Below are positions 1-64,000 of a stretch of 64,000 bases of DNA, piece by piece. The stretch lies in NCBI GenBank assembly GCA_026014485.1, contig JAOZIE010000002.1, positions 336,874-400,873 on the forward strand, written 5' to 3'. This stretch comes from Candidatus Bathyarchaeota archaeon. GTDB lineage: Archaea; Thermoproteota; Bathyarchaeia; Bathyarchaeales; Bathycorpusculaceae. Positions within the stretch are counted from its first letter, which is position 1, and each line of letters begins with the position of its first letter. The notes under the pieces were generated by a model, which saw only the letters and a program-made list of their open reading frames with translations, was not told where the DNA came from and did not search any database. The position numbers were made by a program, and so were the translations under genes.

Positions 1-82
1 TACCATAAAATCAAATCAAAAACCTTTTACCATAAAATCAAATCAAAAACCTTTTACCATAAAATCAAATCAAAAACCTTTT
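1..82. repeat. 27-bp tandem repeat, three identical units, cut by the window edge
   Basis: Three consecutive identical 27-bp units occupy 2-28, 29-55 and 56-82. Each begins ACCATAAAATC and ends AACCTTTT. Base 1 matches the last base of a preceding unit, so the array probably continues to the left. There are no spacers, so this is a direct tandem repeat and not a CRISPR array. Function is unknown; it could also mark an assembly edge. Confidence 0.9.
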
Positions 83-347
83 CCTTTTTTTGGGACTGAC
101 TGGCTGCTTTACTTGTATTCAACGCGCTGCCCATTTTGAGTTGAATAGCTTAGCAACACAGTTCATCATTGTAAATACTGCAGATAATCCCCGCTTGTTT
201 CCGTTATTACTTTAGTTATAAGCCTGGCATCAATAGTGTGTAGATGCTTAGGGTGTGTTTGCATGTTACCTTAAATGTTTGAATATCCTGTGATGGGTCA
301 AAGATTAACCTTTGAATGATGTATAGAACTTGGGGGAACCTGTTGAA
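83..347. other. Non-coding stretch between tandem repeat and SDR gene
   Basis: No credible gene is seen on either strand. A weak TATA-like AT patch near 208-218 could serve the downstream SDR gene. Reading frames here lack ribosome sites and recognisable protein composition. Confidence 0.4.
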
Positions 348-1342
348 ATGAAGCTGTTGATTACAGGTGCTTTTGGGAATATTGGCAAAGCGGTGATCGA
401 AGAAGCGTATACGCGGTGTCATGAGATAACCGTTTTTGAAGTAGCGAATGAAAAAACCCGAAAGAGCGCTCGGCATTATCGAAATAAGTTGAGTGAAGTA
501 GTTTTTGGGGATATTCGGAATTTTGAGTCTGTCAAAGATGCGGTTCAAAAATCTGAGGCTGTGATTCATCTTGCGGCGATAATTCCTCCGTTATCAAAAA
601 AGAATAGTGAACTCACAATGGATGTTAACTATGGAGGCACTGCAAATCTAATAGACGCCATCAAAGAGACGAACCGAAGTATCCCGCTTATTTTCACTTC
701 ATCAGCCAGCGTAATGGGGCCCACCCAACTTCAAAATAACCTCGTCGGCCGAAATGACCCCTTGGTTGTTACGGGAAATTATGAGGAATCAAAAATAAAA
801 TGTGAGGCGCTTCTCAACAATAACGTGGATAACTATCTTGTTTTTAGGCTTGCGGGGGTGCTTCCGACTTTTTCAGCACGGTCTGTTAAAGACGTTTTTC
901 CCCTGTTGGAAGAGATTTTTGACATGCACCCCGATATGCGTCTGGAGATGATAAGGGCTGAAGATGTCGCGACTGCGTTAGTTGCGGGGGCTGAAAAACT
1001 GAAATCGGGCAGCACTCCGAGAAATCAGGCGTATATTCTGGGGGCGGAGAAAAAAATGGTTGGCAACTCAGGGGGAAAGAGTTCTTATCCCTGTTTTTTG
1101 GGGTCTTCGCACTTGAGGTACCCGACCAAAAATACTTCACCCCAGACATCAACAGGTACCACTTAGACTGGTACGATACTAAAGAAGCCCAACAAGAATT
1201 CGATTTTCAGAATCATACACTTGACGAATACTTGAAACAATTACACAAGACATTCCAAATTTTCAAGCTACCCACCTGCTTATTTCGAAAAATCATCATG
1301 AAAAAACTTGTACAGATGTCGCCCTATTTCGAGCAATCCTGA
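348..1342 (+). pseudogene. NAD(P)-dependent epimerase/dehydratase (extended SDR), frameshifted at an A7 run
   Basis: The protein starts at ATG 348; a TTG at 330 would add six residues. It has the Rossmann motif TGAFGNIG (residues 6-13), the NAG-like HLAAIIPP, the Ser-bearing FTSSASVMG and the catalytic YxxxK (Y145-K149), as in extended SDR epimerases of nucleotide sugars. The first frame breaks into unrelated sequence after residue 236. Stepping back one base at the A7 run 1050-1056 opens a frame that reads NGWQLRGKEF and continues for 95 residues to TGA at 1340-1342. The joined product is about 331 residues, normal for the family. The cause may be a sequencing or assembly deletion, a real mutation, or programmed -1 slippage on A-AAA-AAA. 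The substrate cannot be told. Confidence 0.75.
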
Positions 1343-1470
1343 TAGAGCTACCACATTTGACCCCGTATGTGTAGTTGTTGCCGGTGATGAGCTTACGCCT
1401 GCCTGTAGATTAGTGAGTTTTGTAAGATTTTTTAAAGAAGTAACAGTAGAGTATAACGCGGCGTGCTAAC

Positions 1471-1719
1471 TTGAGAGTTAATTGGGTTGGCTTGATTTCA
1501 GCAGTTCTTATATTTGCAAGTTTGTTTTTACCGTGGTATTCAGCCACCTATTACCAGTTAGAAGGCGCCTTTCCTAATTTTGAAAAGGATTATTCGGTTA
1601 ATGCTGGATTTTCAATAACCTTTTTTGGAGTTAGTGGGTATGCCAATGGGATTACGCAAACGCTGTTTTTCCCGTACTGGTTCAGCGGGGCTGTCTCTGC
1701 GGTGCCTCAAAAAATCTAG
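1471..1719 (+). pseudogene. Truncated membrane protein, relative of the 58783-59349 protein
   Basis: An 82-residue frame with a TTG start and no good ribosome site. The N-terminal helix (NWVGLISAVLIFASLFLPWY) resembles the first helix of the 188-residue membrane protein at 58783-59349, which has NWIALAGG and SLFVPWW in the same places. The following extracellular part has similar spacing, but this copy stops where the second membrane helix should start. It is probably a decayed or truncated paralogue. Function is unknown. Confidence 0.4.
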
Positions 1720-1850
1720 GTGAACGAATAGCACAAATATAAGACTCACCTAAAGTTTAATTTTTGTCAGCAAAGAGCACACCTGATTTATGGCTTAGTT
1801 GCCGCCTTTTTTGTCTCAAAGATTATATCCAATTCATTACCACGTATTAA

Positions 1851-1874
1851 ATTACAAGACAAATATTTTGTAAT
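1851..1874. promoter_or_regulatory. Dyad upstream of secreted protease-like gene
   Basis: ATTACAA (1851-1857) and TTGTAAT (1868-1874) form a perfect 7-bp inverted repeat with a 10-bp AT-rich spacer, about 35 bp before the start of the 1909 gene. A ribosome site GAGGAGAG follows before the ATG. The position suits an operator or a promoter-embedded site. No regulator is identified. Confidence 0.35.
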
Positions 1875-1908
1875 GATATAGAAAACAAATATGTGAGGAG
1901 AGCATAAA

Positions 1909-2784
1909 ATGAACAAACGTTTTATACAAAAAGTTTCAATATTACTATTGCTGTCAATGTTTTGCTCCACACAATTAACAACCCTCAAAACAGCTAATGC
2001 TGATGACGCTTCTGTAACGTGGGGCATAACTGACTACGATGTTCGTCTCGAAGACGATGCATCAGAACACACTTGCACTTACATCCAAGACGCGTTTGAG
2101 GCCACATTCCAATATGAAAACTGCTCTAATTTTTATGGTAGTGCTACGCAAAGAGATTCATTCTACAGTACGATAGCCGATTTTGAAGATTACACCTTTG
2201 CAACGGTGTTTTACAAAGGCCACACCTTTTCATACTCTGAAGACGACCACACACATTACTTCATCTATGATAACGATTATTATAATTCAAGTGGAGGCTC
2301 AGATAGAATCATTGATCACGAGATTCACGGATACATCAATAATGAAAGGCATAAATTTGTCTTTTTGTGGTCTTGCTTCGTTGGTAACGAGATTGGAGAT
2401 ATAGACATAAACGGTCACAGTTGGGGTATGGCGACTTCCTGGTTTAACACAAATGATTTAGACGAAGATGGTACTGACTACTATTGCGAACCCTCAGGGC
2501 ATTGTTTCATTGGTTTTAGAAATGTCTCTATGCCTTTTGTTCACGAGACAGAATATCAATCCTGCAATTACGGCAATTTTTGTAGAACGTTCTATGACTA
2601 CGCATTAGATCCTGGAGCGTACACTATAAGACTTTCACTTTATTATGCTGCGTACGATACATTTGGGAAGTCTTACTGGGCATCACCACTGTATTTGGGA
2701 TACAATTACTACGCAGAAGGTCAATATTGGTACAGCAGAATGGAGGTTTACGGAGATGGAAATCTGGAGTTGCCTGATTTTTAG
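1909..2784 (+). CDS. Secreted clan-CD-like cysteine peptidase candidate (copy 1)
   Basis: 291 residues with an N-terminal signal peptide (about 1-31). A hydrophobic strand leading to a His (FATVFYKGH, H105) is followed 51 residues later by a second strand leading to a Cys (FVFLWSC, C156). This order and spacing are typical of clan CD peptidases such as clostripain, gingipain and caspases. No family is recognised outright, so catalysis is inference. The C-terminal half shares blocks with the inverted paralogue at 11933-12940: CFIGFRN against CYIGFQN, and WYSRMEVYG against WFNQMTVFG. It is rich in Tyr and Asp and is likely extracellular. The next gene, 12 bp downstream, is its probable partner. 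A good ribosome site (GAGGAGAG) precedes ATG 1909. Confidence 0.6.
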   Translation: MNKRFIQKVSILLLLSMFCSTQLTTLKTANADDASVTWGITDYDVRLEDDASEHTCTYIQDAFEATFQYENCSNFYGSATQRDSFYSTIADFEDYTFATVFYKGHTFSYSEDDHTHYFIYDNDYYNSSGGSDRIIDHEIHGYINNERHKFVFLWSCFVGNEIGDIDINGHSWGMATSWFNTNDLDEDGTDYYCEPSGHCFIGFRNVSMPFVHETEYQSCNYGNFCRTFYDYALDPGAYTIRLSLYYAAYDTFGKSYWASPLYLGYNYYAEGQYWYSRMEVYGDGNLELPDF

Positions 2785-2796
2785 GAGTGAAACACT

Positions 2797-3903
2797 ATGA
2801 AAAAGAAAAGATGCGTCATTTTGCTTTTCGCTATAACCTCAGCGATGTTGCTTCTGCAAGCACAGCCAGTGTTCTCTATCGAAGGTACATCTGCTCCGGA
2901 TGAAGCATTGGTTTTCGGGAGGGACATTGTTCAACTTGATTTGAAAAAATACAATGCAACAATGGTTGCAAACTCCGTGCGTTATCCAACCCATTTAGCT
3001 GGATTAGCTGAAGAAGATGTTGTGTACCTACTCGAAACTGACGGCAGTAAATTAGAGTGGGCCTGCGCATTCATAAATGGCAGTTTGGCTCATTGTGGTC
3101 TATTTATTAACGAAGGATCGCCGTTTTTCATGGACGCCCAACAAAACGGAATTACCAGCAAATCAAAAGACATATTGCAGAAATATGAAACGTACACAAC
3201 TTCACAAAACATTGGACAGCCACACGAGTTGGATACCATGAAAGAAACGCTTGATATGTTTGAGGCAACCAAAAGCAACGAAATAACCATAGGAAACGTC
3301 GTACTCAAAGTAGCTACTGAGAAGAATTTCACCAGCTTTCAATGGAATAACATTATAGACGGAGTTCCCTTTCCAAGCATAACACTCGAATTCAGAGACG
3401 GAATCTTTTGCGGGTTAGGAGACATTTGGAAATATTACACAATAGGAAATACAAACATTAATATAACAAAAGAAGCAGCCATTCAGATAGCTCTGGAACA
3501 TCTCAAGAATTTTACATGGGAAGTTGGAGATGCTGAGGTAACAGAATTCAATGTAATAGAAGAACCACTTACTGCAGAGTTGTTTACGACAAAATGTAAA
3601 GAACCCTTGACGCTAAGCCCCTATTGGCGAATTGAACTACCTCTCGACAAGACCTACCCCGGTCAAGTTACATTCATTTCGCTCGCAATTTGGGCTGATA
3701 CGGGAATCATTGAATCATGTATTCCAGTGGGCGGTGGAGGAGTTCCATATGAAGACAACAACGAAAGTGCATTGCCAACTCAAACGCAAGCAGACACAAC
3801 ACCATCACAGGTAAACATTGACGGGCTGATAATTGTGGTGATAAGTGCAGCAGTTGTTATAAGCATTTCAGTGTTGACTATTAAGAAAAAACATAAACCA
3901 TAA
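2797..3903 (+). CDS. Membrane-anchored extracellular protein with PepSY-like region (copy 1)
   Basis: 368 residues with a signal peptide (about 1-28), a large extracellular region and a C-terminal helix (about 343-362) ending in KKKHKP, so it is anchored with the bulk outside. The segment around 222-242 (NITKEAAIQIALEHLKNF) looks like a PepSY helix, and the stretch to about 308 has the following strands. Several N-glycosylation sequons are present. It is a paralogue of the 10737-11918 protein: EPLTLSPYW aligns with NPLTLYPLW and LAIWADTGII with VGVWGDTKEI. PepSY domains often act as protease propeptides or inhibitors, so it may control the upstream protease-like protein. That role is inference. 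GGAGTG precedes the ATG. Confidence 0.6.
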   Translation: MKKKRCVILLFAITSAMLLLQAQPVFSIEGTSAPDEALVFGRDIVQLDLKKYNATMVANSVRYPTHLAGLAEEDVVYLLETDGSKLEWACAFINGSLAHCGLFINEGSPFFMDAQQNGITSKSKDILQKYETYTTSQNIGQPHELDTMKETLDMFEATKSNEITIGNVVLKVATEKNFTSFQWNNIIDGVPFPSITLEFRDGIFCGLGDIWKYYTIGNTNINITKEAAIQIALEHLKNFTWEVGDAEVTEFNVIEEPLTAELFTTKCKEPLTLSPYWRIELPLDKTYPGQVTFISLAIWADTGIIESCIPVGGGGVPYEDNNESALPTQTQADTTPSQVNIDGLIIVVISAAVVISISVLTIKKKHKP

Positions 3904-3963
3904 CCTCTTCTTTTTGTGAATATTTATTTGGTTTGGTAGCGATAATATGGCCTGTAAATTAAA

Positions 3964-5310
3964 ATGATGAACGTTTCCAAAAACCTGAAATTTTTTGTGC
4001 CGGCATTATTTATAATTATGATTCTTTTTCCCGCAACCCCCGATGTTAAGGGACACGTTACCGTGATAATAAACGCGGATGGTACAGTCGATGGAACTAA
4101 CCTATTTCAGGTTAGCGGAGAAACCTACAGATTCACCGACAACATTAACGCTCCAATTATTGTGAAAAAAGATAACACTATAATTGACGGCGCGGGCTTC
4201 GTCCTTCAGGGTGACGGAGTTGGAACTGGGATAGAACTGAAATTGAGAAATAATGTCACAGTTAGAAATGCGACAATTACGAATTTTAATTTAGCAGTAA
4301 ATCTGTGGGAAGCAACTAAAATAACCTTAAGTAACAATAGTTTCATTGAAAACAATCGCAGTTTAAGTGTTTCAACGATTGCTGATCCTCAATTGTCAAC
4401 GTTTATGCATGACATAGATGATTCAAACAGGGTAAATGACAAACCTATCTACTACCTAGTTAATAGGCAAGACATGACAGTTCCACTCGACGCGGGGGAA
4501 ATTGTTCTAATAAACTGCACGCGTATGATTATTCAAAGCATAAACTTGACCAACAACGAACACGGAATCTTGCTTGTATACACAACAAACTCACTAATAG
4601 TTAATAATTGTATCACAAACGCTATGGAAGGCGTTTCTCTTTGGGAATCTCATAATAACACCATTGTAGAAAATCAGATTACAGAAAGCAGCGAGGGCAT
4701 CTATCTTCGTTCTGCACAAAACAACACGGTTCTCGGAAATAACATAACAAACAACTGGTCAGGTATTCGTCTGGAGGATTCTTCTATCGCCACAATTATT
4801 GGGAACAACTTGTTTAACAACACGCGCGCAATCTATTGTTATTTCTCATCAACTAACACCATCGCCAGCAACAACATTGAACGCAATTCGTGCGGGATAT
4901 ACTTTGTCACCTCTTCATTCAGCATTTTCTATGCAAACAATTTCACCGAGAATATTCAAATCGTTGATGACATGTACGGAACGGTGCCATCAAACGCCTT
5001 GAAACCCTCAGTAAACTTTTGGGACAATGGCAAAGAAGGAAATTATTGGAGTGATTATCAGGTAAAATACCCTGATGCCTCTGAAACAGATAACACAGAT
5101 ATCTGGAACACCCCTTACGTGATTAATGTAAACAATACTGACAATTATCCATTGGTGAACCCCCCTTACACATCTTCAGTAACACCTGCACCCATACCAT
5201 CTCCATCAATACCCGAATTCACCGCCCTCACGATCATTTTTACAATCTGTGCACTAACAACAATTATAACCCTTAAGGTGGCGCTATACAAAAATAAACA
5301 ACCTAAATAA
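3964..5310 (+). CDS. Secreted NosD-like right-handed beta-helix protein with C-terminal anchor
   Basis: 448 residues with a signal peptide (about 1-30). The middle (about 60-340) consists of repeating short strands rich in Asn, such as NNSFIENNRS, ENQITESSEG and GNNITNNWSG. This is the signature of parallel beta-helix repeats in NosD/CASH proteins that bind or cleave carbohydrates. The C-terminus has a Pro/Ser-rich linker, then IPEF, a hydrophobic helix and a basic tail, an anchor also seen in the Kelch protein at 13183-14355. It is likely displayed on the cell surface. The substrate is unknown. The spacing of about 60 bp from the previous gene allows co-transcription. Confidence 0.75.
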   Translation: MMNVSKNLKFFVPALFIIMILFPATPDVKGHVTVIINADGTVDGTNLFQVSGETYRFTDNINAPIIVKKDNTIIDGAGFVLQGDGVGTGIELKLRNNVTVRNATITNFNLAVNLWEATKITLSNNSFIENNRSLSVSTIADPQLSTFMHDIDDSNRVNDKPIYYLVNRQDMTVPLDAGEIVLINCTRMIIQSINLTNNEHGILLVYTTNSLIVNNCITNAMEGVSLWESHNNTIVENQITESSEGIYLRSAQNNTVLGNNITNNWSGIRLEDSSIATIIGNNLFNNTRAIYCYFSSTNTIASNNIERNSCGIYFVTSSFSIFYANNFTENIQIVDDMYGTVPSNALKPSVNFWDNGKEGNYWSDYQVKYPDASETDNTDIWNTPYVINVNNTDNYPLVNPPYTSSVTPAPIPSPSIPEFTALTIIFTICALTTIITLKVALYKNKQPK

Positions 5311-5390
5311 CCTAAAGTTAAGCATCTTTGAGGCCTCACCCATAAGGGGGTGCTTTGACTGAACTGGAGTGGTGCAGTCTATAGGGCGCG

Positions 5391-5420
5391 TCGCGCGTAG
5401 CGCGCGTTGGATTTCTTTTT
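5391..5420 (+). terminator. Possible GC hairpin and T-run after the beta-helix gene
   Basis: CGCGC (5392-5396) and GCGCG (5400-5404) can form a short stem, followed by a T-rich stretch at 5411-5420. Archaeal termination mainly needs the T-run, so this is only a candidate 3' end for the gene ending at 5310. The GC alternation is unusual for the surrounding AT-rich DNA. Confidence 0.25.
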
Positions 5421-5693
5421 AGAGAAGTGTGTTTCAATCTTTTGGGTATTTGGTTGGTTGCTGTGTTATAGATTGGGGCCTCTCTTATTCTTTGCAAGCT
5501 TATAAAACGAAGCTAAGAGCATCGTATAATTATTTTAAACAATGATTAGTGCCATGTTTAATGCAGTTTCGGTTGAGCCAAGAAGAATGGTATAAACGCC
5601 AAACAATAATGCCAGTGGGGCTGTGTCTGAAAATGCTGAAAGCAATAGAAAATTTTTTGTTATATTGTCTGTGACGGAGCTTACGTTGTTTGT
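5421..5693. other. Intergenic region before RNase P RNA 3' end
   Basis: No gene is supported. A TATA-like CTTATAAAAC lies at about 5499-5508. A 36-residue minus-strand frame (5535-5645) has one hydrophobic segment but no ribosome site. It lies just 3' of the RNase P RNA. Confidence 0.35.
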
Positions 5694-6012
5694 GGGCTTG
5701 GCGTGTTGGTTGTAACCCGCCTTTTGTTTTTGTTTGTGGCATTCGGCTAATCGGGCTACCCGCGCCTTCCGGTAGAGTCTTCATTGGCGCCTGTTTGCCC
5801 TTTCCACTTGCAGGACAGCCGTTTCACCGTTTCCGCCTTGGCGCACTCTGCGTCTTAAACGCGTCATAGACAAGTCCAAGGGGACGTTTCGTTTCTGCTC
5901 TGTTGCCAAGCCTCTCGGCTTCCCCCGAGGGGGTGCAATTCTACTCGTGGGCGGAGTTTCCTCAGTCCCTTCACATTCGGGGACCGATAGCCACACACCA
6001 ACTCGCCAGCCC
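5694..6012 (-). ncRNA. rnpB: RNase P RNA, archaeal
   Basis: About 319 nt forming the catalytic RNA of RNase P, which removes tRNA 5' leaders. The ends are set by P1: GGGCUGGCGAGUUGG at the 5' end pairs with CCAACACGCCAAGCCC at the 3' end, with one bulge and one A-A mismatch. The CR-I motif GACUGAGGAAACUCCGCC is present. Its AACUCCGCC pairs with GGCGGGUU near the 3' end to make P4, leaving one bulged U, the universally conserved feature of this RNA. The CR-IV-like GGAAAGGGCAAACAGGCGC lies between them. A TATA box sits about 27 nt upstream of the 5' end. Protein-like frames over this stretch are shadows. Confidence 0.94.
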
Positions 6013-6035
6013 AACCAAAACAAAGCGGGCAGGCA

Positions 6036-6045
6036 GATAAATATA
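6036..6045 (-). promoter_or_regulatory. TATA box of RNase P RNA
   Basis: On the minus strand the sequence reads GTATATTTAT. It is centred about 27 nt upstream of position 6012, the predicted RNA 5' end, which is the usual archaeal TATA-to-start distance. It lies between the stop of the GNAT gene (6070) and the RNA. Confidence 0.6.
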
Positions 6046-6069
6046 CCCACCCAACATAGGTTAAACAGG

Positions 6070-6609
6070 TTATTCTTTCCAGTGTTCAGGTTTATTGAGT
6101 GCATCACAGCAGGTGACGTTGCCAGAAACAGAGCCAATGATGTTTGGGCGAAGTGCCTGCACCATCCATGCGTCTGCGTCTTTTTCAGGGATTGGGTAGG
6201 GCGCTTTGAAACCGAGTTTTCCGGCGGGGACAAATCCGTGTCGGGGATAATATGAGGGGTGCCCAAGCACAAACACTAAGTCCACACCGCTTTTTGATTG
6301 AAGCTCTAAGCCCCTACGGATAAGGCTACCCCCGACGCCCCGTTTTTGAAATTTCGGCATAACTGCCAAAGGCGCCAAAATCGAAACCACAACAGAGGGA
6401 GCATTAACAAGGTGAGCATTAGTGAATAGTATGTGCCCTGCAAGCGTATTCTCAGCAAAAGCCAAAAGAGACAGAAAGGGACGGGCGGTAGGGTCACCCA
6501 GCATGTCCCGTGTGAGATCCGCTTCTTTGGGGTAGCTGAAGGCTTCAAACTCAACTTTGAGTACCTCGTTAAGGTCGACAGGAGTTGTTTCACGAATATA
6601 CATCTGCAT
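6070..6609 (-). CDS. GNAT family N-acetyltransferase
   Basis: 179 residues. The N-terminus MYIRETTPVDLNEVLKVEFE is a typical GNAT opening. The acetyl-CoA-binding loop is LAVMPKFQKRGVGGSLIRRG (about residues 81-100), carrying the Q/RxxGxG signature. It ends with VFVLGHPSYYPRHGF, the block found in YhbS/COG3153-type predicted acetyltransferases. The substrate is not predictable. It is a single gene transcribed towards the RNase P RNA. The last residues after about 150 may be less conserved. Confidence 0.85.
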   Translation of the reverse strand: MQMYIRETTPVDLNEVLKVEFEAFSYPKEADLTRDMLGDPTARPFLSLLAFAENTLAGHILFTNAHLVNAPSVVVSILAPLAVMPKFQKRGVGGSLIRRGLELQSKSGVDLVFVLGHPSYYPRHGFVPAGKLGFKAPYPIPEKDADAWMVQALRPNIIGSVSGNVTCCDALNKPEHWKE

Positions 6610-7022
6610 GCATGCGCACTAACCACTTGTTTCTCTGCATCCCATTAGAAACCACCCCTTATATAATGGAACACAAACACACCAAACAGAACCCACATCA
6701 ACAACCATCCAAAACACAAAAACACGAAAATAACAAAGTTCTACAAACAAAGCCACAAACCAAAAAAGACAAAATACAAAAAACACACCCAACCAACAAA
6801 CCTAACCCACCAAAACAACAAACTGCCAAACATGCACTGCCCCAATTTTGTCCAAATCCACCCAATTCCACCCGTTTTTGGACGCAAGAAAAACCCAAAA
6901 CAAACGCAGAAACAAAAAAGCAACCTGCTGCAAAGCCCACAAAAAGATAGAGGGGGAGGGTACACGGTACAGTGCACATCAGAGGCGTAAGCGTTAACTA
7001 TTTGCAGACCCCTAAAGGCACC
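6610..7022. other. Strand-asymmetric A/C-rich intergenic tract
   Basis: About 300 bp (roughly 6655-6950) is very rich in A and C on the plus strand, with almost no G or T. A TATA-like TTATATAA lies at 6659-6666. A 121-residue plus-strand frame (6585-6950) is simply the translation of this low-complexity DNA (Lys, Pro, Thr, Gln only) and is not supported as a gene. It could be a long 5' leader of the kinase gene. No other feature is seen. Confidence 0.45.
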
Positions 7023-7607
7023 ATGAGTAAACGCGTCATCCTCGTCACGGGAACCCCCGCAGTCGGCAAATCCACTCTCGCCACAAAACTTGCCCAGCAG
7101 CTAAACGGGCAATACATTAACCTGACGGAGCTCGCCAAAACAGGGCACCTAACGCTCAGCGAAGACAAGCAGAGGAACACCACCGTAATTGATGAGGCTA
7201 AAATGCGCCGCGAACTCAAAACCATCATAAACAGGGCAGAAACAGACCTTGTAATCGATGGACACTACGCAGCCGCCGTCACCCCCAAAACCGCGGTAAC
7301 CCACGTTTTCGTGCTCAGACGCAACCCCCAACAACTACAGGAAATCATGCAAAAACGAGGCTACAGCCAAACCAAGCAACAGGAAAACGCGGAAGCCGAA
7401 ATCCTAGACGTCTGCCTTGTGGAAGCCCTGCAGAAGCAGCCAACCGCCAGAGTCTGCGAAATCGACGCCACAAACAAAACCCCAACCGAAGTCTTAACCG
7501 AAGCCATAGAAATCATCGAGAAAAAACGACCGTGCCAAGCAAACGGCGTGGACTGGCTGGGAAAACTGGAACGCGAAGGAAAACTCGACCAATACCTAAA
7601 AACCTAG
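7023..7607 (+). CDS. Adenylate kinase AK6/Fap7-like P-loop kinase
   Basis: 194 residues from ATG 7023; an upstream GTG at 6972 would extend it by 17 residues. The P-loop GTPAVGKST sits near the N-terminus, followed by the family's short NMP-binding region and DGHYAAAV, where AK6 proteins have DGHL/HLVDCD-like blocks. The C-terminal part includes WLGKLEREGKLDQYL, seen in archaeal members. Fap7/AK6 proteins are broad-specificity NMP kinases and ATPases that act with ribosomal protein uS11 in small-subunit maturation. That role here is by family. Ribosome-site strength does not decide between the starts; the P-loop position favours 7023. Confidence 0.85.
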   Translation: MSKRVILVTGTPAVGKSTLATKLAQQLNGQYINLTELAKTGHLTLSEDKQRNTTVIDEAKMRRELKTIINRAETDLVIDGHYAAAVTPKTAVTHVFVLRRNPQQLQEIMQKRGYSQTKQQENAEAEILDVCLVEALQKQPTARVCEIDATNKTPTEVLTEAIEIIEKKRPCQANGVDWLGKLEREGKLDQYLKT

Positions 7608-7619
7608 CCGCACAGCGCA

Positions 7620-8045
7620 TCAGCGAAAACTTGTCTTCAGCTTGTGTTTGGTTAGAAGCATGATTTTGCGTCTGTTTGAGTAGGATTTGGCGTGGTCACT
7701 GAATTTCTCACCTATCATAATGGGGTTAGGCATCTTCACATCCGCCGAAGCGGTATCTAACCCGATAATCACGTTAACGCCGATTGTGCGGTTCCAATCA
7801 CGCACCCAAACCACCTGCTCATCTCGACCCTTCTGCACAACCAAGTCGAACTGCCGCAGAATCCCGCTGTCACCCTCCACGCTCACCGCTTTCCCCTTCA
7901 CGATGAAACCTTCCTTCTTAAAGTAAGTAACAGCAAGATCAATCAAACCCTGATTCAACCTGCGTCTCTCAACCCCACTCAAAGCAAACTCTCCGCCAAT
8001 ACTGTTATCTAACTGAACGTGGAAAAGGCTTTCGCTAGAAGGCAC
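7620..8045 (-). CDS. Conserved hypothetical protein, possible PD-(D/E)XK-like fold
   Basis: 141 residues with a GTG start at 8045. The middle reads QFDLVVQKG, then VVWVRDWNRTIGVNVI, resembling the Asp and the strand carrying E/D-x-K in restriction-endonuclease-like domains. The expected E-x-K is replaced by D-W-N-R, so nuclease activity is doubtful. No family is recognised with confidence. The gene diverges from the zinc-ribbon gene with only six bases between the two starts, so the two promoters must overlap or one message is leaderless. Confidence 0.5.
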   Translation of the reverse strand: MPSSESLFHVQLDNSIGGEFALSGVERRRLNQGLIDLAVTYFKKEGFIVKGKAVSVEGDSGILRQFDLVVQKGRDEQVVWVRDWNRTIGVNVIIGLDTASADVKMPNPIMIGEKFSDHAKSYSNRRKIMLLTKHKLKTSFR

Positions 8046-8051
8046 AAAAAA

Positions 8052-8255
8052 ATGGCCCCCACATGTATCTACGAATGCCCCAACTGCAACGGATTAATGC
8101 TTGCCACAGAAAAACAGAAAACACGCACCTGCCCATACTGCAGCAAACGCATAAAACTAAACAAAGCAAAATGCCTCGCCTCAGCAAAAGACGCCTTCCA
8201 AGCATCCTTCATGCTCAAAAAAATCAAAACCCAAAAACAAAGCAACCTTTCTTGA
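8052..8255 (+). CDS. Small zinc-ribbon protein, DUF1922-like
   Basis: 67 residues from ATG 8052. Two CxxC knuckles, CPNC and CPYC about 18 residues apart, form a zinc ribbon. They are followed by a basic stretch SKRIKLNKAK and a Lys-rich tail. Archaeal DUF1922-type proteins have this size and layout. An in-frame start at 8019 would overlap the divergent gene and is less likely. Nucleic-acid binding is plausible but not shown. It ends one base before the convergent Toprim gene stop. Confidence 0.7.
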   Translation: MAPTCIYECPNCNGLMLATEKQKTRTCPYCSKRIKLNKAKCLASAKDAFQASFMLKKIKTQKQSNLS

Positions 8256-8675
8256 CTAAGCAGAACTGCCAGCTTTCGCCTCCAGCGTCCGCAAAAACGA
8301 AGCTAACCCCTCAATACACGAAACATCCCGTCTCACTAAACCTGAAAGTTCACGCCAAAAAACCAGATTAGGCTTAATCTTGGCACGCTCCAAACTCTCC
8401 CTCAGACAGCTGGTTCCCTGCCTGCCGCGCCTGTCAAAATCCAAAAGCAAAACAACCGCCCCAGCGCCTGCCTGCTCAATCTCATAGACTGCCTGTGCAA
8501 AAGATTTTCCGCCTGTCTTCACCGTCAAAACAGGTCCAGTCACGCCTAAACGGCGCAGAGCCTCTAAATCCTTTTTGCCCTCAACAACAATCGGGACGCC
8601 TTGGGCTGACTCCTCAATCAAGCCAGCTAGCACCTGCTGGATTTTCTCCTGCCTCGCCTTTAGACGGGTAGACAA
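8256..8675 (-). CDS. Small Toprim-domain protein (RNase M5/DnaG-like)
   Basis: 139 residues with a TTG start at 8675. The Toprim motifs are visible: the acidic VVEGKKD (about 31-37) and the DxD block LLLDFDRRG (about 77-85). Small archaeal Toprim proteins of this type are annotated as RNase M5-like or primase-like, and the exact substrate is not known. It starts seven bases after the tyrS stop on the same strand, so the two are co-transcribed and probably translationally coupled. Confidence 0.82.
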   Translation of the reverse strand: MSTRLKARQEKIQQVLAGLIEESAQGVPIVVEGKKDLEALRRLGVTGPVLTVKTGGKSFAQAVYEIEQAGAGAVVLLLDFDRRGRQGTSCLRESLERAKIKPNLVFWRELSGLVRRDVSCIEGLASFLRTLEAKAGSSA

Positions 8676-8682
8676 AGCGAAG

Positions 8683-9777
8683 TTACCTTGTGACCTTGGC
8701 TTGCCGCACAGTTTCTAAGCAGTCTTTTGCTTCACTGTTGTTGGCAAAGTAACGCCGTACAGGCTCAAGTATCCTGCCCAACTCTTCTGCAACGCCGCTC
8801 TTCAAATCCATCGGATGAAGCTTACCCTCAGCGTAAGCAGCCGCCAACTCATCAAAGCTGCCGAATTGGATTGCACCGCCAAACTTTGCGGGACGCTCAA
8901 TGTTTAGGGCGGGTTTTTCGCGGAAGATTATGTATTTGCATATGTCAAGGATGGGGTTGTACTGAACTGTCTTTTCGGGGCAGAAGGCCTTGGACATCTT
9001 CTTTTTGATTTCCTCAGGCGAATCATAGATAAAGATGCAGGTGTCAGGCTTGCTTTTGCTCATTTTCGCGCTGGCAACCGCCTCTTTCTCTTGCCCCTCA
9101 GGAATAGGCCAAACCTTAGGCTTCTCCAACCCCTGCAGCAAGTGATGATGCACGCAGATGGGTTTCCAGTAGCCAATTTTCTCCCCGATTTCCCGCGCAA
9201 CCACGTTAGCTTTACGCTGATCCATACCCAGCTGACAAACCTTCACGTTTAGGTGAAATATATCGGCAACCTGCATGGGCGTGTATAGAAAGTCGCTGAC
9301 GTAGTGGGCTTCGCCTTCTTTGCGTCCTGCAATCTCCAGCGTCCGGGTGGTTCGGGCTATGGTGAGGCTTTTGGCTATAGCCATGGTTTTTGCCCAGTAA
9401 GACAAGTCATCATACAACTCATCAGAGTAAATGAACTCCACCTTATCCTTATCCGCAGGCACCCCCAACGCCAACCAACTGTGACGGAACAGGTCCGCAG
9501 CCTTTCGGATGAGCGCCAAATCTCCGCCGAGCTTATTGTTCAAATATGCGTGCCAAGTTGCAAGAAACGCCTTAAAATGGAGACCCGCTTCAGCAAAATC
9601 CTTCATCTTGTAAGCGCAAATTACGCCCGTGCCCAGATGCGCAAGCCCGGAAGGTTCCCAGCCATTGTAGGCTACAGGATGCTCTTCAGTCTCCAAAAGT
9701 TGCCGAAGGTCATCGGGGGTGAGGACTTCTTCTGTGGGGGGTCTGCAGATTAATTCGATACGTTTCTCAATGTCCAA
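8683..9777 (-). CDS. tyrS: Tyrosyl-tRNA synthetase, archaeal type
   Basis: 364 residues. Class Ic synthetase that charges tRNA-Tyr. The HIGH-equivalent GLAHLGTG (about 44-51) follows the substrate strand YNGWEPSG. The KMSKS loop is exact (KMSKS, 238-242). QLGMDQRKANV carries the conserved Gln/Asp of the tyrosine pocket and is typical of archaeal/eukaryotic TyrRS. Length matches archaeal TyrRS, which lacks the bacterial S4-like tail. A TATA-like TTTTTAAG lies at about 9818-9827 on the minus strand. It leads a two-gene operon with the Toprim protein. Confidence 0.95.
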   Translation of the reverse strand: MDIEKRIELICRPPTEEVLTPDDLRQLLETEEHPVAYNGWEPSGLAHLGTGVICAYKMKDFAEAGLHFKAFLATWHAYLNNKLGGDLALIRKAADLFRHSWLALGVPADKDKVEFIYSDELYDDLSYWAKTMAIAKSLTIARTTRTLEIAGRKEGEAHYVSDFLYTPMQVADIFHLNVKVCQLGMDQRKANVVAREIGEKIGYWKPICVHHHLLQGLEKPKVWPIPEGQEKEAVASAKMSKSKPDTCIFIYDSPEEIKKKMSKAFCPEKTVQYNPILDICKYIIFREKPALNIERPAKFGGAIQFGSFDELAAAYAEGKLHPMDLKSGVAEELGRILEPVRRYFANNSEAKDCLETVRQAKVTR

Positions 9778-9879
9778 GGTAAATCAGCCTGTATTGCTAA
9801 GCTAATGGCAGTGTGGAACTTAAAAATTTGCATACTAATTCCCAAAGGATAAGACAAAACAAAAGCCTCCGAAATGATG

Positions 9880-9985
9880 TGTCACGGGCTAAATTGTGTC
9901 CCACGTAACCTAACACTCAGCTTCACAGCGGAGCGGTACGCTCCTCTAGGCTGAGCTCTCTCTGGCGTGGGATGTTACGCCCGTG
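9880..9985 (-). ncRNA. Long nested hairpin, candidate structured RNA (possibly H/ACA-like)
   Basis: Four perfect helices nest in one hairpin: CACGGGC/GCCCGTG (9883-9889 with 9979-9985), CCCACG/CGTGGG (9900-9905 with 9966-9971), CTCAGC/GCTGAG (9916-9921 with 9950-9955) and GGAGCG/CGCTCC (9930-9935 with 9939-9944). On the minus strand the outer stem is followed at once by ACA (9882-9880), and the first internal loop is 7 by 10 nt. That is the layout of an archaeal H/ACA guide RNA with a pseudouridylation pocket. A convincing kink-turn was not found. A TATA-like CTATACTT lies near 10021-10028. Strand and class are tentative; the helices themselves are seen directly. Confidence 0.5.
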
Positions 9986-10228
9986 CCCACCGTGTCCCAT
10001 GATTGGGTAAAACCCAGACTTCACAAGTATAGCAAGATTTGTTGTGCTTGCTTCTTCCGTTGGGTCCGTCGTCATGGATATAGCCAGCGGGATACTAAAC
10101 TAGAACAAGCACCGCAATTAAGCGTTGCTATCCACTCTACTGATAAACCTAAGTCAGACAACTGTTTGACCCCTAACACAAACACATAGCAAAAACACGC
10201 GCCGCCAAAAACAAAATTAAAACGTAAG
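9986..10228. other. Intergenic region between structured hairpin and tRNA-His
   Basis: No gene is supported. A further small hairpin TGGGT-AAA-ACCCA lies at about 10004-10016. Reading frames here show no protein-like composition. Confidence 0.35.
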
Positions 10229-10305
10229 TGGGGCCGGGGCTGGGATTTGAACCCAGGCAAAAGGCTCCACAGGCCTCTAGGCTACCAAGCTACCTCACCC
10301 CGGCC
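10229..10305 (-). tRNA. tRNA-His (GUG), with encoded G-1 and CCA
   Basis: A complete cloverleaf: acceptor GCCGGGG/CCCCGGC, D-arm AGGU/GCCU, anticodon stem GAGGC/GCCUU with loop CUGUGGA (anticodon GUG), and T-arm CUGGG-UUCAAAU-CCCAG. The extra G-1 (position 10305) faces discriminator C73, the His identity element. The 3' CCA is encoded (10231-10229). An integrase relic lies 80 bp upstream, which suggests that this tRNA served as an attachment site. Confidence 0.96.
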
Positions 10306-10384
10306 ACATTTCCATGCTTTTCCTGCACCTCGGCCGCTTCCGAGGGTTTTTGTGGGTAGCATCTTAACAGACATAGCAAACACC

Positions 10385-10711
10385 TTATTTTCGTTTGCGG
10401 AAGATTTTGCCGCCATCATTGTAGTAGCTTGTCACATATTCGAATCAACCTCAATTAGTTTGCAGGCGTCTTGGGAGCTGAAGGATAATCACGTTATGAA
10501 TTGGTCGTTGGGTCAGATTCTTGAAGAAGTTTTTCTCAAGTTAGATATATAACCGCGTGTTTTCAAGGTCTTTGTATCCTAGAAACTTTGCTACTACAAG
10601 CATGTCTGGTTTGTAGTGGTACAGCAGCATTGTGGCGTCCCATGGTCTCACGTTGTAGAAGGGGATTTCAAGTTTCCAAGTGTTTACTGCTAAGTTGATA
10701 AGTACAGACAT
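10385..10711 (-). pseudogene. Decayed C-terminal half of an archaeal tyrosine recombinase (integrase)
   Basis: From ATG 10711, 56 residues read as the catalytic C-terminus of archaeal integrases. YNVRPWDATMLLYHYK matches the usual FHTLRHWKATMEYHK, and VAKFLGYKDLENTRLYI matches VxxxLGHKNIxNTxxYI. A stop (10541-10543) replaces one codon; the same frame continues LEKNFFKNLTQ. Further frameshifts lead to DACKLIEV and then FEYVTSYYNDGGKIFRKRK, the usual end of these proteins. Catalytic His residues of HxxR and LGH are both Tyr here, so the relic is inactive. The N-terminus is missing, cut by the adjacent secreted-protein gene. It sits beside tRNA-His, a classic integration site. Confidence 0.72.
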
Positions 10712-10736
10712 TTAACAAAAAAAGAAAGGAAGTTTG

Positions 10737-11918
10737 TTATATCTTACGTTTAGCTACGCATTTTCCTGTGATAACTGCTATTACAACTACGAAAGCAACC
10801 AATGCCGCGATTAATAAGGAGTTATTCAATGAATTCGCAGGTTGGGGCTGTGTTGAGGGATTCTGGGCAGGGCCATCATGAAATCCGTAAGAGCTGCAAT
10901 AAGCGATTTCCTTCGTGTCTCCCCATACTCCGACTTGTACGCCAACAGCTCCTCCAATAGGTTCACTGAAGTAAAAAATAGTTTGCCAAAGCGGATAAAG
11001 CGTTAGAGGGTTTCTTATTTTATTGCCCGCACTTCCAAAGTTGAGTATCTCGTTTAAGCTGTTGTTGTACGTTTGCCCTGGAACCATGTTAAGTGCTATG
11101 TCTGAAGTCATATTCGTCCAATCTGGCTTCACAGAAATGATTGTTTTGTCTTCTTTTACAATTGTCAGGTTGTAACTTTTTGCTGTTTTCCAAGCTATGC
11201 CTTCAGCTTCAGCTTCAGAAATTCCGTCGGTGTCTACTTCATACAAATTCCACGTATCGATGAAGGTAATCTGATTTCCACTAAAAGCAATGCTTACACA
11301 TTTTTTGGGGGCATCGATTCCGTTGGCAGTGTAGACCCATGCAATCTTTGTGCGCTCAGTTGTTAAATTCGCCACGATATGTGCAGTACAGGAAATTTCC
11401 ATCTTCATGTTGTCCAATGTTGTGTTTGAAGATTTTAGCTCCGTAACACTGTTTAGCATGCTTAGAGCAGGGGTCAGGTGCAAAGTAGCTATGCCAAAGT
11501 TCTGAGCAAAGGTTTGGTACCTAGTGACTATGTTTTTTATCTCGTCGAGAGCATTAGTTGAGGGTTGTTGCGAATAAATAAGCGAGCCGAGAGTTGGACG
11601 GAAAACGATGCCGGCCACGAGTCCGTTGTCAAGAATGCACATTCCGTATATTTGGCTGCTACTGGACGTGAGATTGAAACTCATGACTTCCTGTTTAACA
11701 AACCCTCCGTAGTCAGATGGATAGCTTGTACTATAGCCTTCGCTTGCAACCTCATATTTGCTAAGGTCGATTCCAATAACTTGGCTTAGAAATGCTGGTA
11801 ATTTTTCTTTTGCCGTCGACGCCGCTGGACCTGATGCTCTCGAAACTTGAATCTGTGGGATTGCTAAGATCAAAATTATAGTCGCAACAACGATTATTTT
11901 CGTCTTAGATAGGTGCAT
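10737..11918 (-). CDS. Membrane-anchored extracellular protein with PepSY-like region (copy 2)
   Basis: 393 residues with a signal peptide (about 1-29), an extracellular body and a C-terminal helix (about 368-387) followed by a basic tail. The block SEAEAEGIAWKTAKSYN looks like a PepSY helix. It is a paralogue of the 2797-3903 protein, sharing the D-L-S/K-K-Y start region and the NPLTLYPLW plus VGVWGDTKEI blocks near the end. The gene follows the protease-like gene 14 bp downstream on the same strand, the same pairing as in copy 1. Its probable role is to bind or regulate the partner outside the cell (inference). Many Asn-X-Ser/Thr sequons suggest glycosylation. Confidence 0.6.
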   Translation of the reverse strand: MHLSKTKIIVVATIILILAIPQIQVSRASGPAASTAKEKLPAFLSQVIGIDLSKYEVASEGYSTSYPSDYGGFVKQEVMSFNLTSSSSQIYGMCILDNGLVAGIVFRPTLGSLIYSQQPSTNALDEIKNIVTRYQTFAQNFGIATLHLTPALSMLNSVTELKSSNTTLDNMKMEISCTAHIVANLTTERTKIAWVYTANGIDAPKKCVSIAFSGNQITFIDTWNLYEVDTDGISEAEAEGIAWKTAKSYNLTIVKEDKTIISVKPDWTNMTSDIALNMVPGQTYNNSLNEILNFGSAGNKIRNPLTLYPLWQTIFYFSEPIGGAVGVQVGVWGDTKEIAYCSSYGFHDGPAQNPSTQPQPANSLNNSLLIAALVAFVVVIAVITGKCVAKRKI

Positions 11919-11932
11919 CGCCTCTCCTCCTG

Positions 11933-12940
11933 CTAAGGCAAGGCTATATCGGAGTTGCCGAAGACCGTCATTTGGTTAAACCACCATGCATCAGTCATGT
12001 TTTCTGCCACAAGCCATTCCCACCATCCGTTGTAGAGCGGCGTGTCTTCGAAGTCTGAGGTGAAGTGGATCATCGATGCATATTCTAGACAAAGCCAGAT
12101 TGGCTCGTGGATACCGCCGGAATCCAATCCCATTGCATACCGATAGAAATAGTAGGGAAAATAACCCATGGGGGTACTTCCCCAGCCCAAGGGCGCATTA
12201 TGTAGCCATGGAGAATGGTTTTGGAATCCAATGTAACAATAGTCGCTGCTATCTGGGTCGTTAAAGCCATCCAGACTAAGGTCTGCAGTGCCCGTCCACG
12301 CTAGAGGCATTCCTACGCATCTGCTCAAGCTATCAAAGTAACCGTACTCAGTATTTGTGTTTGTAGGAACCCAATCGGGCTTGTCTTCTTGATCAGTAAG
12401 GTTATTATTCCAGCCGACAAGTCCTTCGATTTCGTCTTGACCACCGCTGGTATTGTTCCACTGTATACCGCCGTTCGTGCAAGTCCACATGAAAACAAAG
12501 AATTGATTACTAGGTGCGCCAAGGGTTGAACCAGTGTATACGGCTGCATCCCATATGTTATCATTCTCTCCGCGGCACCCGTAATGTGTTGCATACGCAT
12601 CGATAAAGAAGTTAAAATCACCAGTCCACCATATAGCCGAAAAATCAATATCGTTAATGGGTTGATGACAGGCTATGAGATAGTTCATCACGTTGTTTTG
12701 CGTTGTTTCATTCCAGAATTCATTGTAATTGGTCCACCCATAAGCGTTAAAGTCCGTTTCGATGCAATATGAAACTATGGAGGTCCAATTATACTCGTCA
12801 GGGTCATAGTTAGGTGCAAGGTGCCCCCATTCTGAGGCCCCGTTCCACGCATTTGCTGATTTGCTGTTAAACATTGGTGCTGAAGCAGTTAAAAGCAAGA
12901 CAGATAATAGACAAGAAACGATCACAGTTGTTTGCTTCAT
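11933..12940 (-). CDS. Secreted clan-CD-like protein lacking the GH histidine (copy 2)
   Basis: 335 residues with a signal peptide (about 1-31). The Cys block VFMWTC (C154) aligns with FLWSC of copy 1, but the strand before it reads SAIWWTGD, with Asp108 where copy 1 has His105. A THY triplet lies nearby in both proteins (H119 here, H116 in copy 1) and could be the true catalytic His. Shared C-terminal blocks include YCYIGFQN and WFNQMTVFGN. It is therefore either an inactive homologue or one that uses the other His. It is the first gene of a two-gene operon with the PepSY-like protein, and a dyad precedes it. Confidence 0.55.
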   Translation of the reverse strand: MKQTTVIVSCLLSVLLLTASAPMFNSKSANAWNGASEWGHLAPNYDPDEYNWTSIVSYCIETDFNAYGWTNYNEFWNETTQNNVMNYLIACHQPINDIDFSAIWWTGDFNFFIDAYATHYGCRGENDNIWDAAVYTGSTLGAPSNQFFVFMWTCTNGGIQWNNTSGGQDEIEGLVGWNNNLTDQEDKPDWVPTNTNTEYGYFDSLSRCVGMPLAWTGTADLSLDGFNDPDSSDYCYIGFQNHSPWLHNAPLGWGSTPMGYFPYYFYRYAMGLDSGGIHEPIWLCLEYASMIHFTSDFEDTPLYNGWWEWLVAENMTDAWWFNQMTVFGNSDIALP

Positions 12941-12961
12941 ATCATTGCCTTCTTTCTTAGT

Positions 12962-12979
12962 GCAAGACGTTTGTCTTGC
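12962..12979. promoter_or_regulatory. Perfect inverted repeat upstream of copy-2 module
   Basis: GCAAGAC (12962-12968) and GTCTTGC (12973-12979) are perfect 7-bp arms with a 4-bp spacer, 22 bp before the start at 12940. The left arm shares CAAGAC with the dyad upstream of copy 1 (1851-1874), so one regulator for both modules is possible but unproven. A hairpin in the 5' leader is the alternative. Confidence 0.4.
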
Positions 12980-13182
12980 GATTTGCTAATGTGCGGTTGA
13001 ATTCAATAAAAGGTTTGAGATAAAAAAAACGTCAACTACGCCAAAAACAAGACCCACTCTTTGCTTTGAATAGTTTAATTTTAAAACCAATCCTTAGAGC
13101 ACCATTTAGTCACCCTTAGTTAACAACCCAAAGTTGCGGAGAATTTATAAGTAATCCCACGGTAAATTGATTTGGGGAGATA

Positions 13183-14355
13183 ATGGTTACGAAACTTGCT
13201 CCTTTAGTTTTTATGGTAATTTTGGGAGCATCTTTCTTAGGCGTTTCATTTGCATTTGCCTTCAATGAAGATTTCTGGACGACAAATGCACCGATGCTAT
13301 ATCCGATTGGTACAAACGCGGGACGGGCCGCGGTTTTGAACAGAACAGTCTATGTTATTGGGGAAGCTTCTCCTACAGCTATTGAATTGTATGATCCAAT
13401 CGCAGACAGGTGGTCAGAGAGCACTCCGCTGTCCATGTCTGAAGGCTCATACGTTGTCGCGGCTTGTCAAAACAAAATCTACGTTATAGGCGGTCCAACC
13501 GTCAGCGGTTTGAGCACAAACCAAGCCTACGACCCCACAACAGATACTTGGGGAAACAAAGCAGCAATGCCCACATGGGCAATAGGCATGCAAGCTAACG
13601 TTGTCGACGGAAAAATATACGTGATTGCCGGCGGGCAGCAGGACGGATACGGGGTCTTCAAGATAATCAAGTCAAACTGGGTGTATGATCCAGGTGACGA
13701 TTCGTGGTCTCAGATGGCAGACATCCCCACGCCTGTCGCATTCTACGCTTCAGCTGTCCTAGACGGTAAAATCTATATCATTGGGGGAATGGACCATTAC
13801 TACTATCAGTACCCGCCCTCAACATACACCAACATTGTACAGATATTTGATCCCGAAACTAAACAGTGGAGTCAAGGAACCCCACTCCCAAGGAATATGT
13901 CCGAGATGGCAGCAGCTGTGACTACAGGTTTGCAGGCGCCAAAACGCCTCTACGTCGTTGGTGGACGTGCCGCAGATTATGGCTACGCTGCTGTAAACTG
14001 GACTTTAATGTATGACCCCGAAACAGACAACTGGTCTTTCGCTGCCTCAATGCCCACTGCACGCAGGGACATCTCTTTGGTAACTGTTGATGACAAACTG
14101 TATGCGTTAGGAGGAGTCGACAGCAGTCAGCATTGGCTGGTGACAACTGAGGCATATACACCTGCGGAATACGAGATGGTTACGCCCACGCCTTCAACTG
14201 CAATTTCGCCATCAACAAGTCCGACCGCTATGCCCTCAATACCAGAATTTCCAATTTGGATGACTACATTAAGTCTCATTGTCAGTATGATAGTTGCCGT
14301 TTATGCTGCTGTTGCAAAAAAAAAAACAAAAAGCATCACACCTGAAACTGTGTGA
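13183..14355 (+). CDS. Secreted Kelch-repeat beta-propeller protein with C-terminal anchor
   Basis: 390 residues with a signal peptide (about 1-27). About six Kelch repeats are visible, each with a YVIGG-like strand and a later W, for example KIYVIAGG, KIYIIGGM and RLYVVGGR, with YDPxxDxW between. They form a beta-propeller used for binding or enzymatic surfaces. The C-terminus has a Thr/Pro/Ser-rich linker, PSIPEFPIW, a hydrophobic helix and KKK, an archaeal PEF-like cell-surface anchor. A TATA box TTTATAAG lies near 13144-13151 and GGGGAG precedes the ATG. It is divergent from the copy-2 protease-like gene. Confidence 0.82.
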   Translation: MVTKLAPLVFMVILGASFLGVSFAFAFNEDFWTTNAPMLYPIGTNAGRAAVLNRTVYVIGEASPTAIELYDPIADRWSESTPLSMSEGSYVVAACQNKIYVIGGPTVSGLSTNQAYDPTTDTWGNKAAMPTWAIGMQANVVDGKIYVIAGGQQDGYGVFKIIKSNWVYDPGDDSWSQMADIPTPVAFYASAVLDGKIYIIGGMDHYYYQYPPSTYTNIVQIFDPETKQWSQGTPLPRNMSEMAAAVTTGLQAPKRLYVVGGRAADYGYAAVNWTLMYDPETDNWSFAASMPTARRDISLVTVDDKLYALGGVDSSQHWLVTTEAYTPAEYEMVTPTPSTAISPSTSPTAMPSIPEFPIWMTTLSLIVSMIVAVYAAVAKKKTKSITPETV

Positions 14356-14453
14356 CTAACCACCTATATCGTGGTTGCGCCTAGAAAAGATAGCCCCTCG
14401 CCTACAGCAGTATACCAAATAGTTTAGAGCATACGTTACGGCAACCCACGCGT

Positions 14454-15719
14454 TTAGTTTATTTCGCTTTGGCGTGTTTTGGTGCGGAGGGCTTTTTCTA
14501 TGTAGCTTTTGAATTCTTTTTCTTTGAGGTTCAATGTTTCAGGCGCGTAGGCAAGCGGCAGTACCGAGAGGAAAAGAAAGACGCTGGCAAATGAGAAAAC
14601 CGCTGAAGGAAATAGCATTGGCTGAAGTGTTGTTCCGATGGCTTCTAAGAATACGGAGCCGATGAAGGGTGCAAAGCCGAGTGCGTAGTATTTTTCGCTG
14701 CTTTTGCCTTGGGCTAAGTCGCCCCAGATGGTCATGAGGAAAATTGCGTATAGTGCGCCCCATGCAACGCCGTCTACAGCCGTATAGAACCACCAGCCGA
14801 GATTAACGACCGCATCTGTGCCGCCCACTGAAAGCCCAAGACTAGCATACCCCAAACCTAGCAGTGTAAAGCCAGCCACGACAAGGCGTTTTCTGCCGAT
14901 GCGGTCACCCAGAAAACCGAAAACTACAGCGAGAACGCCCCCTAAGACATTTTCGATTAAGCTTGAAAGCTGGAAAAACTCGCTGTTTATAGTGCTAACC
15001 ATGGGTAATATAAGGAAATTTATTATGGAAAACATAAGCCACGGAACAAGGTAGAGCAAAAACGGCTTGCTTCTCAGAATGGTTCCATATGATTCTTGAT
15101 TCTTCACGGTGATTTCTTGTTCCGCGGGCTTTATTATCAAGGTTAGAGCCAAACCGACGACAGGGCAAAGTGCTAAGATGAAGGCGTTTAGTGCGATTCC
15201 ACTTGGAATTAGCATTCCAAGAAGAAAAACCATTAAAAGAGAACTGAAAAAAATTATGCCGCCTGTCCGCCCGCGGTTTTCGGTTCTTGTTGAGGCAGCA
15301 AAGTAGGCAAGTGAAACAGGCATGCCAAGCCCAAAGTAAATCCCTGTGATTGCGAAAAACATGGTGGAAGCAACTAACCCGCTGATGTCGATGGCTAAGG
15401 GAATTAACGATAGGAAAACTCCAGCTATCATCCATATGCGTAGAAAACGCACGCGCTTTCCGAAGCGATAAACTACGAATACGCCAAGCAAGGCAGCCGC
15501 TATCGTTCCAAGAACGTTTATGCAACGGATAACCATGATTTCGTTGGCTTCGAGACCACCAAAAGAAGTAACATCAGACAGGAATCTGCCGCTGTAAAAA
15601 TACCAGACAAAAGCGTTCGCTACTAAAACTCCGCTAGCCAAAAGCGACCGTGCACTACTTTGAATTTTGTCCGTTGCGGGTTCGTTATTCGCTGTCATTT
15701 GCTGACCTTGACTTGTCAA
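14454..15719 (-). CDS. MFS transporter
   Basis: 421 residues with about 12 hydrophobic helices and the cytoplasmic loop signature FGFLGDRIGRKRLVV, the MFS motif between helices, in the second half; a weaker copy VYRFGKRVRF is in the first half. The family moves small solutes with protons or other ions. The substrate cannot be told from sequence or neighbours. The start at 15719 is followed by another ATG seven codons later. It stands alone between the Kelch gene and a secreted protease. Confidence 0.8.
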   Translation of the reverse strand: MTSQGQQMTANNEPATDKIQSSARSLLASGVLVANAFVWYFYSGRFLSDVTSFGGLEANEIMVIRCINVLGTIAAALLGVFVVYRFGKRVRFLRIWMIAGVFLSLIPLAIDISGLVASTMFFAITGIYFGLGMPVSLAYFAASTRTENRGRTGGIIFFSSLLMVFLLGMLIPSGIALNAFILALCPVVGLALTLIIKPAEQEITVKNQESYGTILRSKPFLLYLVPWLMFSIINFLILPMVSTINSEFFQLSSLIENVLGGVLAVVFGFLGDRIGRKRLVVAGFTLLGLGYASLGLSVGGTDAVVNLGWWFYTAVDGVAWGALYAIFLMTIWGDLAQGKSSEKYYALGFAPFIGSVFLEAIGTTLQPMLFPSAVFSFASVFLFLSVLPLAYAPETLNLKEKEFKSYIEKALRTKTRQSEIN

Positions 15720-15909
15720 CTGTATAGTTAAACGTTAAGAATTCTGAAAATAAATTGCAGATACATAAAACGTCCTGTTGATTAATACACGCGGTCTGGC
15801 TTGTGGAAAAAAGAGACACAAAAAAAGGAAAAGACGGGTGGATTAGGGTTATGTTTACCACCACATAACAAATGAGGCTGGGCTGGCTTTAGCACGTACT
15901 GCCCGTTTC

Positions 15910-16770
15910 TTAACCGTAGAGGTTCACCTCCTGATTAATCCAGCTTAAAATGTCTACTGTGTCAAGCCTAATGTGGTAGGTTTGTCCAACACAGTTCGGG
16001 TTAGTTGCATAAGAATTCAAAGCCAGAACCACGTTGCTTTGCTCCAGAAAAACTGCGCCGCCGCTGTCACCATAGCTTATGCCGCCTTTGCCTTGACCAG
16101 GATTAGCTGAGCAACGGATGAATTCGTCACTCCACGCAAAGTTGCCCGGGATGATTTTTGCTTGTGCACTGCAACGCATTAGCAGCCCGACCCAGGTGTT
16201 GGCTACACCAGTGTTTCTTGGAGATAAGTGTTCTTGCATGCCGTAGCCGACCAATTCAACAAAGGTTTTAGAGGACAAGGTTTCGGTTAGTCCAGCGGTG
16301 GGTAATTGCGCATAGCTGCCGACAACAGTTTGTGGGACAGGTTCATCTAAAATCACCACGGCTACATCATGAGTTAAGAAGTTGGGAAGCCCGTTTCCGC
16401 CTTCCTGTAATGCAAATTCAGGGTTGGGGTAAGCGGTTCCGTTGAAAGTCGAAGTGACGCCCTGTAGCTGAATTTGGTCTCCTTCAAGGCTCCATGAGAT
16501 GGGTCCATTGTCAAAGCACACGGTTACCGATAGGGACACGCAGGCATGTGCTGCAGTTAGGAGAACACGTGAAGAAACCAAAACCCCGCTGCAAGCGCCT
16601 ACAGGAATCGAATTTCCTGAAGCGTCAGAACCCCAAAAGACCACCAAGCCAACATTAGTTCGTTCAGCGTCAGGCATAAAATTCCCAGTTATTGCACAAG
16701 CTGACCCTGCAAAACTGACCAACAATACAGAAAATAAAGCAAATAGGACCCCAATTTTCAGACGCATCAA
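15910..16770 (-). CDS. Secreted trypsin-like serine protease (S1)
   Basis: 286 residues with a signal peptide ending near SACA (residue 26). The catalytic triad is complete: His75 in LLTAAHAC, Asp135 in THDVAVV and Ser236 in YGDSGGAV. C60 and C77 could form the disulfide around the His loop as in chymotrypsin-fold proteases. The classic N-terminal IVGG activation site is not obvious (TNVGLVVFWG is in its place), so zymogen activation may differ. S1 trypsins are uncommon in archaea, so transfer is possible. It is extracellular and the substrates are unknown. Confidence 0.87.
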   Translation of the reverse strand: MMRLKIGVLFALFSVLLVSFAGSACAITGNFMPDAERTNVGLVVFWGSDASGNSIPVGACSGVLVSSRVLLTAAHACVSLSVTVCFDNGPISWSLEGDQIQLQGVTSTFNGTAYPNPEFALQEGGNGLPNFLTHDVAVVILDEPVPQTVVGSYAQLPTAGLTETLSSKTFVELVGYGMQEHLSPRNTGVANTWVGLLMRCSAQAKIIPGNFAWSDEFIRCSANPGQGKGGISYGDSGGAVFLEQSNVVLALNSYATNPNCVGQTYHIRLDTVDILSWINQEVNLYG

Positions 16771-16860
16771 GTTACCTCAGCGAGGCTTATAATATAACAA
16801 TATATAAGAGTTACGACATCATACAGACGTCGAGTTGCCGTTCAACACAAAGACAGAACA

Positions 16861-17847
16861 GTGAACCCAATGGAATCCCTCAAAAACCAAATCCAGAACT
16901 TCCTCACACAATACGGCACAAACGGCTACCAAATTGCCAAAAAAATAATCCTCACCGACCCCACAATAACCGAACCAATCAAACAGGTTCTGAGCTACTT
17001 CCTTGAAGACTGCTGGGCTAACATACAACACCCTGCCCTCATATCTTTGTCTTGTGAAGCAGTAGGCGGAAAGCGGGAGGCTGCCGACGAGGTAAGTGCA
17101 GGGCTTGTTCTCTTAACAGGAGCTGCAGACATCCACGACGACATAATGGACAAGTCCAAGATAAAAGCGGGAAAACTCACGCCCTTTGGGAAATTCAGCC
17201 AAGACACAGTTCTTCTTGCAGGCGACATTTTACTACTAAAAGCGCTAACTCAGCTGAGCAGAGCAAGCGAGCAATACTCATCGGGCAAAAGGCAGAAAAT
17301 TACCGCTTTGGTCGAGGAAGCATTCGTGGAAATCGGATGCGCCACCGCTAAAGAGCGCCTCTTAAAGGGCAACTTCAACGTTGACCCCAAAGAGTACCTG
17401 ACGATAATTAGGGCTAAAGGCTCCGTTTCAGACCGATTTGCACAAATCGGAGCAACCATCGGAGAAGGAAAAACCAAAGAGGTGCAGGTTTTGGGGCATT
17501 TTGGCAGAACACTAAGCGTGCTAATGACGCTGAGAAACGAATTCTTGGACATGCAAACCCCAGCGGAATTAAAGAACCGAACAAAAAACGAGACGTTGCC
17601 TCTGCCAATTTTATATGCACTGCAAGACAAATCGGTAAGGGAAGAGATAATCGCGCTTTTGAAGAAAGGCGTAACAGTGAAGCGCACAGAATACCTCACA
17701 GAGCTTGTCATGAAAAACAGAGAAGTTCAAAACCTGCAGCGGGAAATGCGCGCAACCGCGGAAAAGGAGATTAACTCGTTAAGTGCTGTTGGAGGAAACA
17801 CTGAACCATTTAAGCTGCTGCTTCAGTTGGCAGTGAAAGACCTCTAG
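16861..17847 (+). CDS. Polyprenyl (GGPP/FPP-like) synthase family protein
   Basis: 328 residues from GTG 16861; ATG 16870 is equally possible. The first Asp-rich motif is seen as DIHDDIMD (residues 90-97), with GGKR-like AVGGKREAA before it. The second Asp-rich motif should be DDxxD, but here the place reads LRNEFLDM (N226, E227, D230), so only the last Asp is kept. Family members make C20/C25 isoprenoid chains for archaeal lipids. The degraded second motif means altered activity or a regulatory subunit. It stands alone, 90 bp after the divergent protease gene. Confidence 0.8.
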   Translation: MNPMESLKNQIQNFLTQYGTNGYQIAKKIILTDPTITEPIKQVLSYFLEDCWANIQHPALISLSCEAVGGKREAADEVSAGLVLLTGAADIHDDIMDKSKIKAGKLTPFGKFSQDTVLLAGDILLLKALTQLSRASEQYSSGKRQKITALVEEAFVEIGCATAKERLLKGNFNVDPKEYLTIIRAKGSVSDRFAQIGATIGEGKTKEVQVLGHFGRTLSVLMTLRNEFLDMQTPAELKNRTKNETLPLPILYALQDKSVREEIIALLKKGVTVKRTEYLTELVMKNREVQNLQREMRATAEKEINSLSAVGGNTEPFKLLLQLAVKDL

Positions 17848-17936
17848 AAGTAATCTATCTAACTGGACTCTGCTGCTTTGTGAAGTTTAAGTTTAATATC
17901 CAGCCATCTTACTAATCTACATTGGAGGATTTTGCT

Positions 17937-18611
17937 TTGAAGGGTCTGAGGAGCTTTCTTGTTATAGGTGAAAGAAACATCTTCGCGGAGCTTAACCAAA
18001 TCCTAGCCATAGCCTATGAAGCCAATAGCATCATGAAAATTATGCTTCAAACAGGGTACAGCGAACAAGCTTTAGCAGAAAATTTTGTTTCCATTCGAGC
18101 TTTGGAGAAAAAATCTGATGACATAGCCTTCAAACTTGGCGAGGACATCACAAGCGGCGCGGTTAGCCCAAACATCATCGATAACCTAATTGAATGTGTA
18201 CACGTAGCCGATGACATTGTTGACCTGTACTATTATCTGTGCAGGGAGGTAAACCGCATTTTCAAGGCAGACCAAACGGGGTTTGCCTTAAACCAAGATG
18301 CAGAGTGGAGTAACCTCTACGATAAGCTTCTTACTCATGCAGGAGAGTCACTGTCTAAAGTGCAGTTGATGCTTTCCAGTAGCAGTGTCCCTGAAATTCT
18401 GCAGTTGCGTAAAGAAATCGAAGCCATAGAAGAGCAAGCTGACGACATCAAAGATTTAGGCTTTGACAACCTCTACAGCGTAGCAAAGCAGATGCATTTT
18501 CTACAGTTTTATCATTACAGCGAGATGCTGCATAAATGCGACGACATCTTAGACTCATGCGAAGACCTCTCCGACCTTATTGTTTCGGTAGTTACATCCA
18601 TCCTCAAGTGA
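17937..18611 (+). CDS. PhoU-like DUF47 protein, partner of PiT transporter
   Basis: 224 residues. The ribosome site GGAGG at 17923-17927 fixes the start at TTG 17937; an earlier TTG at 17922 overlaps that site. The protein is all alpha with heptad-like acid/hydrophobic pattern, for example KKSDDIAFKLGEDI and CVHVADDIVDLYYY, the E/DxxxD metal motifs of PhoU/DUF47 proteins. These proteins usually sit next to PiT phosphate permeases, as here (7 bp before the next gene), and modulate them. The role is by family and context. Confidence 0.83.
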   Translation: MKGLRSFLVIGERNIFAELNQILAIAYEANSIMKIMLQTGYSEQALAENFVSIRALEKKSDDIAFKLGEDITSGAVSPNIIDNLIECVHVADDIVDLYYYLCREVNRIFKADQTGFALNQDAEWSNLYDKLLTHAGESLSKVQLMLSSSSVPEILQLRKEIEAIEEQADDIKDLGFDNLYSVAKQMHFLQFYHYSEMLHKCDDILDSCEDLSDLIVSVVTSILK

Positions 18612-18618
18612 GTTAAGA

Positions 18619-19530
18619 ATGCTTTTCACGGTTGTCCTTGCGGCTTTGACGTTTGCTGCTGTAGCGTTAGTTGCAGGAAACAACTTGTCAGCCTGCGTGG
18701 GCCCCGCCGTCGGCTCAAGAATACTGAGCAAGCAGTTCGGTGCGCTTCTGGGGGCGGTCGGCTTTTCAGCAGGGCTGCTGGTTCAAGGTTCCTTCATGAC
18801 AAGGGCAGTTGGCGTGTTGTTGCCTGACGCATCCTCCGTGTTGCGGTCAGAGGCGTTACTTGTCGCCATCGTCGTTTTCATAATCGCCCACGTTATACGG
18901 GTGCCTATGTCGTTGAATATGTCTCTGGTCGGCATGTTGGCGGGTTTATCAGTGGCAAAATATGGTGTTGCAAACAGCGGCTACCTCTTTGAAGTCGCCG
19001 TGATATGGTTTGCTGCACCGTTAATTGCTTTGGTAATTGCTTTCTGGCTAATCAGATTCTTAAACCGCGGCTGGCCAACTAATTTTTGGCGCCGTCTACA
19101 GACCTACAAGCTGCTGCTTATCGTTCTGTCTTTTTCTTCGGCCTATGTTTTAGGTGCAAACACGCTTGGGTTGATTGTTGCCACAGGAGGCTTCGATGCG
19201 GCATCTGTTTTGGTGGCAGTTGCAGCAATTTTTGTGGGGTCGTTTCTGCTTGGAAGGGGAGCCATTCGGAGGATTTCCGAGGAGTTCTTTTTGATGCGTT
19301 ACGCAAACGCCACTGCAACGCTGGTTACATCAACGTTCCTTGTGGAAATTGCCACGGTCTTCAACATTCCCTTGTCAAACACGCAAACAACAACGGCTGC
19401 TATGTTTGGCACGGGTCTTTCCTACAAAAAGAAGTATGTTTCCTTAAAGCCCTTCTTGACAATCGTGGTAAGTTGGGTAGCAACGCCCATACTAAGCTTC
19501 GCCATCGGATTGGCACTTGGGCGCCTTTGA
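18619..19530 (+). CDS. PiT-family inorganic phosphate transporter
   Basis: 303 residues, about nine hydrophobic helices. The PiT signature GNNLSACVGPAVGSR is near the N-terminus (residues 20-34) and its internal repeat NIPLSNTQTTTAAMFGTG appears in the C-terminal half, as in PitA-type sodium or proton phosphate symporters. It is short for the family (PitA has about 500 residues) but matches compact archaeal members. It forms an operon with the DUF47 protein and is separate from the high-affinity pst operon at 27-31 kb. Confidence 0.87.
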   Translation: MLFTVVLAALTFAAVALVAGNNLSACVGPAVGSRILSKQFGALLGAVGFSAGLLVQGSFMTRAVGVLLPDASSVLRSEALLVAIVVFIIAHVIRVPMSLNMSLVGMLAGLSVAKYGVANSGYLFEVAVIWFAAPLIALVIAFWLIRFLNRGWPTNFWRRLQTYKLLLIVLSFSSAYVLGANTLGLIVATGGFDAASVLVAVAAIFVGSFLLGRGAIRRISEEFFLMRYANATATLVTSTFLVEIATVFNIPLSNTQTTTAAMFGTGLSYKKKYVSLKPFLTIVVSWVATPILSFAIGLALGRL

Positions 19531-19615
19531 GCAGTTACCTTGGAGGTTAAGCGCCAGCGGTTTTTACAAAATTAGGGCTAGAGGGAATTGCGTGTAAAGC
19601 CGTGCTGCTTTTGTG

Positions 19616-19864
19616 TTACTGACAAAGCACCGCATCGGCGCACATGAAGTCCAAGCGAGTAACTCTCACCTTAACATGCTCTCCCGGTTTTGCGCCTACA
19701 ACAAAGATTGAAAAACCCTTGATTTTGGCTATGCCTTCACCGTTTGGACTCACATCTACCACATCAATTTCGTATTCCTTGTCTATGGCAACAGGCAGGT
19801 CATCTAAGCCTCTTACTCGCTTATTTTTTGCGTTTCTTGGGGCACGTTTCTTGGGGCTAAACAG
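19616..19864 (-). CDS. TRAM-domain RNA-binding protein, apparent CTG start
   Basis: 82 residues on the minus strand, not called by ordinary start-codon rules. The frame reads KEYEIDVVDVSPNGEGIAKI and FSIFVVGAKPGEHVKVRVTR, a complete TRAM beta-barrel as in small archaeal RNA chaperones (TRAM0076-like), preceded by a basic tail FSPKKRAPRNAKNKR. TGA TGA stops lie directly upstream, and there is no ATG, GTG or TTG before the conserved region. The first possible codon is CTG at 19864, after AAGAGAG. Related proteins commonly begin MF, which fits CTG-TTT. Non-canonical initiation or a one-base error are the options. Confidence 0.7.
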   Translation of the reverse strand: MFSPKKRAPRNAKNKRVRGLDDLPVAIDKEYEIDVVDVSPNGEGIAKIKGFSIFVVGAKPGEHVKVRVTRLDFMCADAVLCQ

Positions 19865-19868
19865 TCAT

Positions 19869-20081
19869 CAACTCTCTTTCTTTCGAATATTTAACTGGCT
19901 GATAAATAAGCAGTCTTTAGCCTTAAGGGTTGCGTATCAAATAGCCATTTTTTGATGACCCAAAAATTTTTCTGAGCCTGCCCCACTCACAAGAACCCCT
20001 GCAATTCGGTTTCTGCAGAAAGCGCCGGTCTAAATGGTGAAACATTAAAAGAATAACAAAGCTAAAGGATAATGACCTACA
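19869..20081. other. Intergenic region upstream of nitroreductase and TRAM genes
   Basis: Holds the divergent promoters of the TRAM gene (minus) and the nitroreductase gene (plus). No gene or clear dyad is visible. Confidence 0.3.
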
Positions 20082-20702
20082 ATGTCCCAAGTAGATACTC
20101 TCAAACAACGACGCAGCATCAGAAAATTCCAAAAACGCCCTGTTCCTATGGAAATAATACGTCAAATTTTGGAAACAGCCTCGTTTGCGCCGTCTGCACA
20201 TAACGCCCAACCGTGGCGGTTTATAGTTCTAACTGGAAGCCAACAGAAAAGCGGTCTTGCAGAAGCAATGGCAAACGCATGGCGGGAGGAACTGGAAAGG
20301 GACCATATTCCTCAAGGCACACGACAAAAAGCTGTTAGTTGCTCAATTGAACGTTTTACCTCTGCCCCCGCCATTATAGTAGCTTGTTTATCGCTCGAAG
20401 ACATGGACAAGTATCCTGACGCGGAACGCCAATGTATCGAACGTGATTTGGCGGTACAGAGTTTGGCTGCCGCTATTCAGACCCTGCTTTTGGCAGCCCA
20501 CGCAAACAGCTTAGGCACATGCTGGTATTGCGCGCCCCTTTTCTGTAAACAAGCGGTAAGACGTACGCTTGAGATACCTGACACTGTAGAGCCGCAGGCG
20601 CTGATTACTTTGGGGTACCCCGATGAAGCGCCAAAAATGCCTCTGAGGCGCCCGCTCCAAGACTATCTGTACTGTGAGAAGTGGGGTGCACCGTTTAGAT
20701 GA
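20082..20702 (+). CDS. Nitroreductase-family FMN oxidoreductase
   Basis: 206 residues. The flavin-binding N-terminus KQRRSIRKFQKRPV and the substrate/FMN block FAPSAHNAQPWRF (about 38-50) are typical. GTCWYCAPLF and the end block LITLGYPDEAPKMPLRRPL complete the family pattern. Members with AHNAQPW resemble the FMN-binding domain of F420 ligase FbiB, so a link to F420 chemistry is possible but not shown. It stands alone, with no operon partner. Confidence 0.83.
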   Translation: MSQVDTLKQRRSIRKFQKRPVPMEIIRQILETASFAPSAHNAQPWRFIVLTGSQQKSGLAEAMANAWREELERDHIPQGTRQKAVSCSIERFTSAPAIIVACLSLEDMDKYPDAERQCIERDLAVQSLAAAIQTLLLAAHANSLGTCWYCAPLFCKQAVRRTLEIPDTVEPQALITLGYPDEAPKMPLRRPLQDYLYCEKWGAPFR

Positions 20703-20729
20703 ACGTATGTTGACAGCAAGTTCTGGAGT

Positions 20730-22379
20730 TTAGGTAAAAGATAGGATTAAAATTCTGTTTGGTTCAATTCCGACGCTTGCTTCGTTCTGGAACCTGCCTG
20801 AGTCGGAAAGCATCGCGGCTACGCCCTGCGGTGTCAGGGTTGTGTTGAAGTAGGGGGTTGTCCAGCGGAATTCACTAAGCAGAACATATGTTACGTTGCT
20901 TCCTTGGCATCGTGAAATCAACACGTCAATGTCGAAGGTGGGGGTGTAGGAGTCAACTGGCAGCACAGGGTATCCCTGTACAGGGTTATTTTTGTTGTTG
21001 GTTTGCAGATAAAATGTAACCATGCCGCCGCTGAAAAAGTCGAAGGGGCAAAGAAGCATCACTGACTGGTTAGGCTGAATTCTTTGAGCAACGTATTCAA
21101 CGGCTTCCTGAACAGGAATTTGAACTTGGTCTGTGGAAACCAAGTTATAGGCATCCACGCAGCTCACAAAAACGGCTGCCGCGGTGAAAACAATCAAACA
21201 GCACGCAGCTACCTTGACCATTTCTTTTTTTCTGCGGGTGATTGCCTTTTTCTGCCAAACCGTCTTCAGTTTGTCATAAACAAAGTAAACAACGACTGAG
21301 GCAGAGACTGCCAAAACTGGATACAGCGGCATGACATAGCGCCATTGCCTATTCCCAACCAAAGTGAAGGCAACATAGACTACTGTAAACCAGGCTAACA
21401 AGATTTTGTCTTGGGGTTTTCTTCGCCACACCAGCAACCCTAAGCCTGCGAAGCCCAATAGGTATAGGAGCGGGCTGATGGGATGTACGTTTGGATAAGG
21501 CGAAACCATCTCAAACAAGTAATAAACTGGAACAGGAAACCGCATGCTGTACACCGCTCGGCACTGGTCTCCAGCGGAAATCGCGTAAATCCACCGCCCC
21601 AGCGTATCAGGAGCCAAAGCATAGCTCAAAGCAAACCAGGAAAGCCCAATTGCAGCTACAATTACGAGCAGAATCAGGAAATGCTTGAGCCTGCGTTTGA
21701 TGTAGCTGCGCCCAGAAATAAACAAGACTGCAAGCATCACTAAACCCGCAACCAGAATCTGATACTTTACCAGAAAACCTAAGCCTAAAGTTAACCCGCC
21801 TAAGATTAGGTATTTGTTCTCGTCCGTGCGCAGATAGGTTAAGAACAGAAACAAGGAGCCCAGAAAGAAAAACTCCAGCATGGTTTCGATGTACCCAAAC
21901 CGTGAAACCCATACAATACCAGGCATGACACCAAAGAACACAGCGGAGAGCAAAGCAATTTTTGAATCATAAAGGCGATTAGTTAATTCGAACAGGATCC
22001 AAAGGGAAAGAAGCGAGAAAGTCACCGCAACAAGTCGAGCGCTAAGCACGGTTGGTCCTGCAAACACGAAGCATGCCGCGGTTGCCAGGTTGAACATGGG
22101 CGGATAAAACGTGCTTAAAGAAAAGTAATCGGCGAATTGCCCATGAAGAAGCTGCCATGCACCAGAGCAGTGGACAAGTTCGTCCCACCGAACCGAGTTA
22201 TATCCGATATTAAAGAGCAGAAAAAAGCCGAATACACACGTGAAAACTATGAGGGCAACTCTGCTTCGGCTAAGAAGTCGACTCTTAGGGACAAGCGAAG
22301 AGAATGCCAGCCGTAATACCCCGTCTGAGATATCTGGAAGATAGTTATAAAATCTTCCAAAAACGCCCTGACGCTGCAC
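20730..22379 (-). CDS. GT39-like membrane glycosyltransferase (PMT/ArnT superfamily)
   Basis: 549 residues with a GTG start at 22379 and about 11 membrane helices. The first extracellular loop has the acidic signature RWDELVHCSGAW, with the conserved D-E of GT-C glycosyltransferases, and later FGYIETMLEFFFLG. Such enzymes use dolichol-phosphate sugars to modify proteins or lipids on the outside. The acceptor is unknown, though the many secreted sequon-rich proteins nearby are plausible clients. It begins 17 bases after the feoB stop on the same strand, so it may be read through from the iron operon. Confidence 0.8.
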   Translation of the reverse strand: MQRQGVFGRFYNYLPDISDGVLRLAFSSLVPKSRLLSRSRVALIVFTCVFGFFLLFNIGYNSVRWDELVHCSGAWQLLHGQFADYFSLSTFYPPMFNLATAACFVFAGPTVLSARLVAVTFSLLSLWILFELTNRLYDSKIALLSAVFFGVMPGIVWVSRFGYIETMLEFFFLGSLFLFLTYLRTDENKYLILGGLTLGLGFLVKYQILVAGLVMLAVLFISGRSYIKRRLKHFLILLVIVAAIGLSWFALSYALAPDTLGRWIYAISAGDQCRAVYSMRFPVPVYYLFEMVSPYPNVHPISPLLYLLGFAGLGLLVWRRKPQDKILLAWFTVVYVAFTLVGNRQWRYVMPLYPVLAVSASVVVYFVYDKLKTVWQKKAITRRKKEMVKVAACCLIVFTAAAVFVSCVDAYNLVSTDQVQIPVQEAVEYVAQRIQPNQSVMLLCPFDFFSGGMVTFYLQTNNKNNPVQGYPVLPVDSYTPTFDIDVLISRCQGSNVTYVLLSEFRWTTPYFNTTLTPQGVAAMLSDSGRFQNEASVGIEPNRILILSFT

Positions 22380-22396
22380 AAAGTGGAGCCCGTTGG

Positions 22397-24439
22397 TTAC
22401 ATGAAGAGGCTTAGAAGCCTAAACGCTAATCCGCCAACGAGCACTGCTAAAGCGGTATCGATTACGGCAATTCCCAGCGACTTTTTCCAGCCAAACTCCT
22501 TCTTGCAGGCGGCAATCGTGGCTAAGCATGGGATGTATATCAGGACAACCAACGTGAACACAATCATCTGTACAGCGCTTAGCGAGGTCACTCCTAAGCC
22601 GACAGTAGCCAGTGCAGTCGACAGCAGAACCAGTGTTAGTTCTTTGCGTAGAATCCCAAAAATCAGCGGGATAGCAACCACTGCGGGAAGCCCCAGCCAC
22701 CAGGTCATGAGTGGACTTGCAGCGTTCACAAAGTGGGGCATTAACCCTGACAGCGCAAACGCTTCAACGATGATGCTGCCCACTATGATTATGGGGAAGG
22801 CTACGTAAACGAATTCTTTGGTTCGGCTCCACGTTTTGATGACTACCGTCTTAGCTGAGGGCTTCTTGTAGTTAGGCATCTCCATGATTAACCCAACGGG
22901 CTCGCCAGGCAGCACTTTAAAGGCTATTCTGCCTAAACCGAAAACCAAAACCAGATCAAACAGGTAAATCCCAATGACCGCAGGCAACCCCACGTATCTG
23001 CCGACCAAACCAAGAATCACCACCGTTCGGGCAGCACAAGGGATAAGCATAACCACAAATGCGGCTAAGAACCGTTCACGTTTTGTTTCCATAATTCGGC
23101 AGCCGATACATGCGGGTACAGTACAACCGTAACCCAAAAGCAGCGGTATGAAGGCTTTTCCGTGTAAACCGATTTTATGCATGACGTTGTCCATTAGGAA
23201 GGCAGCTCGGGGTAAGTAACCGCTGTCTTCCAGCAACGCCAAAATTACATAGAAAGGCACAATGTAGGGCAACGCAATGGTAATACCTGCCACAACCCCG
23301 CCGATTACGCCGTTCACAAGCAAATCAACGACGACAGACGGCAAAAACGACGCAAACAAGCCAGCGACGCCATCAGAAAACCAAACTAAACCAGAGTTCA
23401 GCCATTCCGAAAGCAGGTTGCCTCCCGCGAAAATTGCCCCAAACACTACAGTGGCTACGCCTGCTAGAATCAGGTATCCAAACACTTTATGTGTGGTTAC
23501 GGAGGCTAGTTTCTGCTCTAAGCTGATTCTCGGTGACGCCTCCACCGTAACTGCTTCCTTGGCTATTTTGCTTGCGAAAGCGTACCGTTCAGCAGCCATA
23601 ATCACAGGCGGGGTTTCGCCGTGAACTGTCTCTAACTCAGAACCTATTTCATCAACGAGTCCCAGCAGGGCGTGCCCATCTTTGTACGCTTCGAGTTTTG
23701 CTATTATGTCGCTGTCTTTTTCCAGCATCTTTATGGCAAGCCATCGAGACGGGTAAATCGCAGGTAACTGCGTAAGCTTGGAGACAACCAACGTTTCGAT
23801 TGCTTCAATATGTTCCTCAATTTCTTTACCGTAAACGACTTCGTGGGCAAGCACTTTGGTTTCGCTTGTAGCTTGCTCAACCACGGCGCTAAGCAACTCG
23901 TTTATACCTGAACCTGTAACCGCTACCGTAGGAACAACCGTAACGCCTAACGTTTCAGAGAGTTTCTGGGTGTCAATACGCAGACCCTTTTTAGCGGCGA
24001 AATCAACCTGATTCAGCGCCATCACAATAGGCACCTCAAGCTCAAGAAGCTGCAACGTCAAGTACAAGTTACGTTCAAGCGCCGATGCATCCACGACATT
24101 TATGATGATGTCAGGTTTCTCGATAGCTAGGTAGTCTCGTGAAACAATTTCTTCCATAGAGTAAGCCGAAAGCGAATATGTCCCGGGCAAGTCAATGACG
24201 CGGATGTTGTAGCCTTCAAAAAATAGGGTTCCTTCGGCGCGCTCCACCGTTTTTCCAGGCCAGTTGCCCGTGACCTGATTTAAGCCTGTGAGTTGGTTGA
24301 ATATGACGCTTTTGCCGACGTTAGCGTTTCCAGCGAGAGCTATTCGTAATTCTTTGCGGGGCACCTTTTTGCTTTGCGCAGCGTTGGAGTTTACTGTGCG
24401 GTTGCTATCCAGAGTTAGCGTTGCTTTGTTGTGCACCAT
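22397..24439 (-). CDS. feoB: Ferrous iron transporter FeoB
   Basis: 680 residues from ATG 24439, placed just after the feoA stop with a GAAGGAT ribosome site. The N-terminal GTPase has G1 GNANVGKS, G3 DLPGTYSL and G4 NQVD. The membrane part has the gate/nucleoside-transport-like repeats, including LLGYGCTVPACIGCRIM, where the Cys pair is characteristic of FeoB. It imports Fe(II) across the membrane in oxygen-poor settings. It is the third gene of a dtxR-feoA-feoB operon. Confidence 0.95.
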   Translation of the reverse strand: MVHNKATLTLDSNRTVNSNAAQSKKVPRKELRIALAGNANVGKSVIFNQLTGLNQVTGNWPGKTVERAEGTLFFEGYNIRVIDLPGTYSLSAYSMEEIVSRDYLAIEKPDIIINVVDASALERNLYLTLQLLELEVPIVMALNQVDFAAKKGLRIDTQKLSETLGVTVVPTVAVTGSGINELLSAVVEQATSETKVLAHEVVYGKEIEEHIEAIETLVVSKLTQLPAIYPSRWLAIKMLEKDSDIIAKLEAYKDGHALLGLVDEIGSELETVHGETPPVIMAAERYAFASKIAKEAVTVEASPRISLEQKLASVTTHKVFGYLILAGVATVVFGAIFAGGNLLSEWLNSGLVWFSDGVAGLFASFLPSVVVDLLVNGVIGGVVAGITIALPYIVPFYVILALLEDSGYLPRAAFLMDNVMHKIGLHGKAFIPLLLGYGCTVPACIGCRIMETKRERFLAAFVVMLIPCAARTVVILGLVGRYVGLPAVIGIYLFDLVLVFGLGRIAFKVLPGEPVGLIMEMPNYKKPSAKTVVIKTWSRTKEFVYVAFPIIIVGSIIVEAFALSGLMPHFVNAASPLMTWWLGLPAVVAIPLIFGILRKELTLVLLSTALATVGLGVTSLSAVQMIVFTLVVLIYIPCLATIAACKKEFGWKKSLGIAVIDTALAVLVGGLAFRLLSLFM

Positions 24440-24443
24440 CAGG

Positions 24444-24746
24444 TTATCCTTCAATGGGCTGTACAAATATCTGTGAAGATAAACCGTAGCCCAAGGCAAG
24501 AGCTACCCCTCTTACTTCAATTTCGATAGGCCCGCGGAAACTGCACTTTCGTTTTAATGTGATTTCGCAGCCTGGAGTTAAACCCATCTCGGAGAGACGA
24601 CGCACTGCACATAACCCTCCTGAGGTGTGGGTTACTATGGCTTTTGAGCCTTCGGGCAGGCTATTCAGCGGAACAGAGCCATCAACGTTTACGGGCGTTT
24701 TCGCTTTGTGGCTGTGGCCGTGTCTGTTTCTTAGCTGCATGGGCAT
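24444..24746 (-). CDS. feoA: FeoA, small SH3-like partner of FeoB
   Basis: 100 residues, with starts possible at 24746 or 24740. The core reads VPLNSLPEGSKAIVTH, then RRLSEMGLTPGCEITLKRK, the FeoA pattern. The SH3-like barrel ends in LGYGLSSQIFVQP. It supports FeoB iron transport. The N-terminus carries a His-rich stretch (RNRHGHSHK) not found in most FeoA proteins, which may bind metal. The gene overlaps the end of the DtxR-type regulator gene by 16 bases. Confidence 0.9.
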   Translation of the reverse strand: MPMQLRNRHGHSHKAKTPVNVDGSVPLNSLPEGSKAIVTHTSGGLCAVRRLSEMGLTPGCEITLKRKCSFRGPIEIEVRGVALALGYGLSSQIFVQPIEG

Positions 24747-25420
24747 CCCTCCGCTTCTTTTCGTAACAAAATGTTTACTGCAACACTCTTATCTATAGTG
24801 CACTCGGTTTTGCCTACGCGAAGAACCATTTGGTCACCGATTCGTTCCAGAACCTTCAACTTTGCTTCCGGCTTGATGTTTTTCTCATCTAACAAATGAA
24901 AATTCACGTGCTCCTCATCTATTATGCAACACACAACGTAGCGTTCGCCCAACTCTGCTTCGGTCAAAGCAATACAGGGTAACTCTTCGATTTTTCCGTC
25001 TTCGGTTGGTATTGGGTTTCCGTGGGGACAAAACTTTGGGTGTCCCAGCTTTTCGTCTAGGAGGGCAGCTACGTTTTTGGTTAAGGCGTGTTCTAGTTTG
25101 CACGCATCTTCATGCACGTTACTCCACTCCGCCTCTAAAACGTCTGTGAGTAAACGTTCGGCGAGTCTGTGCTTTCGGATTATGTCCAGGGCAATTTTTT
25201 CGCCTTTACGGGTGAGCTTTACACCACGGTAGGGTTCGTGGGTTACTAAGCCGAGGTTTTCTAGATGACCTATGGTGTTTGTTATGGAGCCAGGAACAAC
25301 ATGCATGGTTTGGGATAGCTCTTTGGTTTTTGCCATGCCACTTCTTTTTTGGAGTTTGTAGATGGTTTCGAGGTATTCCTCGGCTTCCTGTGACAGTTGT
25401 GTTTCCATTTTGTTTGCCAC
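24731..25420 (-). CDS. DtxR/IdeR-family iron-dependent repressor
   Basis: 229 residues. The GTG start is at 25420; GAGGTGG placement equally supports ATG 25408. The N-terminal winged helix reads EEYLETIYKLQKRSG and VVPGSITNTIGHLENLGLV, then the dimerization/metal region has HRLAERLL, HEDACKLEHAL and CPHGNPIP, the DtxR metal ligands. The C-terminal SH3-like domain follows. It represses iron uptake genes when Fe(II) or Mn(II) is bound. It leads the feo operon and probably controls it through the two palindromes at 25433-25467. Confidence 0.92.
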   Translation of the reverse strand: MANKMETQLSQEAEEYLETIYKLQKRSGMAKTKELSQTMHVVPGSITNTIGHLENLGLVTHEPYRGVKLTRKGEKIALDIIRKHRLAERLLTDVLEAEWSNVHEDACKLEHALTKNVAALLDEKLGHPKFCPHGNPIPTEDGKIEELPCIALTEAELGERYVVCCIIDEEHVNFHLLDEKNIKPEAKLKVLERIGDQMVLRVGKTECTIDKSVAVNILLRKEAEGCPCS

Positions 25421-25432
25421 CTCACGGGTTAT

Positions 25433-25467
25433 TTACGAGCACTCGTAACTTTTACGAGGTCTCGTAA
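25433..25467 (-). promoter_or_regulatory. Two palindromic operators upstream of dtxR-feoAB
   Basis: TTACGAG-CA-CTCGTAA (25433-25448) and TTACGAG-GT-CTCGTAA (25452-25467) have perfect 7-bp arms. Their centres are 19 bp apart, about two helical turns, so two dimers could bind the same face. They lie directly upstream of the regulator start. DtxR-type sites of similar length are known, so autoregulation by this DtxR protein is the simplest reading. Confidence 0.75.
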
Positions 25468-25682
25468 CTTACCTTAGCTGCGCACCTAATAAGCATTTTG
25501 CATACACCACCGCATTTAATGACTCAACAGCCCCTTTCAGCAATTCTGAGCACAAACGACCAAAAATCAAGAACACTACACAAGACAACTTCACTGTACC
25601 ATAAACGCCTACACGCGATTAAACTGAGGGCAAACAAAAACTGAAAAACTTGATGCCCGGCTTGTTAAAGACTTAAACGAGT

Positions 25683-25967
25683 TCACCTCGTTTCAATCGA
25701 AACCCTCTCTTCAGGTAACAAGAATTCTTGAAGCTGTAGCCATTTTGCAAGAAAAACTACACCTTTTTTGGTCGTTGCATATTTGAGCGTATCTGGATGC
25801 ACTTCAATCAGGCATAAGTCTTGAAGTTGCTGCAGGCAATCTTGCAGACAGCTAAAAGACAGGTTCACTTCTTGCATTATCCCAGTTTTGATTTGTGGCG
25901 ATTTACATATCTGAAGTATTTCCGTAAGAATCTGCAAACGGCTTCTTTTCAAGATACAGGTTTGCAT
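25683..25967 (-). CDS. Small archaeal winged-helix regulator (HTH_45-like)
   Basis: 94 residues. RSRLQILTEILQIC and KTGIMQEVNLSFSCLQDCLQQL form helices 1-3 of a winged helix. The wing reads LKYATTKKGVVFLAKW. This layout matches the abundant archaeal HTH_45 (pfam14947) family of transcription factors. The target is unknown. It stands alone, and no dyad was found in the 215 bp between it and the dtxR operators. Confidence 0.75.
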   Translation of the reverse strand: MQTCILKRSRLQILTEILQICKSPQIKTGIMQEVNLSFSCLQDCLQQLQDLCLIEVHPDTLKYATTKKGVVFLAKWLQLQEFLLPEERVSIETR

Positions 25968-26158
25968 GGCTTTTGGCCTTCGGCTAGTTTAGATTTATAA
26001 GAAGCAGCTTGTACACGAACAAAACATAGAAGGTCATCAATATTCTGCCTCTTTCCAAGCGAACTTTCCGTGTTTAGCCTATTCCCCATTTTGCTCGCCA
26101 TGACCAAATTAGGAGAAGAGATTAAAGTGCCATTCCTCGGGAGATTATTGATATCTAC

Positions 26159-26427
26159 TTATTTTTCATAGATGCCGCAACCGACGACCCAGAGGGTACA
26201 CGCTTCTTCTTTCTCAGACGCCTTCTTGTTTTCACACTGTTTATAAACTAAGCAGTTTTCGCAGTGAGATAAAGTGGTTCTGATTTGACAAACTAAAAAT
26301 TATAGCGGGGTACATTGGTTTCTTCTGCTCTGTTTAGGCAGCAGTTTTTTTCATGTTTTGATCTTTTGAGGTTGCATTTGCTACAGGTTTCAAATTGGCT
26401 ACTCGCTTCACAGGTCTCAGACAGCAT
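26159..26427 (-). pseudogene. Small Cys-rich protein, frame broken at a T5 run
   Basis: From ATG 26427, with AAGAGGT 10 nt upstream, 44 residues read MLSETCEASSQFETCSKC and KHEKNCCLNR, then stop at 26293-26295. The -1 frame, joined at the T5 run (26295-26299), continues LVCQIRTTLSHCENC, LVYKQCENKK and CTLWVVGCGIYEK to TAA at 26159-26161, giving 89 residues with 11 Cys. Cys pairs spaced CxxC suggest zinc or iron-sulfur binding. The CENCLVYKQC block resembles CEDCAAYKTC of the 50905 microprotein. No family is recognised. Either a base was lost in sequencing or the gene is dead. Confidence 0.5.
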
Positions 26428-26696
26428 TTCAGGATTACCTCTTGAGGGCATGTGAGGTTAGCGTTGCTTTTAGCAGTATGCGACATAATCTACAGGCACA
26501 ACTTGAGGCTCCTCATAGCTATTATGTCTATATAGAACCAGAGTCTGCAGGTTACAGCTTTGAATCAGCAGCCTTACGGCTAACTAAAAGCACATTGATG
26601 AAAGTGTTTTTTCCCGTCGCGTTTACTCAAGAAGTACCTAAAGCAGGCTTGCGTCCATGAGGCTCAAACGATTGTATTTTTTGGTTGTGGGTTGCT
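26428..26696. other. Intergenic region between Cys-rich gene and phoU
   Basis: Contains the likely promoter of the Cys-rich gene (TATA-like CTATATAG near 26528-26535 on the minus strand). No other gene is supported. Confidence 0.3.
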
Positions 26697-27359
26697 TTAT
26701 CTGAGACTTGCTTTTTTTCCGGTCGCTATGTAAACAACGGCTTCTGTGAGGTATGTTGCATGGTCGGCAATTCGCTCTAAGTACCTCACCACTAGCACGT
26801 TAGTGACGGTACATTCGTTTGTGATTTCTGCGCGTTCAACGATTTTGTTCAGACACTGGGAGTACAGTTCATCTACTTCAGTCTCGGTTTCTGTCACTAT
26901 TTTGACAAGTTCTGTGTCGAAGCTCTTGAGGGCAGTATTGCTTATCTTCACCATTTGAAGAACTTTTTCGCCCATCACCCCGATGTTTTCATGGACCCAT
27001 TTGTCACAGCTATCGAGCTTGCCAAAGCGTTTGCCGAGGTATGATATGTCCCAGGCGTATCTTCCGTAACGTTCGAAGTCATAGGCGATTTTCATGTAAG
27101 AGTTTATGATTCTCAGGTCGGACGCTACAGGCTGGTATTTAGCTATTAAACTGAAAGATTTCTCTTCTACTTCAACAGTCATAGCTACCAAAACCTCGGA
27201 GAGTTCATGCACGTCTTCTGATGTATCTTTGCCCTTAACGAAACCGCCGATTGCAATGGTCAACGCTTTCTCAGCGACTTCACCCATCTTAAAAACGGTC
27301 GCGGTTAATTGCTCTAGACCTTTATCCATGAGTCTTTGCATATTCTTCACCTTAACCAA
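26697..27359 (-). CDS. phoU: Phosphate uptake regulator PhoU
   Basis: 220 residues, all helical, with two PhoU repeats. Metal-binding E/DxxxD motifs are seen as [15 protein letters not shown] and [15 protein letters not shown]. PhoU restrains the Pst transporter when phosphate is plentiful. The start overlaps the pstB end by eight bases, so it is the last gene of pstSCAB-phoU. Confidence 0.92.
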
Positions 27360-28119
27360 ACTTTCCTGTTATGTATTTTTCTGTCAATTCGCTTTTGGGG
27401 TTTTCAAACACTGTAGTGGTGTCTCCAAACTCTATCAGCTGCCCCAGATACATGAAGGCTGTATAGTCGGATACACGCCCTGCCTGCTGCATATTATGGG
27501 TAACAATGACTACAGTGTAGTTTTCTTTGAGTTGCACAACCAACTCCTCAATTTTTGCGGTGGCGATAGGGTCTAACGCTGAGCAGGGTTCATCCATGAG
27601 AATAACTTCTGGCTGCAGAGCTATAGCCCTTGCAATACAAAGCCGCTGTTGTTGACCGCCCGAGATGCTGGTTCCAGGTTTTTTAAGGTCATCTTTCACC
27701 TCATCCCAAAGAGTAGCTTGCTCAAGGCTAGTCCTAACTACTTTATCCAAGTTCTTGCCTTTCTTTGTGCCAGTTAATCGAAGCCCAGCAGCCACATTAT
27801 CATAAATCGACATTGTTGGAAAGGGGTTAGGTTTCTGGAAGACCATTCCAACGCGGCGCCGAACCCTGACGGGGTCAACTTCGTTGCCGTATATGTCTGT
27901 GCCATCCAGCAGAATCTGCCCAGACATTCTTGCTCCTGGAACCAACTCATGCATGCGGTTGAGGGTTCGGATGAACGTGGATTTTCCGCATCCTGAAGGT
28001 CCAATAATGGCGGTAACTGTATGGGCTTTGATGGACATGCTAATGTCTTTTAGGACTTGTTTTTGACCGAACCAGGCGTTCAGGTTTACGCTGCTCATTT
28101 TTTCTTCAAGGTTGCTCAT
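27352..28119 (-). CDS. pstB: Phosphate ABC transporter ATPase PstB
   Basis: 255 residues. Walker A is GPSGCGKST, the ABC signature is SGGQQQR, Walker B is [13 protein letters not shown] and the switch His is in [11 protein letters not shown]. The PstB-specific [11 protein letters not shown] block follows Walker A. It powers phosphate import through PstC/PstA. It overlaps phoU by eight bases and lies seven bases after pstA. Confidence 0.96.
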
Positions 28120-28126
28120 TTTTCTT

Positions 28127-28957
28127 TTACCTTCTTAGTCTACCTCTACTTGCTAATCTTACACCAATATTGAGAACTAGAACCATCAAAATCAATATCA
28201 ACGCGGCGCCCCAAGCCTCAGCCTGCAATTCAGCGGAGGGCTGTCGGGAATTAAGGAAAATTCTTAGCGGCAAGGCATCCATCGGCTGATTCATTCCTTG
28301 GAAGAAATAGCTGTTTCCCATAATTGTCAGCAGGATAGGTGCGGTTTCGCCTGCAACGCGGGCAACTGCTAGAAGGGTACCTGTAATCATGCCGTTTTTT
28401 GCGGAGGGCAATACAACGCTGAAGATAGTTCGCCATCTATGTGCGCCCAGAGCCATTGATGCTTCCCGTACGCTATTTGGTACAAGCTTAATGGATTCCT
28501 CGGTTGTTCTTGCAACTATAGGAACCAGCATGAATGACAATGCAATGGCGCCTGCTATCGGTGAGAAGGTTCCGATTAAGCCGACGACTATTATGCTATA
28601 TGCAGTGATACCCACCACTATGGAGGGGAACTCTGTGAGTATGTCGTTTATGGTTCGCATCCAGGAGGCGTATTTGTTATTTCCATACTCAGCCAAGTAA
28701 ATGCCGGATAATACGCCCAGAGGAATGCCCATGATGCTGGTTAAGCCGATTAAGATGAGGGTGCCCTGTATGGCGGGTCCGATACCGCCTTGTAACCCGT
28801 TGGCGGTCAGAAACTCAAGGTTGATTTGGGGAGCGCCCCTAGCTATGACTTCATAGAGAATGCTTAGCAGGGGAACAACAGCTATGACGACGCAGAGCAA
28901 GCATAGTACGAAGAACAGTTTATTCTTGAATTTTCTAAAGCCGTAACTGTGGAACAT
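28127..28957 (-). CDS. pstA: Phosphate ABC transporter permease PstA
   Basis: 276 residues with six hydrophobic helices. The EAA-type loop is [20 protein letters not shown], contacting the ATPase. It pairs with PstC to form the channel. Its start overlaps the stop of pstC by one base. Confidence 0.95.
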
Positions 28958-29898
28958 TACTCTACGGCGCCTCCCTTAACTTTCAGAACCCGTGTCACCA
29001 TCACATGCGCCACGATGTTTATGATTAGACTTATCAGAAGCAGAACCAGCCCCGCCCCGATGTATGCTGATTTCTCCAGCGGGGTCGGAGCCTCCAAGAA
29101 GCCATTTGCAATCAGAGAGGGCAAAGTTTGACCTGGACTGAAAAGTGAGGTAGGCATTGCGTTTGGGGCGTTGCCTATAACCATGGTTACGGCCATAGTT
29201 TCGCCAACAGCTCTTCCTAAACCGAGAATTACGGCACCGAAAATTCCTGAGCGCCCGTAGCTGAGTACCCAGTGGCGGATAACCTCCCATTTGGTGGCGC
29301 CTATGCTGTAGGCTCCTTCGCGGATGGAGTCAGGAACAGCTGTAAGTACCTCTCTTGAGACGGAGGCTACCGTGGGAATAATCATTATTGCCAGAATTAT
29401 TCCTGCAGTAAAGAAGTCAAGACCAAGGGGTGTTCCGCTGAAAAGCGGAAACCAACCCAAATATGTGTTCAGGGGCGTTTCAACGTAGTTCTGAACCCAA
29501 AAACGAAGAATAAACAAGCCCCAAAGCCCAAATATCACACTAGGAACCGCAGCAAGCAGCTCCACAAGGTAGGATATGGGAACTTTCACCGCTTTGGGAG
29601 CCATCTCTACAAGAAAAATGGCGATACCTAAACTGAGGGGAACACCAATCAGCAGGGCGATGCTTGAAGTGACCAATGTTCCCATAACAAATGGAAGCAC
29701 GCCGAAGGATTCTCTTCCTATGACGGGGTTCCAGTTTTTGCCAATCAGGAAGTTTATGCCTTCCTGCTGCAGAATCAGGGTTGATCCAGTGATTAGGATA
29801 TATGCATTAATTATGAGGATTACGGCTGCTGAAGCTGCCATGACTGCAGCTAAGACCTTGAAGATGTTGTCGCCGGTTAGCTTCTTAGTCATGCACAT
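28957..29898 (-). CDS. pstC: Phosphate ABC transporter permease PstC
   Basis: 313 residues with six hydrophobic helices and the EAA loop SIREGAYSIGATKWEVIRHW. The region PFVMGTLVTSSIALLIGVPL is typical of PstC. It is the first permease gene after pstS, with a 60-bp gap. Confidence 0.95.
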   Translation of the reverse strand: MCMTKKLTGDNIFKVLAAVMAASAAVILIINAYILITGSTLILQQEGINFLIGKNWNPVIGRESFGVLPFVMGTLVTSSIALLIGVPLSLGIAIFLVEMAPKAVKVPISYLVELLAAVPSVIFGLWGLFILRFWVQNYVETPLNTYLGWFPLFSGTPLGLDFFTAGIILAIMIIPTVASVSREVLTAVPDSIREGAYSIGATKWEVIRHWVLSYGRSGIFGAVILGLGRAVGETMAVTMVIGNAPNAMPTSLFSPGQTLPSLIANGFLEAPTPLEKSAYIGAGLVLLLISLIINIVAHVMVTRVLKVKGGAVE

Positions 29899-29958
29899 CT
29901 GCTCGCATTCTTAATCATGAAATAAAAAAAATTGTGGGAATGCATTTGTCTTATGCTC

Positions 29959-31152
29959 TCAGTGTGTTGTTAGGTGTTGCCCGTTGAACGTTATTGAATT
30001 CAGCGTTTCTTCATTGAGCGCCACAAGGTTTGCTGGAAGAGATGCGTACTCCAAGGCAGGTGCCAATGCCTGACCATCATGGACAACATACCAAACGTAC
30101 TGCACTAGTTGCGTTGCTTTGTCTAAAGTCATTCCTGGGATTACGTTGAGTTCTTGATAGAGTAGCATGTAGGTCGGCGTCACAATCGGATAAGCCTGCT
30201 CACCAGAAGTATTCAGCAAGACCACGTTCTCCCAACTTTCGCTACCCGAAGGTAACCCACTTGACGGAAGAGACTGAGCCGCCGCAGTAGTAGACTCCAA
30301 CGAAGGCAAAACAAAATTACCCGCGGCATTCTGAATTGCTGCGACCGGTACACCGTTTTGGAGAGCATAAGCTAACTCTATGTAGCCAACTGAGTATTGG
30401 GTTTGTGATATTGTTGCTGCGACGTTTGCGTTTCCAGCTGCACCTAAGCCTCCTGGCCATTGAACTGAAGTTCCGCTTCCGACATCATTATCCCAAGCAG
30501 AGCTTACCAAACAAAGGTACTTAGTGAACCAGTTTGTAGTTCCAGAATTATCTGACCTATGAACGGTGGTTATTGCGTGGTCGGGAAGGGTTACGCCAGA
30601 GTTAATTGCGGCTATGGCGGGGTCGTTCCAGTTGGTGATTGTACCGAGGTATATGTTTGCTATGATTTCGCCTGTCAGTTTTAATTCTGAAGAGACACCA
30701 GGCAGGTTGTAGGCTACCGTGATTGCGCCGATTGTTTCAGGTATGTGTAGTGCGTTAGGTGCTGCTTCACGTTGAGTGGCTGTTAACGGTGCGTCTGAGC
30801 ATGCGAAGTCCACGGTTTTGCTGGTAAAAGAAGATACTCCTTGCCCGCTGCCAACGCCTTGATAGTTAATTTGGACGCTGGGTTTGATGTTGGTGGTGTA
30901 GTGTACGATGGTGGCGTTTAGAAATGGCTGTGGGAATGTTGCGCCAGCACCGTTTAAGGTTACAGGGGCACTGGATGTGGGGGACACGCTTGGAGATGCG
31001 CTCGGTGAGGATGTCGGTGTCTGGGTTGGATTAGTGGAGGGGGTAGGTGTGGGGGTTGCTGCAGGAGTTTGAAGGGCGGTGTATGCAAATACGCCTCCTA
31101 TGATGATTACGATTGCAACTATTGCTGCTGCAACTGTATACATAGTTTTCAT
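29959..31152 (-). CDS. pstS: Phosphate-binding protein PstS, membrane-tethered
   Basis: 397 residues. An N-terminal helix (about 5-27) anchors the protein, followed by a Pro/Thr/Ser linker (about 30-65). The binding domain opens with LNGAGATFPQPF, has GVGSGQGVSSF and VDFACSDAPLT and the phosphate-loop HRSDNSGTTNWFTKYL. It captures phosphate outside the cell for PstCAB. It heads the operon, with its promoter in the region shared with the AbrB-PhoU regulator gene. Confidence 0.95.
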   Translation of the reverse strand: MKTMYTVAAAIVAIVIIIGGVFAYTALQTPAATPTPTPSTNPTQTPTSSPSASPSVSPTSSAPVTLNGAGATFPQPFLNATIVHYTTNIKPSVQINYQGVGSGQGVSSFTSKTVDFACSDAPLTATQREAAPNALHIPETIGAITVAYNLPGVSSELKLTGEIIANIYLGTITNWNDPAIAAINSGVTLPDHAITTVHRSDNSGTTNWFTKYLCLVSSAWDNDVGSGTSVQWPGGLGAAGNANVAATISQTQYSVGYIELAYALQNGVPVAAIQNAAGNFVLPSLESTTAAAQSLPSSGLPSGSESWENVVLLNTSGEQAYPIVTPTYMLLYQELNVIPGMTLDKATQLVQYVWYVVHDGQALAPALEYASLPANLVALNEETLNSITFNGQHLTTH

Positions 31153-31220
31153 TTTGTATTCCTCTTTGGACTACATACCTGCAGCTGCATTATATGACTG
31201 ACCCCCATAATGTTTATAGA

Positions 31221-31245
31221 CTATATAGCTATGATTTGTATATAG
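31221..31245. promoter_or_regulatory. CTATATA...TATATAG dyad between pstS and regulator
   Basis: CTATATA (31221-31227) and TATATAG (31239-31245) are an inverted repeat in the 148-bp divergent region. They may be the two TATA boxes of the divergent genes, or a Pho-type operator. A similar pair with a 15-bp spacer recurs at 32414-32442, where no divergent gene exists, which favours a regulatory site. Confidence 0.45.
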
Positions 31246-31300
31246 CAACACAAAGATTAAACATAGAAAACGTAGAAAATACGCAAAGGGGACCAACGAA

Positions 31301-32350
31301 TTGACCAATTCAACTCATGACGAAACCGAGGAGCAACGAAAACTCCAAATCACAGGCGGGTCAACCTACATACTTTCCCTGCCAAAAGAGTGGATAACCA
31401 AAAACCAGCTGAAAAAAGGAAGCTCAATGCGGGTCCGAGAAGAAGAAGACGGCTCACTCGCCATTATGCCCCCCAAACTTACAAAACAAGAAAAGCAGGA
31501 TGACGCCTTCATCAAGGTGCCGCCTACCGACAACCCAGATGCAGTTATGAGAAAAGCAATATCAGCATACCTAGTCGGCTACAACATTATTCACATCAGA
31601 GCCCAAGGTCAAAACCCGCTTGCAGCAAAAGTTAGAAACCACCTCAAAAACTTTGCAAGAAACTACCTTGTAGGAACAGAAATCGTTATAGACACACCAA
31701 CCGAGTTGACGCTGCAGGTTTTGCTTAATTACCCCGAACTGACGGTTCAAAGCGCCCTGAGCAGAATGGCCATTATCGCAGCCTCCATGCATAAAGAAGC
31801 CATAAACGCACTCAAAAACCTCGACTGCGCAGTAGCAAAAGGCGTAATCGAAACTGACCGTGAAGTCAACCGATTCGGCTTATACATCGTGCGGCTGCTG
31901 AAGATGGCGGTTTTAAATTCGCGTATGGTTAGAGAAATCGGTTTGGAAAACCCGCGAGCATGCATCGGCTACAGGTTAATAGCTAAATCTGTGGAACGAA
32001 CAGGGGACCACGCAACCAAAATCGCCGAAAAAGTGGTTTTGATGAAAAAACCAGTGAATGCAGAGCTTCTTGAAAAAATTGAGCCCTTGAGCAGCTTAGC
32101 AATTTCGATGTTTGAAAGCTCCGTTGAAGCCCTATTTAAGCGCGATTATAACCGTGCAGAAAACGTAATCGCCAAGATAAAGGAAGTGCACAAGTTGGAG
32201 AGGGAAGCAGTTCTCTCCTCTAAAGATGTGAACATTGAGGAAATCGCAAACCTGCGACTTGTAATAGAGAGCGTCCGAAGAACCGCGGAGTACGCAAGTG
32301 ACATCTCGGAAGTTGTCTTGAACATGAACGTAGAATCCGTCATCAGCTAA
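31301..32350 (+). CDS. AbrB-PhoU fusion, archaeal phosphate-responsive regulator
   Basis: 349 residues with a TTG start at 31301. The N-terminal SpoVT/AbrB swapped-hairpin DNA-binding domain reads TGGSTYILSLPKEWITKNQL (about 18-37). The rest is a PhoU-like helical domain with RTGDHATKIAEKV and RRTAEYASDISEVV metal motifs. Archaeal proteins of this type are taken to sense phosphate status and bind pst promoters. It is divergent from pstS and is the likely regulator of that operon. Confidence 0.85.
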   Translation: MTNSTHDETEEQRKLQITGGSTYILSLPKEWITKNQLKKGSSMRVREEEDGSLAIMPPKLTKQEKQDDAFIKVPPTDNPDAVMRKAISAYLVGYNIIHIRAQGQNPLAAKVRNHLKNFARNYLVGTEIVIDTPTELTLQVLLNYPELTVQSALSRMAIIAASMHKEAINALKNLDCAVAKGVIETDREVNRFGLYIVRLLKMAVLNSRMVREIGLENPRACIGYRLIAKSVERTGDHATKIAEKVVLMKKPVNAELLEKIEPLSSLAISMFESSVEALFKRDYNRAENVIAKIKEVHKLEREAVLSSKDVNIEEIANLRLVIESVRRTAEYASDISEVVLNMNVESVIS

Positions 32351-32413
32351 AACTACACGGATAAAGCGCGGGTTTTGCAGGTTCCAGTTCGCCGCTGAAA
32401 CACCCCCCTTATT

Positions 32414-32442
32414 CTATATACCCTAAGGAAGCCTCTATATAG
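32414..32442. promoter_or_regulatory. Second CTATATA...TATATAG dyad, upstream of microprotein
   Basis: CTATATA (32414-32420) and TATATAG (32436-32442) flank 15 bp. It resembles the pst dyad at 31221-31245. The right arm is a good TATA box for the small ORF starting at 32498. No gene lies on the minus strand to use the left arm, so an operator is plausible. Confidence 0.4.
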
Positions 32443-32497
32443 TATTTGGAAACTGCAAATTAACCGATGCCCCACTCAGCTACTAGCAGGGATAGAT

Positions 32498-32575
32498 ATG
32501 AAGCAGAAAAAGGACCCCGTGAAGGAACCCGAAGGAAAGGAAACAGAAGAAATCATCTACGTTGCCCATATTTGA
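32498..32575 (+). CDS. 25-residue microprotein with EIIYVAHI C-terminus
   Basis: ATG 32498 to TGA 32573-32575. A Lys/Glu-rich N-terminal part is followed by TEEIIYVAHI. The C-terminus matches that of the 23-residue ORF at 51197-51268 (PEIVYFTHI), which supports both as real genes of one tiny family. A weak AGGGAT precedes the ATG, and a TATA box lies about 60 bp upstream. It is too short for ordinary gene callers. Function is unknown. Confidence 0.55.
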   Translation: MKQKKDPVKEPEGKETEEIIYVAHI

Positions 32576-32597
32576 CTGCAAAACGTTTGGCGTAGAC

Positions 32598-33143
32598 CTA
32601 ATGGTTTTTCTTCGTTTTGTTTGTTGACGAGTAATATTCAATCAGGTCATGGGTAGACCAAGGCAAGCAATCTTCGCTTTTGAATCCGAGAAGAGCAGCG
32701 TATCTTTGGGTTTCACTGGCGGATTGGGCCTCTATCTCCAGGAATTCGGGGATGTAAGCGTATTTTCCTTCGTATAAGTCAAAGTCGAAACGTGCACGGT
32801 CAAGCGTATAGCTAACCCTGCGTTTAGTCATGCATTCAATGGCTAACAACCCTAAGAATTCAAGAATGCTCCGTGCAGCTTTTGCATCGGAAACTCTAAC
32901 CGTATACTCCTGAGCCACCTTTGCATTTTTGCTTTTTTGAACTTTTTTAAACGTCAACTCAACTTTGTCGTTTTCTTTCCTGAGGCGCAACAGGTTTTTT
33001 GCCTTAATTATCGTGTGTTCTGGAAAATCAAAGAAAACCGTTTCGATTTTGCCATCAAACACTTTTTGGGCGCCTAAACGGGCAAGTTGTTCCTCAAGCG
33101 TTTCTCGGGTAACCTCTAAAATCTTGACTTCCACTTCTCTCAT
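32598..33143 (-). CDS. CYTH-domain protein, CyaB/thiamine-triphosphatase superfamily
   Basis: 181 residues. The ExExK signature is EVEVKI at the N-terminus. The tunnel strands follow: LLRLRKENDKVELTFKK, EYTVRVSD and the paired basic/acidic KRRVSYTLDRARFDFDLY plus FLEIEAQ. Class IV adenylate cyclases and triphosphatases share this tunnel fold. Archaeal members are mostly uncharacterised, so the nucleotide or polyphosphate substrate is not known. It runs convergent to the microprotein gene, 22 bp away. Confidence 0.85.
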   Translation of the reverse strand: MREVEVKILEVTRETLEEQLARLGAQKVFDGKIETVFFDFPEHTIIKAKNLLRLRKENDKVELTFKKVQKSKNAKVAQEYTVRVSDAKAARSILEFLGLLAIECMTKRRVSYTLDRARFDFDLYEGKYAYIPEFLEIEAQSASETQRYAALLGFKSEDCLPWSTHDLIEYYSSTNKTKKNH

Positions 33144-33266
33144 GAAGCACCATTAACCGTTCTACAGTTAAAAAATGTGTACGCGGATGGCGCAGGGTGG
33201 TGTTTAAGGGGCGCGGGCGGCTTTTGTTAACTGTGAAGAACTGTTTGCTAAAAGGAGGAGATTCCG

Positions 33267-33422
33267 GTGAAGGGGGGTCCGTGTGGAGAAGCAAAAGGTC
33301 AGGGTCCAGACGGCAGATGGTACTTCACCAGCGAGGTCTGTATAGTTTTTGAGAAAATTAACGGTTGTCCAATTAGAAACTATAGGCTATTTAGTTTCGA
33401 GTGTGAATGCTTCAAGATTTAA
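33267..33422 (+). CDS. 51-residue Cys-containing small protein
   Basis: GTG 33267 is preceded at 8 bp by a strong ribosome site AGGAGG (33253-33258). The product has C6, C25, C34, C46 and C48 and blocks GRWYFTSEVCIVF and FECECFKI. The good ribosome site and the non-random composition support it. It ends inside the 3' end of the convergent cupin gene, an 11-bp overlap. No family is recognised; metal binding is possible. Confidence 0.6.
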   Translation: MKGGPCGEAKGQGPDGRWYFTSEVCIVFEKINGCPIRNYRLFSFECECFKI

Positions 33423-33756
33423 CCATGATAAGCAGCATTTTGAACCGTGAAAGAGCCTTAACCGCGTGTGGCTTACCTGCAGGCATAATCGTAACCATAC
33501 CCGTTTTCAAACGCTCAGGTTTGCCTGAAACTGTAAATTCAGCTTCGCCATCAAAAACGTATACAAAAGCGTCAAAGGGTGCCGTATGCTCACTTAAGCT
33601 TTGATCAGCGGCGAAGGCGAAAATTGTGACGGTGCCCGCCGTTTTATCAATTAAGGTGCGGCTTACAATCGAGCCTTCTTGATAGGTAACTAAATCTGAC
33701 AACTGCTTTGCGTAGGCTAAATTTGGCGTACTTTCGGAGCCTGTGTTATTATTCAA
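33412..33756 (-). CDS. Cupin-domain protein
   Basis: 114 residues. The fold is shown by FAFAADQSLSEHTAPFDAFVYVFDGEAEF in pieces: motif 1 SEHTAPFDAFVYVFDGE with His and Glu, motif 2 MVTIMPAGKPHAVKA with His. A small single-domain beta-barrel that usually binds a metal. The substrate is not known. It stands alone on the minus strand. Confidence 0.83.
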   Translation of the reverse strand: MNNNTGSESTPNLAYAKQLSDLVTYQEGSIVSRTLIDKTAGTVTIFAFAADQSLSEHTAPFDAFVYVFDGEAEFTVSGKPERLKTGMVTIMPAGKPHAVKALSRFKMLLIMVKS

Positions 33757-33947
33757 TTTTTCACCTAAAACAACATGGGCAGAACAAGTTAAAAACCTAT
33801 TTTCTGTCGCTGTACAATTTTTGCATAAACACTCAAAAGATGCGGGAACACCACCACATAGTGCAGAGGTAATAGCGGCAAACGATTCTTAGGCAATTCT
33901 TTTATTTGTAACAAGCCATAAAGATTAGGCGGGTAAAGCGTGATTTC

Positions 33948-36029
33948 TTGAACAAAGCAGCCTCAAATCCACTGCGTAAGTTCGGACTTAAACTTGTTGA
34001 TAATATCCCATGGGGAACACATCTTTGCCAACTCTACCAGACCAAGCAGGATCTGCTGGAAATTTTGGTTCCTTACTTCACCGCAGGATTACAGAACAAC
34101 GAGTACTGCTTATGGGTCACCTCCGAGCCTCTTGACGTAGAGGAAGCAGAAAAAGCGTTAAAGAACGCCCAGCCCGAATTTTTCGGGTCCCCCCGAGAAA
34201 AACAAATAGATATTCAGCCCAATAGCAGGTGGTATGGTCCAGATTGCAAATTTAACGGGGAACAAATTCTTCAGAGATGGCTTGAGGAAGAAAAAGAGGC
34301 AATCTCCAAAGGTTTTGACGGCTTAAGAATTGCGGGAAACTTGCCAGTTATCGAAAAAAGCCTCTGGAAAAGCAACTGGGGCAATATAGCTGCCTACGAA
34401 TACTTGGTGAACACTGTTTTTGCCAAGCACCGAATAATTGCTTTTTGTTCTTTTCCGCTCGAGTGCAGTTCAGGAAAAAGCATAATCGATATTGAACATA
34501 GCCACGCGGGGACACTGATTAAGCGAGACAACAACTGGTTCTTGGTGGAAGATGCAGGAAAACGCAAAGAAAGAGAAAACTGGTACCGAAACATCGTACA
34601 AACGTCAATTGACGCTTTCTGGATAATGGATTCCGAAGGACGTTTAATCGAAGTGAACGGCGCATATTGCGATTTAGTCGGATACTCTCAAGATGAATTA
34701 CTAAACAGAAAAATTCACGACTTAGAGATGAAAGGGGCACCCACAGAAATAGCAAGCCACATTGAAAAAGTCAGACTTCAAGGCCATGAGCGATTTGAAG
34801 CCCGTTTGCGCCGCAGAGATGGCTTACCGGTGGATATTGAAGTAAGTGCCAACTGCATAAACAAAGATGGCGAGGAACGGATTTTTGTTTTTGCGCACAA
34901 CATTACACGGCGTAAACGCAACGAGGCAGCTATAAAGCATAATGAACTGCGGTATAAGGAGCTAGCCAACAGCATAGCGGACAGTTTTGTAGCGCTGGAT
35001 AAGGACTTAAGATACATTTACTGGAACAAAGCAAGCGAAAAAATCACAGGGATAAAAGCCAAAGACGCAATTGGGCGGCACCTGCTTGAGGTCTTCGAAG
35101 AAGACGAAGGAACAAGAAAAGTGGCGGATACCTACCGTAAGGTTCTGAAAACAAGAAAACCATGTGTTTTCGTTGACGAATTAATCATGAATAACCGGAA
35201 AGTTATCGCTGAGAACCATATTTACCCGTCAAAAACAGGCATTTCCGTTTTCACAAAAGACATAACACAGCGAAAAGAGATGCAGAGCAAACTGGAAGAG
35301 TACACCCAACGGTTGGAAGACCTTGTTCGAATAAGAACTGAAAAGCTGAAGACGGCGGAGCGGTTGGCAGCTATCGGCGAAACAGCGGGCATGGTGGGAC
35401 ATGATATCCGCAATCCGCTGCAGACAATTGCTGGCGAGCTCTACTTAACACGAGATGAAGTTTTAGCGTTGCCTGAGAATGAAGCCAAGAAGAACCTAAA
35501 TGAAAGCCTACAAATCATTGGGAAGCAAGTTGCTTACATAAGTAAGATTGTGACAGACCTGCAAGATTACGCTCGGTCTACAATTCCTTGCCTAGAAGAG
35601 GTAGACCTTGGAGAGATGCTTAAGAGCATAATGTCAACAATGATTGTTCCCCAAGATGTACGGGTCACTGTTTCGGTTAAGAAAAAGCTTCCTAAATTCC
35701 GGTGTGACCCCCTATACCTGAAGCGTATATTGATTAACTTGGTAACTAACGCTGTGCAGGCTATGCCGTCAGGTGGAAAATTAACCATCACTGCAAATTA
35801 CGATGAAAAAAATGTGTTCATAAGCGTGAAGGACACTGGCCAAGGAATTCCTGAAGGCGCAAAAGAAAAACTGTTCACCCCTCTGTTCACCACAAAAGCC
35901 AAGGGTCAAGGGTTCGGTTTGGCGGTTGCAAAGAAATTAACGAGTGCATTAGGCGGAAAAATAACGTTCAAGAGCGTTTCCGGAAAAGGAACCACCTTTA
36001 TAATTGAAATCCCCCTGAGCAGCGTTTAG
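33948..36029 (+). CDS. MEDS-PAS-PAS sensor histidine kinase
   Basis: 693 residues from TTG 33948. Residues about 18-190 form a MEDS (DcmR-type) sensory domain with NIPWGTHLCQLY and FCSFPLECSSGKSI. Two PAS domains follow (about 212-325 and 335-443). The kinase core has H485 in MVGHDIRNPLQ, N-box NLVTNAVQAMPSGG and G-boxes DTGQGIP and GQGFGLAVAKKL. There are no membrane helices, so it is cytoplasmic. MEDS domains are tied to one-carbon or hydrocarbon sensing in some archaea and bacteria; the ligand here is unknown. The response regulator 155 bp downstream is its likely partner. Confidence 0.9.
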   Translation: MNKAASNPLRKFGLKLVDNIPWGTHLCQLYQTKQDLLEILVPYFTAGLQNNEYCLWVTSEPLDVEEAEKALKNAQPEFFGSPREKQIDIQPNSRWYGPDCKFNGEQILQRWLEEEKEAISKGFDGLRIAGNLPVIEKSLWKSNWGNIAAYEYLVNTVFAKHRIIAFCSFPLECSSGKSIIDIEHSHAGTLIKRDNNWFLVEDAGKRKERENWYRNIVQTSIDAFWIMDSEGRLIEVNGAYCDLVGYSQDELLNRKIHDLEMKGAPTEIASHIEKVRLQGHERFEARLRRRDGLPVDIEVSANCINKDGEERIFVFAHNITRRKRNEAAIKHNELRYKELANSIADSFVALDKDLRYIYWNKASEKITGIKAKDAIGRHLLEVFEEDEGTRKVADTYRKVLKTRKPCVFVDELIMNNRKVIAENHIYPSKTGISVFTKDITQRKEMQSKLEEYTQRLEDLVRIRTEKLKTAERLAAIGETAGMVGHDIRNPLQTIAGELYLTRDEVLALPENEAKKNLNESLQIIGKQVAYISKIVTDLQDYARSTIPCLEEVDLGEMLKSIMSTMIVPQDVRVTVSVKKKLPKFRCDPLYLKRILINLVTNAVQAMPSGGKLTITANYDEKNVFISVKDTGQGIPEGAKEKLFTPLFTTKAKGQGFGLAVAKKLTSALGGKITFKSVSGKGTTFIIEIPLSSV

Positions 36030-36184
36030 CGTAATAAGCATCAGACGGAAGCGCTGCATAAATTTTTATTTTTAAAGTTTTGTGATTACACGCCTACAAC
36101 AACAAATTTCTATAAAGGAAATACGAGGCTGATAAAGTAAAGTATCAAACAGTCGTTTCCTATAGTTAACAGGGGGAGAAAGGA

Positions 36185-36577
36185 ATGGCAGGAAGACAGG
36201 TTATGACTGAGGAAAAAAGAACAGTGTTAATTGTTGATGATGACCAGTCTATTCTCCGTGTTTTCACGCGGGTTCTTGAAAAGAAAGGCTACGCGGTTAC
36301 CACGGTAGAAAACGGCAAAAGCTCCTTAAAACAGATAGAACGCAGACGTTTCGATGCCGCCCTAATTGATATGAGACTTCCCGACATAGAAGGAACAGAG
36401 CTTCTACCGGTTCTCCAGCAGAAATCACCGGGCACCATCAGAATCGTCTTTACAGGTTCACCCAACATGCAGAGCCTTGCCAACGGAAAACGAAACGATA
36501 TGGACGCCTTCTTAATTAAGCCCGTGAACCCCGAGGTTCTCCTACGGATTCTCAACGAGAAACTTAAAAAGAAGTAA
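36185..36577 (+). CDS. Single-domain response regulator (REC)
   Basis: 130 residues, receiver domain only. The acidic pocket is VDDD (18-20), the phospho-acceptor is Asp62 in ALIDMRLPD, the switch Thr90 is in IVFTGS and Lys112 is in FLIKPV. With no output domain it must act by protein contact. It is most likely phosphorylated by the upstream kinase. A GGGGGAGAAAGG ribosome site precedes ATG 36185. Confidence 0.9.
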   Translation: MAGRQVMTEEKRTVLIVDDDQSILRVFTRVLEKKGYAVTTVENGKSSLKQIERRRFDAALIDMRLPDIEGTELLPVLQQKSPGTIRIVFTGSPNMQSLANGKRNDMDAFLIKPVNPEVLLRILNEKLKKK

Positions 36578-36994
36578 GCAAGCAGCACAAACCGATTTTA
36601 TAAAATGCATCAACGCTAAAAGGCAAGAGAATCATTTTTCGGAACAATACAAAAGAGGGCGTGGGTACGCTGACGAATTACGCGCTGCAACTGGATGGCT
36701 ACGGTTTTATTTGATGGCTATTAGAATTGTACGCAGAAAACGGGGGAGGCTAAGTCCCGCGGAAATGGATACCCCGAACCTATTTGGCTGCTAATATTGA
36801 TTTGATGCAAAAAACTAATAGGGGGCCTATTGGTATTGGCGGATTTCGCTGTCAAACCAACATGAAACTGCGAATAAAGAACTGCGAAAAACGGGATAAC
36901 CCAACAAAAAGCCATAAACAGCGCATTCACCAACTGAAACCTTTTTATGTGCCTTTTAAACTTAGTTTCGAACCGCACACAAGAGTGAACCGTT
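36578..36994. other. 417-bp intergenic region before FKBP gene
   Basis: No gene is supported. Short frames on both strands lack ribosome sites and family features. An AT-rich TTTTAAACTTAG near 36955-36966 may be the FKBP promoter. Confidence 0.3.
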
Positions 36995-37828
36995 ATGGCA
37001 CTTCAAAAAGGAGACTTCATACTAATCAACTACACCGCAAAGGTAAAGGAAACAAACGAAGTTTTCGACACCACAGTGGAAGAAACAGCAAATAAAGAGC
37101 GCCTCCAAAAGGAAGGCGAAATCTACGAACCTAAACTTATCGTTGTAGGCGAAAGCTGGGTTCTCAAACCCCTCGACGAAAGCTTCCAAACCATGGAGCC
37201 AAACACACCTGCAACAGTAGAAATTTCACCTGAAAAAGCCTTTGGAGCAAGAGACCCTGAAAAGGTCAAACAAGTCCACATTAAAAAGCTGGCAGAAAAA
37301 GGCATTAACCCCGCCATCGGCATGCGCATCGAATACGGCGGAAAGAACGCAATCATACGCAGCATCGGCGCTGGACGCGTGTTGCTTGACTTTAATCCGC
37401 CTCTTGCGGGAAAAACCCTTGTCTACGACGTAACCGTAACCAAGAAGCTTGAGACAGCTGAAGAGAAAATCGGCGGACTCATACACCGAAGAATCCCCAT
37501 TGTGGAAGAAGGCAAATTCAAATTCGCAATCGCAGACAAAACCCTAACCATAGACATGCCTGAAGACACCTTCTACCTTGAAGGCGTACAAATCGCTAAA
37601 CGCGGTGTAGCCATGGACATCCAAAAGTTCTTCCCTGACCTTGAAGAAACAAAGTTCGTTGAAACTTTCCAGGCACCGCCAAAACCCGTAGAACCCAAGG
37701 AACCTGAAGCAGCGCCTAAAGCAGAGCCCACAGCCGTAGAAGAAAAACCTGCAGAACCCGCCGCCGCTAAACCCGAAGAGAAAGCCGCAGAAGCAAAGCC
37801 TGCTGAACCAGCAGAAACAAAGAGCTAA
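36995..37828 (+). CDS. FKBP-type peptidyl-prolyl isomerase (SlyD-like) with acidic tail
   Basis: 277 residues. The FKBP opening is GDFILINYTAKVKETNEVFDTT, then KPLDESFQTMEPN and the IF-domain region VEISPEKAFGARDPEKV. The second FKBP part is LLDFNPPLAGKTLVYDVTV. Long-type archaeal FKBPs have an extra C-terminal domain, here about 160-225. The last 50 residues are repeats of Pro, Glu, Ala and Lys and are probably disordered. It catalyses prolyl isomerisation and acts as a chaperone in the cytosol. Confidence 0.9.
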   Translation: MALQKGDFILINYTAKVKETNEVFDTTVEETANKERLQKEGEIYEPKLIVVGESWVLKPLDESFQTMEPNTPATVEISPEKAFGARDPEKVKQVHIKKLAEKGINPAIGMRIEYGGKNAIIRSIGAGRVLLDFNPPLAGKTLVYDVTVTKKLETAEEKIGGLIHRRIPIVEEGKFKFAIADKTLTIDMPEDTFYLEGVQIAKRGVAMDIQKFFPDLEETKFVETFQAPPKPVEPKEPEAAPKAEPTAVEEKPAEPAAAKPEEKAAEAKPAEPAETKS

Positions 37829-37863
37829 AACTAAACCCTTTTTTCTTCTTTTCATTTCGTTTT

Positions 37864-38922
37864 TTAATGGATTACTTCGGTGAGTTTAGCTACTTTTTTG
37901 CATGTCGCATAAGTTAAGTTTAGTTTTTGGAGAATTGTGTACCTTTCTGGACGTATGGTTCCTGCAAGCACGAAGGCTTTAACTAAGTCCTCGTCTGAGA
38001 CGCCGAGTTCTTCCGCGGTGGTTGGTGCCCCCAAGCATTTGAGGGTTTCGCGTATGCGTTTCCAGTTGGCTCCGTAAAGATGCGCCATCATGATTGAGCC
38101 GACGCCGCATTGTTCCCCATGCATAGCTCCTGAAGCCTTCACCATGTTCAAGGCATGACTGAAAAGGTGCTCAGAACCGCTACAGGGACGGCTACTGCCT
38201 GCGATGCTCATGGCTACCCCGCAGCTGATTAGTGCCTCAAGAAGCAGTTGCGCGCCCTCCTCATTGCCTTCCTGTATGAGCGCTGCATTTTCCTCGATAA
38301 GAGTGGCACTCATAAGTGCAAGGCTAGCCGCGTACTCGCCGTAATATACGTCGCGTTCGCTGTGGGCTAAGCGCCAGTCTTTGACGGCGGTGAATTTCGC
38401 GATGACATCACCACATCCGCTGACAACAAAGCGCCAAGGCTCTTGGTTGATGATGTTGGTGTCTGCGATTATAGCCAGCGGCGCCTGTGACATGGCAGAG
38501 TAGGGTTTGTCAAAGCCTTTGACGCTGGCTAGGGGGCTTGCGATGCCGTCGTGGCTGAGAGTGGTGGGTACACTAACGAAGGGTATGCCTTGGTGGGCGC
38601 TGCTGAGTTTAGCGGCGTCGATTTTTGTTCCGCCTCCTACGCCGAAGAGCACCTGCGGCTTTAGGTCCGCGATGCGTTCCTCAATGGTCAATACGTCTCT
38701 TAAAGTGGCGGCGGAAACCAGAATCGTGTCCACTGTAATATCGGACTGTACAAGAAGGTCGCGGACGGTGTTTCCAGCGATTTCGCAGCTTTTTTGCCCT
38801 GCCACAATCAACGCGGGTCCTTTAAGCCCTAAACGTTTGACTATTTCGGGGACGCGGCTAAGGGTTCCGTTTCCAACTATAACTTCGCGGGGAAGCTGCA
38901 TATAATGATAGGTTGTAGGCAA
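37864..38922 (-). CDS. egsA: sn-Glycerol-1-phosphate dehydrogenase
   Basis: 352 residues. Makes the G1P backbone of archaeal lipids from dihydroxyacetone phosphate. NAD-binding GGGTKIDAAKLSS (about 96-108) and the Zn block TTLSHDGIASPLAS (about 120-133) are typical, with later metal ligands in GSEHLFSHAL and HGEQCGVG. The family (iron-containing ADH/GldA superfamily) fits in length. The presence of egsA independently shows the host is an archaeon. Confidence 0.95.
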   Translation of the reverse strand: MPTTYHYMQLPREVIVGNGTLSRVPEIVKRLGLKGPALIVAGQKSCEIAGNTVRDLLVQSDITVDTILVSAATLRDVLTIEERIADLKPQVLFGVGGGTKIDAAKLSSAHQGIPFVSVPTTLSHDGIASPLASVKGFDKPYSAMSQAPLAIIADTNIINQEPWRFVVSGCGDVIAKFTAVKDWRLAHSERDVYYGEYAASLALMSATLIEENAALIQEGNEEGAQLLLEALISCGVAMSIAGSSRPCSGSEHLFSHALNMVKASGAMHGEQCGVGSIMMAHLYGANWKRIRETLKCLGAPTTAEELGVSDEDLVKAFVLAGTIRPERYTILQKLNLTYATCKKVAKLTEVIH

Positions 38923-39142
38923 ACAGGATCACATTACTTACTTGCAGTATACTGTCACGGCAGGCTAAGGTTTAAAACTTTTTGAATTCACGGCTGAAAC
39001 CTTTCGTGAAAAGGCACCCTCAAAAGAAAAAATCTGCATCCCGAACCTTCAGAAAGAAGCTTCAGATGACGACTCTGCAGGTTGATTCCTCAAGGCAAAA
39101 AGACATATTTATCCAAATGTGCAGGTCTAGCTGGGGTTTTGA

Positions 39143-39508
39143 ATGGTTAAATATTCTAAACCTGAAAGGCCAATTGGAATTTACTTCATACTTGTGTGGA
39201 TGGTGCTAAACACTGTGCTGCTGGCTCTTATGATACCAGGTGACCCCGAGGACTTGAATAACTACATTGAGCCCGTGCTTTGGGTTGCGTCAATGGTGGG
39301 CTTAGCTGCTATGAAAAAAGCGGGAGCCGCCTGGGCAACAACGGTTTTAGGCATAACGCTGGGAACCAGCCTATACAATATGCTGATATCGTTCTACACG
39401 GGCAATTTGGGTGAACCCGTCGGATACGTAAATGCCCTACGCATAGCCGTAAACGCCATCGCCATTGTCTACCTGTACAGATGCATCTTCGCAGGCAAAT
39501 TCAAATAG
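39143..39508 (+). CDS. Small membrane protein, four predicted helices
   Basis: 121 residues from ATG 39143 with four hydrophobic segments (GIYFILVWMVLNTVLLALMI, PVLWVASMVGLA, WATTVLGITLGTSLYNM and ALRIAVNAIAIVYLYRC). No family is recognised. A TATA-like ATATTTATCC lies at about 39103-39112, about 30 bp before the ATG, so the message is nearly leaderless. Function unknown. Confidence 0.6.
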   Translation: MVKYSKPERPIGIYFILVWMVLNTVLLALMIPGDPEDLNNYIEPVLWVASMVGLAAMKKAGAAWATTVLGITLGTSLYNMLISFYTGNLGEPVGYVNALRIAVNAIAIVYLYRCIFAGKFK

Positions 39509-39637
39509 CGGCTCACCTAAGAAATCTGCTTTTTCGCCCAACCGCTCAGGGCAAAGTGTTGTGTGAATTACTTCTATTTACAGCCACAGCTAGGCGGGTG
39601 TGTTCGATGTGGACCTGCGAGAAGCGGGGCTGATTGG

Positions 39638-39925
39638 TTATTTTTTGATGACTGCCAGAAACTCGTCTATGGGGGTTGCGGGCATGCTCATTATGCTTAT
39701 GGTTCCGCGTGACCCCAACTCGATGGAGACTCGCGTGATTGCTTGGTTGTCTGGGGCTTCCACGACGTTTACGAAGTCGTATCGTCCAAGCACGGAGTAC
39801 TGTTGCAGGACTTTGGCGCCGAATGCTTCGATTTCTTTGTTGACTTCCTTGATTCTTTCAGGTCGTTCCTTGAGGGTTTTTCTACCTTCAGAAGTGAGAG
39901 TAGACAGAAGAATATAGATGGGCAT
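39638..39925 (-). CDS. GYD-domain protein
   Basis: 95 residues from ATG 39925, which has GGAGG five bases upstream; an in-frame start at 39937 lies over that site. The block VLGRYDFVNVVEAPD is the GYD signature, with a ferredoxin-like fold. Members are small dimeric proteins of unknown function, sometimes near dehydrogenases. Confidence 0.85.
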   Translation of the reverse strand: MPIYILLSTLTSEGRKTLKERPERIKEVNKEIEAFGAKVLQQYSVLGRYDFVNVVEAPDNQAITRVSIELGSRGTISIMSMPATPIDEFLAVIKK

Positions 39926-40076
39926 AAAATCCTCCAAAGAAAAATTCTCAACGCATCAATTAAGCGTTTCCAAACATGCAAAAAACGGAAGAAAACCCCG
40001 TTAACGTACAGTTACCCGAAGAACCAATGCAAATCCAAAAAGAAAAGAGGCAGGGGTTGCAGGCGGCAGCAGAGGT

Positions 40077-40994
40077 TTAGTCCACTATGTTTTCCCAGCT
40101 GGCAACGCGGTCGAGAAGTTCCTGCACGGGTTTTCCGCCGTAGCTTTGAAGTCTGTTGCGGAGTTCCACGTTGTTAACGAGGGCTTTTTGGAAATCGGCG
40201 ATTTGACTTGCCTTCTCAGTCAAGTAGAGGAAGCCGTCGGCGCCTGCCCGCGCAATTCGTGTGCTGACTGTGAGCAACTCTGCGGGTGGAGGCACATCGG
40301 TTGGGGTGTCACCTGGACCGTAAACGTATAGGCTGACGTAGAAGGGTTTCTTGAGGAGCTTTTTGAAGGCCCGCGTAAGCATCTCAAAGTACCAGGGGGT
40401 CGCGTAGCTTTTGCTGAACATAACCACGTTGAAAAGGTCACAGTGCTTTGCGAGGTCATCAAAGTCCACGCCGTACCGTTCAAGGCTGGTTACGGGGTCA
40501 GGCTGGATACACATAACCAGCTCCTTCTTGGTGCGTTCCCTAATTTGGGCGATGTAGTCGGTGACTTCTTTTCTGCGCCACTCAAGCCATCCCAGCCCGC
40601 TCTTTTGCCAGCGCTCTGTGCATCGGGGGCAGGTGCAGTGTCCGTGTTCAGCAAAATACTGGCTATTTGGCCACACGCCCATCGATTGCCTGTCTACGTC
40701 TTCCATGTAGTCAAGTTGCTCGGCGCGGTGTTCTGGCTGTGTTGCGCAGACGATGTTCCAGTAGATGTTGTAGTTGGTGTTTCCCATCTTGGCTGGACCC
40801 AGCGGCGACTGAGAAAGCCAATCAGGGTGGTTTCGGATAGCCACGTTGTCCCCGAAAACCGCGACGTTGCTGTACATGTCGGGTTGCGGGGGGATGCGGG
40901 TTCCCAGTTCAGTTTTTACGCGGAGTAAATGGAAATTGAAGCCTTCGGCTTTTTTGGGTTCTAAAGTGAAGGTACCAAACTTCAAGAGGCACAC
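40077..40994 (-). CDS. Uncharacterised protein, TIM-barrel-like
   Basis: 305 residues; starts at GTG 40994 or, judged by AGGTG spacing, TTG 40985. A Cys-rich loop HCTCPRCTERW suggests a metal site. Strand-helix alternation such as ELVMCIQPD, DLFNVVMFSKSY and FYVSLYVYGPGD points to a TIM barrel like glycoside-hydrolase-related proteins. No catalytic motif can be named. It stands alone on the minus strand upstream of catalase in map order. Function unknown. Confidence 0.55.
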   Translation of the reverse strand: MCLLKFGTFTLEPKKAEGFNFHLLRVKTELGTRIPPQPDMYSNVAVFGDNVAIRNHPDWLSQSPLGPAKMGNTNYNIYWNIVCATQPEHRAEQLDYMEDVDRQSMGVWPNSQYFAEHGHCTCPRCTERWQKSGLGWLEWRRKEVTDYIAQIRERTKKELVMCIQPDPVTSLERYGVDFDDLAKHCDLFNVVMFSKSYATPWYFEMLTRAFKKLLKKPFYVSLYVYGPGDTPTDVPPPAELLTVSTRIARAGADGFLYLTEKASQIADFQKALVNNVELRNRLQSYGGKPVQELLDRVASWENIVD

Positions 40995-41087
40995 CTGATG
41001 AGGGCAAAGAAACAGGGAAGAAATAATAAAGGTTCCCGTTAGGGAAGATTTTTAGCCATTTCAGGTTCTGCTTCGGCGAAAGGGGTG

Positions 41088-42548
41088 TTAGAGGTCTAAG
41101 CCTAATCCGTTAGCTACGCGGCGTCCGTATTCGGGGTCGGCTTTGTAGAACAGCTTGGTTTGTCGAATTTGGATTTCCTTTTTGGCGTTGCGTAGATGTG
41201 AAACGATGTTGCCAACTAGGTTTTCGCGGTCTTGGTCGGTCATGACTTTTCGGAACAGGTCTCCTGGCTGCACAAAATCATCGTTTGGGTAAGTGTAGGG
41301 TTGGCGAGCAGCTTTTCCCTGAGCCTCAAATGCAGGTTCTGATGTTTGAATGTCGGGTGCGGGTCCACCGAAGCTGTTGGGGTAGTAATTGGGGGTTTTG
41401 CCTCCGTTTGCGTCAAACCGCATGTAGCCGTCGCGTTGGTAGTTCTTGGCTTCGACGCCTTTTGGTCGGTTAACGGGCAGCAGATGATAGTTAGGTCCCA
41501 GACGGTAACGGTGAGCATCATAATAAGCGAACAGGCGACCCTGCAGCATCTTGTCTGGCGACGCCGCTATACCTGGAACGAAATTTCCTGGAGAAAATGC
41601 GGCTTGCTCGACTTCGGCGAAGTAGTTGTCGGGGTTACGGTTCAGCACCATACGGCCCACCTCCACCGGAGGGTAGTCACCGTGAGGCCACACTTTTGTC
41701 ACGTCAAATATGTCAAAGCGGTATTTCTCGGCGTCTTCAGGGGGCATTATCTGCACTTGCAGCGTCCACGAGGGATATTCGCCCCGTGCGATTGCGTCGT
41801 GCAAATCCCTTGTGGCGTGGTCGGGGTCAACTCCTTTCATGTGCTCGGCTTCTTGGCGGGTTAGGTTTTGTGCTCCTAGGTCAGTTTTGAAGTGGTACTT
41901 CACCCAGTAGTAATCGCCGTGCTCGTTGTACCATTTGAAGGTGTGGCTACCATAGCCGTTCATGTAGCGGAAAGATTTTGGGGTGCCCCTATCCGAGAAA
42001 AGAATAGTCACCTGATGCAACGATTCAGGCGTCAAAGAGAGAAAATCCCAGAACATATCTGCGTCTTTAAGGTTAGTTTCAGGATTTCGTTTCTGCGTGT
42101 GTATGAAGTCAGGGAATTTTATGGGGTCACGAATGAAAAACACGGGTGTATTGTTGCCGACAAGGTCGTAGTTACCTTCTTTGGTGTAGAATTTAACTGC
42201 GAATCCACGGGGGTCCCGTTCAGCGTCTGCGGACCCCTTTTCGCCGCCAACCGTAGAGAACCTAACAAAAACCTCTGTACGCAAACCAACTTCGGACAGG
42301 AAATTAGCTTTTGTGTACTTCGTTACGTCTTTGGTGACCTCAAAGTACCCGCCTGCGCCTGCGCCCTTGGCGTGCACAATGCGTTCAGGGATGCGCTCAC
42401 GGTTAAAATGCGCCAACTTCTCGATTAAATGGACATCCTGAAGCAAAACTGGACCACGCGGACCCACCGTAACCGAGTTTTGGTCATCATCAACTTTTCT
42501 TCCGAAATTTGTAGTAAAATTCTTTTTATTTTCACTCACAAAAGCCAC
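41088..42548 (-). CDS. katA: Monofunctional haem catalase
   Basis: 486 residues. Catalytic His59 is in [13 protein letters not shown] and the Asn is in [12 protein letters not shown]. The haem-ligand Tyr lies in [30 protein letters not shown] and [11 protein letters not shown] complete the signature. The length matches small-subunit (clade 3) catalases. It removes hydrogen peroxide, which implies exposure to oxygen in an otherwise anaerobic-looking gene set. Transfer from bacteria is plausible because the family is mainly bacterial. Confidence 0.96.
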
Positions 42549-42961
42549 CTAATAAAAAAGCACAGGATATTTATTTAAAGGTTGGCACCCCCCTCCCAGC
42601 TAACCAAAAAACCAACCACCAGCAGATTCGGGATGGCTGAAGCTTTTGAAGAAGCCCGCTACACTTGAAACGCAAGTAAACCTACGGCTCCAACCTTTTT
42701 GGCACATTTAGCACCTTTTTGGGACGAAACAAAAACCGAAAACGGGCGCTGAAGCAAAAAAGGAAACAGAGTCAAAGGCCGTCAAAAAAGAGGAGGGGTA
42801 GACGGAGGAATCGCAACAGAGGCATGCCAAAAACCTCTGCAACGGCAAAATTCGAGTGGAAAATCGGTGTCCTTCCTTTCGGTAGCCCCTTTTGGTTCTC
42901 AAAAATAAAGAAACGCTTAACTGCACAAACAGCATATAGCATTCATCTAGAGAGGAATAGT
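42549..42961. other. Intergenic region between katA and sepF
   Basis: No gene is supported. A run at about 42710-42800 is rich in A and G and reads as Lys/Arg-rich junk in the open frame that joins sepF from 42719. In another frame it gives a short acidic tail (EAKKETESKAVKKEEG). A remnant is possible but not provable. Confidence 0.35.
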
Positions 42962-43414
42962 TTGCCAAACGCTGGAGTATTCGACGAAACAGAGAAGAAT
43001 GAGGAAACCGAAATGGAACAAGAACCCCAAGAAACATCGAACGAGTCAGCACAACCAGAGCAACCAGAAACTGTCGAATCGGAACAAGCTATAGAACAAA
43101 CAGAGCCTCAAACCGAAGAAGCAGAAACCAAAATCTATCTTAAAGCAATGCCGCTCAAGGATATAGCGGACTTGGAAAAAATCGAAAAAGAAGTCCAAAA
43201 CGGGAACATACTCATCCTCAAAATTACGCCGTTAGCAAACAAAAACATTTTAGATGTTTCGCGCGCAGTGAATGAACTCTATAATTTCGCGGAAGAAATC
43301 GGCGGAGACATTGCACGTTTAGGTGAAGAACGTATAGTCCTATGTCCACCAAAAATAAGGATTTGGCGAGAAAAAACGCCCGCCCAAGACAAGCCTGTAC
43401 CTACAGCAGCCTAA
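42962..43414 (+). CDS. sepF: Archaeal SepF, cell-division FtsZ anchor
   Basis: 150 residues from TTG 42962, chosen because GAGAGG lies 8-13 bp upstream; the longer open frame from 42719 is low-complexity. The first 60 residues are Glu/Gln/Thr-rich and probably disordered. The SepF core is about 60-140: IYLKAMPLKDIADLEKIEKE, GNILILKITPL and GDIARLGEERIVLCP. It links FtsZ to the membrane in archaea without FtsA, so the organism divides with FtsZ. Its 3' end overlaps the end of aCPSF1 by 14 bp. Confidence 0.88.
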   Translation: MPNAGVFDETEKNEETEMEQEPQETSNESAQPEQPETVESEQAIEQTEPQTEEAETKIYLKAMPLKDIADLEKIEKEVQNGNILILKITPLANKNILDVSRAVNELYNFAEEIGGDIARLGEERIVLCPPKIRIWREKTPAQDKPVPTAA

Positions 43415-45323
43415 AAGTCTCCATACCCGCAGGAACAATGGTTGCAACATTCGTCTTGTTCTCGACATAATTAGCCAAACTGATAATCTTAGACTTCTCG
43501 CCGTGGCACAAGAAAATCCGTTCAGGCTTGGGAGACAAATTGCTCAAGTAACCCACCAGTTGCCGGCGGTCACTGTGGCCGCTAAAGCCTTCAATGGACT
43601 CCACCTGTAACTTAATCTGCACAACAGCCATCTTGCCTTCGTTGTCCATCATCGTAACCTCGTTTATTCCCTTCTGCACTCTGCGGCCCATTGTGCCTTC
43701 AATCTGGTAGCTAACGAAGATTATTGTGTTCCGCTCATCCTCAGACCAATTCTTAAAGTACTCAATAACTGGACCGCCCTCAAGCATGCCTGAAGTCGCC
43801 AAAACAATGCAGGGTTCACCCTCGATTATGCTTTGACGCACGCTGGGGTGCTCCACAATCGTGAAGTAGTCGCTTTGGAAGGGGTTAACTTCCTCATGCA
43901 GGATGCTGTGACGCACCTCACGACCCAGATATTCGGGATAAGCTGTGTGAATCGCTGTTGCCTCGCTAATCATACCCTCGATGAACACGGGAGCTTCCCG
44001 CATTAAACCACGTTTCATGTAACCGTCGATAATCAGCATGATTTCCTGAGCGCGACCCACTGCAGGTACAGGAATAACCACTTTGCCCTTGCGCTCTAAA
44101 GTCGCGTTGATTACTTGAGTCAAACGCTCTTCAGATTCAACGCGAGTCGGCATCACATCGTCAGGTCCACCGTAGGTGCTTTCGCTGATTACGGTTTCGA
44201 CACGTGGAAACTCGTTGGCTGCTGCTTCCAACAGCATTGTCCGAGCAAACTTGTAGTCGCCTGTATAAACAATATTGTGTAAGCCTTCGCCGATGTGCAG
44301 GTGCGCCATGGAAGCGCCCAAAATGTGCCCGCTGTTATGCAGTGTTAAGCGGACATCAGGTGCAATATCAGTGACTACCCCGTAACGCAGCGGAATCGTA
44401 TGCAAAACGCATTCGCGAACGTCCTTTTGGTCATAAAACGGCGTAACCCCCTGCTTGCCTGAAACATCCAAGTAATCCAACTGCAGCATAGTCATCAAAT
44501 TCGAGGTCGGCGCGGAACAATAAACTGGGCCATCATAGCCATACTTGTACAGAAACGGCACCAACCCACAGTGGTCCAAGTGCGCATGGGTGATTACCAC
44601 CGCGTCAAGTGAATCAATCTGGAACTCAGGTGAATCAAAACGTGGAAAAGACTCAAACGGTCTTTGTGAACCAGGGTTAATCCCGCAATCTAGCAGAACA
44701 CTGCTCTCACGGGTTTTTACTAGAAAAGCAGAACGTCCAACTTCCTGCGCGCCGCCAAGCACTGTTAGCCGAACGTCACCGACATCATAGGTTTTAGGAC
44801 GGAAAATCCGTTCGCCTATAGTGCGCAGTATGCGTTCACGTTCTTGGCTTTCTGAATGCAGGTAATGCCGCATGTTCGTGACGATTTTGGATTTTATTGG
44901 GGGACTGCGTAGAACGTGTGGCCGCCATTTGGTCTTCCTGATTATTTCCTGCAATACCACACCGTTTCTGCCGATGACTAAACCAGGCTTCTTGGTTTCG
45001 ATGATTATTTCGCCCAAGCTGGGGTCAAAATTTATGTCGGTTATTTCGGCTTCTTTAGCGATAAGTTCACGCGTAATTTTTTCCGCTTCCACCTCAGGCA
45101 GCCGCACAGAGGGGTCAGGACGCACGACTATGCGTTTACGGATGACACCCACGATTTCTGCGATGACGCTGCTTTGTTCAACCAAAACTTCGGGTTTTTT
45201 TGTGTATATGCTTAGCATTGGTCCTTCGTATTCGATACGAGTGACTTCTGCGTCGGTGGGTACGTGTGAAAGAATATACTGGGTAATTTCTACTTTGTCT
45301 TTGTCTTGTTGCGTTCGGGCCAC
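43401..45323 (-). CDS. aCPSF1/FttA, KH and beta-CASP ribonuclease
   Basis: 640 residues from GTG 45323, which follows the psmB stop; an ATG at 45395 would overlap psmB by 68 bp. Two KH-type domains (about 1-145, with VIGRNGVVLQEIIRKTKW) precede the metallo-beta-lactamase domain, which has THAHLDHCG, SGHILGASM and TGDY. The beta-CASP domain follows, with SGMLEGGPVIEYF and HSDRRQLVG. It is the archaeal termination factor that cuts 3' ends at U-runs. It is translated after psmB, and the pair may be one operon. Confidence 0.93.
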   Translation of the reverse strand: MARTQQDKDKVEITQYILSHVPTDAEVTRIEYEGPMLSIYTKKPEVLVEQSSVIAEIVGVIRKRIVVRPDPSVRLPEVEAEKITRELIAKEAEITDINFDPSLGEIIIETKKPGLVIGRNGVVLQEIIRKTKWRPHVLRSPPIKSKIVTNMRHYLHSESQERERILRTIGERIFRPKTYDVGDVRLTVLGGAQEVGRSAFLVKTRESSVLLDCGINPGSQRPFESFPRFDSPEFQIDSLDAVVITHAHLDHCGLVPFLYKYGYDGPVYCSAPTSNLMTMLQLDYLDVSGKQGVTPFYDQKDVRECVLHTIPLRYGVVTDIAPDVRLTLHNSGHILGASMAHLHIGEGLHNIVYTGDYKFARTMLLEAAANEFPRVETVISESTYGGPDDVMPTRVESEERLTQVINATLERKGKVVIPVPAVGRAQEIMLIIDGYMKRGLMREAPVFIEGMISEATAIHTAYPEYLGREVRHSILHEEVNPFQSDYFTIVEHPSVRQSIIEGEPCIVLATSGMLEGGPVIEYFKNWSEDERNTIIFVSYQIEGTMGRRVQKGINEVTMMDNEGKMAVVQIKLQVESIEGFSGHSDRRQLVGYLSNLSPKPERIFLCHGEKSKIISLANYVENKTNVATIVPAGMETFRLL

Positions 45324-45327
45324 AGGT

Positions 45328-45969
45328 TTAACTTCCCTTTTGTAAGAGCTCCTGCTTCTGCGGGTTGCTGAGCTCACGGTAACCTTTTTCGTCAATCACG
45401 ATGATGTTGTAGTTGTCGCCGCTTGCCACGTCACGTTTCATGGCGGAATTTACGGCTCGGGCAATAACGGGTAACGCTTCCTCAACAGTCATACCCTCGC
45501 GGAATTTATCCTCCAAAACTCCAATCGCCAAGGGGGATCCTGAACCAGTACTGGTCATTTTCTCCTCGGTTAAGCTGCCTATCGGGTCTAAACCGTAGAT
45601 GTGTGGACCTGTGTCGTCTACGCCGCCAACCAGAATCTGCGCCATTAAACCTCTTGCGCTGAAGAGCAGGTTGCTGGTCATTCTGGCTGCTGTTTTAATG
45701 GGCATGGGGCGGTTAAGGTTGATTCGGTAAAGCTGTGCGTTAGCGGTAATTATGTCAATGACTTTTTGGGCGTCTGCCACGCTACCAGCGATGGTCATGC
45801 CGATGTGCTCATCGATTCGGTAAACTTTTTTGCCTTGCTTATGAGCGACATAGTAGCCCATGGTTACTCTGGTGTCTGAGGCTAAAATCACGCCGTCTTT
45901 GCAGACGACTCCGATTGTTGTTGTTCCCTTTAAGACTAGTTGGCTAGCTGCGTTATTGTTTATTGCCAT
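45328..45969 (-). CDS. psmB: Proteasome beta subunit
   Basis: 213 residues from ATG 45969, which has an AGGGAGA ribosome site. A 15-residue propeptide ends at LVLKG and the catalytic Thr16 follows in TTTIGVVCKD. The Asp of SDTRVTMGYY, the Lys in KQGKKVYRI and TGSGSPLAIGVLED complete the active-site pattern. With the alpha subunit (not in this window) it forms the 20S proteasome. The next gene is aCPSF1, six bases away. Confidence 0.95.
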   Translation of the reverse strand: MAINNNAASQLVLKGTTTIGVVCKDGVILASDTRVTMGYYVAHKQGKKVYRIDEHIGMTIAGSVADAQKVIDIITANAQLYRINLNRPMPIKTAARMTSNLLFSARGLMAQILVGGVDDTGPHIYGLDPIGSLTEEKMTSTGSGSPLAIGVLEDKFREGMTVEEALPVIARAVNSAMKRDVASGDNYNIIVIDEKGYRELSNPQKQELLQKGS

Positions 45970-46044
45970 ATGTGTTGTCTCCCTAAAACTGAACTTTGGA
46001 ATCCTCGTGCGGAACGGAATTCCCACTGTAGGAAGTAGCAACAT

Positions 46045-46336
46045 CTTATCACTTCCGTGGGATTTATTAATATTTCGTTTAAATGGGGCATCTCCCGCAT
46101 CGTCTTTCTCCGCTTTTTCTCTATGCCCCAGACGAGTTTATGCCCCCTGTAAAAGGCATAAAGTACACATCTTAGGTGAAAGATATTTCTGAAAAGGCAT
46201 CGAGGCATAATGGGATGTTTCTGCTCTTTTTTGGGGTGTACAAGTCTATGAAGAATTCTTCTTGCGGCGTTTGAGACCACTGAATCTATCTATTCATATT
46301 TTAGTTCCCAAATCAGGTGCCAACACTCATGGAGGT
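46045..46336. other. Intergenic region upstream of psmB
   Basis: Contains the psmB promoter, with a TATA-like ATATTAATAAATCC on the minus strand near 46057-46070. Open frames here lack ribosome sites. No other feature is seen. Confidence 0.3.
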
Positions 46337-46393
46337 CTTAGTCAAGAAATTTTGACTAAGCTTCTAGCTGCTTGGTCAAGAAACCTTGACAAA
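46337..46393 (+). promoter_or_regulatory. Two tandem dyads upstream of the 46463 secreted-protein gene
   Basis: CTTAGTCAA (46337-46345) and TTGACTAAG (46352-46360) are perfect 9-bp arms with a 6-bp spacer. TTGGTCAAG (46372-46380) and CTTGACAAA (46385-46393) form a second pair with one mismatch. Centres are 34 bp apart. They precede the gene by about 70 bp, a likely operator for a dimeric regulator not identified here. Confidence 0.6.
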
Positions 46394-46454
46394 AACGTCT
46401 TTATCAACCAAACCCAAAACGGCCAGTAGAAAAGTGAGCTACTTTAGGAGACCC

Positions 46455-46496
46455 ATGCAGAAGTGTTTTCTACTAAAAGTTCAAGCGGTAAAATGA
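46455..46496 (+). CDS. Possible 13-residue leader ORF overlapping the next gene
   Basis: ATG 46455 follows AGGAG (46446-46450) and reads MQKCFLLKVQAVK before TGA 46494-46496. The ATG of the next gene (46493) overlaps that TGA as ATGA. It may be a translated leader that couples or limits translation of the next gene. Equally the AGGAG could serve GTG 46463 directly, so this is tentative. Confidence 0.3.
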   Translation: MQKCFLLKVQAVK

Positions 46497-47566
46497 AGTT
46501 TCTGTCGGCGGCATTTATTTTTGCAATTGTGGTGGCTGCGTTGGCTGGAGGGTTATCTGCGGGGTTGGCGGCTGCAGGCTTAACCGATGAAAATTCGGTT
46601 TATTACAAATTTGAGATTTGCTCTCCCCTAAACGGAGCCCCCGCCAAGGAAGACCTCACCCTGAAATTCATTGTGAAAACTAATGAGCCGCCGCTGCCGC
46701 CACAACAGCCCCCAGCAAGCCTACATTTCGGTTATGCTTTAGATATGAGCTACGAAGCGCTGGGGAACGCACATTGGTATCCTCTCCGTGGAACCAGAGA
46801 AAGCATAACCAACCAGATTTCGGCTTCGGGCGAAGCTACCTATGAATGCACCGCCACGTTACCTGCGTTATCCATTGGGAACCACAACATAACGATATAT
46901 CGCGGACCCGAGTACAGTTCAACAAGTTATTGGAAGGAACTTTACAGTTACGTTTTTACGGTGGTGGAACCTCCGCGGGTCTATGTGGGAACACCTACAA
47001 ACGGGACGGATGCTGCGTCTGGCGTTTTGTTGAGTTTTCGGGTGCATGCACTATCGTTGTCTTGGGTGGGTTACAGCGTTAATGGAGAAGAAAACGTTAC
47101 GGTTGACGTTACGGGGCTTGTTGAGTCGAAGCTTGTTCCGTTCACCATCTGGGATGGAAACCTGACATTAAATGGCTTGTCAAGCGGCGAGCATAACGTG
47201 GTTTTTTATGCTAAGGACGGATGGGGAAATTCAGGTGTCTCAACCGCAATCAATTTACAAGTACCCGAAAACAGCTCGCAGCCCACCTCAACCCCGCAAT
47301 CCACAGACAACCCAACAGCCACACCAACCCTCACCTCTACACCTACCTCAACCATAACTTCGCCGCCAACAATCACACCAACAAATTCTGCAACAACGCC
47401 GCTCACCTCTTCGCCATCAGAATCTGCCTCTGAGCCGCTTACAGCACCACCTTCAGGTAACCAACCAGATTTACAATGGAACAAGTATTGGTTAAGCGCA
47501 GTAATTCCTGCTGTAGCCGCCGCAGCGATAGGTCTCTCGTTAATCCTACTCCGAAGAAAAAAATGA
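46463..47566 (+). CDS. Secreted protein with Thr/Pro-rich linker and C-terminal anchor
   Basis: 367 residues if GTG 46463 starts; ATG 46493 would drop ten residues. There is a signal peptide, two beta-rich domains (about 40-165 and 170-265, the second with WVGYSVNGEENVTVDV, Ig-like), a Thr/Pro/Ser linker (about 270-330), a membrane helix and RRKK. No enzyme motif is seen. It is a surface protein, likely glycosylated. Tandem dyads upstream indicate dedicated regulation. Confidence 0.65.
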   Translation: MFSTKSSSGKMKFLSAAFIFAIVVAALAGGLSAGLAAAGLTDENSVYYKFEICSPLNGAPAKEDLTLKFIVKTNEPPLPPQQPPASLHFGYALDMSYEALGNAHWYPLRGTRESITNQISASGEATYECTATLPALSIGNHNITIYRGPEYSSTSYWKELYSYVFTVVEPPRVYVGTPTNGTDAASGVLLSFRVHALSLSWVGYSVNGEENVTVDVTGLVESKLVPFTIWDGNLTLNGLSSGEHNVVFYAKDGWGNSGVSTAINLQVPENSSQPTSTPQSTDNPTATPTLTSTPTSTITSPPTITPTNSATTPLTSSPSESASEPLTAPPSGNQPDLQWNKYWLSAVIPAVAAAAIGLSLILLRRKK

Positions 47567-47781
47567 CACCGAAAACGCTTTAACCACAAAACTGCCCGCA
47601 AGTAACCTGTAAAAAACAGTTATGTACTCTGCTGCGCTCAGCAGCCTACCCCCCTCTATTCCAGCGGAACCTGGCTTTGGTTGCTTTTTTGTTTCGGGTT
47701 GCAAAACGGGGTTTTCTTGTGGCAGGAAAAGGGTTCAAAAGGCGTAAAATGGCTCAAAACACGGTTGCAGACGGGGGGTGT

Positions 47782-49080
47782 TCAAGGGGAATGCTGCTTT
47801 CTGAACAGAGCCGTCGCTAAAACCGCTGCAACTATAACGGCTGCAACTGAACAGACCTTGAGTGTGGTTTGCAGCAAATCAGATTCGGTTTGGTTGGGGG
47901 TGACGAGTTTGAGGAGCCAGATTGATTGGTTTTTTGTGCCTATTACGATGTAGCCGCCGTCGTCTGTTTGAAGTACCGAGTTGAAGTTTGCTTCTAGCCC
48001 TACGGGGTAGGTGGCGTTTGTGAAAGTCATGTTCCAGTGCTCTTTGCCTTCAGCATCCGTTTTAAGTAACCAAGCTTGGGTGCAGTTTAAGACGCCCGCC
48101 ATTATGTAACCTTGGTCTTGGGTGGTTTGTATGCAGGTTATGGCGCTGTTTTCTGTGCCGTAGGTTTGGTTCCACTGCATGTTGCCGTCTGCGTCGGTTT
48201 TAACTACCCAAGCGTTTCTGCCTGCAAGGAAGCCGCCAATCAGGTAGCCGCCGTCCGCGGTGGGTATTGCGCAGTTGCATTCAGGAATTCGGTATTTGTC
48301 CTCGTCGCCGTAGGTGCAGTTCCACAACACGTTACCGTCTGGGTCTGTTCTGATGAGACGCATGTAGGCTTGGTTTGGAACCACCGAAAAGCTGACATCA
48401 GACATCATGTAGCCGCCGTCTGCAGTTTGAATCAGGGTTGAGGGGCAATCAGCAATTGGACCCGAAAAGGTCTTGTTCCACAGCAGGTTTCCCGAGGCGT
48501 CGGTTTTGGCAAACCAGATTTCGCCCTCGCCTTCGTGCATTTCCTCGGCGTACCCCGCAATTGCAAAACCGCCGTCGCGGGTCTGGATTATGGAGCGGAA
48601 GTAGTTGGCGGGGGCATTTGCGTTGTAGAGGTGCGTCCACATAACGTTGCTTTGAGAATCGGTTCTCACCAGCGTGTAGTTGTTTGCCCAAATACCCGCT
48701 AAAGCGTAGCCACCGTCACTTGTTGGCACAAGGTACGGCAGGGAAGTGCATTCTTGGTTGATTTGAATTGCCTTCAGAAAGGTCAGGTTACCCTGAGAGT
48801 CGGTTTTGATTAGCAGGGTAGCTGTCTGATTTGTCGCGCTTAAAACAAACCCGCCCTCTTCCAAGGGGAACACGGAGTAGCCTTCGCCTGCCATCAACTT
48901 TTGCTCCCATAACACATCAGGCGCTGTTGCTGCAACGGTACTTGGCGTTGAATGCAGCAGGGAAATTGTTCCTGTTAAAGCCAGAACCAGAAAAAAGAAG
49001 ACTATGGCGACAGTTAAGGGTTTGCGGATTTTTTTGCCTCCTAAGGTAGACAGAAAGATGAAACCATTTTTTCGTTGCAC
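47782..49080 (-). CDS. Membrane-anchored beta-propeller-like protein
   Basis: 432 residues with a signal/anchor helix near the N-terminus and a second helix near the C-terminus. About seven repeats carry TxDGGYxLAG, for example TSDGGYALAG, TRDGGFAIAG, TADGGYLIGG and TDDGGYIVIG, with LxKTDxxGxxxWNxT between. These are blade-like repeats of extracellular propellers. Function unknown; surface adhesion or sensing is possible. Confidence 0.7.
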   Translation of the reverse strand: MQRKNGFIFLSTLGGKKIRKPLTVAIVFFFLVLALTGTISLLHSTPSTVAATAPDVLWEQKLMAGEGYSVFPLEEGGFVLSATNQTATLLIKTDSQGNLTFLKAIQINQECTSLPYLVPTSDGGYALAGIWANNYTLVRTDSQSNVMWTHLYNANAPANYFRSIIQTRDGGFAIAGYAEEMHEGEGEIWFAKTDASGNLLWNKTFSGPIADCPSTLIQTADGGYMMSDVSFSVVPNQAYMRLIRTDPDGNVLWNCTYGDEDKYRIPECNCAIPTADGGYLIGGFLAGRNAWVVKTDADGNMQWNQTYGTENSAITCIQTTQDQGYIMAGVLNCTQAWLLKTDAEGKEHWNMTFTNATYPVGLEANFNSVLQTDDGGYIVIGTKNQSIWLLKLVTPNQTESDLLQTTLKVCSVAAVIVAAVLATALFRKQHSP

Positions 49081-49170
49081 CCTTACGTTGTTGTGGGGCA
49101 GGTAGCTTTTAGCTCTACTTGAGGAACGTTTTGTTCCTCTTCGGGAACACGCGATTTAAGCTGACAGCAA

Positions 49171-49629
49171 CTACGGGTTATTTTTGTTTGTGCCTTTTTG
49201 TCTCCAGCGGAGCCCTTCAACCAGAAAAATCGTTGCCGTCACGACTGTAAGCGCCGTCAACAGCCAAAGGGACCGTTCTATGGGGTCGCCGATGATTATG
49301 TGGGGCACAATCACAGCTATCTCCGCCGTTAAGACGCCAATAAAAATGAAGCCGAAAATGAGAAATCGCGGAATGAGGTTTTTTCCCCACCACACGTAGC
49401 CTTTGACGCTGATTTTCTCTTTAACAATGTAGTTGCTGTGGGCGTCTTTCACAACTAAACCTAAGTCTATGAGTTTCTGCAGATTTCGGTAGGCAACGCT
49501 GGGGCTGCTGAGGTTTGCGCCTCGCATGACATCGCGTGGACCCACAGGTTTGCCAGTTTTGATGAGGTAAACGTACGTTTGGAATGTGGTTGCGTTTAAC
49601 TCGTTTTCAGATGCTGACCCCTCGCCCAT
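49171..49629 (-). CDS. Membrane-bound winged-helix regulator
   Basis: 152 residues. The N-terminal 75 residues are a winged helix: PVGPRDVMRGANLSSPSVAY and RNLQKLIDLGLVVKD with wing NYIVKEKI. Two membrane helices follow (IPRFLIFGFIFIGVLTAEIA and LWLLTALTVVTATIFLVEG). It may sense a membrane or extracellular signal. It is near two secreted-protein genes and a molybdoenzyme gene; the target is unknown. Confidence 0.72.
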   Translation of the reverse strand: MGEGSASENELNATTFQTYVYLIKTGKPVGPRDVMRGANLSSPSVAYRNLQKLIDLGLVVKDAHSNYIVKEKISVKGYVWWGKNLIPRFLIFGFIFIGVLTAEIAVIVPHIIIGDPIERSLWLLTALTVVTATIFLVEGLRWRQKGTNKNNP

Positions 49630-49730
49630 TACCGATTTACTTCCTGACCACGTGGAAACTGCAAACTGTGGGTAATGCGGAAGTACAATTTAAAATGTTT
49701 GCGTAAGATTTCTCCATGTAAAGTCTTGCT

Positions 49731-50402
49731 TTACCTGAGTGTGGCGTTGTTTGGGTATCCTCTGCGCTCCCAGTACCCCAAGTAGCCTGCGTTGTCTGAA
49801 ACTTCGATTTGCGTTAGCCACTTTATCCACTTGTAACCATACTGGCTTTCCGCGACCAACTCAAAGGGGAAGCCCCGTTCAGGCGGAATGGTCACATTAT
49901 TCATCTTGTAAGCAAGCAGTATGTCGTTGTTGATTATGTAGTCCAGCGGCAACGCTGTTGAGTAGCCGTCGGAAGCATAAAAGATGACGACAGGGGCGCT
50001 TATGTGGGCTCCTGCGGCGTTCAGCAAGTCCTTCACGAGGACGCCTTCCCAGAGGATTTTAGCGCTCCAGCCATCCACGCAGTAAATGGTGACTACTTTC
50101 TGGTAGCGGGGAAAATCCAGCACGTCACTGTAGGTTAGCTGAAGAGGACTATCTACAAGCCCTGTTATGTTGAGGTGGTAAGTGGCTTGGTCGATGAATT
50201 GGGTTCCCGCTATGGCGTTTTCGTAGACTTGAGCTATCAAGGAGAGGTCTTCACCTTGGTAATTGCGCACTTCTGAAGGGTACAAAGTTTGGGGTGGATG
50301 AGGGGAACCGACAATTAACAACGCCGCAAAAACAACAACTACAACAACGACGACAACGTAGGGCAACGCCTTTCGAAATTTTGGGTTCTCCAATATTACC
50401 AC
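49731..50402 (-). CDS. Membrane-anchored sulfite-oxidase-like molybdopterin protein
   Basis: 223 residues with an N-terminal membrane helix (about 13-32, VVVVVVVVVF). The SUOX/YedY molybdopterin domain has the Moco-ligand Cys in TIYCVDGWSAKILWEG, followed by VVIFYASDGYSTALPLDYI and RGFPFELVAESQYGYKWIKW. It lacks the C-terminal dimerisation domain, as small archaeal and bacterial members do. It faces outside. It probably reduces or oxidises a small S- or N-compound; the electron partner is not visible. Confidence 0.85.
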   Translation of the reverse strand: MVILENPKFRKALPYVVVVVVVVVFAALLIVGSPHPPQTLYPSEVRNYQGEDLSLIAQVYENAIAGTQFIDQATYHLNITGLVDSPLQLTYSDVLDFPRYQKVVTIYCVDGWSAKILWEGVLVKDLLNAAGAHISAPVVIFYASDGYSTALPLDYIINNDILLAYKMNNVTIPPERGFPFELVAESQYGYKWIKWLTQIEVSDNAGYLGYWERRGYPNNATLR

Positions 50403-50565
50403 AGCTATTGGAACTCAGATTAAGCTATGAGGAAAGTAATGGGTAACCTTAATCGGTGAGAACTGCACGCAGAAGTTTAGGAGGTCTGCTTTGCGGGATT
50501 GTTTTATAGGTAAAAGTGGTTAACGCAAAAGGGGCTTCTTTAAGCGGAAAGGAAGAGAGGGAGAA

Positions 50566-50805
50566 TTATTGTTTCTCCTCAACTACAATCATGGTGAGGG
50601 TGGAACGCACTTTGTCTAGTCGGCGGATGCGCCAAGTAACGATTTCTTTTAGTCTGTCCATCGTGTCAGCTTGTACGCGCGCCACTATATCGTAGACACC
50701 GTAAACCGCCGATGACTCCCTTACGCCCTCGACTGTTCGTAGCTCTTTTAACACATCGGTTTCCGATCCGATTTCGGTATTAATCAACACAAACGCTGTA
50801 GGCAT
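50566..50805 (-). CDS. Lrp/AsnC ligand-binding (RAM) domain protein
   Basis: 79 residues, ferredoxin-like RAM domain only: AFVLINTEIGSETDVLKELR, VEGVRESSAVYGVYDIVARV and VRSTLTMIVVEE. With no helix-turn-helix it acts as a stand-alone amino-acid sensor or partner of a full Lrp protein. It is 99 bp from the microprotein operon on the same strand. Confidence 0.88.
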   Translation of the reverse strand: MPTAFVLINTEIGSETDVLKELRTVEGVRESSAVYGVYDIVARVQADTMDRLKEIVTWRIRRLDKVRSTLTMIVVEEKQ

Positions 50806-50904
50806 GTTACAATCCTCACATACATTGAGGTGGTAAGCATTAAAATATTTTTCTAAGCTTCACCTACCCCCTAAAAGCGGCAACACCACGTGCAACAAGC
50901 AGAG

Positions 50905-51063
50905 TTAATGGCACTGAACGGGGAATTCTTCTAGTTCAACGTGCTGTTCGATTTCTGAGCTTTGCAGTTTCTTCTGTAAACGGCACGTTTTGTAGGCTGC
51001 GCAGTCTTCGCAGTTTAGGTTGCCGTTTCGGGTTTGGCACTCGATGATTATCGTGTGGTACAT
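50905..51063 (-). CDS. 52-residue Cys-rich microprotein
   Basis: Third gene of a three-gene microprotein operon. ATG 51063 is four bases after the stop of the membrane microprotein. The block CEDCAAYKTC gives a CxxC pair and a third Cys, similar to CENCLVYKQC at 26159-26427. Zinc or iron-sulfur binding is possible. No family is recognised. Confidence 0.65.
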   Translation of the reverse strand: MYHTIIIECQTRNGNLNCEDCAAYKTCRLQKKLQSSEIEQHVELEEFPVQCH

Positions 51064-51067
51064 GCTT

Positions 51068-51175
51068 TTAGACGCTCCGCGCCCGCTTTCGGTAAGTGAC
51101 AACGTAATCTGCGAAGGCTAACATCAGCGAACCCCCGCCTAAACCTACAAGAAGAAAGCTTGCTAAATCCATCAT
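51068..51175 (-). CDS. 35-residue membrane microprotein
   Basis: Second gene of the operon. A strong ribosome site GGAGGTGA precedes the ATG-ATG at 51175. The product has one helix (FLLVGLGGGSLMLAFADYVV) and a basic tail YRKRARSV, so it inserts with the tail inside. No family is recognised. It is tightly spaced between the two other microprotein genes. Confidence 0.65.
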   Translation of the reverse strand: MMDLASFLLVGLGGGSLMLAFADYVVTYRKRARSV

Positions 51176-51196
51176 GCTCTTTCACCTCCCTCCATG

Positions 51197-51268
51197 TTAG
51201 ATGTGGGTGAAGTACACGATTTCGGGCTTCTGAGTAGCCTGCTTCTTTTCTGTGTATTCGGTCTTCAT
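51197..51268 (-). CDS. 23-residue microprotein with EIVYFTHI C-terminus
   Basis: First gene of the operon, ATG 51268 to TAA 51197-51199, with GGTGAAG as ribosome site. Lys/Thr/Gln-rich N-terminal half and KPEIVYFTHI at the end. The end matches EEIIYVAHI of the 25-residue ORF at 32498-32575. This shared tail is the reason to take both as real. Function unknown; it could be a peptide signal, a RiPP precursor or a small metal ligand. Confidence 0.62.
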   Translation of the reverse strand: MKTEYTEKKQATQKPEIVYFTHI

Positions 51269-51314
51269 TTTTCTTCACCATTCTTTCTTTTTTGTTAGGA
51301 AGTAAGCCGCGGAA

Positions 51315-51355
51315 GCTTAAAAGAGTAGTTGAGATTTGTTCATAAAAATTATGAA
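51315..51355 (-). promoter_or_regulatory. Promoter and dyad of the microprotein operon
   Basis: TTCATAA (51339-51345) and TTATGAA (51349-51355) are perfect 7-bp arms with AAA between. A TATA-like CTTTTAAG is at about 51315-51322 on the minus strand, about 50 bp before the first ATG. The dyad sits just upstream of the TATA box, where an activator or repressor could bind. Confidence 0.45.
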
Positions 51356-51580
51356 TAACTAGACACACAAACATCTACAGAACATATTTTTGGTCACACA
51401 TCACACTTTCAACCAAATAACTAAAAAAAACAGGCACCCAACCGCTAGCTACCTATACAGATGACGTTTCAACTGCAAAAAAATCGGAAAAACAAAACCT
51501 CACCGCTGAAACGTTCGCTGCTTCTGCTCCAGAAGGCGGGGGAGCAAACTTAATTTCTGACTTTAATACAACACGTAATT
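51356..51580. other. Intergenic region between the microprotein operon and the rSAM operon
   Basis: Holds the divergent promoter of the 51581 gene; an AATTTCTGACTTTAATAC stretch near 51551-51568 is AT-rich. No gene is seen. Confidence 0.3.
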
Positions 51581-51955
51581 ATGAAAGTCACGTCAATTTT
51601 AGGCGCGGTAGCCGCTGCAGTCCTGCTCCTCTTAGGCTTCATATTCATCTTGTCGGCAGGAGCCGAAGCGGTCAGCGCGCAGCCGGGACTGCAGGCGTTG
51701 AGGCTGATCGAAGGCGGAGTGATGCTTACCGTCGGCTTCGCATTGGTTTACGTTACCTATATTTTCTCGCGGAAACCCACAACCATCGTGCAGCGGCTTG
51801 AGCTTTCGGGAGCCATGAAAGCATCCTCCATACAGTGCCCCAACTGCTCCGCCTCATTGGACACAAAGAAAATCAAAATTGTGCAGGGCGTACCCTACGC
51901 GACGTGCTCCTACTGCGGAACCACATTTGAAGTAACTGAGGAGCCAAAATGGTGA
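51581..51955 (+). CDS. Two-helix membrane protein with cytosolic zinc ribbon
   Basis: 124 residues. Two membrane helices (about 5-25 and 44-62) are followed by a zinc ribbon with C86/C89 (CPNC) and C109/C112 (CSYC). Its stop overlaps the next start (ATGGTGA), so it is translationally coupled to the DUF2207-like protein. It is probably part of the same membrane complex. No family is named with confidence. Confidence 0.72.
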   Translation: MKVTSILGAVAAAVLLLLGFIFILSAGAEAVSAQPGLQALRLIEGGVMLTVGFALVYVTYIFSRKPTTIVQRLELSGAMKASSIQCPNCSASLDTKKIKIVQGVPYATCSYCGTTFEVTEEPKW

Positions 51956-53571
51956 AAAAACGCTTCCTCCTCGCTTTTTTGGCGGCGACACTGATTTTCT
52001 CGGCTGCGGCGACTACTTTTTCCAGCGGGCAGACCCGAGTTTACAGCTTCAATCAGGAATGGACGAAAATCTGGATAAACCAAGACGGCACAATCGACCT
52101 ATTCTACAATGTTAGCCTAACGCTTCATTCAGGGTTACCCATCAACTACGTGACGTTGGGGCAGCCTAAAAGCGACTTTATTATTGGAGAAACAGTTGAC
52201 CAATATGGCAACTACTTGGATGCCTCCAAAGCCTCTGATGGCACAGGCGTAAAAGTAAATCTTGACTCGCCGCTGACGGAAGGCAACACAATATGGTTTA
52301 CGGTAATCACAAACGTTGCAGGCATGATAAGCCCTGACAGTACAAATCCAGGCAACTTAGGCATGATGTTTGCTCCCGAATGGCAAGCTGTACCCATAAA
52401 CGATGTGCGCATCCAAATTGTCCTGCCGCCAAACGTAACCGTCAACGAGGTGAAAACGCCGCCAAACTATGATTGGAACAGCACCTCAACCGAACCTGAC
52501 GGGCGACTAGCGGTTTACTGGGAACTCGCCGTTTTACAAGCCAACCAGCAGTACTTAGTAGGCGTTTCGTTCCCTGAACAGTACCTTCCAAACTACAGTA
52601 GCAGCAGCGGAATCTCCCCGCTGGAAACCATAGGCATAGTCGTTGGGGCAATCGGCGCAGGCATAGCCTTAATTGTCGTGGTGTTTATCGCCCGCAAAAG
52701 AACCTACTATGCACCAAAAGTCAGCATGGAAACCTTGGGGATACGCCGCGGCTTAACCGCCGTGGAAGCCTCCTACCTACTAGGGCTAAAGCCCACACAA
52801 ATTGTTACAGAAATCCTCTACAGCCTGCTACAGAAACGCGCGGTCTGGACGGAAGCCACCAACCCCGCCTTGAAGCTGCGCATCATGCCCGCTTTCAAGG
52901 ATAAGAAGGGACCTGAAGATAATCCGCTGCGTTACTACGAAATCGACTTTCGCGAAGCCGTCAAACCTGATGGCACCTTGGATGAGGAAAGGCTGGCGAA
53001 TGCAGTTATGTACCTGCGGGATACGTTGGAGCAGAAGCTGCGGGGATACAGCCGCAAAGACACCTTGGAGTACTACCGCAAAATTGTGGATAAAGCGTGG
53101 GGGCAGGTGGAGCAGGCAGGCACGGGCGAGTTAGCCTCGAAAGCCTACGATGAACAGCTACTTTGGCTCCTGCTGGACCCCAACTATAAAGGGCGCACCC
53201 AAACGACGTTTAAGAGTCGCTCCTTTGAACCCAGCCCCTTCTGGTTCTGGTACTGGTACGGCTACACCCACTACAAACCCAACCCCGCTTACAAGCCCAA
53301 CATCAACGCTCCAGCACAGGCAGCTAAGCCTCCGACGATTCCAGGCGCGGACTTCGCAAACAACATCGCCACTTCGCTAGAGAAAACCTCAAGCAACATC
53401 GTGGGTAACCTTGAAAAATTCGCCGCATCCATTCTGCCAGCTGCACCCCCCAAAGCCGCGCATCAGCCAGCCCATCAGAAATCGGACTGCGTCTGCGCCT
53501 GTGCAGCGTGTGCTTGTGCTTGCGCTTGCGTTTCTTGTGCGTGTGCATGTGCGGGTGGAGGTGTCGGATAG
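51949..53571 (+). CDS. DUF2207-like membrane protein with ten-Cys C-terminal tail
   Basis: 540 residues. A signal peptide (about 1-26) and a large extracellular beta domain (about 30-215) precede a membrane helix (about 226-247). The cytosolic part (about 250-430) resembles DUF2207-type domains, with RRGLTAVEASYLLGL. A linker rich in Trp, Tyr and Pro leads to the tail. Residues 514-534 contain ten Cys alternating mostly with Ala (CVCACAAC, then CACACAC and CACAC), ending GGGVG. The stop abuts the ATG of a radical SAM enzyme, so the tail is a probable substrate for it. Similar Cys- or Gly-rich tails beside radical SAM genes occur elsewhere, as far as I recall. Confidence 0.78.
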   Translation: MVKKRFLLAFLAATLIFSAAATTFSSGQTRVYSFNQEWTKIWINQDGTIDLFYNVSLTLHSGLPINYVTLGQPKSDFIIGETVDQYGNYLDASKASDGTGVKVNLDSPLTEGNTIWFTVITNVAGMISPDSTNPGNLGMMFAPEWQAVPINDVRIQIVLPPNVTVNEVKTPPNYDWNSTSTEPDGRLAVYWELAVLQANQQYLVGVSFPEQYLPNYSSSSGISPLETIGIVVGAIGAGIALIVVVFIARKRTYYAPKVSMETLGIRRGLTAVEASYLLGLKPTQIVTEILYSLLQKRAVWTEATNPALKLRIMPAFKDKKGPEDNPLRYYEIDFREAVKPDGTLDEERLANAVMYLRDTLEQKLRGYSRKDTLEYYRKIVDKAWGQVEQAGTGELASKAYDEQLLWLLLDPNYKGRTQTTFKSRSFEPSPFWFWYWYGYTHYKPNPAYKPNINAPAQAAKPPTIPGADFANNIATSLEKTSSNIVGNLEKFAASILPAAPPKAAHQPAHQKSDCVCACAACACACACVSCACACAGGGVG

Positions 53572-54918
53572 ATGAGTTGGATGAACAGGGTTTTCCGTAA
53601 GCGGGTGGTTCCTGCGGGACGATACACTTACCGCGGCACAGGCGAATTCACAGGCATGGCACTGCAGCTTCGTGTGGAGTCAAGTGAACGGGGCGTTATG
53701 GTGATTAACGCGAACACGGTGCTTCACCTCAACCCCACCGCGTCAGCATACGCCTACTACTTCATGCAGGGCATGACTAAGGCGGAAGTGGTCAAGAAAA
53801 TCCGCGGCATATTTCGCGTAAACAAAGCCCAAGCAAACGCAGACTACGAAAAACTCGTCTACACCATCAGTACGCTGGCAAAAACCGAGAAAATCTGCCC
53901 TGTCAGCTTCCTCGAAGTGGAAAAAGAGGAACCCTTCAGCTACGACTACACGGCACCATTGCGGATGGACATGGCACTGACTTTCCGCTGCCAAAACAAC
54001 TGCATCCACTGCTATACTGGCGGACCCCAAGAAACCCCCGAGTTGAACACGCAGCAGTGGAAAGAAGCCATAGACCGCCTCAGCGACGTAGGAGTCTTCA
54101 TTTTGACGTTTACAGGCGGTGAGCCTACCCTCCGCAACGACCTGCCCGAACTGCTACTCTACGCCGAAAACAAAGGCATGGTAACTGGGCTGATAACAAA
54201 CGGCAGAAACCTCAAAAACAAAGCCTATGTGGACAAGCTGGAGAAGGCAGGGTTGGATTTTGTGCAGGTCACCTTGGAGTCGCATAAACCCGAAGTCCAC
54301 GACCTGATGACTGCCACCTCTGGAAGCTGGAAGGAAACCGTCGAGGGAATCAGAAACGCCGTTAACTCGCAGATTTACGTCACCACAAACACTACGCTAA
54401 GCAAGCATAATGCAGCGAGCTTCTTGGATACCATAGATTTCATCAAGGGGCTTGGCGTGGACGCTTTCGGTTGCAACAGTCTTATCTACTCAGGGAAAGC
54501 CAGTGCGGTCAGCCAAGAATTCGCCTTAACCATTCAGGATTTGGAGTTGCTGCTGCCGAAAATCCGCGACAAAGCACAACATCTCGGACTCAAATTCCTA
54601 TGGTACACGCCTACGCAGTACTGCCAGTTCGACCCCGTACAGCACGGTTTAGGCGTAAAATCCTGCACCGCCGCCCTCATTAACATGTGTGTGGGACCTA
54701 ACGGCGACGTTTACCCCTGTCAAAGCTATTTTGAGAGCCTCGGCAACATCCTCACTGAAAGCTGGAGTGAAATCTGGAACCATCCCACAGCCAAAAAAAT
54801 CCGCTCCCGCGCCTACGTAGAACCAAAATGTAAAGACTGCCCTCAACTGCAGGTTTGCGGCGGAGGCTGTCCACTTGAACTGCAAAACGGCAAGCTCTTC
54901 TGCGGCGAATCTGCATGA
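53572..54918 (+). CDS. Radical SAM/SPASM enzyme with PqqD-like N-terminus
   Basis: 448 residues. The N-terminal part (about 45-115) has LHLNPTASAYAYYFMQGMTK, like a PqqD/RRE peptide-binding fold. The radical SAM cluster motif is C140-x3-C144-x2-C147 (CQNNCIHC), with GGEP following in FTGGEPTLR. The SPASM domain has C365, C383, then C420-x2-C423-x5-C429-x3-C433 and C444, the canonical auxiliary-cluster pattern. Such enzymes crosslink or otherwise modify Cys-containing peptides. The ATG directly follows the stop of the tail-bearing gene. The chemistry is inference. Confidence 0.9.
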   Translation: MSWMNRVFRKRVVPAGRYTYRGTGEFTGMALQLRVESSERGVMVINANTVLHLNPTASAYAYYFMQGMTKAEVVKKIRGIFRVNKAQANADYEKLVYTISTLAKTEKICPVSFLEVEKEEPFSYDYTAPLRMDMALTFRCQNNCIHCYTGGPQETPELNTQQWKEAIDRLSDVGVFILTFTGGEPTLRNDLPELLLYAENKGMVTGLITNGRNLKNKAYVDKLEKAGLDFVQVTLESHKPEVHDLMTATSGSWKETVEGIRNAVNSQIYVTTNTTLSKHNAASFLDTIDFIKGLGVDAFGCNSLIYSGKASAVSQEFALTIQDLELLLPKIRDKAQHLGLKFLWYTPTQYCQFDPVQHGLGVKSCTAALINMCVGPNGDVYPCQSYFESLGNILTESWSEIWNHPTAKKIRSRAYVEPKCKDCPQLQVCGGGCPLELQNGKLFCGESA

Positions 54919-54998
54919 GGGGTTGGGCGTTAAGAGAAACTCCTTTTAGACGGCTATAAAGTATTACTTGGCGTTGGGGCTTGCTCAAGCGGGTATAA

Positions 54999-56252
54999 GT
55001 GAAAACGTTGACTACACCAAACAGGGGAAAAACGAAGCTTGCGGTTTTCGATGTTGAAGGCGTATTGGTACCCCGAAATCGCCTTTTCCTTGAAGTCGGC
55101 AAAAGCATGGGTTTTGTTCGGCTGATGAAGCTGCTGTTCTTTGGCTTACTCTATGAAATCGGCTTGATTACGATTAAACAGGTGCTAACAAGGTCCTTCT
55201 TGAACATGAAAGGAATAAACGTTGATTTGTTCTTTCAAGCGCTTGAGACGCTTCCGTTTATGCCCTGTACAATCGAAGCTTTCGCTGCCTTAAAAGCTCA
55301 AGGCCGTAAAACCGCGTTGATTAGCGCTGGACTGCCGACTTTTCTGGTTGAAAAAGTGGCTGCCAAGGTGGGCGCCGACTACGCGGTAGGTGTCGAAGCA
55401 GGCGTAAAAAACAACGTTCTGACAGGAGAGGTGTGGGGCAACGCCACGGAACCCAACGGCAAGTTTCTTGTCCTCAAAGACATAATGGAGAAGGAACACG
55501 TAACGGCGGCTGAATGCGCAGTTATAGCAGATGACAGAAACAACAGCAGCATGTTCCTTAAAGAAGCCCTAAAAATCGGTTACAACCCCGACTTTGTGCT
55601 CCGAGTCAAAGCAGATGTCGTAGTAACAGGCAGATTGACAAAGCTTTTGCCTGAGATAAACAGGGAACCAAAAAAGAGAACCTTACCTACCCGACGGGAC
55701 CTGCTACGAGAGTTCATTCACGGCTCAGGCTTCTTCATTCCAATCCTCGCCATCCTGTTTGGAGTTCCAGCGGTGGCGGTTTTCACCTGCACAGTCATCG
55801 CCTTTTACTGCGTATCAGAGTTTGCAAGAGTAAAGGGAACAAACATTCCGTTCTTCTCGTTTGTCACGCGCCACGCAGCATCCCTCTCGGAACTTCGCGA
55901 ATTCACGCTGGCGCCACTATACTTCGCGTTTGGCATCTTGTTAACGTTGCTGCTTTTCCCCGCGCCCGCAAGCTACGCTGGAATCGCAATTTTCGCGCTG
56001 GGAGACAGCACAGCATCCATAGTTGGAGGCACCATAGCAAAAAACCCGTTACATTTCAACAAATCAAAAACGCTGGAGGGAACACTTGCAGGTTTCTTCT
56101 TTGCGTTTCTGGCAGCTTGCGCGTTCGTGCCGCCTTGGATAGCCCTAATAGGAGCAGCCATCGGCATGACCGTAGAATACCTGCCGCTACCAATAAACGA
56201 CAACCTGCTGATGCCTCTATCCACTGGGCTGGTGCTGATGTTCATAGTTTAA
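54999..56252 (+). CDS. HAD phosphatase fused to dolichol-kinase-like membrane domain
   Basis: 417 residues with a GTG start at 54999. The N-terminal 210 residues are a SerB-like HAD phosphatase: motif I FDVEGVLVPRN, motif II ALISAGLPTF and motif III with CAVIADDRNNS. The rest (about 235-417) has about six helices and GDSTASIVGGTIAK, the signature of the dolichol kinase/cytidylyltransferase-like family. The fusion suggests a lipid-phosphate step where one half makes and the other removes a phosphate. The substrate is unknown. It follows the rSAM gene by 81 bp and may belong to its transcript. Confidence 0.82.
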   Translation: MKTLTTPNRGKTKLAVFDVEGVLVPRNRLFLEVGKSMGFVRLMKLLFFGLLYEIGLITIKQVLTRSFLNMKGINVDLFFQALETLPFMPCTIEAFAALKAQGRKTALISAGLPTFLVEKVAAKVGADYAVGVEAGVKNNVLTGEVWGNATEPNGKFLVLKDIMEKEHVTAAECAVIADDRNNSSMFLKEALKIGYNPDFVLRVKADVVVTGRLTKLLPEINREPKKRTLPTRRDLLREFIHGSGFFIPILAILFGVPAVAVFTCTVIAFYCVSEFARVKGTNIPFFSFVTRHAASLSELREFTLAPLYFAFGILLTLLLFPAPASYAGIAIFALGDSTASIVGGTIAKNPLHFNKSKTLEGTLAGFFFAFLAACAFVPPWIALIGAAIGMTVEYLPLPINDNLLMPLSTGLVLMFIV

Positions 56253-56278
56253 CGGCGCAATTCAGCATAGACGACGGT

Positions 56279-56752
56279 TTAGAATGGGGCTAAGGCGTCC
56301 TCGTAGTGGGAAACAACGTAGTTTTTGCCTTTCTTAACCACAAGGTGCCCCTCGTTTTCCAGATGCCTCTTTTGCGAGTCAACACCACCCGGGTACTTCT
56401 CGTTTAGCAAGCCACCTGTCTTTAGAGTCCTCCAGTAGGGCGTGATTTCCAAGGCGCCCTTTTGCCGTTGCTCCTCGGCGGCGTGTGCGGCAATCCAGCT
56501 GAAGATGCCGGTGGTCATGGGGCAGCCTATGGTGGCGCCATGCTTTCGGGCAAGTGCAACCCTGATGTCATTGATTGTGGTGAGTTTGCCTGTGGGCACC
56601 TGCCGCATAAATTCATCAACCTCAATGGGCGCAGGAATCACCACAGTGCCGCTTCCCCACCGCTTGCTCATGCGCTCCGTGATTTGCTCAACTTTAGGGT
56701 ACCCTTTGCTGTTGTTCAATCTGTCAGTCCACGTTGGCTTGGACTTTGGCAT
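56279..56752 (-). CDS. MGMT/ATL-like protein (methylguanine methyltransferase superfamily)
   Basis: 157 residues. The winged helix reads VPTGKLTTINDIRVALARKH with GATIGCPMTTGIFSW in the place of the PCHRV active-site block, then EITPYWRTLKTGGLLNEKYP. The Cys of GCPM is not in the usual PCHRV context, so alkyl transfer is uncertain and the protein may act as a binding-only ATL. It is followed downstream by a GIY-YIG nuclease gene in the opposite map order. Confidence 0.75.
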   Translation of the reverse strand: MPKSKPTWTDRLNNSKGYPKVEQITERMSKRWGSGTVVIPAPIEVDEFMRQVPTGKLTTINDIRVALARKHGATIGCPMTTGIFSWIAAHAAEEQRQKGALEITPYWRTLKTGGLLNEKYPGGVDSQKRHLENEGHLVVKKGKNYVVSHYEDALAPF

Positions 56753-56790
56753 AAAAGTTCACCAAAATATATTGGGAAGGCACAGGCTTA

Positions 56791-57084
56791 TCAAACTTGC
56801 TCTTCAGAGGAGCCTCCGCCGTTTTGTGCCGCGCCATTTTTTTGTGAGTCAATCAGGTCCTGTTTCTGACGGTGGCTGAGCTTTTTTATGGCTCTTTCCC
56901 GCCGCATAGCCTCCGCCCTTGAAGTGAAGCCTTCGACGTAGGCAACTTTTTGGGGCGGATGTGTTTTTGTGTATCTGGCGCCCCTGCCGTTGGCGTGAAG
57001 TTTTGCACGTTCATCCACGCTTTTGGTGTAGCCCGTGTAGAAGGTTCCGTCTTTGCAAAGAAGAATGTACACGTAGTAAGACAT
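56791..57084 (-). CDS. GIY-YIG endonuclease domain protein (YhbQ/UPF0213-like)
   Basis: 97 residues from ATG 57084. The GIY-YIG motif is YYVYILLCKDGTFYTGYTKS, then RAKLHANGRGARYTKTHPP, where the conserved Arg and the HN-x-GKGARYT block lie. The final R/E helix RAEAMRRERAIKKLS follows. Small UvrC-like nucleases of this type are often unassigned in function. Confidence 0.88.
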   Translation of the reverse strand: MSYYVYILLCKDGTFYTGYTKSVDERAKLHANGRGARYTKTHPPQKVAYVEGFTSRAEAMRRERAIKKLSHRQKQDLIDSQKNGAAQNGGGSSEEQV

Positions 57085-57100
57085 AGACGCCGTTTCCCCG

Positions 57101-57835
57101 TTATCTGAGGTAATAATCAATCTGTTCTTCAACACGAACGGGTCTAACGGTTTTTTGCGCCTCGAAAGCGGCTTCATCCTCGGCTGCGAAAATCACGCCT
57201 TTGCTTAGGGCACGTTTCATGTAGGCTTCTGGATCCATTTCCCGAACGCTGAGCCTATCAACGTCTATTATGTGGATAGCTTGTATGCGGGCGTTTCTGA
57301 TGCATTCCTCAGTTACAGGGGGGTTGTTGTAGTATCGGTCACAAAGCGCCTTGATGCGGCTGATGTCTTGGGGGGTTCGTTTTCTGGGCGGAACAGTCAG
57401 AGGAGTAGGCAACGGCAAAACGTAGTGAGGCGGAACGCCTATGGCAAATTTCCCCGCGAAACTGCTGTAGCGGACGATTTTGCTGGCTAACCGCGCCGCA
57501 GTATAGGTTAACGGAGCCATAGCGTGCTCGGGTGGAATGTAGCCTGTTTCTATCTCCACAATGAGGTTCCCATAGCCCTTAGTAGAGAACAAATCACAAA
57601 CAAGAATAGGGTCAAGGGGATACTCAAGTTCAACATCGTAGCCTTTGAGTACAAGATACTTTGCACAAACCAACTCCATAACTGAATGATTAATTTTAAC
57701 AACGTTCTGCTTCTGCAGATTCACCAAGTCATTTTTCAGCTTGTTGAGTTTCCGCTTGCAGTCATCATCGGCGTCAACGGATAAGCGGGCTACAAGAACC
57801 TGTAAGTCTTCTTCGAACTTTTTGCTATTAGTCAT
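57101..57835 (-). CDS. Uncharacterised archaeal protein
   Basis: 244 residues from ATG 57835; the longer GTG/ATG frame to 57871 is possible. The N-terminus has a coiled-coil-like KFEEDLQVLVARL and KRKLNKLKNDLVNLQKQ. The core reads VELEYPLDPILVCDLFSTKG and LIVEIETGYIPP, where D-x(n)-E-x-E resembles a PD-(D/E)XK nuclease active site. No family is recognised. It is next to the GIY-YIG gene, so a role in DNA processing is possible. Confidence 0.6.
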   Translation of the reverse strand: MTNSKKFEEDLQVLVARLSVDADDDCKRKLNKLKNDLVNLQKQNVVKINHSVMELVCAKYLVLKGYDVELEYPLDPILVCDLFSTKGYGNLIVEIETGYIPPEHAMAPLTYTAARLASKIVRYSSFAGKFAIGVPPHYVLPLPTPLTVPPRKRTPQDISRIKALCDRYYNNPPVTEECIRNARIQAIHIIDVDRLSVREMDPEAYMKRALSKGVIFAAEDEAAFEAQKTVRPVRVEEQIDYYLR

Positions 57836-58038
57836 GCGCTTTACCTGCGGGAGAGGAACACTACTTAGCAAATATATGGGAACTAAGAATAAAGTCTTCT
57901 TCGGATTTAAGCGGAAACAGACCCCGAAAGCACCCGTTCAGGAATCTTTTCGGCTGATTTAGGCGGTTATTGGGTACTAAAACTTTAATTCTCTCGGTCA
58001 GCTTAGTTTTCTTTGTCTGTTTTTAGGAGTGCTGAATT

Positions 58039-58767
58039 TTGGATTTCTATGTGGGCACGTCAGGTTGGGCTTATGCGTGGAACAAAACACGCAGACTGGA
58101 CTGGTTCACATCAAACGCCCACCTGAACGCTATAGAGCTAAACGCCAGGTTCTACCGTTACCCCTCGTTGGAAACCGTGGAGAACTGGGCAAAGAAAGGC
58201 AAAGACCTGCGATGGTCAATCAAGGTGAACCGCATGTTCACGCACACCTACAAGTTCAACGACGCCGCAGTTGACCGATGGAGAAACTTCCAAGACCTTT
58301 TCGCGGCTCTGGATGCAAACATAGATTTTTTCCTGTTTCAGTTACCACCCAAAACGACCCCTCATTCAGCGCCCCAAATTGAAGAATTCGCCAAGAAAAC
58401 AGGGTTTAAAGAAAGGTTTGCTCTGGAGGTTAGAAACAGAAATTGGTTCAGCAAAGAATGGATAGGTTGGGCGTCGCATCTGGGTTTGACCTTGGTCAGC
58501 GCCGATGCCCCGGATTTGCCCCGAGAAATTTTTAGTGTACACAACACCATTTATTTGAGGATGCATGGACGAACAGCGTGGTATGCCTACCGATATTCTA
58601 ACAGGGAACTGGAGGAGACAGCGGCAAAAATCGAAGAAGCCAACCCTGAACGCGTTTACGTTTTTTTCAATAACGATTCAGCAATGCTTGAGAACGCCCA
58701 AGCCATGCTAAGCCTTCTAAAAGGAAATAAGGAAAAGACAGAATCTGCCCAGGCTGTTGAGGTATAA
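58039..58767 (+). CDS. DUF72 TIM-barrel protein
   Basis: 242 residues with a TTG start at 58039 preceded by AGGAGTG. FYVGTSGWAYAWNK, NAIELNARFYRYPS and FFLFQLPPKTTPHSA are the DUF72 pattern, with ERFALEVRNRNWF and VYVFFNNDSAMLENAQ following. Members are widespread but of unknown biochemical role. Confidence 0.9.
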   Translation: MDFYVGTSGWAYAWNKTRRLDWFTSNAHLNAIELNARFYRYPSLETVENWAKKGKDLRWSIKVNRMFTHTYKFNDAAVDRWRNFQDLFAALDANIDFFLFQLPPKTTPHSAPQIEEFAKKTGFKERFALEVRNRNWFSKEWIGWASHLGLTLVSADAPDLPREIFSVHNTIYLRMHGRTAWYAYRYSNRELEETAAKIEEANPERVYVFFNNDSAMLENAQAMLSLLKGNKEKTESAQAVEV

Positions 58768-58782
58768 AAAAGAAAAAGATGG

Positions 58783-59349
58783 TTACCCAGAGATATCTGG
58801 GACGGTTTTTCCGTGGTAGAGTTTTGCTGCGACGCATAAAACGGCGACGACTATGGCGAAGTAGAAGGGCCACTCAAAGGCGGATGTGACGCCTATGCCG
58901 ATGCTTAAGTCCCCAATTATGTTTTGAGGAATCTGAATGTTCGCAGCGCCCATCAATGGAACATCAAAGCCCACCAGAGTTTTTGCGAAGACAACCAGCA
59001 CCACCAATTCAACCACGAAGAGCACAACAGCAAACAAGGGCTTGTTGTATCCGAATCCGAGCAGACGCTTCGAGTATGGTTTGGCGGGCATAACCGCGTA
59101 AATCAGCAGTATTATGCCTCCAGTAGCTAAGGAAAGCATCGCAGCGACATTCATAGCCCAAATCAGCGGTATCGAGAGCGGGGAGCCCAGCAACGAGAAA
59201 TTCAGGTTAACGGGCGAGAAGGACGCCTCCGCTATCGCGGGGTTTCCCACCGTGAACCGCCACCAAGGTACAAACAGCGAAACCACGATTAACAGTAGAG
59301 TTGCGACCCCACCTGCCAGGGCAATCCAGTTAAATTTGGTTTGCATCAA
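58783..59349 (-). CDS. Four-helix membrane protein, full-length relative of the 1471 fragment
   Basis: 188 residues. Four hydrophobic helices: IALAGGVATLLLIVVSLFVP, WAMNVAAMLSLATGGIILL, LFAVVLFVVELVVLVVFA and FYFAIVVAVLCVAAKLY. The first extracellular loop has the FSPVNLNFSLLG block shared with the truncated 1471-1719 frame. It starts nine bases after the stop of the 59359 gene, so the two form an operon. Function unknown. Confidence 0.7.
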   Translation of the reverse strand: MMQTKFNWIALAGGVATLLLIVVSLFVPWWRFTVGNPAIAEASFSPVNLNFSLLGSPLSIPLIWAMNVAAMLSLATGGIILLIYAVMPAKPYSKRLLGFGYNKPLFAVVLFVVELVVLVVFAKTLVGFDVPLMGAANIQIPQNIIGDLSIGIGVTSAFEWPFYFAIVVAVLCVAAKLYHGKTVPDISG

Positions 59350-59358
59350 TTCTGCCTC

Positions 59359-59946
59359 CTAAACCATAGGAACGTAGCCTATGGAGATTGGTCCAGGCTC
59401 GGTTACGACGATTTCGTTGACGTTAATCACAACGTTGACTAAGCTGACATCGAGACCAGTTGCACCCGCGTGTTCGGTGACAAAGTGGGTCTCTGCGTCT
59501 TGGGTCCATAAGCCAGTTACGGTTATTCGAGTGACTTCACCCGCGGGAATTTCTATGGCATCGTTAATGCCTACGGTTCCAAGCGGATAGCTGTGCTGGG
59601 TGCATTGGAGCCCAGCTGACAAAGCTTTCAAAGTCAGGTCAAAGCCCAATGAATTATTGAAGTCAACTGTAACTGAGAAGGTACGGGACACGTTGTCAAC
59701 TTGGGCGTCAACAAAAACAGGCGTTAGAAACTGACCCTGCCCTGATGGTCCAGATTGATTAGTGAACGGTTGACTACCGGGTATTAGAGTACTGTTACCG
59801 TTGATAATATCCTCTATTTCCGGCGGAACTACCAGTTGAAACAAATTATCATGGTACATGACCACAACGGCACCGACTGGCGCCACAACTGTTCCGACAC
59901 TAATTAATACCAATATAATTCCAACTATCTGTATAGTAAACCACAT
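59359..59946 (-). CDS. Membrane-anchored extracellular protein, operon mate of 58783
   Basis: 195 residues. An N-terminal helix (about 5-30) anchors an extracellular beta domain with FSVTVDFNNSLGFDLTLKAL and EIPAGEVTRITVTGLW. This resembles a domain in archaeal LEA14-like or late-embryogenesis-like proteins, but no family is asserted. It is the first gene of a two-gene operon and likely works with the four-helix protein. Confidence 0.6.
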   Translation of the reverse strand: MWFTIQIVGIILVLISVGTVVAPVGAVVVMYHDNLFQLVVPPEIEDIINGNSTLIPGSQPFTNQSGPSGQGQFLTPVFVDAQVDNVSRTFSVTVDFNNSLGFDLTLKALSAGLQCTQHSYPLGTVGINDAIEIPAGEVTRITVTGLWTQDAETHFVTEHAGATGLDVSLVNVVINVNEIVVTEPGPISIGYVPMV

Positions 59947-60118
59947 CCCTCAAGTTTAAGTAGAGATACGTTTCCCCTGACCTTTAAGCTTTTTCAGATT
60001 TACCCAAAATCGCTCCGTGACGAGTTCAGCAGGGAAAAGAATCAAAAGGGTGTAGCGCTGATGCTTACTGCATACATAATAAACTTGGTCAAACAAGTAA
60101 ACATGTTAGGTGGATGTT

Positions 60119-60847
60119 TTGGCGCCGAAAGCTTACAGACGAGGCTACCCCGTAGCTGTACTCGTTGGGTTAAATGAGAACCAAACAGCCCTCTGGAAAG
60201 TGTACAGTCAAGTTGTTAAACCCGAAAAAACAGTCCACTTAAACGGCTACAGAAGCGACCAGAAAGCTCTCTACAATTTCCACGAATCCATCATAAACGC
60301 CATACGACCTGCAATAAAAGAAGGCGTCAAAAGCATAGTTTTGGCTTCGCCACCACGTACAAATTACGCTGCAGAGTTCATACGACATGTACGGGAACAC
60401 CACACATGGCTTTCTCAGGGACAAAGCAAAGCATCCTTTGCAGAGATTGGGGGGGCTGCAATCACAAAACATGATGTGACCACTCTTACCAGAACACCTG
60501 AATTCCGCAAAATAGTGGGGGAAACTGCAATGGAGGAAACGGAGAATCTGCTTGAGTTACTGGAGAAACGGCTAAACTTACCGAGCCAAGAGCCCCTTGT
60601 ATTGTATTCAATGGAAGAAATCGAAGACAAAATTTTAGGGTCATGGATTATTGGAAAACCTAAACCTGAATATCTTTTGGTGACCGACACGTTCCTTTCG
60701 GGAAGTCGCCAGCGGAATCGGCTTCAAAGGCTGATGCAAATTGCCACAAACAAGGGTGTGAAGACAAGAGTCGTAAACTCGAAGTCTGCGGCAGGTAAAC
60801 GCCTGTTACAGCTCGGCGGAGTAGTCAGCATCCTAAAAAGTAACTGA
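60119..60847 (+). CDS. Pelota/eRF1-like domain protein
   Basis: 242 residues from TTG 60119, chosen because AGGTGG lies 6-11 bp upstream; GTG 60110 lies within that site. The C-terminal third, ending YLLVTDTFLSG, RLMQIATNKGVKTRVVNSKS and QLGGVVSILKSN, matches the L7Ae-like domain 3 of eRF1/pelota. The middle has YAAEFIRHV, similar to domain 2. There is no GGQ motif, so it is a paralogue without peptide release and may act in ribosome rescue or stalling. Function is inferred from fold only. Confidence 0.75.
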   Translation: MAPKAYRRGYPVAVLVGLNENQTALWKVYSQVVKPEKTVHLNGYRSDQKALYNFHESIINAIRPAIKEGVKSIVLASPPRTNYAAEFIRHVREHHTWLSQGQSKASFAEIGGAAITKHDVTTLTRTPEFRKIVGETAMEETENLLELLEKRLNLPSQEPLVLYSMEEIEDKILGSWIIGKPKPEYLLVTDTFLSGSRQRNRLQRLMQIATNKGVKTRVVNSKSAAGKRLLQLGGVVSILKSN

Positions 60848-61004
60848 CAGAAAGCCACTGTCGGGTTCCTCAACATGCTGTCAAGTCCACTGGTTGCGGT
60901 TTTTCAGTAATCTTGATTTTCGCCTTAGCCCGCAGGGCAGATAGTGTAGAAAAAGTGGCTAAGCAACAGACCAAGGAATCCGCCGCCAGTTTTCGCGTTC
61001 AGTT

Positions 61005-61742
61005 CTAAGTGTCAAGCAGACCTGCCCGTTGTAATTCGTCCAGAGAGATTTTCTGGGTGTGTAGCGCCGTAGCCACCAAAACCCCCTGAACCCCCAAATT
61101 CCGCAGCGCAGCCAAGTCGTCGATTCCGCGTACTCCCCCGCCGACGAGCACCGCCACATTTGAAGATGTGAGTAAATCCTTCAAAAAGTGGAGGTTAACG
61201 CCAAAGCTGCTGCCGACCCTGTCCAAATCCAGAACAATGATCTCCGTGACGCCTACGCTTTCGAGTTTTCGTGTAAGTTCCAGAGCACTCATCTCCTGAA
61301 GGCTCGCTGATTGGCTAAGCACCGTTCCAGCTTTTAAGTCGAGGCTAACAACGACGCGTTCGCTGCCGAGTTGTCTAACTGCTTGCTCAATAAAAGCTAG
61401 ACTCGACAAGGTTTCTGTCCCGATGACCACTTTGGCTACGCCGCAGCGAAGCAGTTGTTCTGCACGGTTCATGTCGGAGACGCCCGCATCAACCATCAGC
61501 TTCAAACCTGTCTTCGCAGCGACCCCGCGAACAGCTGAAAGGGTGCAGCTTGTACCTGTTATGGCGTCTAAATCTGCGACGTATAATTCGCTGAAGCCGC
61601 AAGCCCTAAACGCCAAGGCAACATCTATGGGGTCGGCGGAGCTACAAAGAGGGCTTTGCAGGGGGAGGTATTGGCTGCGGTTTCCTTTCACAGCGTGGAC
61701 AACGACGCCGTTTTTGATATCGATAACTGGGATGATGCGCAT
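61005..61742 (-). CDS. HisA/HisF-like TIM-barrel protein
   Basis: 245 residues from ATG 61742. MRIIPVIDIKNGVVVHAVKG is the HisA-type opening, with the catalytic-type Asp in IPVIDI and again in LYVADLDAITG and LMVDAGVSD. Later VLVGGGVRGIDDLAAL and GVLVATALHTQKIS form phosphate-binding loops. Archaeal paralogues of this type occur beside mfnB rather than in his operons, so the role may lie in methanofuran or another ribotide-free pathway. It is divergent from mfnB, with 123 bp between starts. Confidence 0.8.
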   Translation of the reverse strand: MRIIPVIDIKNGVVVHAVKGNRSQYLPLQSPLCSSADPIDVALAFRACGFSELYVADLDAITGTSCTLSAVRGVAAKTGLKLMVDAGVSDMNRAEQLLRCGVAKVVIGTETLSSLAFIEQAVRQLGSERVVVSLDLKAGTVLSQSASLQEMSALELTRKLESVGVTEIIVLDLDRVGSSFGVNLHFLKDLLTSSNVAVLVGGGVRGIDDLAALRNLGVQGVLVATALHTQKISLDELQRAGLLDT

Positions 61743-61865
61743 CCGCTTTGCCTCACTGAGGGGTAGCGAAGAGTAGGTAAAAAGTTTGCCGTAGAGCTTT
61801 GCAGATTTAGTTTTTAGGGCAAAAGATTTAAGGTTTAGAAAATCCGCTTCAAGAGCAGAGGGAGT

Positions 61866-62615
61866 ATGAAGCCGCTGAAGCTGTTGGTTAGCCCACTTAA
61901 CGAGCATGAGGCTTTAGAAGCGGTAGCGGGCGGCGCCGACATCATCGACGTTAAGAACCCAAAAGAAGGCTCGTTAGGCGCCAATTTTCCATGGGTAATC
62001 AAACGCATCAGGCAAATCACGCCCCCCAACATTGAGGTCAGCTGTACGCTGGGTGACCTACCAAACCTGCCCGGCTCCGCTTCGATAGCTGCGTTTGGCG
62101 CGGCATCCTTGGGCGTCAACTACGTTAAAGCAAGCTTGTTTGGTCTAAAAAACAGCCAAGAAGCCATCTTCATGATGGAGAACGTGGTTAGAGCAGTAAA
62201 AGAATGTGACCCCACAATCAAGGTTGTGGCAGCGGGGTTTGCTGACGCACAGCGGGTGGGTTCGGTCGATCCGTTTTCTGTTCCAGAAATCGCCAGCGCC
62301 TCAGGATGCAGCTTGGCTATGCTTGATACCGCAGTAAAAGACGGCAAAACTCTACTGGATTTCCTAAGCCCAAAGCAACTAAAGGAGTTCATCGTGGACA
62401 CTCACAGCTACGGCTTAGAAGTTGCGTTGGCGGGCTCGCTAAAAGCGGAGCAGTTACCCGTGCTCTGCGCGTTGGAACCTGAAATCATCGGGGTTCGAGG
62501 GGCAGCGTGCGTGGACGGCGACCGCGTCGAGGGACACATAACTAAGCAACGTGTCCATGAACTGGTTCAAATTTTAAAGAACTGCAGCAGACCATGCAGG
62601 GCTGCGGTTTCCTGA
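61866..62615 (+). CDS. mfnB: (5-Formylfuran-3-yl)methyl phosphate synthase
   Basis: 249 residues. LLVSPLNEHEALEAVAGGAD and VKNPKEGSLGANFPWVI carry the Schiff-base Lys, and LDTAVKDGKTLLDFL carries the second active-site Lys. The enzyme joins two glyceraldehyde-3-phosphates to make the furan of methanofuran. mfnA follows, with the mfnB stop just before the mfnA start, so the two form an operon. An AGAGGGAG ribosome site precedes ATG 61866. Confidence 0.93.
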   Translation: MKPLKLLVSPLNEHEALEAVAGGADIIDVKNPKEGSLGANFPWVIKRIRQITPPNIEVSCTLGDLPNLPGSASIAAFGAASLGVNYVKASLFGLKNSQEAIFMMENVVRAVKECDPTIKVVAAGFADAQRVGSVDPFSVPEIASASGCSLAMLDTAVKDGKTLLDFLSPKQLKEFIVDTHSYGLEVALAGSLKAEQLPVLCALEPEIIGVRGAACVDGDRVEGHITKQRVHELVQILKNCSRPCRAAVS

Positions 62616-62623
62616 GGGCTACC

Positions 62624-63772
62624 ATGCGTGTCAAGGGCTTACCTGAAAAAGATGTTCTCGTAAAACTCCAGCAAGCCCGCCTAAGAGACCTACGCTACGA
62701 AGACGGCAAAATCCTTTGCTCCATGTGCACCAATCCACATCCTGCGGCGAAGCAGGCACATAAAATGTTTCTGGAGGCAAATCTGGGCGACGCGGGGCTT
62801 TTCCCAGGCAGCGTCCAACTGGAAAGAGAAGCCGTTGCCTCTCTCGCTGAACTGCTGCATGCACCTGAAGGCGGCGGGGGGTTCATTGTTTCAGGCGGAA
62901 CCGAAGCTAACCTGCTTGCCCTGTACGCTGCACGAAACGCCTCAAAAGTTGCGTCGCCTGAAGTGGTGGTTCCTGAGTCTGCGCATTTCTCGTTTGACAA
63001 AGTCTGCGACTTACTGCGGCTCAAGATACTCAAGGCTAAGCTGGATACCTCCTTCAGGGTGGACCCCGCGTCCGTTGAGGAACTCATCAATGAAAACACG
63101 GTCGCGGTTGTGGGCAACGCGGGTTCAGCTGAGCTTGGCACTGTCGACCCAATTGATGCCCTCTCGAAAATTGCTGTTGAATGCGGCGTGCCGCTGCATG
63201 TTGACGCTGCCTTCGGCGGACTCTTCGTGCCTTTCCTGAAGGAGCTGGGCTATACTACACCCGAATTTGACTTCGTTCTTGACGGCATACAGTCCATCAC
63301 AGTTGACCCGCACAAGATGGGCATGTCCACAATCCCCGCGGGCGGCATCCTCTTTCGAAGCAGCAAAACCTGGGAGTGCATCAAGACCGCGACGCCGTAT
63401 TTGACTGAGCCCAATCAGTGCACCTTTGTGGGCACCAGACCTGCGGCTTCGGCAGCTGCAGCGTGGGCGGTTTTTGAGTCTTTGGGGCGTGAAGGCTTCA
63501 AGAAGGCGGTTGCAGACTGCATGGATGTGACCAATTACCTGTACGAGGGTCTCGAAGAGGCAGGTTTCGAAGTTTTACTTCGACCACCCATGAACATCGT
63601 GGCTTTCCGCAGCGCGGACTCCAAGATGCTCGCGAGCAAGTTGCGGAGTCGCGGCTGGCATGTTTCATATGTTCCCCGTCTGGACTGCATCAGACTCGTG
63701 TTGATGCCGCACACCACCAAAAAACATGCTGCTGAGTTTCTGTTGTACCTTGGCAAACTGAAAGCAAAATAA
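62624..63772 (+). CDS. mfnA: L-Tyrosine decarboxylase, PLP-dependent
   Basis: 382 residues from ATG 62624. Group II PLP decarboxylase: the PLP Lys is in SITVDPHKMGMS, the stacking/phosphate block is GGTEANLLALYAAR and the Asp is in VDAAFGG. It makes tyramine from tyrosine for methanofuran, or beta-alanine from aspartate in relatives (the two activities are hard to separate by sequence). It is co-transcribed with mfnB. Confidence 0.92.
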   Translation: MRVKGLPEKDVLVKLQQARLRDLRYEDGKILCSMCTNPHPAAKQAHKMFLEANLGDAGLFPGSVQLEREAVASLAELLHAPEGGGGFIVSGGTEANLLALYAARNASKVASPEVVVPESAHFSFDKVCDLLRLKILKAKLDTSFRVDPASVEELINENTVAVVGNAGSAELGTVDPIDALSKIAVECGVPLHVDAAFGGLFVPFLKELGYTTPEFDFVLDGIQSITVDPHKMGMSTIPAGGILFRSSKTWECIKTATPYLTEPNQCTFVGTRPAASAAAAWAVFESLGREGFKKAVADCMDVTNYLYEGLEEAGFEVLLRPPMNIVAFRSADSKMLASKLRSRGWHVSYVPRLDCIRLVLMPHTTKKHAAEFLLYLGKLKAK

Positions 63773-63852
63773 CTGCAGCGCCAGTTTTTTGATGCATAGT
63801 CAGTATTTTGGATTCGTAAGGTTATTTATAGTCAGGTTGAATTGTTGTAGGT
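63773..63852. promoter_or_regulatory. Promoter region of the last partial gene
   Basis: A TATA-like GTTATTTATA lies at 63821-63830. Its start point would fall near 63848-63855, at the beginning of the open frame, so that message may have almost no leader. Confidence 0.4.
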
Positions 63853-64000
63853 CAGGAGAAAAGACAAGGCGGTATTTGACGTTACGAACGAAAAAAGAGC
63901 ATATCACATAAACGTCATCACAGAAAACCCAGAGCAAACTGTTCTAGATGCAACTGCGTTCCAAGAGGGCATTGAAGAAGGCATCATCGTCGGAGATTTA
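63851..64000 (+). CDS. Partial gene running off the window, no standard start seen
   Basis: After an in-frame TAG (63848-63850), 50 codons stay open to the window end and read KAVFDVTNEKRAYHINVIT, ENPEQTVLDATAFQEG and IEEGIIVGDL. The composition is protein-like. No ATG, GTG or TTG lies between the stop and this region. A non-canonical start, a frame error or a wrong frame are possible. Identity unknown. Confidence 0.4.

Follow-up and report, generated by a model that had tools for sequence, protein, structure and literature searches.

A Probable Guide RNA for Two Ribosomal Centers in the Archaea

Among known RNAs, those closest to the one considered here are the archaeal box H/ACA RNA Pf7/Pab40 (HgcG) and the hairpins HP1 and HP2 of Haloferax. 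The rules given for archaeal H/ACA RNAs are an upper stem that counts 10 layers as far as the G-A pairs, a lower stem of 7-9 bp, and a distance of 14-15 nt to the ANA box (PMC4652768). Stem III of HgcG guides position L2016 in P. abyssi, the counterpart of E. coli 1915 (PMC4652768; PMC2584109). The pseudouridines of Haloarcula at 1956, 1958, and 2621 are equivalent to E. coli 1915, 1917, and 2586; of these, 1956 and 1958 were assigned to Haloferax HP2, a homolog of Pf7 stem III, and 2621 to HP1, an apparent homolog of Pf7 stem II (PMC2584109). Alternative pairings were proposed for HP2 as well, and one crenarchaeote is reported to be without homologs of Pf7-I and Pf7-II (PMC2584109).

Within the window, which denotes the whole stretch of 64,000 nucleotides of bathyarchaeal DNA that was analyzed, a gene of approximately 215 nt was recognized between the genes for tyrS and tRNA-His. 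It is best read, from its sequence and those of its relatives, as encoding an H/ACA guide RNA of two units that is unannotated and present throughout the class; among the Pf7/HgcG and Haloferax guides, this RNA would rank as a variant that is divergent and helix-clamped. As such, it would probably be what guides pseudouridylation at two centers of the ribosome in the Bathyarchaeia, a large class of mainly uncultured organisms. A literature search, thin on subscription journals, found no published description of the RNA in this class.

Extent and Anatomy of the RNA

The locus was initially annotated as a hairpin of four nested helices spanning 103 nt between tyrS and tRNA-His. These helices are indeed present at 9883-9985, where they are formed by P6 (CACGGGC/GCCCGTG), P7 (TCCCACG/CGTGGGA), P8 (GCTCAGC/GCTGAGT, including one G-U pair), and P9 (about GGAGCG/CGCTCC). 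The hairpin is real, but it constitutes only the 3' half of the conserved feature. When 60 genomes, the window's own and those of relatives, were searched with 9800-10020, 52 had a match at E ≤ 1, and the 46 matches with E below 2e-8 (own genome counted) were taken as members. Across these 46, conservation extends on the minus strand from about 10093 to 9880, twice the span first noted. The whole gene is accordingly placed at 9880-10093 (-), its presumed ends being those of the block conserved in relatives; the covariance model built for it, R1, covers 202 positions. The original idea holds, namely that the minus strand encodes a stand-alone RNA of the H/ACA type, with the amendment that there are two units and a gene about twice as long.

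The RNA is predicted to consist of two tandem H/ACA units, each comprising a lower stem, a pocket, an upper stem, a kink-turn motif, and an ACA box, and each enclosed by an extra helix, P1 around unit 1 and P6 around unit 2 (all coordinates that follow are on the minus strand). The succession of lower stem, internal loop, upper stem, and apical loop that defines archaeal box H/ACA stems is found in both. In unit 1, the 5' strand of P1 (CCCGCTG, 10085-10091) pairs with CGGTGGG at 9986-9992, directly after the ACA box. The lower stem P3, supported by covariation, joins 10073-10078 to CATGGG at 9996-10001, and is followed by the putative 5' guide GACGG (10066-10070), present in 45 of the 46 members. 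The upper stem P4 is formed by ACCC (10062-10065) and GGGT (10012-10015), and is topped by the variable apical hairpin P5 (10032-10051; GCAAG/CTTGC). A kink-turn motif, RUGA opposite GA, lies at 10021-10026, with UGA conserved in all 39 rows of alignment A2, and would be the binding site for L7Ae. The candidate 3' guide, with its ACCCA core, occupies 10002-10012, and ACCCA followed by 8 nt and ACA recurs in 43/46. The ACA box itself (9993-9995) is found after the lower stem at a constant distance from UACC in 46/46, and in 43/43 in a separate count.

Unit 2 is arranged likewise. Covariation supports its outer helix P6 (9979-9985 with 9883-9889), its lower stem P7 (9966-9972 with CGTGGGA at 9899-9905), the upper stem P8 (5' strand at 9950-9956), and the apical hairpin P9 (9928-9946). 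The putative guide strands are GAGAGAG (9956-9962; 43/46 members) and GTTAGG (9909-9914). The RUGA motif at 9921-9926 retains UGA in 39/39 rows; as in unit 1, a kink-turn is present at the level of the motif, and the second G-A pair of unit 2 is inconstant. The ACA box, at 9895-9897 after the lower stem, is found in 44/46, the exceptions being L078, which runs into a contig end, and L080, which has ATA at that position.

Two details of the initial annotation have to be revised in light of this arrangement. The ACA that had been noted directly after the outer stem exists in the window, but just 24/46 members have an ACA 6 nt or less from this stem, and so it is not the conserved box; it was rejected in favor of the internal ACAs at 9993-9995 and 9895-9897. 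Likewise, the internal loop that had been likened to a pseudouridylation pocket was rejected on geometry; the functional pocket of the 3' unit would be the loop between P7 and P8, not that between P6 and P7.

Counted by eye, the layers of unit 1 number 10 provided that the pocket is closed by a pair between A10065 and U; those of unit 2 number 10 with its closing G-U pair included. The distance from the closing pair to ACA, for which a membership range of 14-16 nt was taken, is a constant 15-16 nt in unit 1. In unit 2 of the Bathyarchaeia, it is 16-17 nt, mostly 17 (by eye), while the crenarchaeal-type loci L132, L193, and L211 and the Methanomethylicota locus L121 have 14 nt together with a 5-nt 3' guide (also by eye); unit 2 of these four is predicted to adopt the canonical fold.

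Covariation

The initial annotation had called for covariation across related genomes, and this was found. The members were aligned with MAFFT without the use of structure. Alignment A1 held 44 of the 46, with L072 omitted as near-identical to L071 and L078 on account of its contig end; A2 and A3, of 39 rows each, also excluded L021, L061, L073, L074, and L079, and A3 was made because three rows of A2 were misaligned at the 3' end. Among the 39 aligned sequences, 92.3% of the cells of the six helices P3, P4, P6, P7, P8, and P9 were paired, a value that leans toward the proposed structure because the latter was read from the same sequences; with control partners slid by 1-3 columns, 31-49% of cells were paired. 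Changes on both sides were observed in 25 of the 39 pairs, including 5/7 in P3, 3/4 in P4, 6/8 in P6, and 4/7 in P8 (helices 1, 2, 3, and 5 of the test, respectively; P7 and P9 were helices 4 and 6), and 0/500 shuffles matched the real alignment on any of five measures. P1 lies outside the covariation alignment and was judged by a separate search for partners: a perfect 7-bp upstream partner for the strand following the first ACA occurs in 35/46 members, compared to a mean of 6.9 and a maximum of 14 upon shuffling. At least one divergent member, L075, retains P1 with altered letters (TCTTGCC/GGTAAGA).

Predicted Targets in 23S rRNA

No archaeal 23S could be located in the genome to which the window belongs, and targets were therefore read from the LSU and SSU of three relatives (G005, G012, and G047). 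In the relatives, helix 69 reads GUAAC-UCUGA-CUCUCU(C/U)AAGG and the peptidyl-transferase (PTC) loop UGGGU-UUAGA-CCGUC. The GACGG and ACCCA strands of unit 1 complement CCGUC and UGGGU of the PTC loop, in the region of U2586, and the GAGAGAG and GUUA strands of unit 2 complement CUCUCU(C/U) and UAAC of helix 69, at U1915/U1917. In all three genomes, the pairing amounts to 10/10 bp for unit 1 and 11/11 bp for unit 2 (GUUA plus GAGAGAG), with the strands in the right order. The match of pocket strands to rRNA that had been suggested as a check is thereby obtained for both units, but with 5 nt of target between the duplexes rather than the 2 of the canonical UN. One possible reading of the gap in unit 2 has UN, a single pair (U1917), and a GA bulge of two bases; for unit 1, the corresponding reading has UN with a GA bulge and a single U-U mismatch.

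Both sites ranked best in the SSU and LSU of all three genomes with a spacing of 2-6 nt, a rule that was fixed after the sites had been spotted on inspection of helix 69 and of the PTC loop; in a scan with strict UN spacing, they were not the best for either unit. Of 400 composition-matched decoys tried on G012, 11 performed as well as unit 1 and two as well as unit 2, or 28 when the 3' guide of unit 2 was taken as GUUAG rather than GUUA. Some members of the order have GAUAG in place of GUUAG, at the cost of one pair with A1913. Of 19 LSU loci from across the phylum, all have the PTC site, GUC being preceded by AGACC or AGTCC, and 15 have that of helix 69; two of the four misses are partial loci.

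Other candidate sites, at SSU 500, 770, and 1020 and at LSU 1617-1642, were dropped for incomplete pairing and because literature support for them was not seen; LSU 1617-1642 had scored well in its own decoy test (a fraction of 0.005 of 200 decoys as good). A 16S-23S stretch does occur in the window's assembly (L084; G000:C15:1-3104). It has a helix 69 of bacterial type (GGCCGUAACUAUAACGGUCC) and a stretch of N inside, its similarity to the archaeal 23S of the same genus is short and weak, and the contig is probably a contaminant. L090-L092 are 16S flanks, not LSU.

Proposed Function

Most likely, the locus encodes a stand-alone, minus-strand, two-unit box H/ACA RNA that guides the formation of pseudouridines in 23S rRNA and is a divergent relative of HgcG/Pf7. 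Counting against this are the 5-nt target gap in both units and the long distance to ACA in unit 2 of the Bathyarchaeia. Following its presumed transcription, each unit would bind L7Ae at its kink-turn and Cbf5, Nop10, and Gar1 at its pocket and ACA, with P1 and P6 closing over each unit at or near the ACA. Unit 1 would then direct pseudouridylation of U2586 (E. coli numbering) in the PTC loop, and unit 2 that of U1915, perhaps also of U1917, in helix 69. The prediction of pseudouridines at U2586 and U1915/U1917 is one that can be mapped, and the placement of an ACA box directly against a second helix, together with the 5-nt gap, offers a test of the limits of H/ACA geometry.

These same two features, the 5-nt gap and an ACA with a helix on either side, deviate from the geometry of productive guides (PMC4652768), and both targets are functional centers. 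They would suit an RNA of H/ACA fold that serves as an assembly chaperone or checkpoint on the two 23S centers, with modification being secondary or absent, for which snR30 provides a parallel. Such a role in place of guiding is nevertheless improbable, since the corresponding sites are pseudouridylated in Haloarcula and have been assigned to homologous hairpins of Haloferax (PMC2584109), and the ACA and kink-turn motifs are strongly conserved. snR30/U17 likewise belongs to the H/ACA RNAs and uses a pocket to pair with rRNA, but it functions in the cleavage of pre-rRNA and pairs at another site of the pocket, and kink-turns are reported to be absent from eukaryotic H/ACA RNAs (PMC7991803). In a broader form, in which one RNA grips the PTC loop and helix 69 at once and acts as a 50S chaperone or checkpoint either beside or instead of guiding, the idea is raised by the helix-clamped design and the 5-nt gap; we regard it as unlikely, though deserving of some weight. 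If true, the RNA might be an ancient trait of the phylum of archaea that contains the Bathyarchaeia.

Relationship to Known RNAs

Viewed as a guide, the RNA would be related to stems II and III of Pf7/Pab40 (HgcG), with which it shares tandem H/ACA units bearing kink-turns, and to the HP1/HP2 hairpins. It differs from HgcG in having two units instead of three, no equivalent of stem I having been seen among the units found; in its 5' guide, which is GAGAGAG as opposed to GGGUUAG in the HgcG consensus; and in the presence of the outer helices P1 and P6. Searches of Rfam 15 at the gathering level returned no match for the window RNA or for 20 loci sampled in its phylum and class, and the window RNA did not match HgcG (RF00064) up to an E of 10. 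At a relaxed threshold, HgcG (Pab40) aligns to the crenarchaeal locus L211 (28.9 bits, E 2.3e-6), mainly over unit 2, to which the last HgcG hairpin corresponds in the alignment, and to L193 (21 bits), both scores being below the Rfam gathering cut-off of 77 bits. L193 and L211 carry unit 2 by itself, without unit 1, which is consistent with the missing Pf7-I and Pf7-II of the crenarchaeote noted above. Based on these crenarchaeal intermediates and the shared target, we infer that the window RNA is homologous to HgcG.

With the Haloferax hairpins, the RNA has in common both the number of units and the proposed targets, 1915/1917 and 2586 (PMC2584109), and thus, by target, unit 2 corresponds to HP2 and unit 1 to HP1. 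HP1 and HP2 are parted by a long spacer in halobacteria (PMC2584109), whereas the units here are adjacent and helix-clamped. The Pf7/HgcG and Haloferax guides would thereby be linked to homologs in the Methanomethylicota, the Desulfurococcales, and one Njordarchaeota bin. A sub-threshold match to Pyrobac-1 (RF01722) was obtained at 9911-9968 (-), with 22.4 bits against a cut-off of 40. The likeness resides in an apical stem with a kink-turn-like GAGAG..CUGUGA arrangement; the alignment is limited to this apical part, and Pyrobac-1 is without a tested target. Pyrobac-1 could itself belong to an H/ACA RNA.

Gene Organization and Independence from tyrS

The RNA gene is flanked by tRNA-His at 10229-10304 (-) and by tyrS at 8683-9777 (-), the latter under the name given in the initial annotation and with homologs found in our search. 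A cis-acting leader of tyrS, or a regulatory RNA linked to it, might be suspected from the 26/46 members in which the two lie no more than 700 nt apart, as taken from match coordinates. In 9/46, however, tyrS is on the same contig yet at least 3.2 kb away, and in 8/46 it is on a different contig, some of which may be explained by contig breaks; in the other 3/46, the search for tyrS gave no match. These distances indicate that the RNA is an independent gene. It also has a TATA-like box of its own, CTTAATT at 10116-10122 (-), approximately 25 nt upstream of the presumed 5' end and a candidate promoter element; a TTTAA-type box aligns with this position in most relatives. A further box of the TTTTAAG type occurs past the 3' end of the RNA in many members with an adjacent tyrS, and is probably the tyrS promoter. 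In agreement with the initial annotation, the RNA gene is separate from tyrS and is not its leader, and a regulatory tie to tyrS is very improbable.

Folding of 9860-10005 gave -53.5 kcal/mol on the minus strand (z -2.64; 2/200 shuffles equally low) and a z of -3.86 on the plus strand (1/200). Such a good hairpin on both strands might denote a palindrome, a mobile element, or a chance structure devoid of RNA function, but this is practically dismissed by its single full-length copy in the genome and by class-wide orthologs with compensatory changes, the reverse of the isolated, non-covarying palindrome envisaged at the outset. The open reading frames listed at the hairpin are short and overlapping, and none accounts for it as a protein gene, in agreement with the earlier view.

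An archaeal RNase P RNA (RF00373, 194.5 bits) lies at 5701-6006 (-), about 4 kb from the H/ACA-like RNA gene, such that two functional RNAs and tRNA-His are clustered in the window. The RNA described here is not RNase P RNA, SRP RNA, or 5S rRNA; these identities were rejected because the first maps to 5701-6006 and the others elsewhere in the genome.

Distribution Among the Archaea

Within the class, model R1 gave a match in 216 of 256 genomes, usually as one copy, and in 115 of the 120 that are of high quality (at least 90% complete, at most 5% contaminated). Its presence is weaker elsewhere in the phylum, of which a sample gave a match in 107/398 genomes, 36 of them outside the class; the weakest, in G286, is probably false. 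A pattern scan for unit 2 yielded 102 stretches, of which the 80 listed provide the names that follow: the matches listed are mostly from Bathyarchaeota, with others from Hecatellales and Methanomethyliaceae/Methanomethylicota, one each from Desulfurococcales and Pyrodictiaceae, and one from a Njordarchaeota bin. Four pattern matches (L173, L175, L177, and L184) are bacterial, look like chance, and were rejected.

Outside the window's order, an outer helix of 8-15 bp at gap 0 after ACA was found in 10/24 loci (L120-L123, L132, L150, L193, L206, L211, and L216), the criterion being that no more than 3/100 shuffles were as good. L125 and L127 have a 13-bp outer helix at gaps of 1 and 4, respectively, and the remaining 12/24 fell below the shuffle level; hence, the clamp is common, not universal.

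A few genomes (G124, G118, G164, and G178) have two R1 matches. Those of G124, at C2:1176-1379 and 2852-3034, are 1.5 kb apart on one contig, and may represent either a duplication or a pair of guides for separate targets. Loci L116-L119, from genomes that we take to be Nitrosopumilaceae-like, retain unit 1 (GACGG, ACCCA, and ACA), and their second hairpin has other pocket strands (e.g., GAGUCAG) that lack the same fit to helix 69. In the Methanomethylicota-type loci L120, L121, L205, L206, and L216, unit 2 is preceded by a unit whose lower stem is GCGGGU/ACCCGC and whose 5' strand differs; the 3' strand of this upstream unit, UAACCCA, could form gapless pairing with UGGGUU in the PTC loop.

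Follow-up and report, generated by a model that had tools for sequence, protein, structure and literature searches.

Microproteins of Bathyarchaeia that share a YFxH[IV] C-terminal tail, one of them encoded in a conserved operon of three microproteins

We analysed a stretch of 64,000 nucleotides (the window, G000:C12) from a Candidatus Bathyarchaeota genome of 2.37 Mb that is 96.5% complete. The following features of the window are considered here:

51197-51268, minus strand: ORF1, 23-aa tail microprotein, MKTEYTEKKQATQKPEIVYFTHI
51068-51175, minus strand: ORF2, 35-aa single-TM microprotein, MMDLASFLLVGLGGGSLMLAFADYVVTYRKRARSV
50905-51063, minus strand: ORF3, 52-aa four-Cys microprotein
50566-50805, minus strand: stand-alone Lrp/AsnC ligand-binding (RAM) domain gene (Pfam PF01037, E 1.2e-12), syntenic with the operon in genome G005
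51340-51356, no strand: palindrome TTCATAA-AAA-TTATGAA upstream of ORF1, partly kept in G005 by pairwise alignment
32498-32575, plus strand: 25-aa tail microprotein, MKQKKDPVKEPEGKETEEIIYVAHI, downstream of an AbrB-PhoU gene
31301-32350, plus strand: AbrB/MazE-PhoU regulator (Pfam PF01895 and PF04014) adjoining the 32498 microprotein
26697-31152, minus strand: pst phosphate transport operon ending in phoU (Pfam: PstS-like, permease, ATPase, PhoU)
26207-26315, minus strand: frameshifted remnant of an ORF3-type Cys microprotein (CENCLVYKQC), the second G000 match in the ORF3 homologue search

A first-pass annotation of this DNA had read three tiny ORFs of 23, 35 and 52 residues on one strand, and all three lie where it placed them. 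ORF1 has GGTGAAG as its ribosome-binding site and ORF2 has GGAGGGAGGTG, and the gap between the ORF2 stop and the ORF3 ATG is exactly the four bases that had been claimed (51064-51067). The separate 25-residue ORF at 32498 also ends in EIIYVAHI, as had been read. Both ORF1 and this ORF are short, have an in-frame start and carry the tail YFxH[IV] at a natural stop codon, exactly so in ORF1 and with Val for Phe at 32498. The palindrome upstream of ORF1 is a possible operator or promoter element. On the opposite strand, positions 51949-53571 encode a membrane protein with a C-terminal Cys-Ala repeat (CVCACAACACACACVSCACACAGGGVG), directly followed at 53572 by a radical SAM/SPASM gene, and the two may form a modified peptide system.

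The three microprotein genes of 50905-51268 form a conserved operon. In genome G043 all three genes are intact and in the same order (MKKEIGKKSKPAKTEVSYFAHV, then MFDYMTLVWIGLGGASLAFAFVDYAYSYKKKVKTESC, then MYRTIIIDCQTKKPNFSCEDCIAYKTC), and G019 has the same three-gene order with ORF3 frame-shifted by a one-base deletion near its start; the expectation that the tail would recur beside membrane and Cys ORFs was thus borne out, with the third gene decayed in one of the two cases. The ORF1-ORF2 pair is also found in G005, of the same genus as the window, as MKNKTAVKKTLVAEKYNVVYFSHI and MIELSSLVWIGLGAGVLLLTFTRYAVSYRRRMRTELY, and in G169 as MKKIKIGKKRLTRKENVYFTHV and MIASSVALIALCASTLTASLAYYAMQYRKLRNN. 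The third position has decayed in G005, where the Lrp-RAM gene is kept downstream of ORF1-ORF2 as in the window, and apparently the same molybdopterin oxidoreductase gene is present as well. Between G043 and G019 the dN/dS of ORF2 is 0.14; the corresponding ratio for ORF1 is uninformative because the two copies differ by only 1 synonymous and 3 nonsynonymous changes.

Homologues of ORF2 occur in five of the seven genus genomes, a second copy in G000 itself included (MDFTATLMWVSLGAGSFGLAFVEYIFSSKKRKAKTA, G000:C2), and they share the pattern GLGxG...Y...[ST]Y[RK][RK], which has no database match. At L252, L253, L256 and L258, ORF2-type TM paralogues are followed by a conserved protein of about 60 aa (L253: MTEKKDKQHIEELKEMIQEKKPREPVEEVLTKFCERHGVS...). 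ORF3 had been described as having CxxC. One CxxC is indeed present, but the protein is better called a four-Cys protein with the spacing C-x8-C-x2-C-x5-C, which is invariant in seven homologues; their alignment gives the consensus MYxTIxLDCQTx6CEDCxAxKTC, with C9, Q10, C18, C21, A23 and C27 invariant. Judged from this cysteine pattern, ORF3 is a candidate metal-binding finger. As a single query against the genome contigs ORF3 retrieved no relatives, and among solved structures only insignificant UBR1 matches (E about 0.25) were returned. The curated cut-off of Pfam was reached neither by ORF3 nor by the L083 TM relative of ORF2 nor by the longer tail proteins described below, and that of NCBIfam was not reached by ORF1, ORF2, ORF3, the L083 TM protein, the L080 tail protein or the longer forms. 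The ORF3-type remnant at 26207-26315 has an intact syntenic copy, MYKTIVLDCQSGGDASHCEDCVAFKKC, in G006 (L067). It falls in a stretch, 25949-26486 on the minus strand, that holds a microprotein cluster between phoU and an HTH_45 gene, two members of which are frame-shifted in the window and intact and syntenic at L067.

The first-pass annotation had proposed a real, uncalled family on the basis of two examples, and had taken recurrence of the tail in related genomes and the pattern of substitutions as the tests of it. The tail does recur, in many genomes of the order. Across 256 genomes of the class, [ED]xxY[FVL][AT]H[IV]-stop gave 23 matches vs 2 for the reversed control, with 2 also for a version of the pattern shifted by one base, and WYFxH[IV]-stop gave 29 matches in class genomes vs 4 for its reversed control. 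All 52 matches (23 + 29) end in a true stop, though the pattern permitted TGG. Of the 23, about 17 close a short ORF for which a plausible start exists. In the whole 2.37 Mb of G000 the only matches to the first pattern are ORF1 and the 32498 ORF, both in the window. Outside the class WYFxH was at chance level, with 6 matches vs 5 reversed in 323 genomes; as far as we searched, the tail family is confined to one order of Bathyarchaeia. Its members are mostly basic proteins of 20-50 residues whose sole strongly shared feature is the extreme C-terminal [ED]xx[WIVSL]YFxH[IV]-COOH. This is a new family of microproteins, and an unusual one, since nothing but its last residues defines it; that it is real we consider close to certain.

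Changes in the tail fall mainly at third codon positions, in keeping with the substitution test named above. At eighteen loci the short Lys-rich ORF upstream of DUF47/PhoU_div ends in WYFxHV or a close variant of it (FIRV, FSNV, FNNV), and over the five conserved tail codons of these copies the summed pairwise differences at codon positions 1, 2 and 3 were 0.63, 0.55 and 2.25, in a test that is not wholly unbiased since the copies were chosen with a protein-level tail profile. The excess at third positions indicates that the tail is under coding constraint, and it is near-invariant while the N-terminal body is unconserved. Some copies of the same set have decayed: L101 has TAA at codon 2, and in L109 and L115 the start codon is not in frame. 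Because of such copies, and because many genomes of the same family lack the tail altogether, it is dispensable.

The range of the tail is wider than the two original examples, since YFxH[IV] also ends proteins of 77-110 aa, which are rarer than the short ones. Mutually related proteins of 77-90 residues with the tail WYFxH[IV] were found at seven loci (one of them frame-shifted), and G005 has a 108-codon open frame, unrelated to this family, that ends in RRKLWYFAHV; all carriers of the longer form are Candidatus Bathyarchaeota, and a search for viral carriage found none. For the 77-90-aa family AlphaFold2 predicted a beta-beta-alpha-beta core, with WYF (84-86) as a strand of its own; the model is modest, built for the long form only from a six-sequence alignment, with a mean pLDDT of 67.9, about 73 in the last block and low confidence in the linker (residues 64-79). 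A fold search with this model returned no solved fold at E <= 0.001. At L249:1661-1867 a paralogue of the long form ends just before the tail, that is, the domain without the tag.

The tail genes adjoin PhoU-type genes in three arrangements, and this repeated proximity to PhoU, DUF47 and polyphosphate genes had not been anticipated in the first-pass annotation. In G006 (L055) the orthologue of the 32498 gene, MEQKKEFEQPNTENRTEEIIYFAHI, follows AbrB-PhoU as in the window, with adjacent genes that we read by eye as ppx and ppk1; among the AbrB-PhoU loci fetched, only those of the window's own genus had a tail gene downstream. Tail copies lie upstream of DUF47/PhoU_div in G002, G007, G019, G043 and many g12 genomes, and a pst-phoU-DUF47 operon of G071, which belongs to another family, has a tail gene as its last gene. 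In G005 (L165), the gene for the tail microprotein MELKEAITIELKEGSLKDNSGNKEEIVYFSHI comes after a ppk2-like gene and faces a ppx-like gene in convergent orientation (both named by eye). Other neighbours of tail genes, partly named by eye, include DsrE, a TFS-like Zn ribbon, a Zn ribbon, SHOCT, YHS and a site-2 protease. In most contexts a co-directional gene begins 12-50 nt past the tail stop, whereas 32498, L055 and L165 are each followed within 23-29 nt by a convergent gene. A second family of Lys-rich microproteins, with the C-terminus [DE]L[VL]DW[FL]LAIDACL[AT]-stop (L215:1003-1113 in G000:C9, L098-L124 and L216-L222), lies directly upstream of DUF47/PhoU_div in 7/7 genus genomes and in several other genera.

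Our preferred reading, to which we would give somewhat under an even chance, is that the microproteins, basic and mostly disordered, carry the tail as a short linear C-terminal docking motif for a putative shared receptor. Such a receptor would grip the Tyr-Phe aromatics together with the carboxy-terminal His-Ile/Val. Beta-strand addition would be the probable mode, which we propose because WYF forms a packed strand in the AlphaFold2 model of the long form. The specific job of each peptide would then be set by its variable Lys-rich body and by a co-encoded partner: ORF2 in the membrane and ORF3 as a putative metal finger in the window, PhoU, DUF47 or polyphosphate enzymes elsewhere. The products of the window operon would together make up a regulator of three parts anchored in the membrane, and the 32498 peptide would serve PhoU-type control as an adaptor for phosphate or polyphosphate. 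Docking fits because the tail is constant while the body is free to vary, because the tail occurs on unrelated proteins, and because a beta strand is modelled at it. Against it we count the dispensability of the tail and the co-directional gene shortly after the stop, which is what a leader peptide acting in cis would also show.

That last point leads to a reading we think unlikely, in which YFxH[IV]-stop would arrest the terminating ribosome under a common signal and thereby regulate the next gene, the peptide itself being idle in trans. The ORFs are tiny, their conservation is confined to the residues just before the stop, and ORF2, DsrE, Zn ribbon, HAD, SHOCT and YHS genes all follow co-directionally at the distance given above. 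However, the convergent next gene at 32498, L055 and L165 leaves nothing to regulate in cis there, the tail gene of L239 comes after DUF47 at the end of a pst operon, and a folded domain is predicted for the 77-90-aa forms, so that this reading covers the stop-adjacent position and the following gene, but neither the 32498 group nor the longer carriers. A role specific to phosphate is also less than likely, though it keeps some real weight: the tail proteins would bind PhoU/DUF47, or polyphosphate through their Lys-rich body, and would control how much phosphate is taken up or stored as polyphosphate, and the other contexts would belong to the same regulon. All three PhoU-type arrangements, the ppk2 and ppx genes of G005 and the ppx and ppk1 genes of G006 are in its favour, but no phosphate gene lies near the three-gene operon or in the DsrE, TFS-like, Zn ribbon and site-2 protease contexts, and many genomes with DUF47 have no tail microprotein. 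It accounts for the phosphate contexts, not for the operon at 50905-51268.

The remaining readings are disfavoured. PqqA-type precursors are about 23 aa long with a Glu shortly before a Tyr near the C-terminus, and the size of ORF1 and its Glu upstream of Tyr resemble theirs; with a radical SAM/SPASM gene at 53572-54918 in the window, the tail could be the core of RiPP precursors with PqqA-like ExxY, modified by a radical SAM enzyme. We regard this as very unlikely, as other tail loci have no conserved radical SAM neighbour (no conserved maturase was found near those of G043, G169, G071, G142, G143, G198 and G161, and the one radical SAM gene of G005 is near a sulfatase only), the putative leader is unconserved, and the tail also ends proteins with a predicted folded domain. 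That the ORFs are chance frames or a non-coding conserved element is scarcely credible: they are very short and some copies have a start codon out of frame, but the reversed and off-frame pattern controls stay far below the tail counts, and the third-position excess, the dN/dS of ORF2 and the three-gene synteny also speak against it. No Rfam match was found in 50700-51600 or 25600-33200, and a non-coding RNA was rejected as a candidate.

Returning to docking, we advance with more reserve the broader proposal of a previously unseen C-terminal peptide code in one Bathyarchaeia order, in which YFxH[IV] would dock many microproteins unrelated to each other, together with a few longer proteins, to one receptor. 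If true, microprotein operons would link phosphate-control, membrane and metal modules to a common hub, and the tail peptides are testable baits for the receptor. With only 5-8 residues conserved, genes this small escape gene callers and homology search, and the family would be an example of how sequence by itself can reveal such microproteins. Its position beside PhoU, DUF47 and polyphosphate genes offers a way into the phosphate control of the Bathyarchaeia, which are a major lineage of uncultured archaea.

Among known systems, arrest leaders of the TnaC/ErmCL type are tiny ORFs conserved beside the stop codon, often with a gene following, and the tail microproteins resemble them in all three respects; they differ in that 32498, L055 and L165 have no downstream gene available for regulation (a co-directional gene does follow in many other contexts) and in that longer proteins with a predicted domain share the tail. 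ORF1 is unlike PqqA in its ExxY rather than ExxxY spacing, its lack of a conserved radical SAM partner and its variable N-terminal body. The C(P)XCG zinc-finger micro-proteins of Haloferax are archaeal proteins of <70 aa with four metal-ligand cysteines (PMC10716476, PMC11241148). ORF3, too, is a small archaeal protein with four cysteines, but its C-x8-C-x2-C-x5-C arrangement has one CxxC and no C(P)XCG pair, and no sequence relation to the class was found; as the two required C(P)XCG motifs are absent from the alignment (C9, C18-x2-C21, C27), membership was rejected. Although no transporter partner is encoded alongside it, ORF2 resembles the small single-TM regulators KdpF and AcrZ in being a 35-aa single-TM peptide with a basic C-terminus.

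Follow-up and report, generated by a model that had tools for sequence, protein, structure and literature searches.

Cysteine-tailed membrane proteins and an accompanying family of radical SAM/SPASM enzymes in archaea and bacteria: a candidate system for protein-tail modification

The known substrates of radical SAM RiPP maturases are small peptides. The sactipeptide maturases, among them SkfB, AlbA and ThnB, combine an RRE with radical SAM and twitch/SPASM domains, the same architecture as that of the enzyme considered here (PMC8172795). They and the related RiPP maturases SuiB and CteB cross-link peptides, and their substrates are short leader-core peptides, whereas the present candidate substrate is a membrane protein of 540 residues. 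anSME is a SPASM enzyme that acts on Cys or Ser of a full protein; its product is a single formylglycine in an active-site motif, in contrast to a multi-Cys tail. TIGR04340, of the ACGX system, is a curated radical SAM/SPASM family named for a Cys/Gly-containing repeat target. The nearest known parallel is the association of MNIO enzymes with TIGR04222 membrane proteins, whose C-terminal Cys-rich segments are encoded beside MNIO genes, mainly in Actinomycetota; this is a genome-based proposal (PMC12452194).

The locus described here lies in a 64,000-nucleotide window, the whole stretch of DNA that was analysed, from a Bathyarchaeia genome of 2.37 Mb and 96.5% completeness. Its open reading frames and sequence reveal three translationally coupled plus-strand genes, which encode a zinc-ribbon membrane protein, a tail-bearing membrane protein and a radical SAM/SPASM enzyme (Table 1). 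The initial annotation had read the three as coupled, and both junctions bear this out: the zinc-ribbon gene overlaps the tail gene by ATGGTGA (51949-51955), and the TAG stop codon of the tail gene (53569-53571) abuts the ATG of the enzyme gene at 53572. The zinc-ribbon protein gives only weak matches to zinc-ribbon HMMs, and relatives of it occur in 57 of 80 enzyme loci. The gene 3' of the enzyme (54999-56252) encodes a HAD domain according to Pfam and is absent from the conserved neighbours of the relatives, which in archaeal loci consist of the three core genes only. No protease, transporter/exporter or immunity gene is conserved among the neighbours of enzyme relatives, so the system differs from a classical secreted RiPP pathway; classical sactipeptide pathways have a short precursor with leader, a protease and an exporter, whereas the precursor candidate here is the 540-residue membrane protein.

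Table 1. Features of the three-gene locus (positions are those of the window)
Feature	Position	Strand	Basis and remarks
Zinc-ribbon membrane protein, 124 aa	51581-51955	+	ORF; two hydrophobic segments (hydropathy); C-terminal CxxC...CxxC; first gene of the operon
Tail-bearing membrane protein, 540 aa, single-pass	51949-53571	+	ORF, alignment, structure model, hydropathy
Transmembrane helix, residues 224-248	52618-52692	+	Structure model, hydropathy
Cys-Ala tail CVCACAACACACACVSCACACAGGGVG, residues 514-540, proposed substrate region	53488-53568	+	Sequence, alignment, codon analysis
Radical SAM/SPASM enzyme, 448 aa, proposed tail maturase	53572-54918	+	ORF, Pfam, alignment, model, fold matches
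N-terminal PqqD-like (RRE-type) domain, residues 16-104	53617-53883	+	Model: strands then three helices; PqqD in relatives
Radical SAM CxxxCxxC, C140/C144/C147	53989-54012	+	Invariant in 34 relatives
WYTPTQYC signature, residues 344-351	54601-54624	+	Invariant (alignment of relatives)
SPASM domain with C365, C373, C383, C420, C423, C429, C433, C444	54664-54903	+	Pfam, alignment

The structure model of the 540-residue protein, built from 32 aligned relatives (pLDDT 78.5), comprises a signal peptide with a signal-type helix at residues 3-23, a beta-sandwich ectodomain (31-209), one transmembrane helix and a cytosolic part with a mostly helical domain (270-421) and a further helix (466-484). Residues 499-540, which include the Cys-Ala tail, are modelled with low confidence and are probably disordered. 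The ectodomain shows similarity to ribophorin I and to the N-domains of M1 aminopeptidases, a general beta-sandwich match. In 30 of 32 relatives, Lys and Arg are more numerous on the C-terminal side of the transmembrane helix than on its N-terminal side (mean 4.7 vs 0.9), so the C-terminal tail is predicted to be cytosolic and thus in the same compartment as the enzyme. The family label DUF2207 (PF09972), assigned by the initial annotation, is fair but remote: Pfam finds no such domain in the 540-residue protein itself, but it does match 2 of the 32 relatives (best E 1.6e-5) and, at 25.4 bits against a cut-off of 24.4, a CHSAC-tailed relative (L095). DUF2207 proteins include SMU.243 of Streptococcus mutans (PMC10457818), and it is their N-terminal domain that is matched in some of the present relatives; within the open-licence PMC literature, no DUF2207 paper that also mentions radical SAM was found. 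Membership of the tail protein in TIGR04222 was considered and rejected (0 of 32 members at E 0.01, and none in its own genome), and one bacterial homologue reaches 22 bits for this family, below the cut-off of 43.

Ten Cys residues fall within 21 residues of the tail (514-534; 53488-53550), as first annotated. Archaeal tails follow the pattern C-V/A-C-A-C-A-x-CACACACVSCACACA(G/S)GG, with an A/V exchange at one position, and bacterial tails follow [CA]4-G-[CA]3-GGGR with small variation in length; about 100 genomes share the tail. The spacing of Cys is invariant within each clade, the conservation that the initial annotation had proposed to look for. In 41 archaeal tail genes every tail Cys position is fixed while third codon positions retain 42% pairwise identity, which indicates that selection acts on the protein and rules out chance or low-complexity drift as the origin of the pattern. 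The tails of TIGR04222 proteins are likewise low-complexity, Cys-rich and C-terminal; nevertheless, they are Ser/Gly-rich with scattered Cys and predicted to be periplasmic, in contrast to the strictly patterned and predicted cytosolic tails of the present family.

The assignment of the third gene product to the radical SAM/SPASM enzymes is borne out by Pfam (Radical_SAM PF04055, E 6.7e-26; SPASM PF13186, E 1.3e-12), and both domains match all 34 enzyme relatives compared. The SPASM pattern C-x9-15-G-x4-C ... CxxCx5CxxxC ... C is present (C365, G378, C383, C420, C423, C429, C433, C444), and most of the SPASM Cys residues are invariant among the relatives. The PqqD-like N-terminus of the initial annotation also stands: Pfam finds no PqqD domain in the 448-residue sequence itself but does so in 18 of 34 relatives (best E 7.9e-8), some of the aligned pieces lacking the N-terminus, and the model of the enzyme (pLDDT 82) places four strands and three helices ahead of the barrel, as expected for such a domain. 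The best fold matches in the PDB are SkfB (E 4e-17), SuiB, PqqE and CteB, with the epimerase EpeE and anSME also among the matches, and the best PDB matches by sequence are SkfB, PqqE and SuiB. No NCBIfam family cut-off is reached by the enzyme: SkfB scores 92.5 against 300 bits, PqqE 119.5 against 381 and TIGR04340, the target repeat of which differs, 71.8 against 400, while AlbA and StsB are far below cut-off. The top NCBIfam names are the haem-pathway families NirJ2 and AhbD, at 149.6 against 500 bits, and identification as a haem-pathway enzyme was rejected on this score.

The 80 enzyme relatives, of 44-84% identity, come from Bathyarchaeota, Chloroflexota, Coatesbacteria, Edwardsbacteria, Zymogenus, UBP2 and one member of Thermoplasmata. 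The genomes surveyed are mostly MAGs. The initial annotation had predicted that relatives of the enzyme would lie beside tail-bearing proteins, and a tail gene is present in the same locus in 74 of the 80. Two of the six remaining loci are cut by scaffold gaps (L035, L036) and one begins its contig (L044); in the other three, L047, L065 and L068, no tail lies close by. Searches of whole genomes located the tail elsewhere for L065, L068, L047 and L044, and beside an enzyme fragment for L036; for the gap-cut L035, no tail was found in the genome search. Enzymes without a tail-bearing neighbour thus occur, but in these unlinked cases both genes are still in the genome, and no tail-less homologous membrane protein was seen beside the enzyme in the inspected loci.

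One-to-one co-occurrence is also seen in two larger sets of genomes. Among 232 Bathyarchaeia genomes, in which tails were identified by DNA pattern and enzymes at E <= 1e-100, the tail is found in 66 and the enzyme in 64, all of which are within the 66; in the two genomes with only the tail, the enzyme gene is frameshifted (G140) or cut by a gap (G176). Among 301 Chloroflexota genomes the enzyme, taken at over 600 bits, is present in 20 and the tail in the identical 20. A 21st match to the tail pattern (G295) is a GC-rich match within an unrelated open reading frame and was discarded as spurious, and reversed-pattern controls gave 0 matches in both lineages. Fisher tests give p values of 1.7e-55 for Bathyarchaeia and 1.2e-31 for Chloroflexota, which ignore shared ancestry and are inflated by relatedness. 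The distribution of enzyme and tail is patchy even inside one genus. Tail-less homologues are rare in Bathyarchaeia; inspection of such cases gave fragments from contig ends (G068, G073) and one remote protein (G133). The essentially complete co-occurrence differs from that of the MNIO system, in which one third of the TIGR04222 genomes are without an MNIO gene (PMC12452194).

Further clades of the enzyme are accompanied by tails of their own. A second clade, 34-39% identical to the first, accompanies a membrane protein with a tail of CHSAC repeats or close variants; of 249 genomes, 32 have this enzyme, and the tail is confined to 30 of them, the other two having the enzyme at a contig end. 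A third clade accompanies one or two proteins ending in [CA]2-3-G-[CA]4-GGGR, the mirrored pattern. This clade had the appearance of a tail-less orphan with no adjacent tail, a reading that was abandoned as more DNA gave tailed proteins nearby or on other contigs; one of its eight genomes (G647) yielded no tailed protein. Many Chloroflexota loci also encode a second, shorter paralogue of the enzyme that has lost the CxxxCxxC motif and the SPASM cysteines and nests within the CACA clade, and 29 of 38 bacterial loci encode a class I methyltransferase. In the tree, a branch with full support separates each of the archaeal CACA, CHSAC, third and cysteine-less groups from the rest. We also note that MT837216.1, a human-faecal contig deposited as 'Bacteriophage sp.', encodes an enzyme of 32% identity and, directly after it, a membrane protein with a Cys-Ala tail; its other open reading frames look bacterial, so gut bacteria probably share the association. 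No close relatives were found in the viral and plasmid collections. IMG/VR contains one match to the tail pattern.

Several observations together single out the tail as the most likely substrate: the enzyme belongs to a peptide-modifying class and has a PqqD-like domain, its co-occurrence with the tail is complete, the pairing persists when the genes are unlinked, and the tail grammar shifts with the enzyme clade. Post-translational modification of this cytosolic tail by the enzyme is thus the best explanation, and a likely one. The 540-residue protein would span the membrane and expose its C-terminal tail to the cytosol, and the enzyme would dock on the protein, probably through the PqqD-like domain. 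5'-Deoxyadenosyl-radical chemistry would then act on the Cys residues of the alternating pattern. The preferred candidate for the product is a ladder of thioether cross-links, each joining a Cys sulfur to a carbon of a neighbour such as Ala with a loss of 2 Da, and the modified tail would remain on the membrane protein. Thioethers are favoured by the fold neighbours and the invariance of Cys and, if the tail is modified, have about an even chance of being the product. In AlbA, Ala was not tolerated as an acceptor residue (PMC8172795), which counts against Ala as the presumed acceptor, so Ala is only one candidate for this role. A candidate end function is metal or redox sensing, or metal handling, together with the zinc-ribbon membrane partner.

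The tail could instead be modified by the enzyme to a different product, by epimerization of Ala or Cys, desaturation or decarboxylation of Cys, or cross-linking through C-C bonds or in another way, and bacteria could in addition methylate it. SPASM enzymes of this architecture perform several of these reactions, and the presence of EpeE among the fold matches, the methyltransferase conserved in bacterial loci and the pairing of Cys with His and Ser in CHSAC tails, which suggests that more than one chemistry may exist, are all consistent with such an outcome. However, all tail types have Cys as their invariant element, a point in favour of Cys as the reacting residue, and the nearest structures by fold and sequence are the cross-link formers SkfB, SuiB and CteB; a non-thioether product is a credible but tentative prospect.

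It is unlikely that the tail is an unmodified, metallothionein-like motif for binding metal or Fe-S clusters, with the enzyme serving the pathway otherwise, for example by making a cofactor bound by the tail. Alternating Cys and Ala would also suit simple coordination of metal or Fe-S clusters, the enzyme having some other target, tails rich in Cys and His are natural metal ligands, and the operon includes a zinc-ribbon partner. The haem-pathway names among the NCBIfam scores, though far below cut-off, point in the same direction, as does one Chloroflexota genome in which an unlinked tail gene adjoins putative hyp hydrogenase-maturation genes. Metal sites, nevertheless, usually tolerate altered spacing, whereas here the grammar of a tail does not vary and goes with the clade of its enzyme, and the PqqD-like domain points to peptide binding. 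The tail scores as a hydrophobic segment on the Kyte-Doolittle scale, on which Cys and Ala are hydrophobic, but that it merely associates with the membrane and co-occurs with the enzyme by operon inheritance is very improbable, given that the two are kept together when unlinked, that hydrophobic anchors do not need invariant Cys and that CHSAC tails are not hydrophobic anchors.

The pairing of a Cys-Ala-tailed membrane protein with one radical enzyme family in archaea and bacteria appears to be undescribed; in the open-licence PMC literature, nothing beyond the MNIO paper was found on a pairing of enzyme and Cys tail. Probably these enzymes represent a widespread, undescribed class of radical SAM systems for the covalent remodelling of membrane-protein C-termini on the cytosolic side. 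The members of each clade would recognise a Cys code of their own, made of [CA]n blocks or of CHSAC repeats, and Chloroflexota would extend the system by a methyltransferase and by a radical SAM paralogue that lacks the Fe-S cysteines. In archaea and bacteria alike, the apparent substrate is a tail that stays permanently on its membrane protein. As in the MNIO/TIGR04222 association, a modification enzyme gene adjoins that of the tailed protein, the whole membrane protein is the proposed substrate and the case is made from genomes only, but MNIO is a multinuclear iron oxidase and the present enzyme a radical SAM protein; this parallel by unrelated chemistry suggests that modification of a Cys tail is a device used repeatedly on membrane proteins. 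The natural variants of tail and enzyme, which change together, offer a series of candidate enzyme-substrate pairs that bears on how SPASM enzymes read repeated Cys.

CHSAC repeats form the C-terminal end of membrane proteins at loci L094, L095 and L099-L118 (L-numbers denote loci of enzyme or tail relatives in other genomes, with local coordinates) and are a second tail code, distinct from the Cys-Ala tail. The CHSAC-tailed proteins adjoin a radical SAM/SPASM clade of their own, and the tail is present in 30 of 249 genomes from a single Chloroflexota class. In the third-clade operons L146 and L148, the tailed proteins occur as a tandem pair; these operons also encode one more paralogue, radical-SAM-like, together with a methyltransferase-like gene.

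The bacterial operons encode a radical-SAM paralogue whose Fe-S cysteines have been lost and which may be a non-catalytic partner. A class I methyltransferase, which may methylate the tail, is kept across bacterial loci. Contig MT837216.1, deposited as Bacteriophage sp., has bacterial-looking genes, among them one for a distant form of the enzyme and one for a membrane protein bearing the tail CASSCACACASSCACACACAGGGRAGCSVKDFY.

In the region L098:1677-7975 of a Chloroflexota genome, the unlinked tail gene adjoins genes that, judged by sequence, look like hypF, hypD and hypE of hydrogenase maturation, and a hypE-like gene likewise adjoins the tail gene at L085.

Coordinates of tail-associated features and of genes flanking the window operon
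Feature	Location	Strand
Pseudo-radical-SAM paralogue	L053:7222-8397	+
Pseudo-radical-SAM paralogue	L059:7343-8569	+
Pseudo-radical-SAM paralogue	L052:178-1407	+
Class I methyltransferase	L053:8198-9166	+
Class I methyltransferase	L071:7242-8063	+
Class I methyltransferase	L097:6816-7643	+
CHSAC-tailed membrane protein	L094:7093-8847	-
CHSAC-tailed membrane protein	L095:4052-5824	-
Third-clade operon	L146:4894-10815	+
Third-clade operon	L148:5165-11179	+
Distant enzyme and tailed membrane protein	L154:2440-5084 (MT837216.1)	+
Oxidored_molyb-domain protein (flanking)	window 49731-50402	-
Lrp/AsnC ligand-binding protein (flanking)	window 50566-50805	-
HAD-domain protein, C-terminal half hydrophobic (flanking)	window 54999-56252	+

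On the Kyte-Doolittle scale, the Cys-Ala tail (window 53488-53568) reaches the hydrophobicity score of a transmembrane segment, and the tail could be misread as one by automated annotation.
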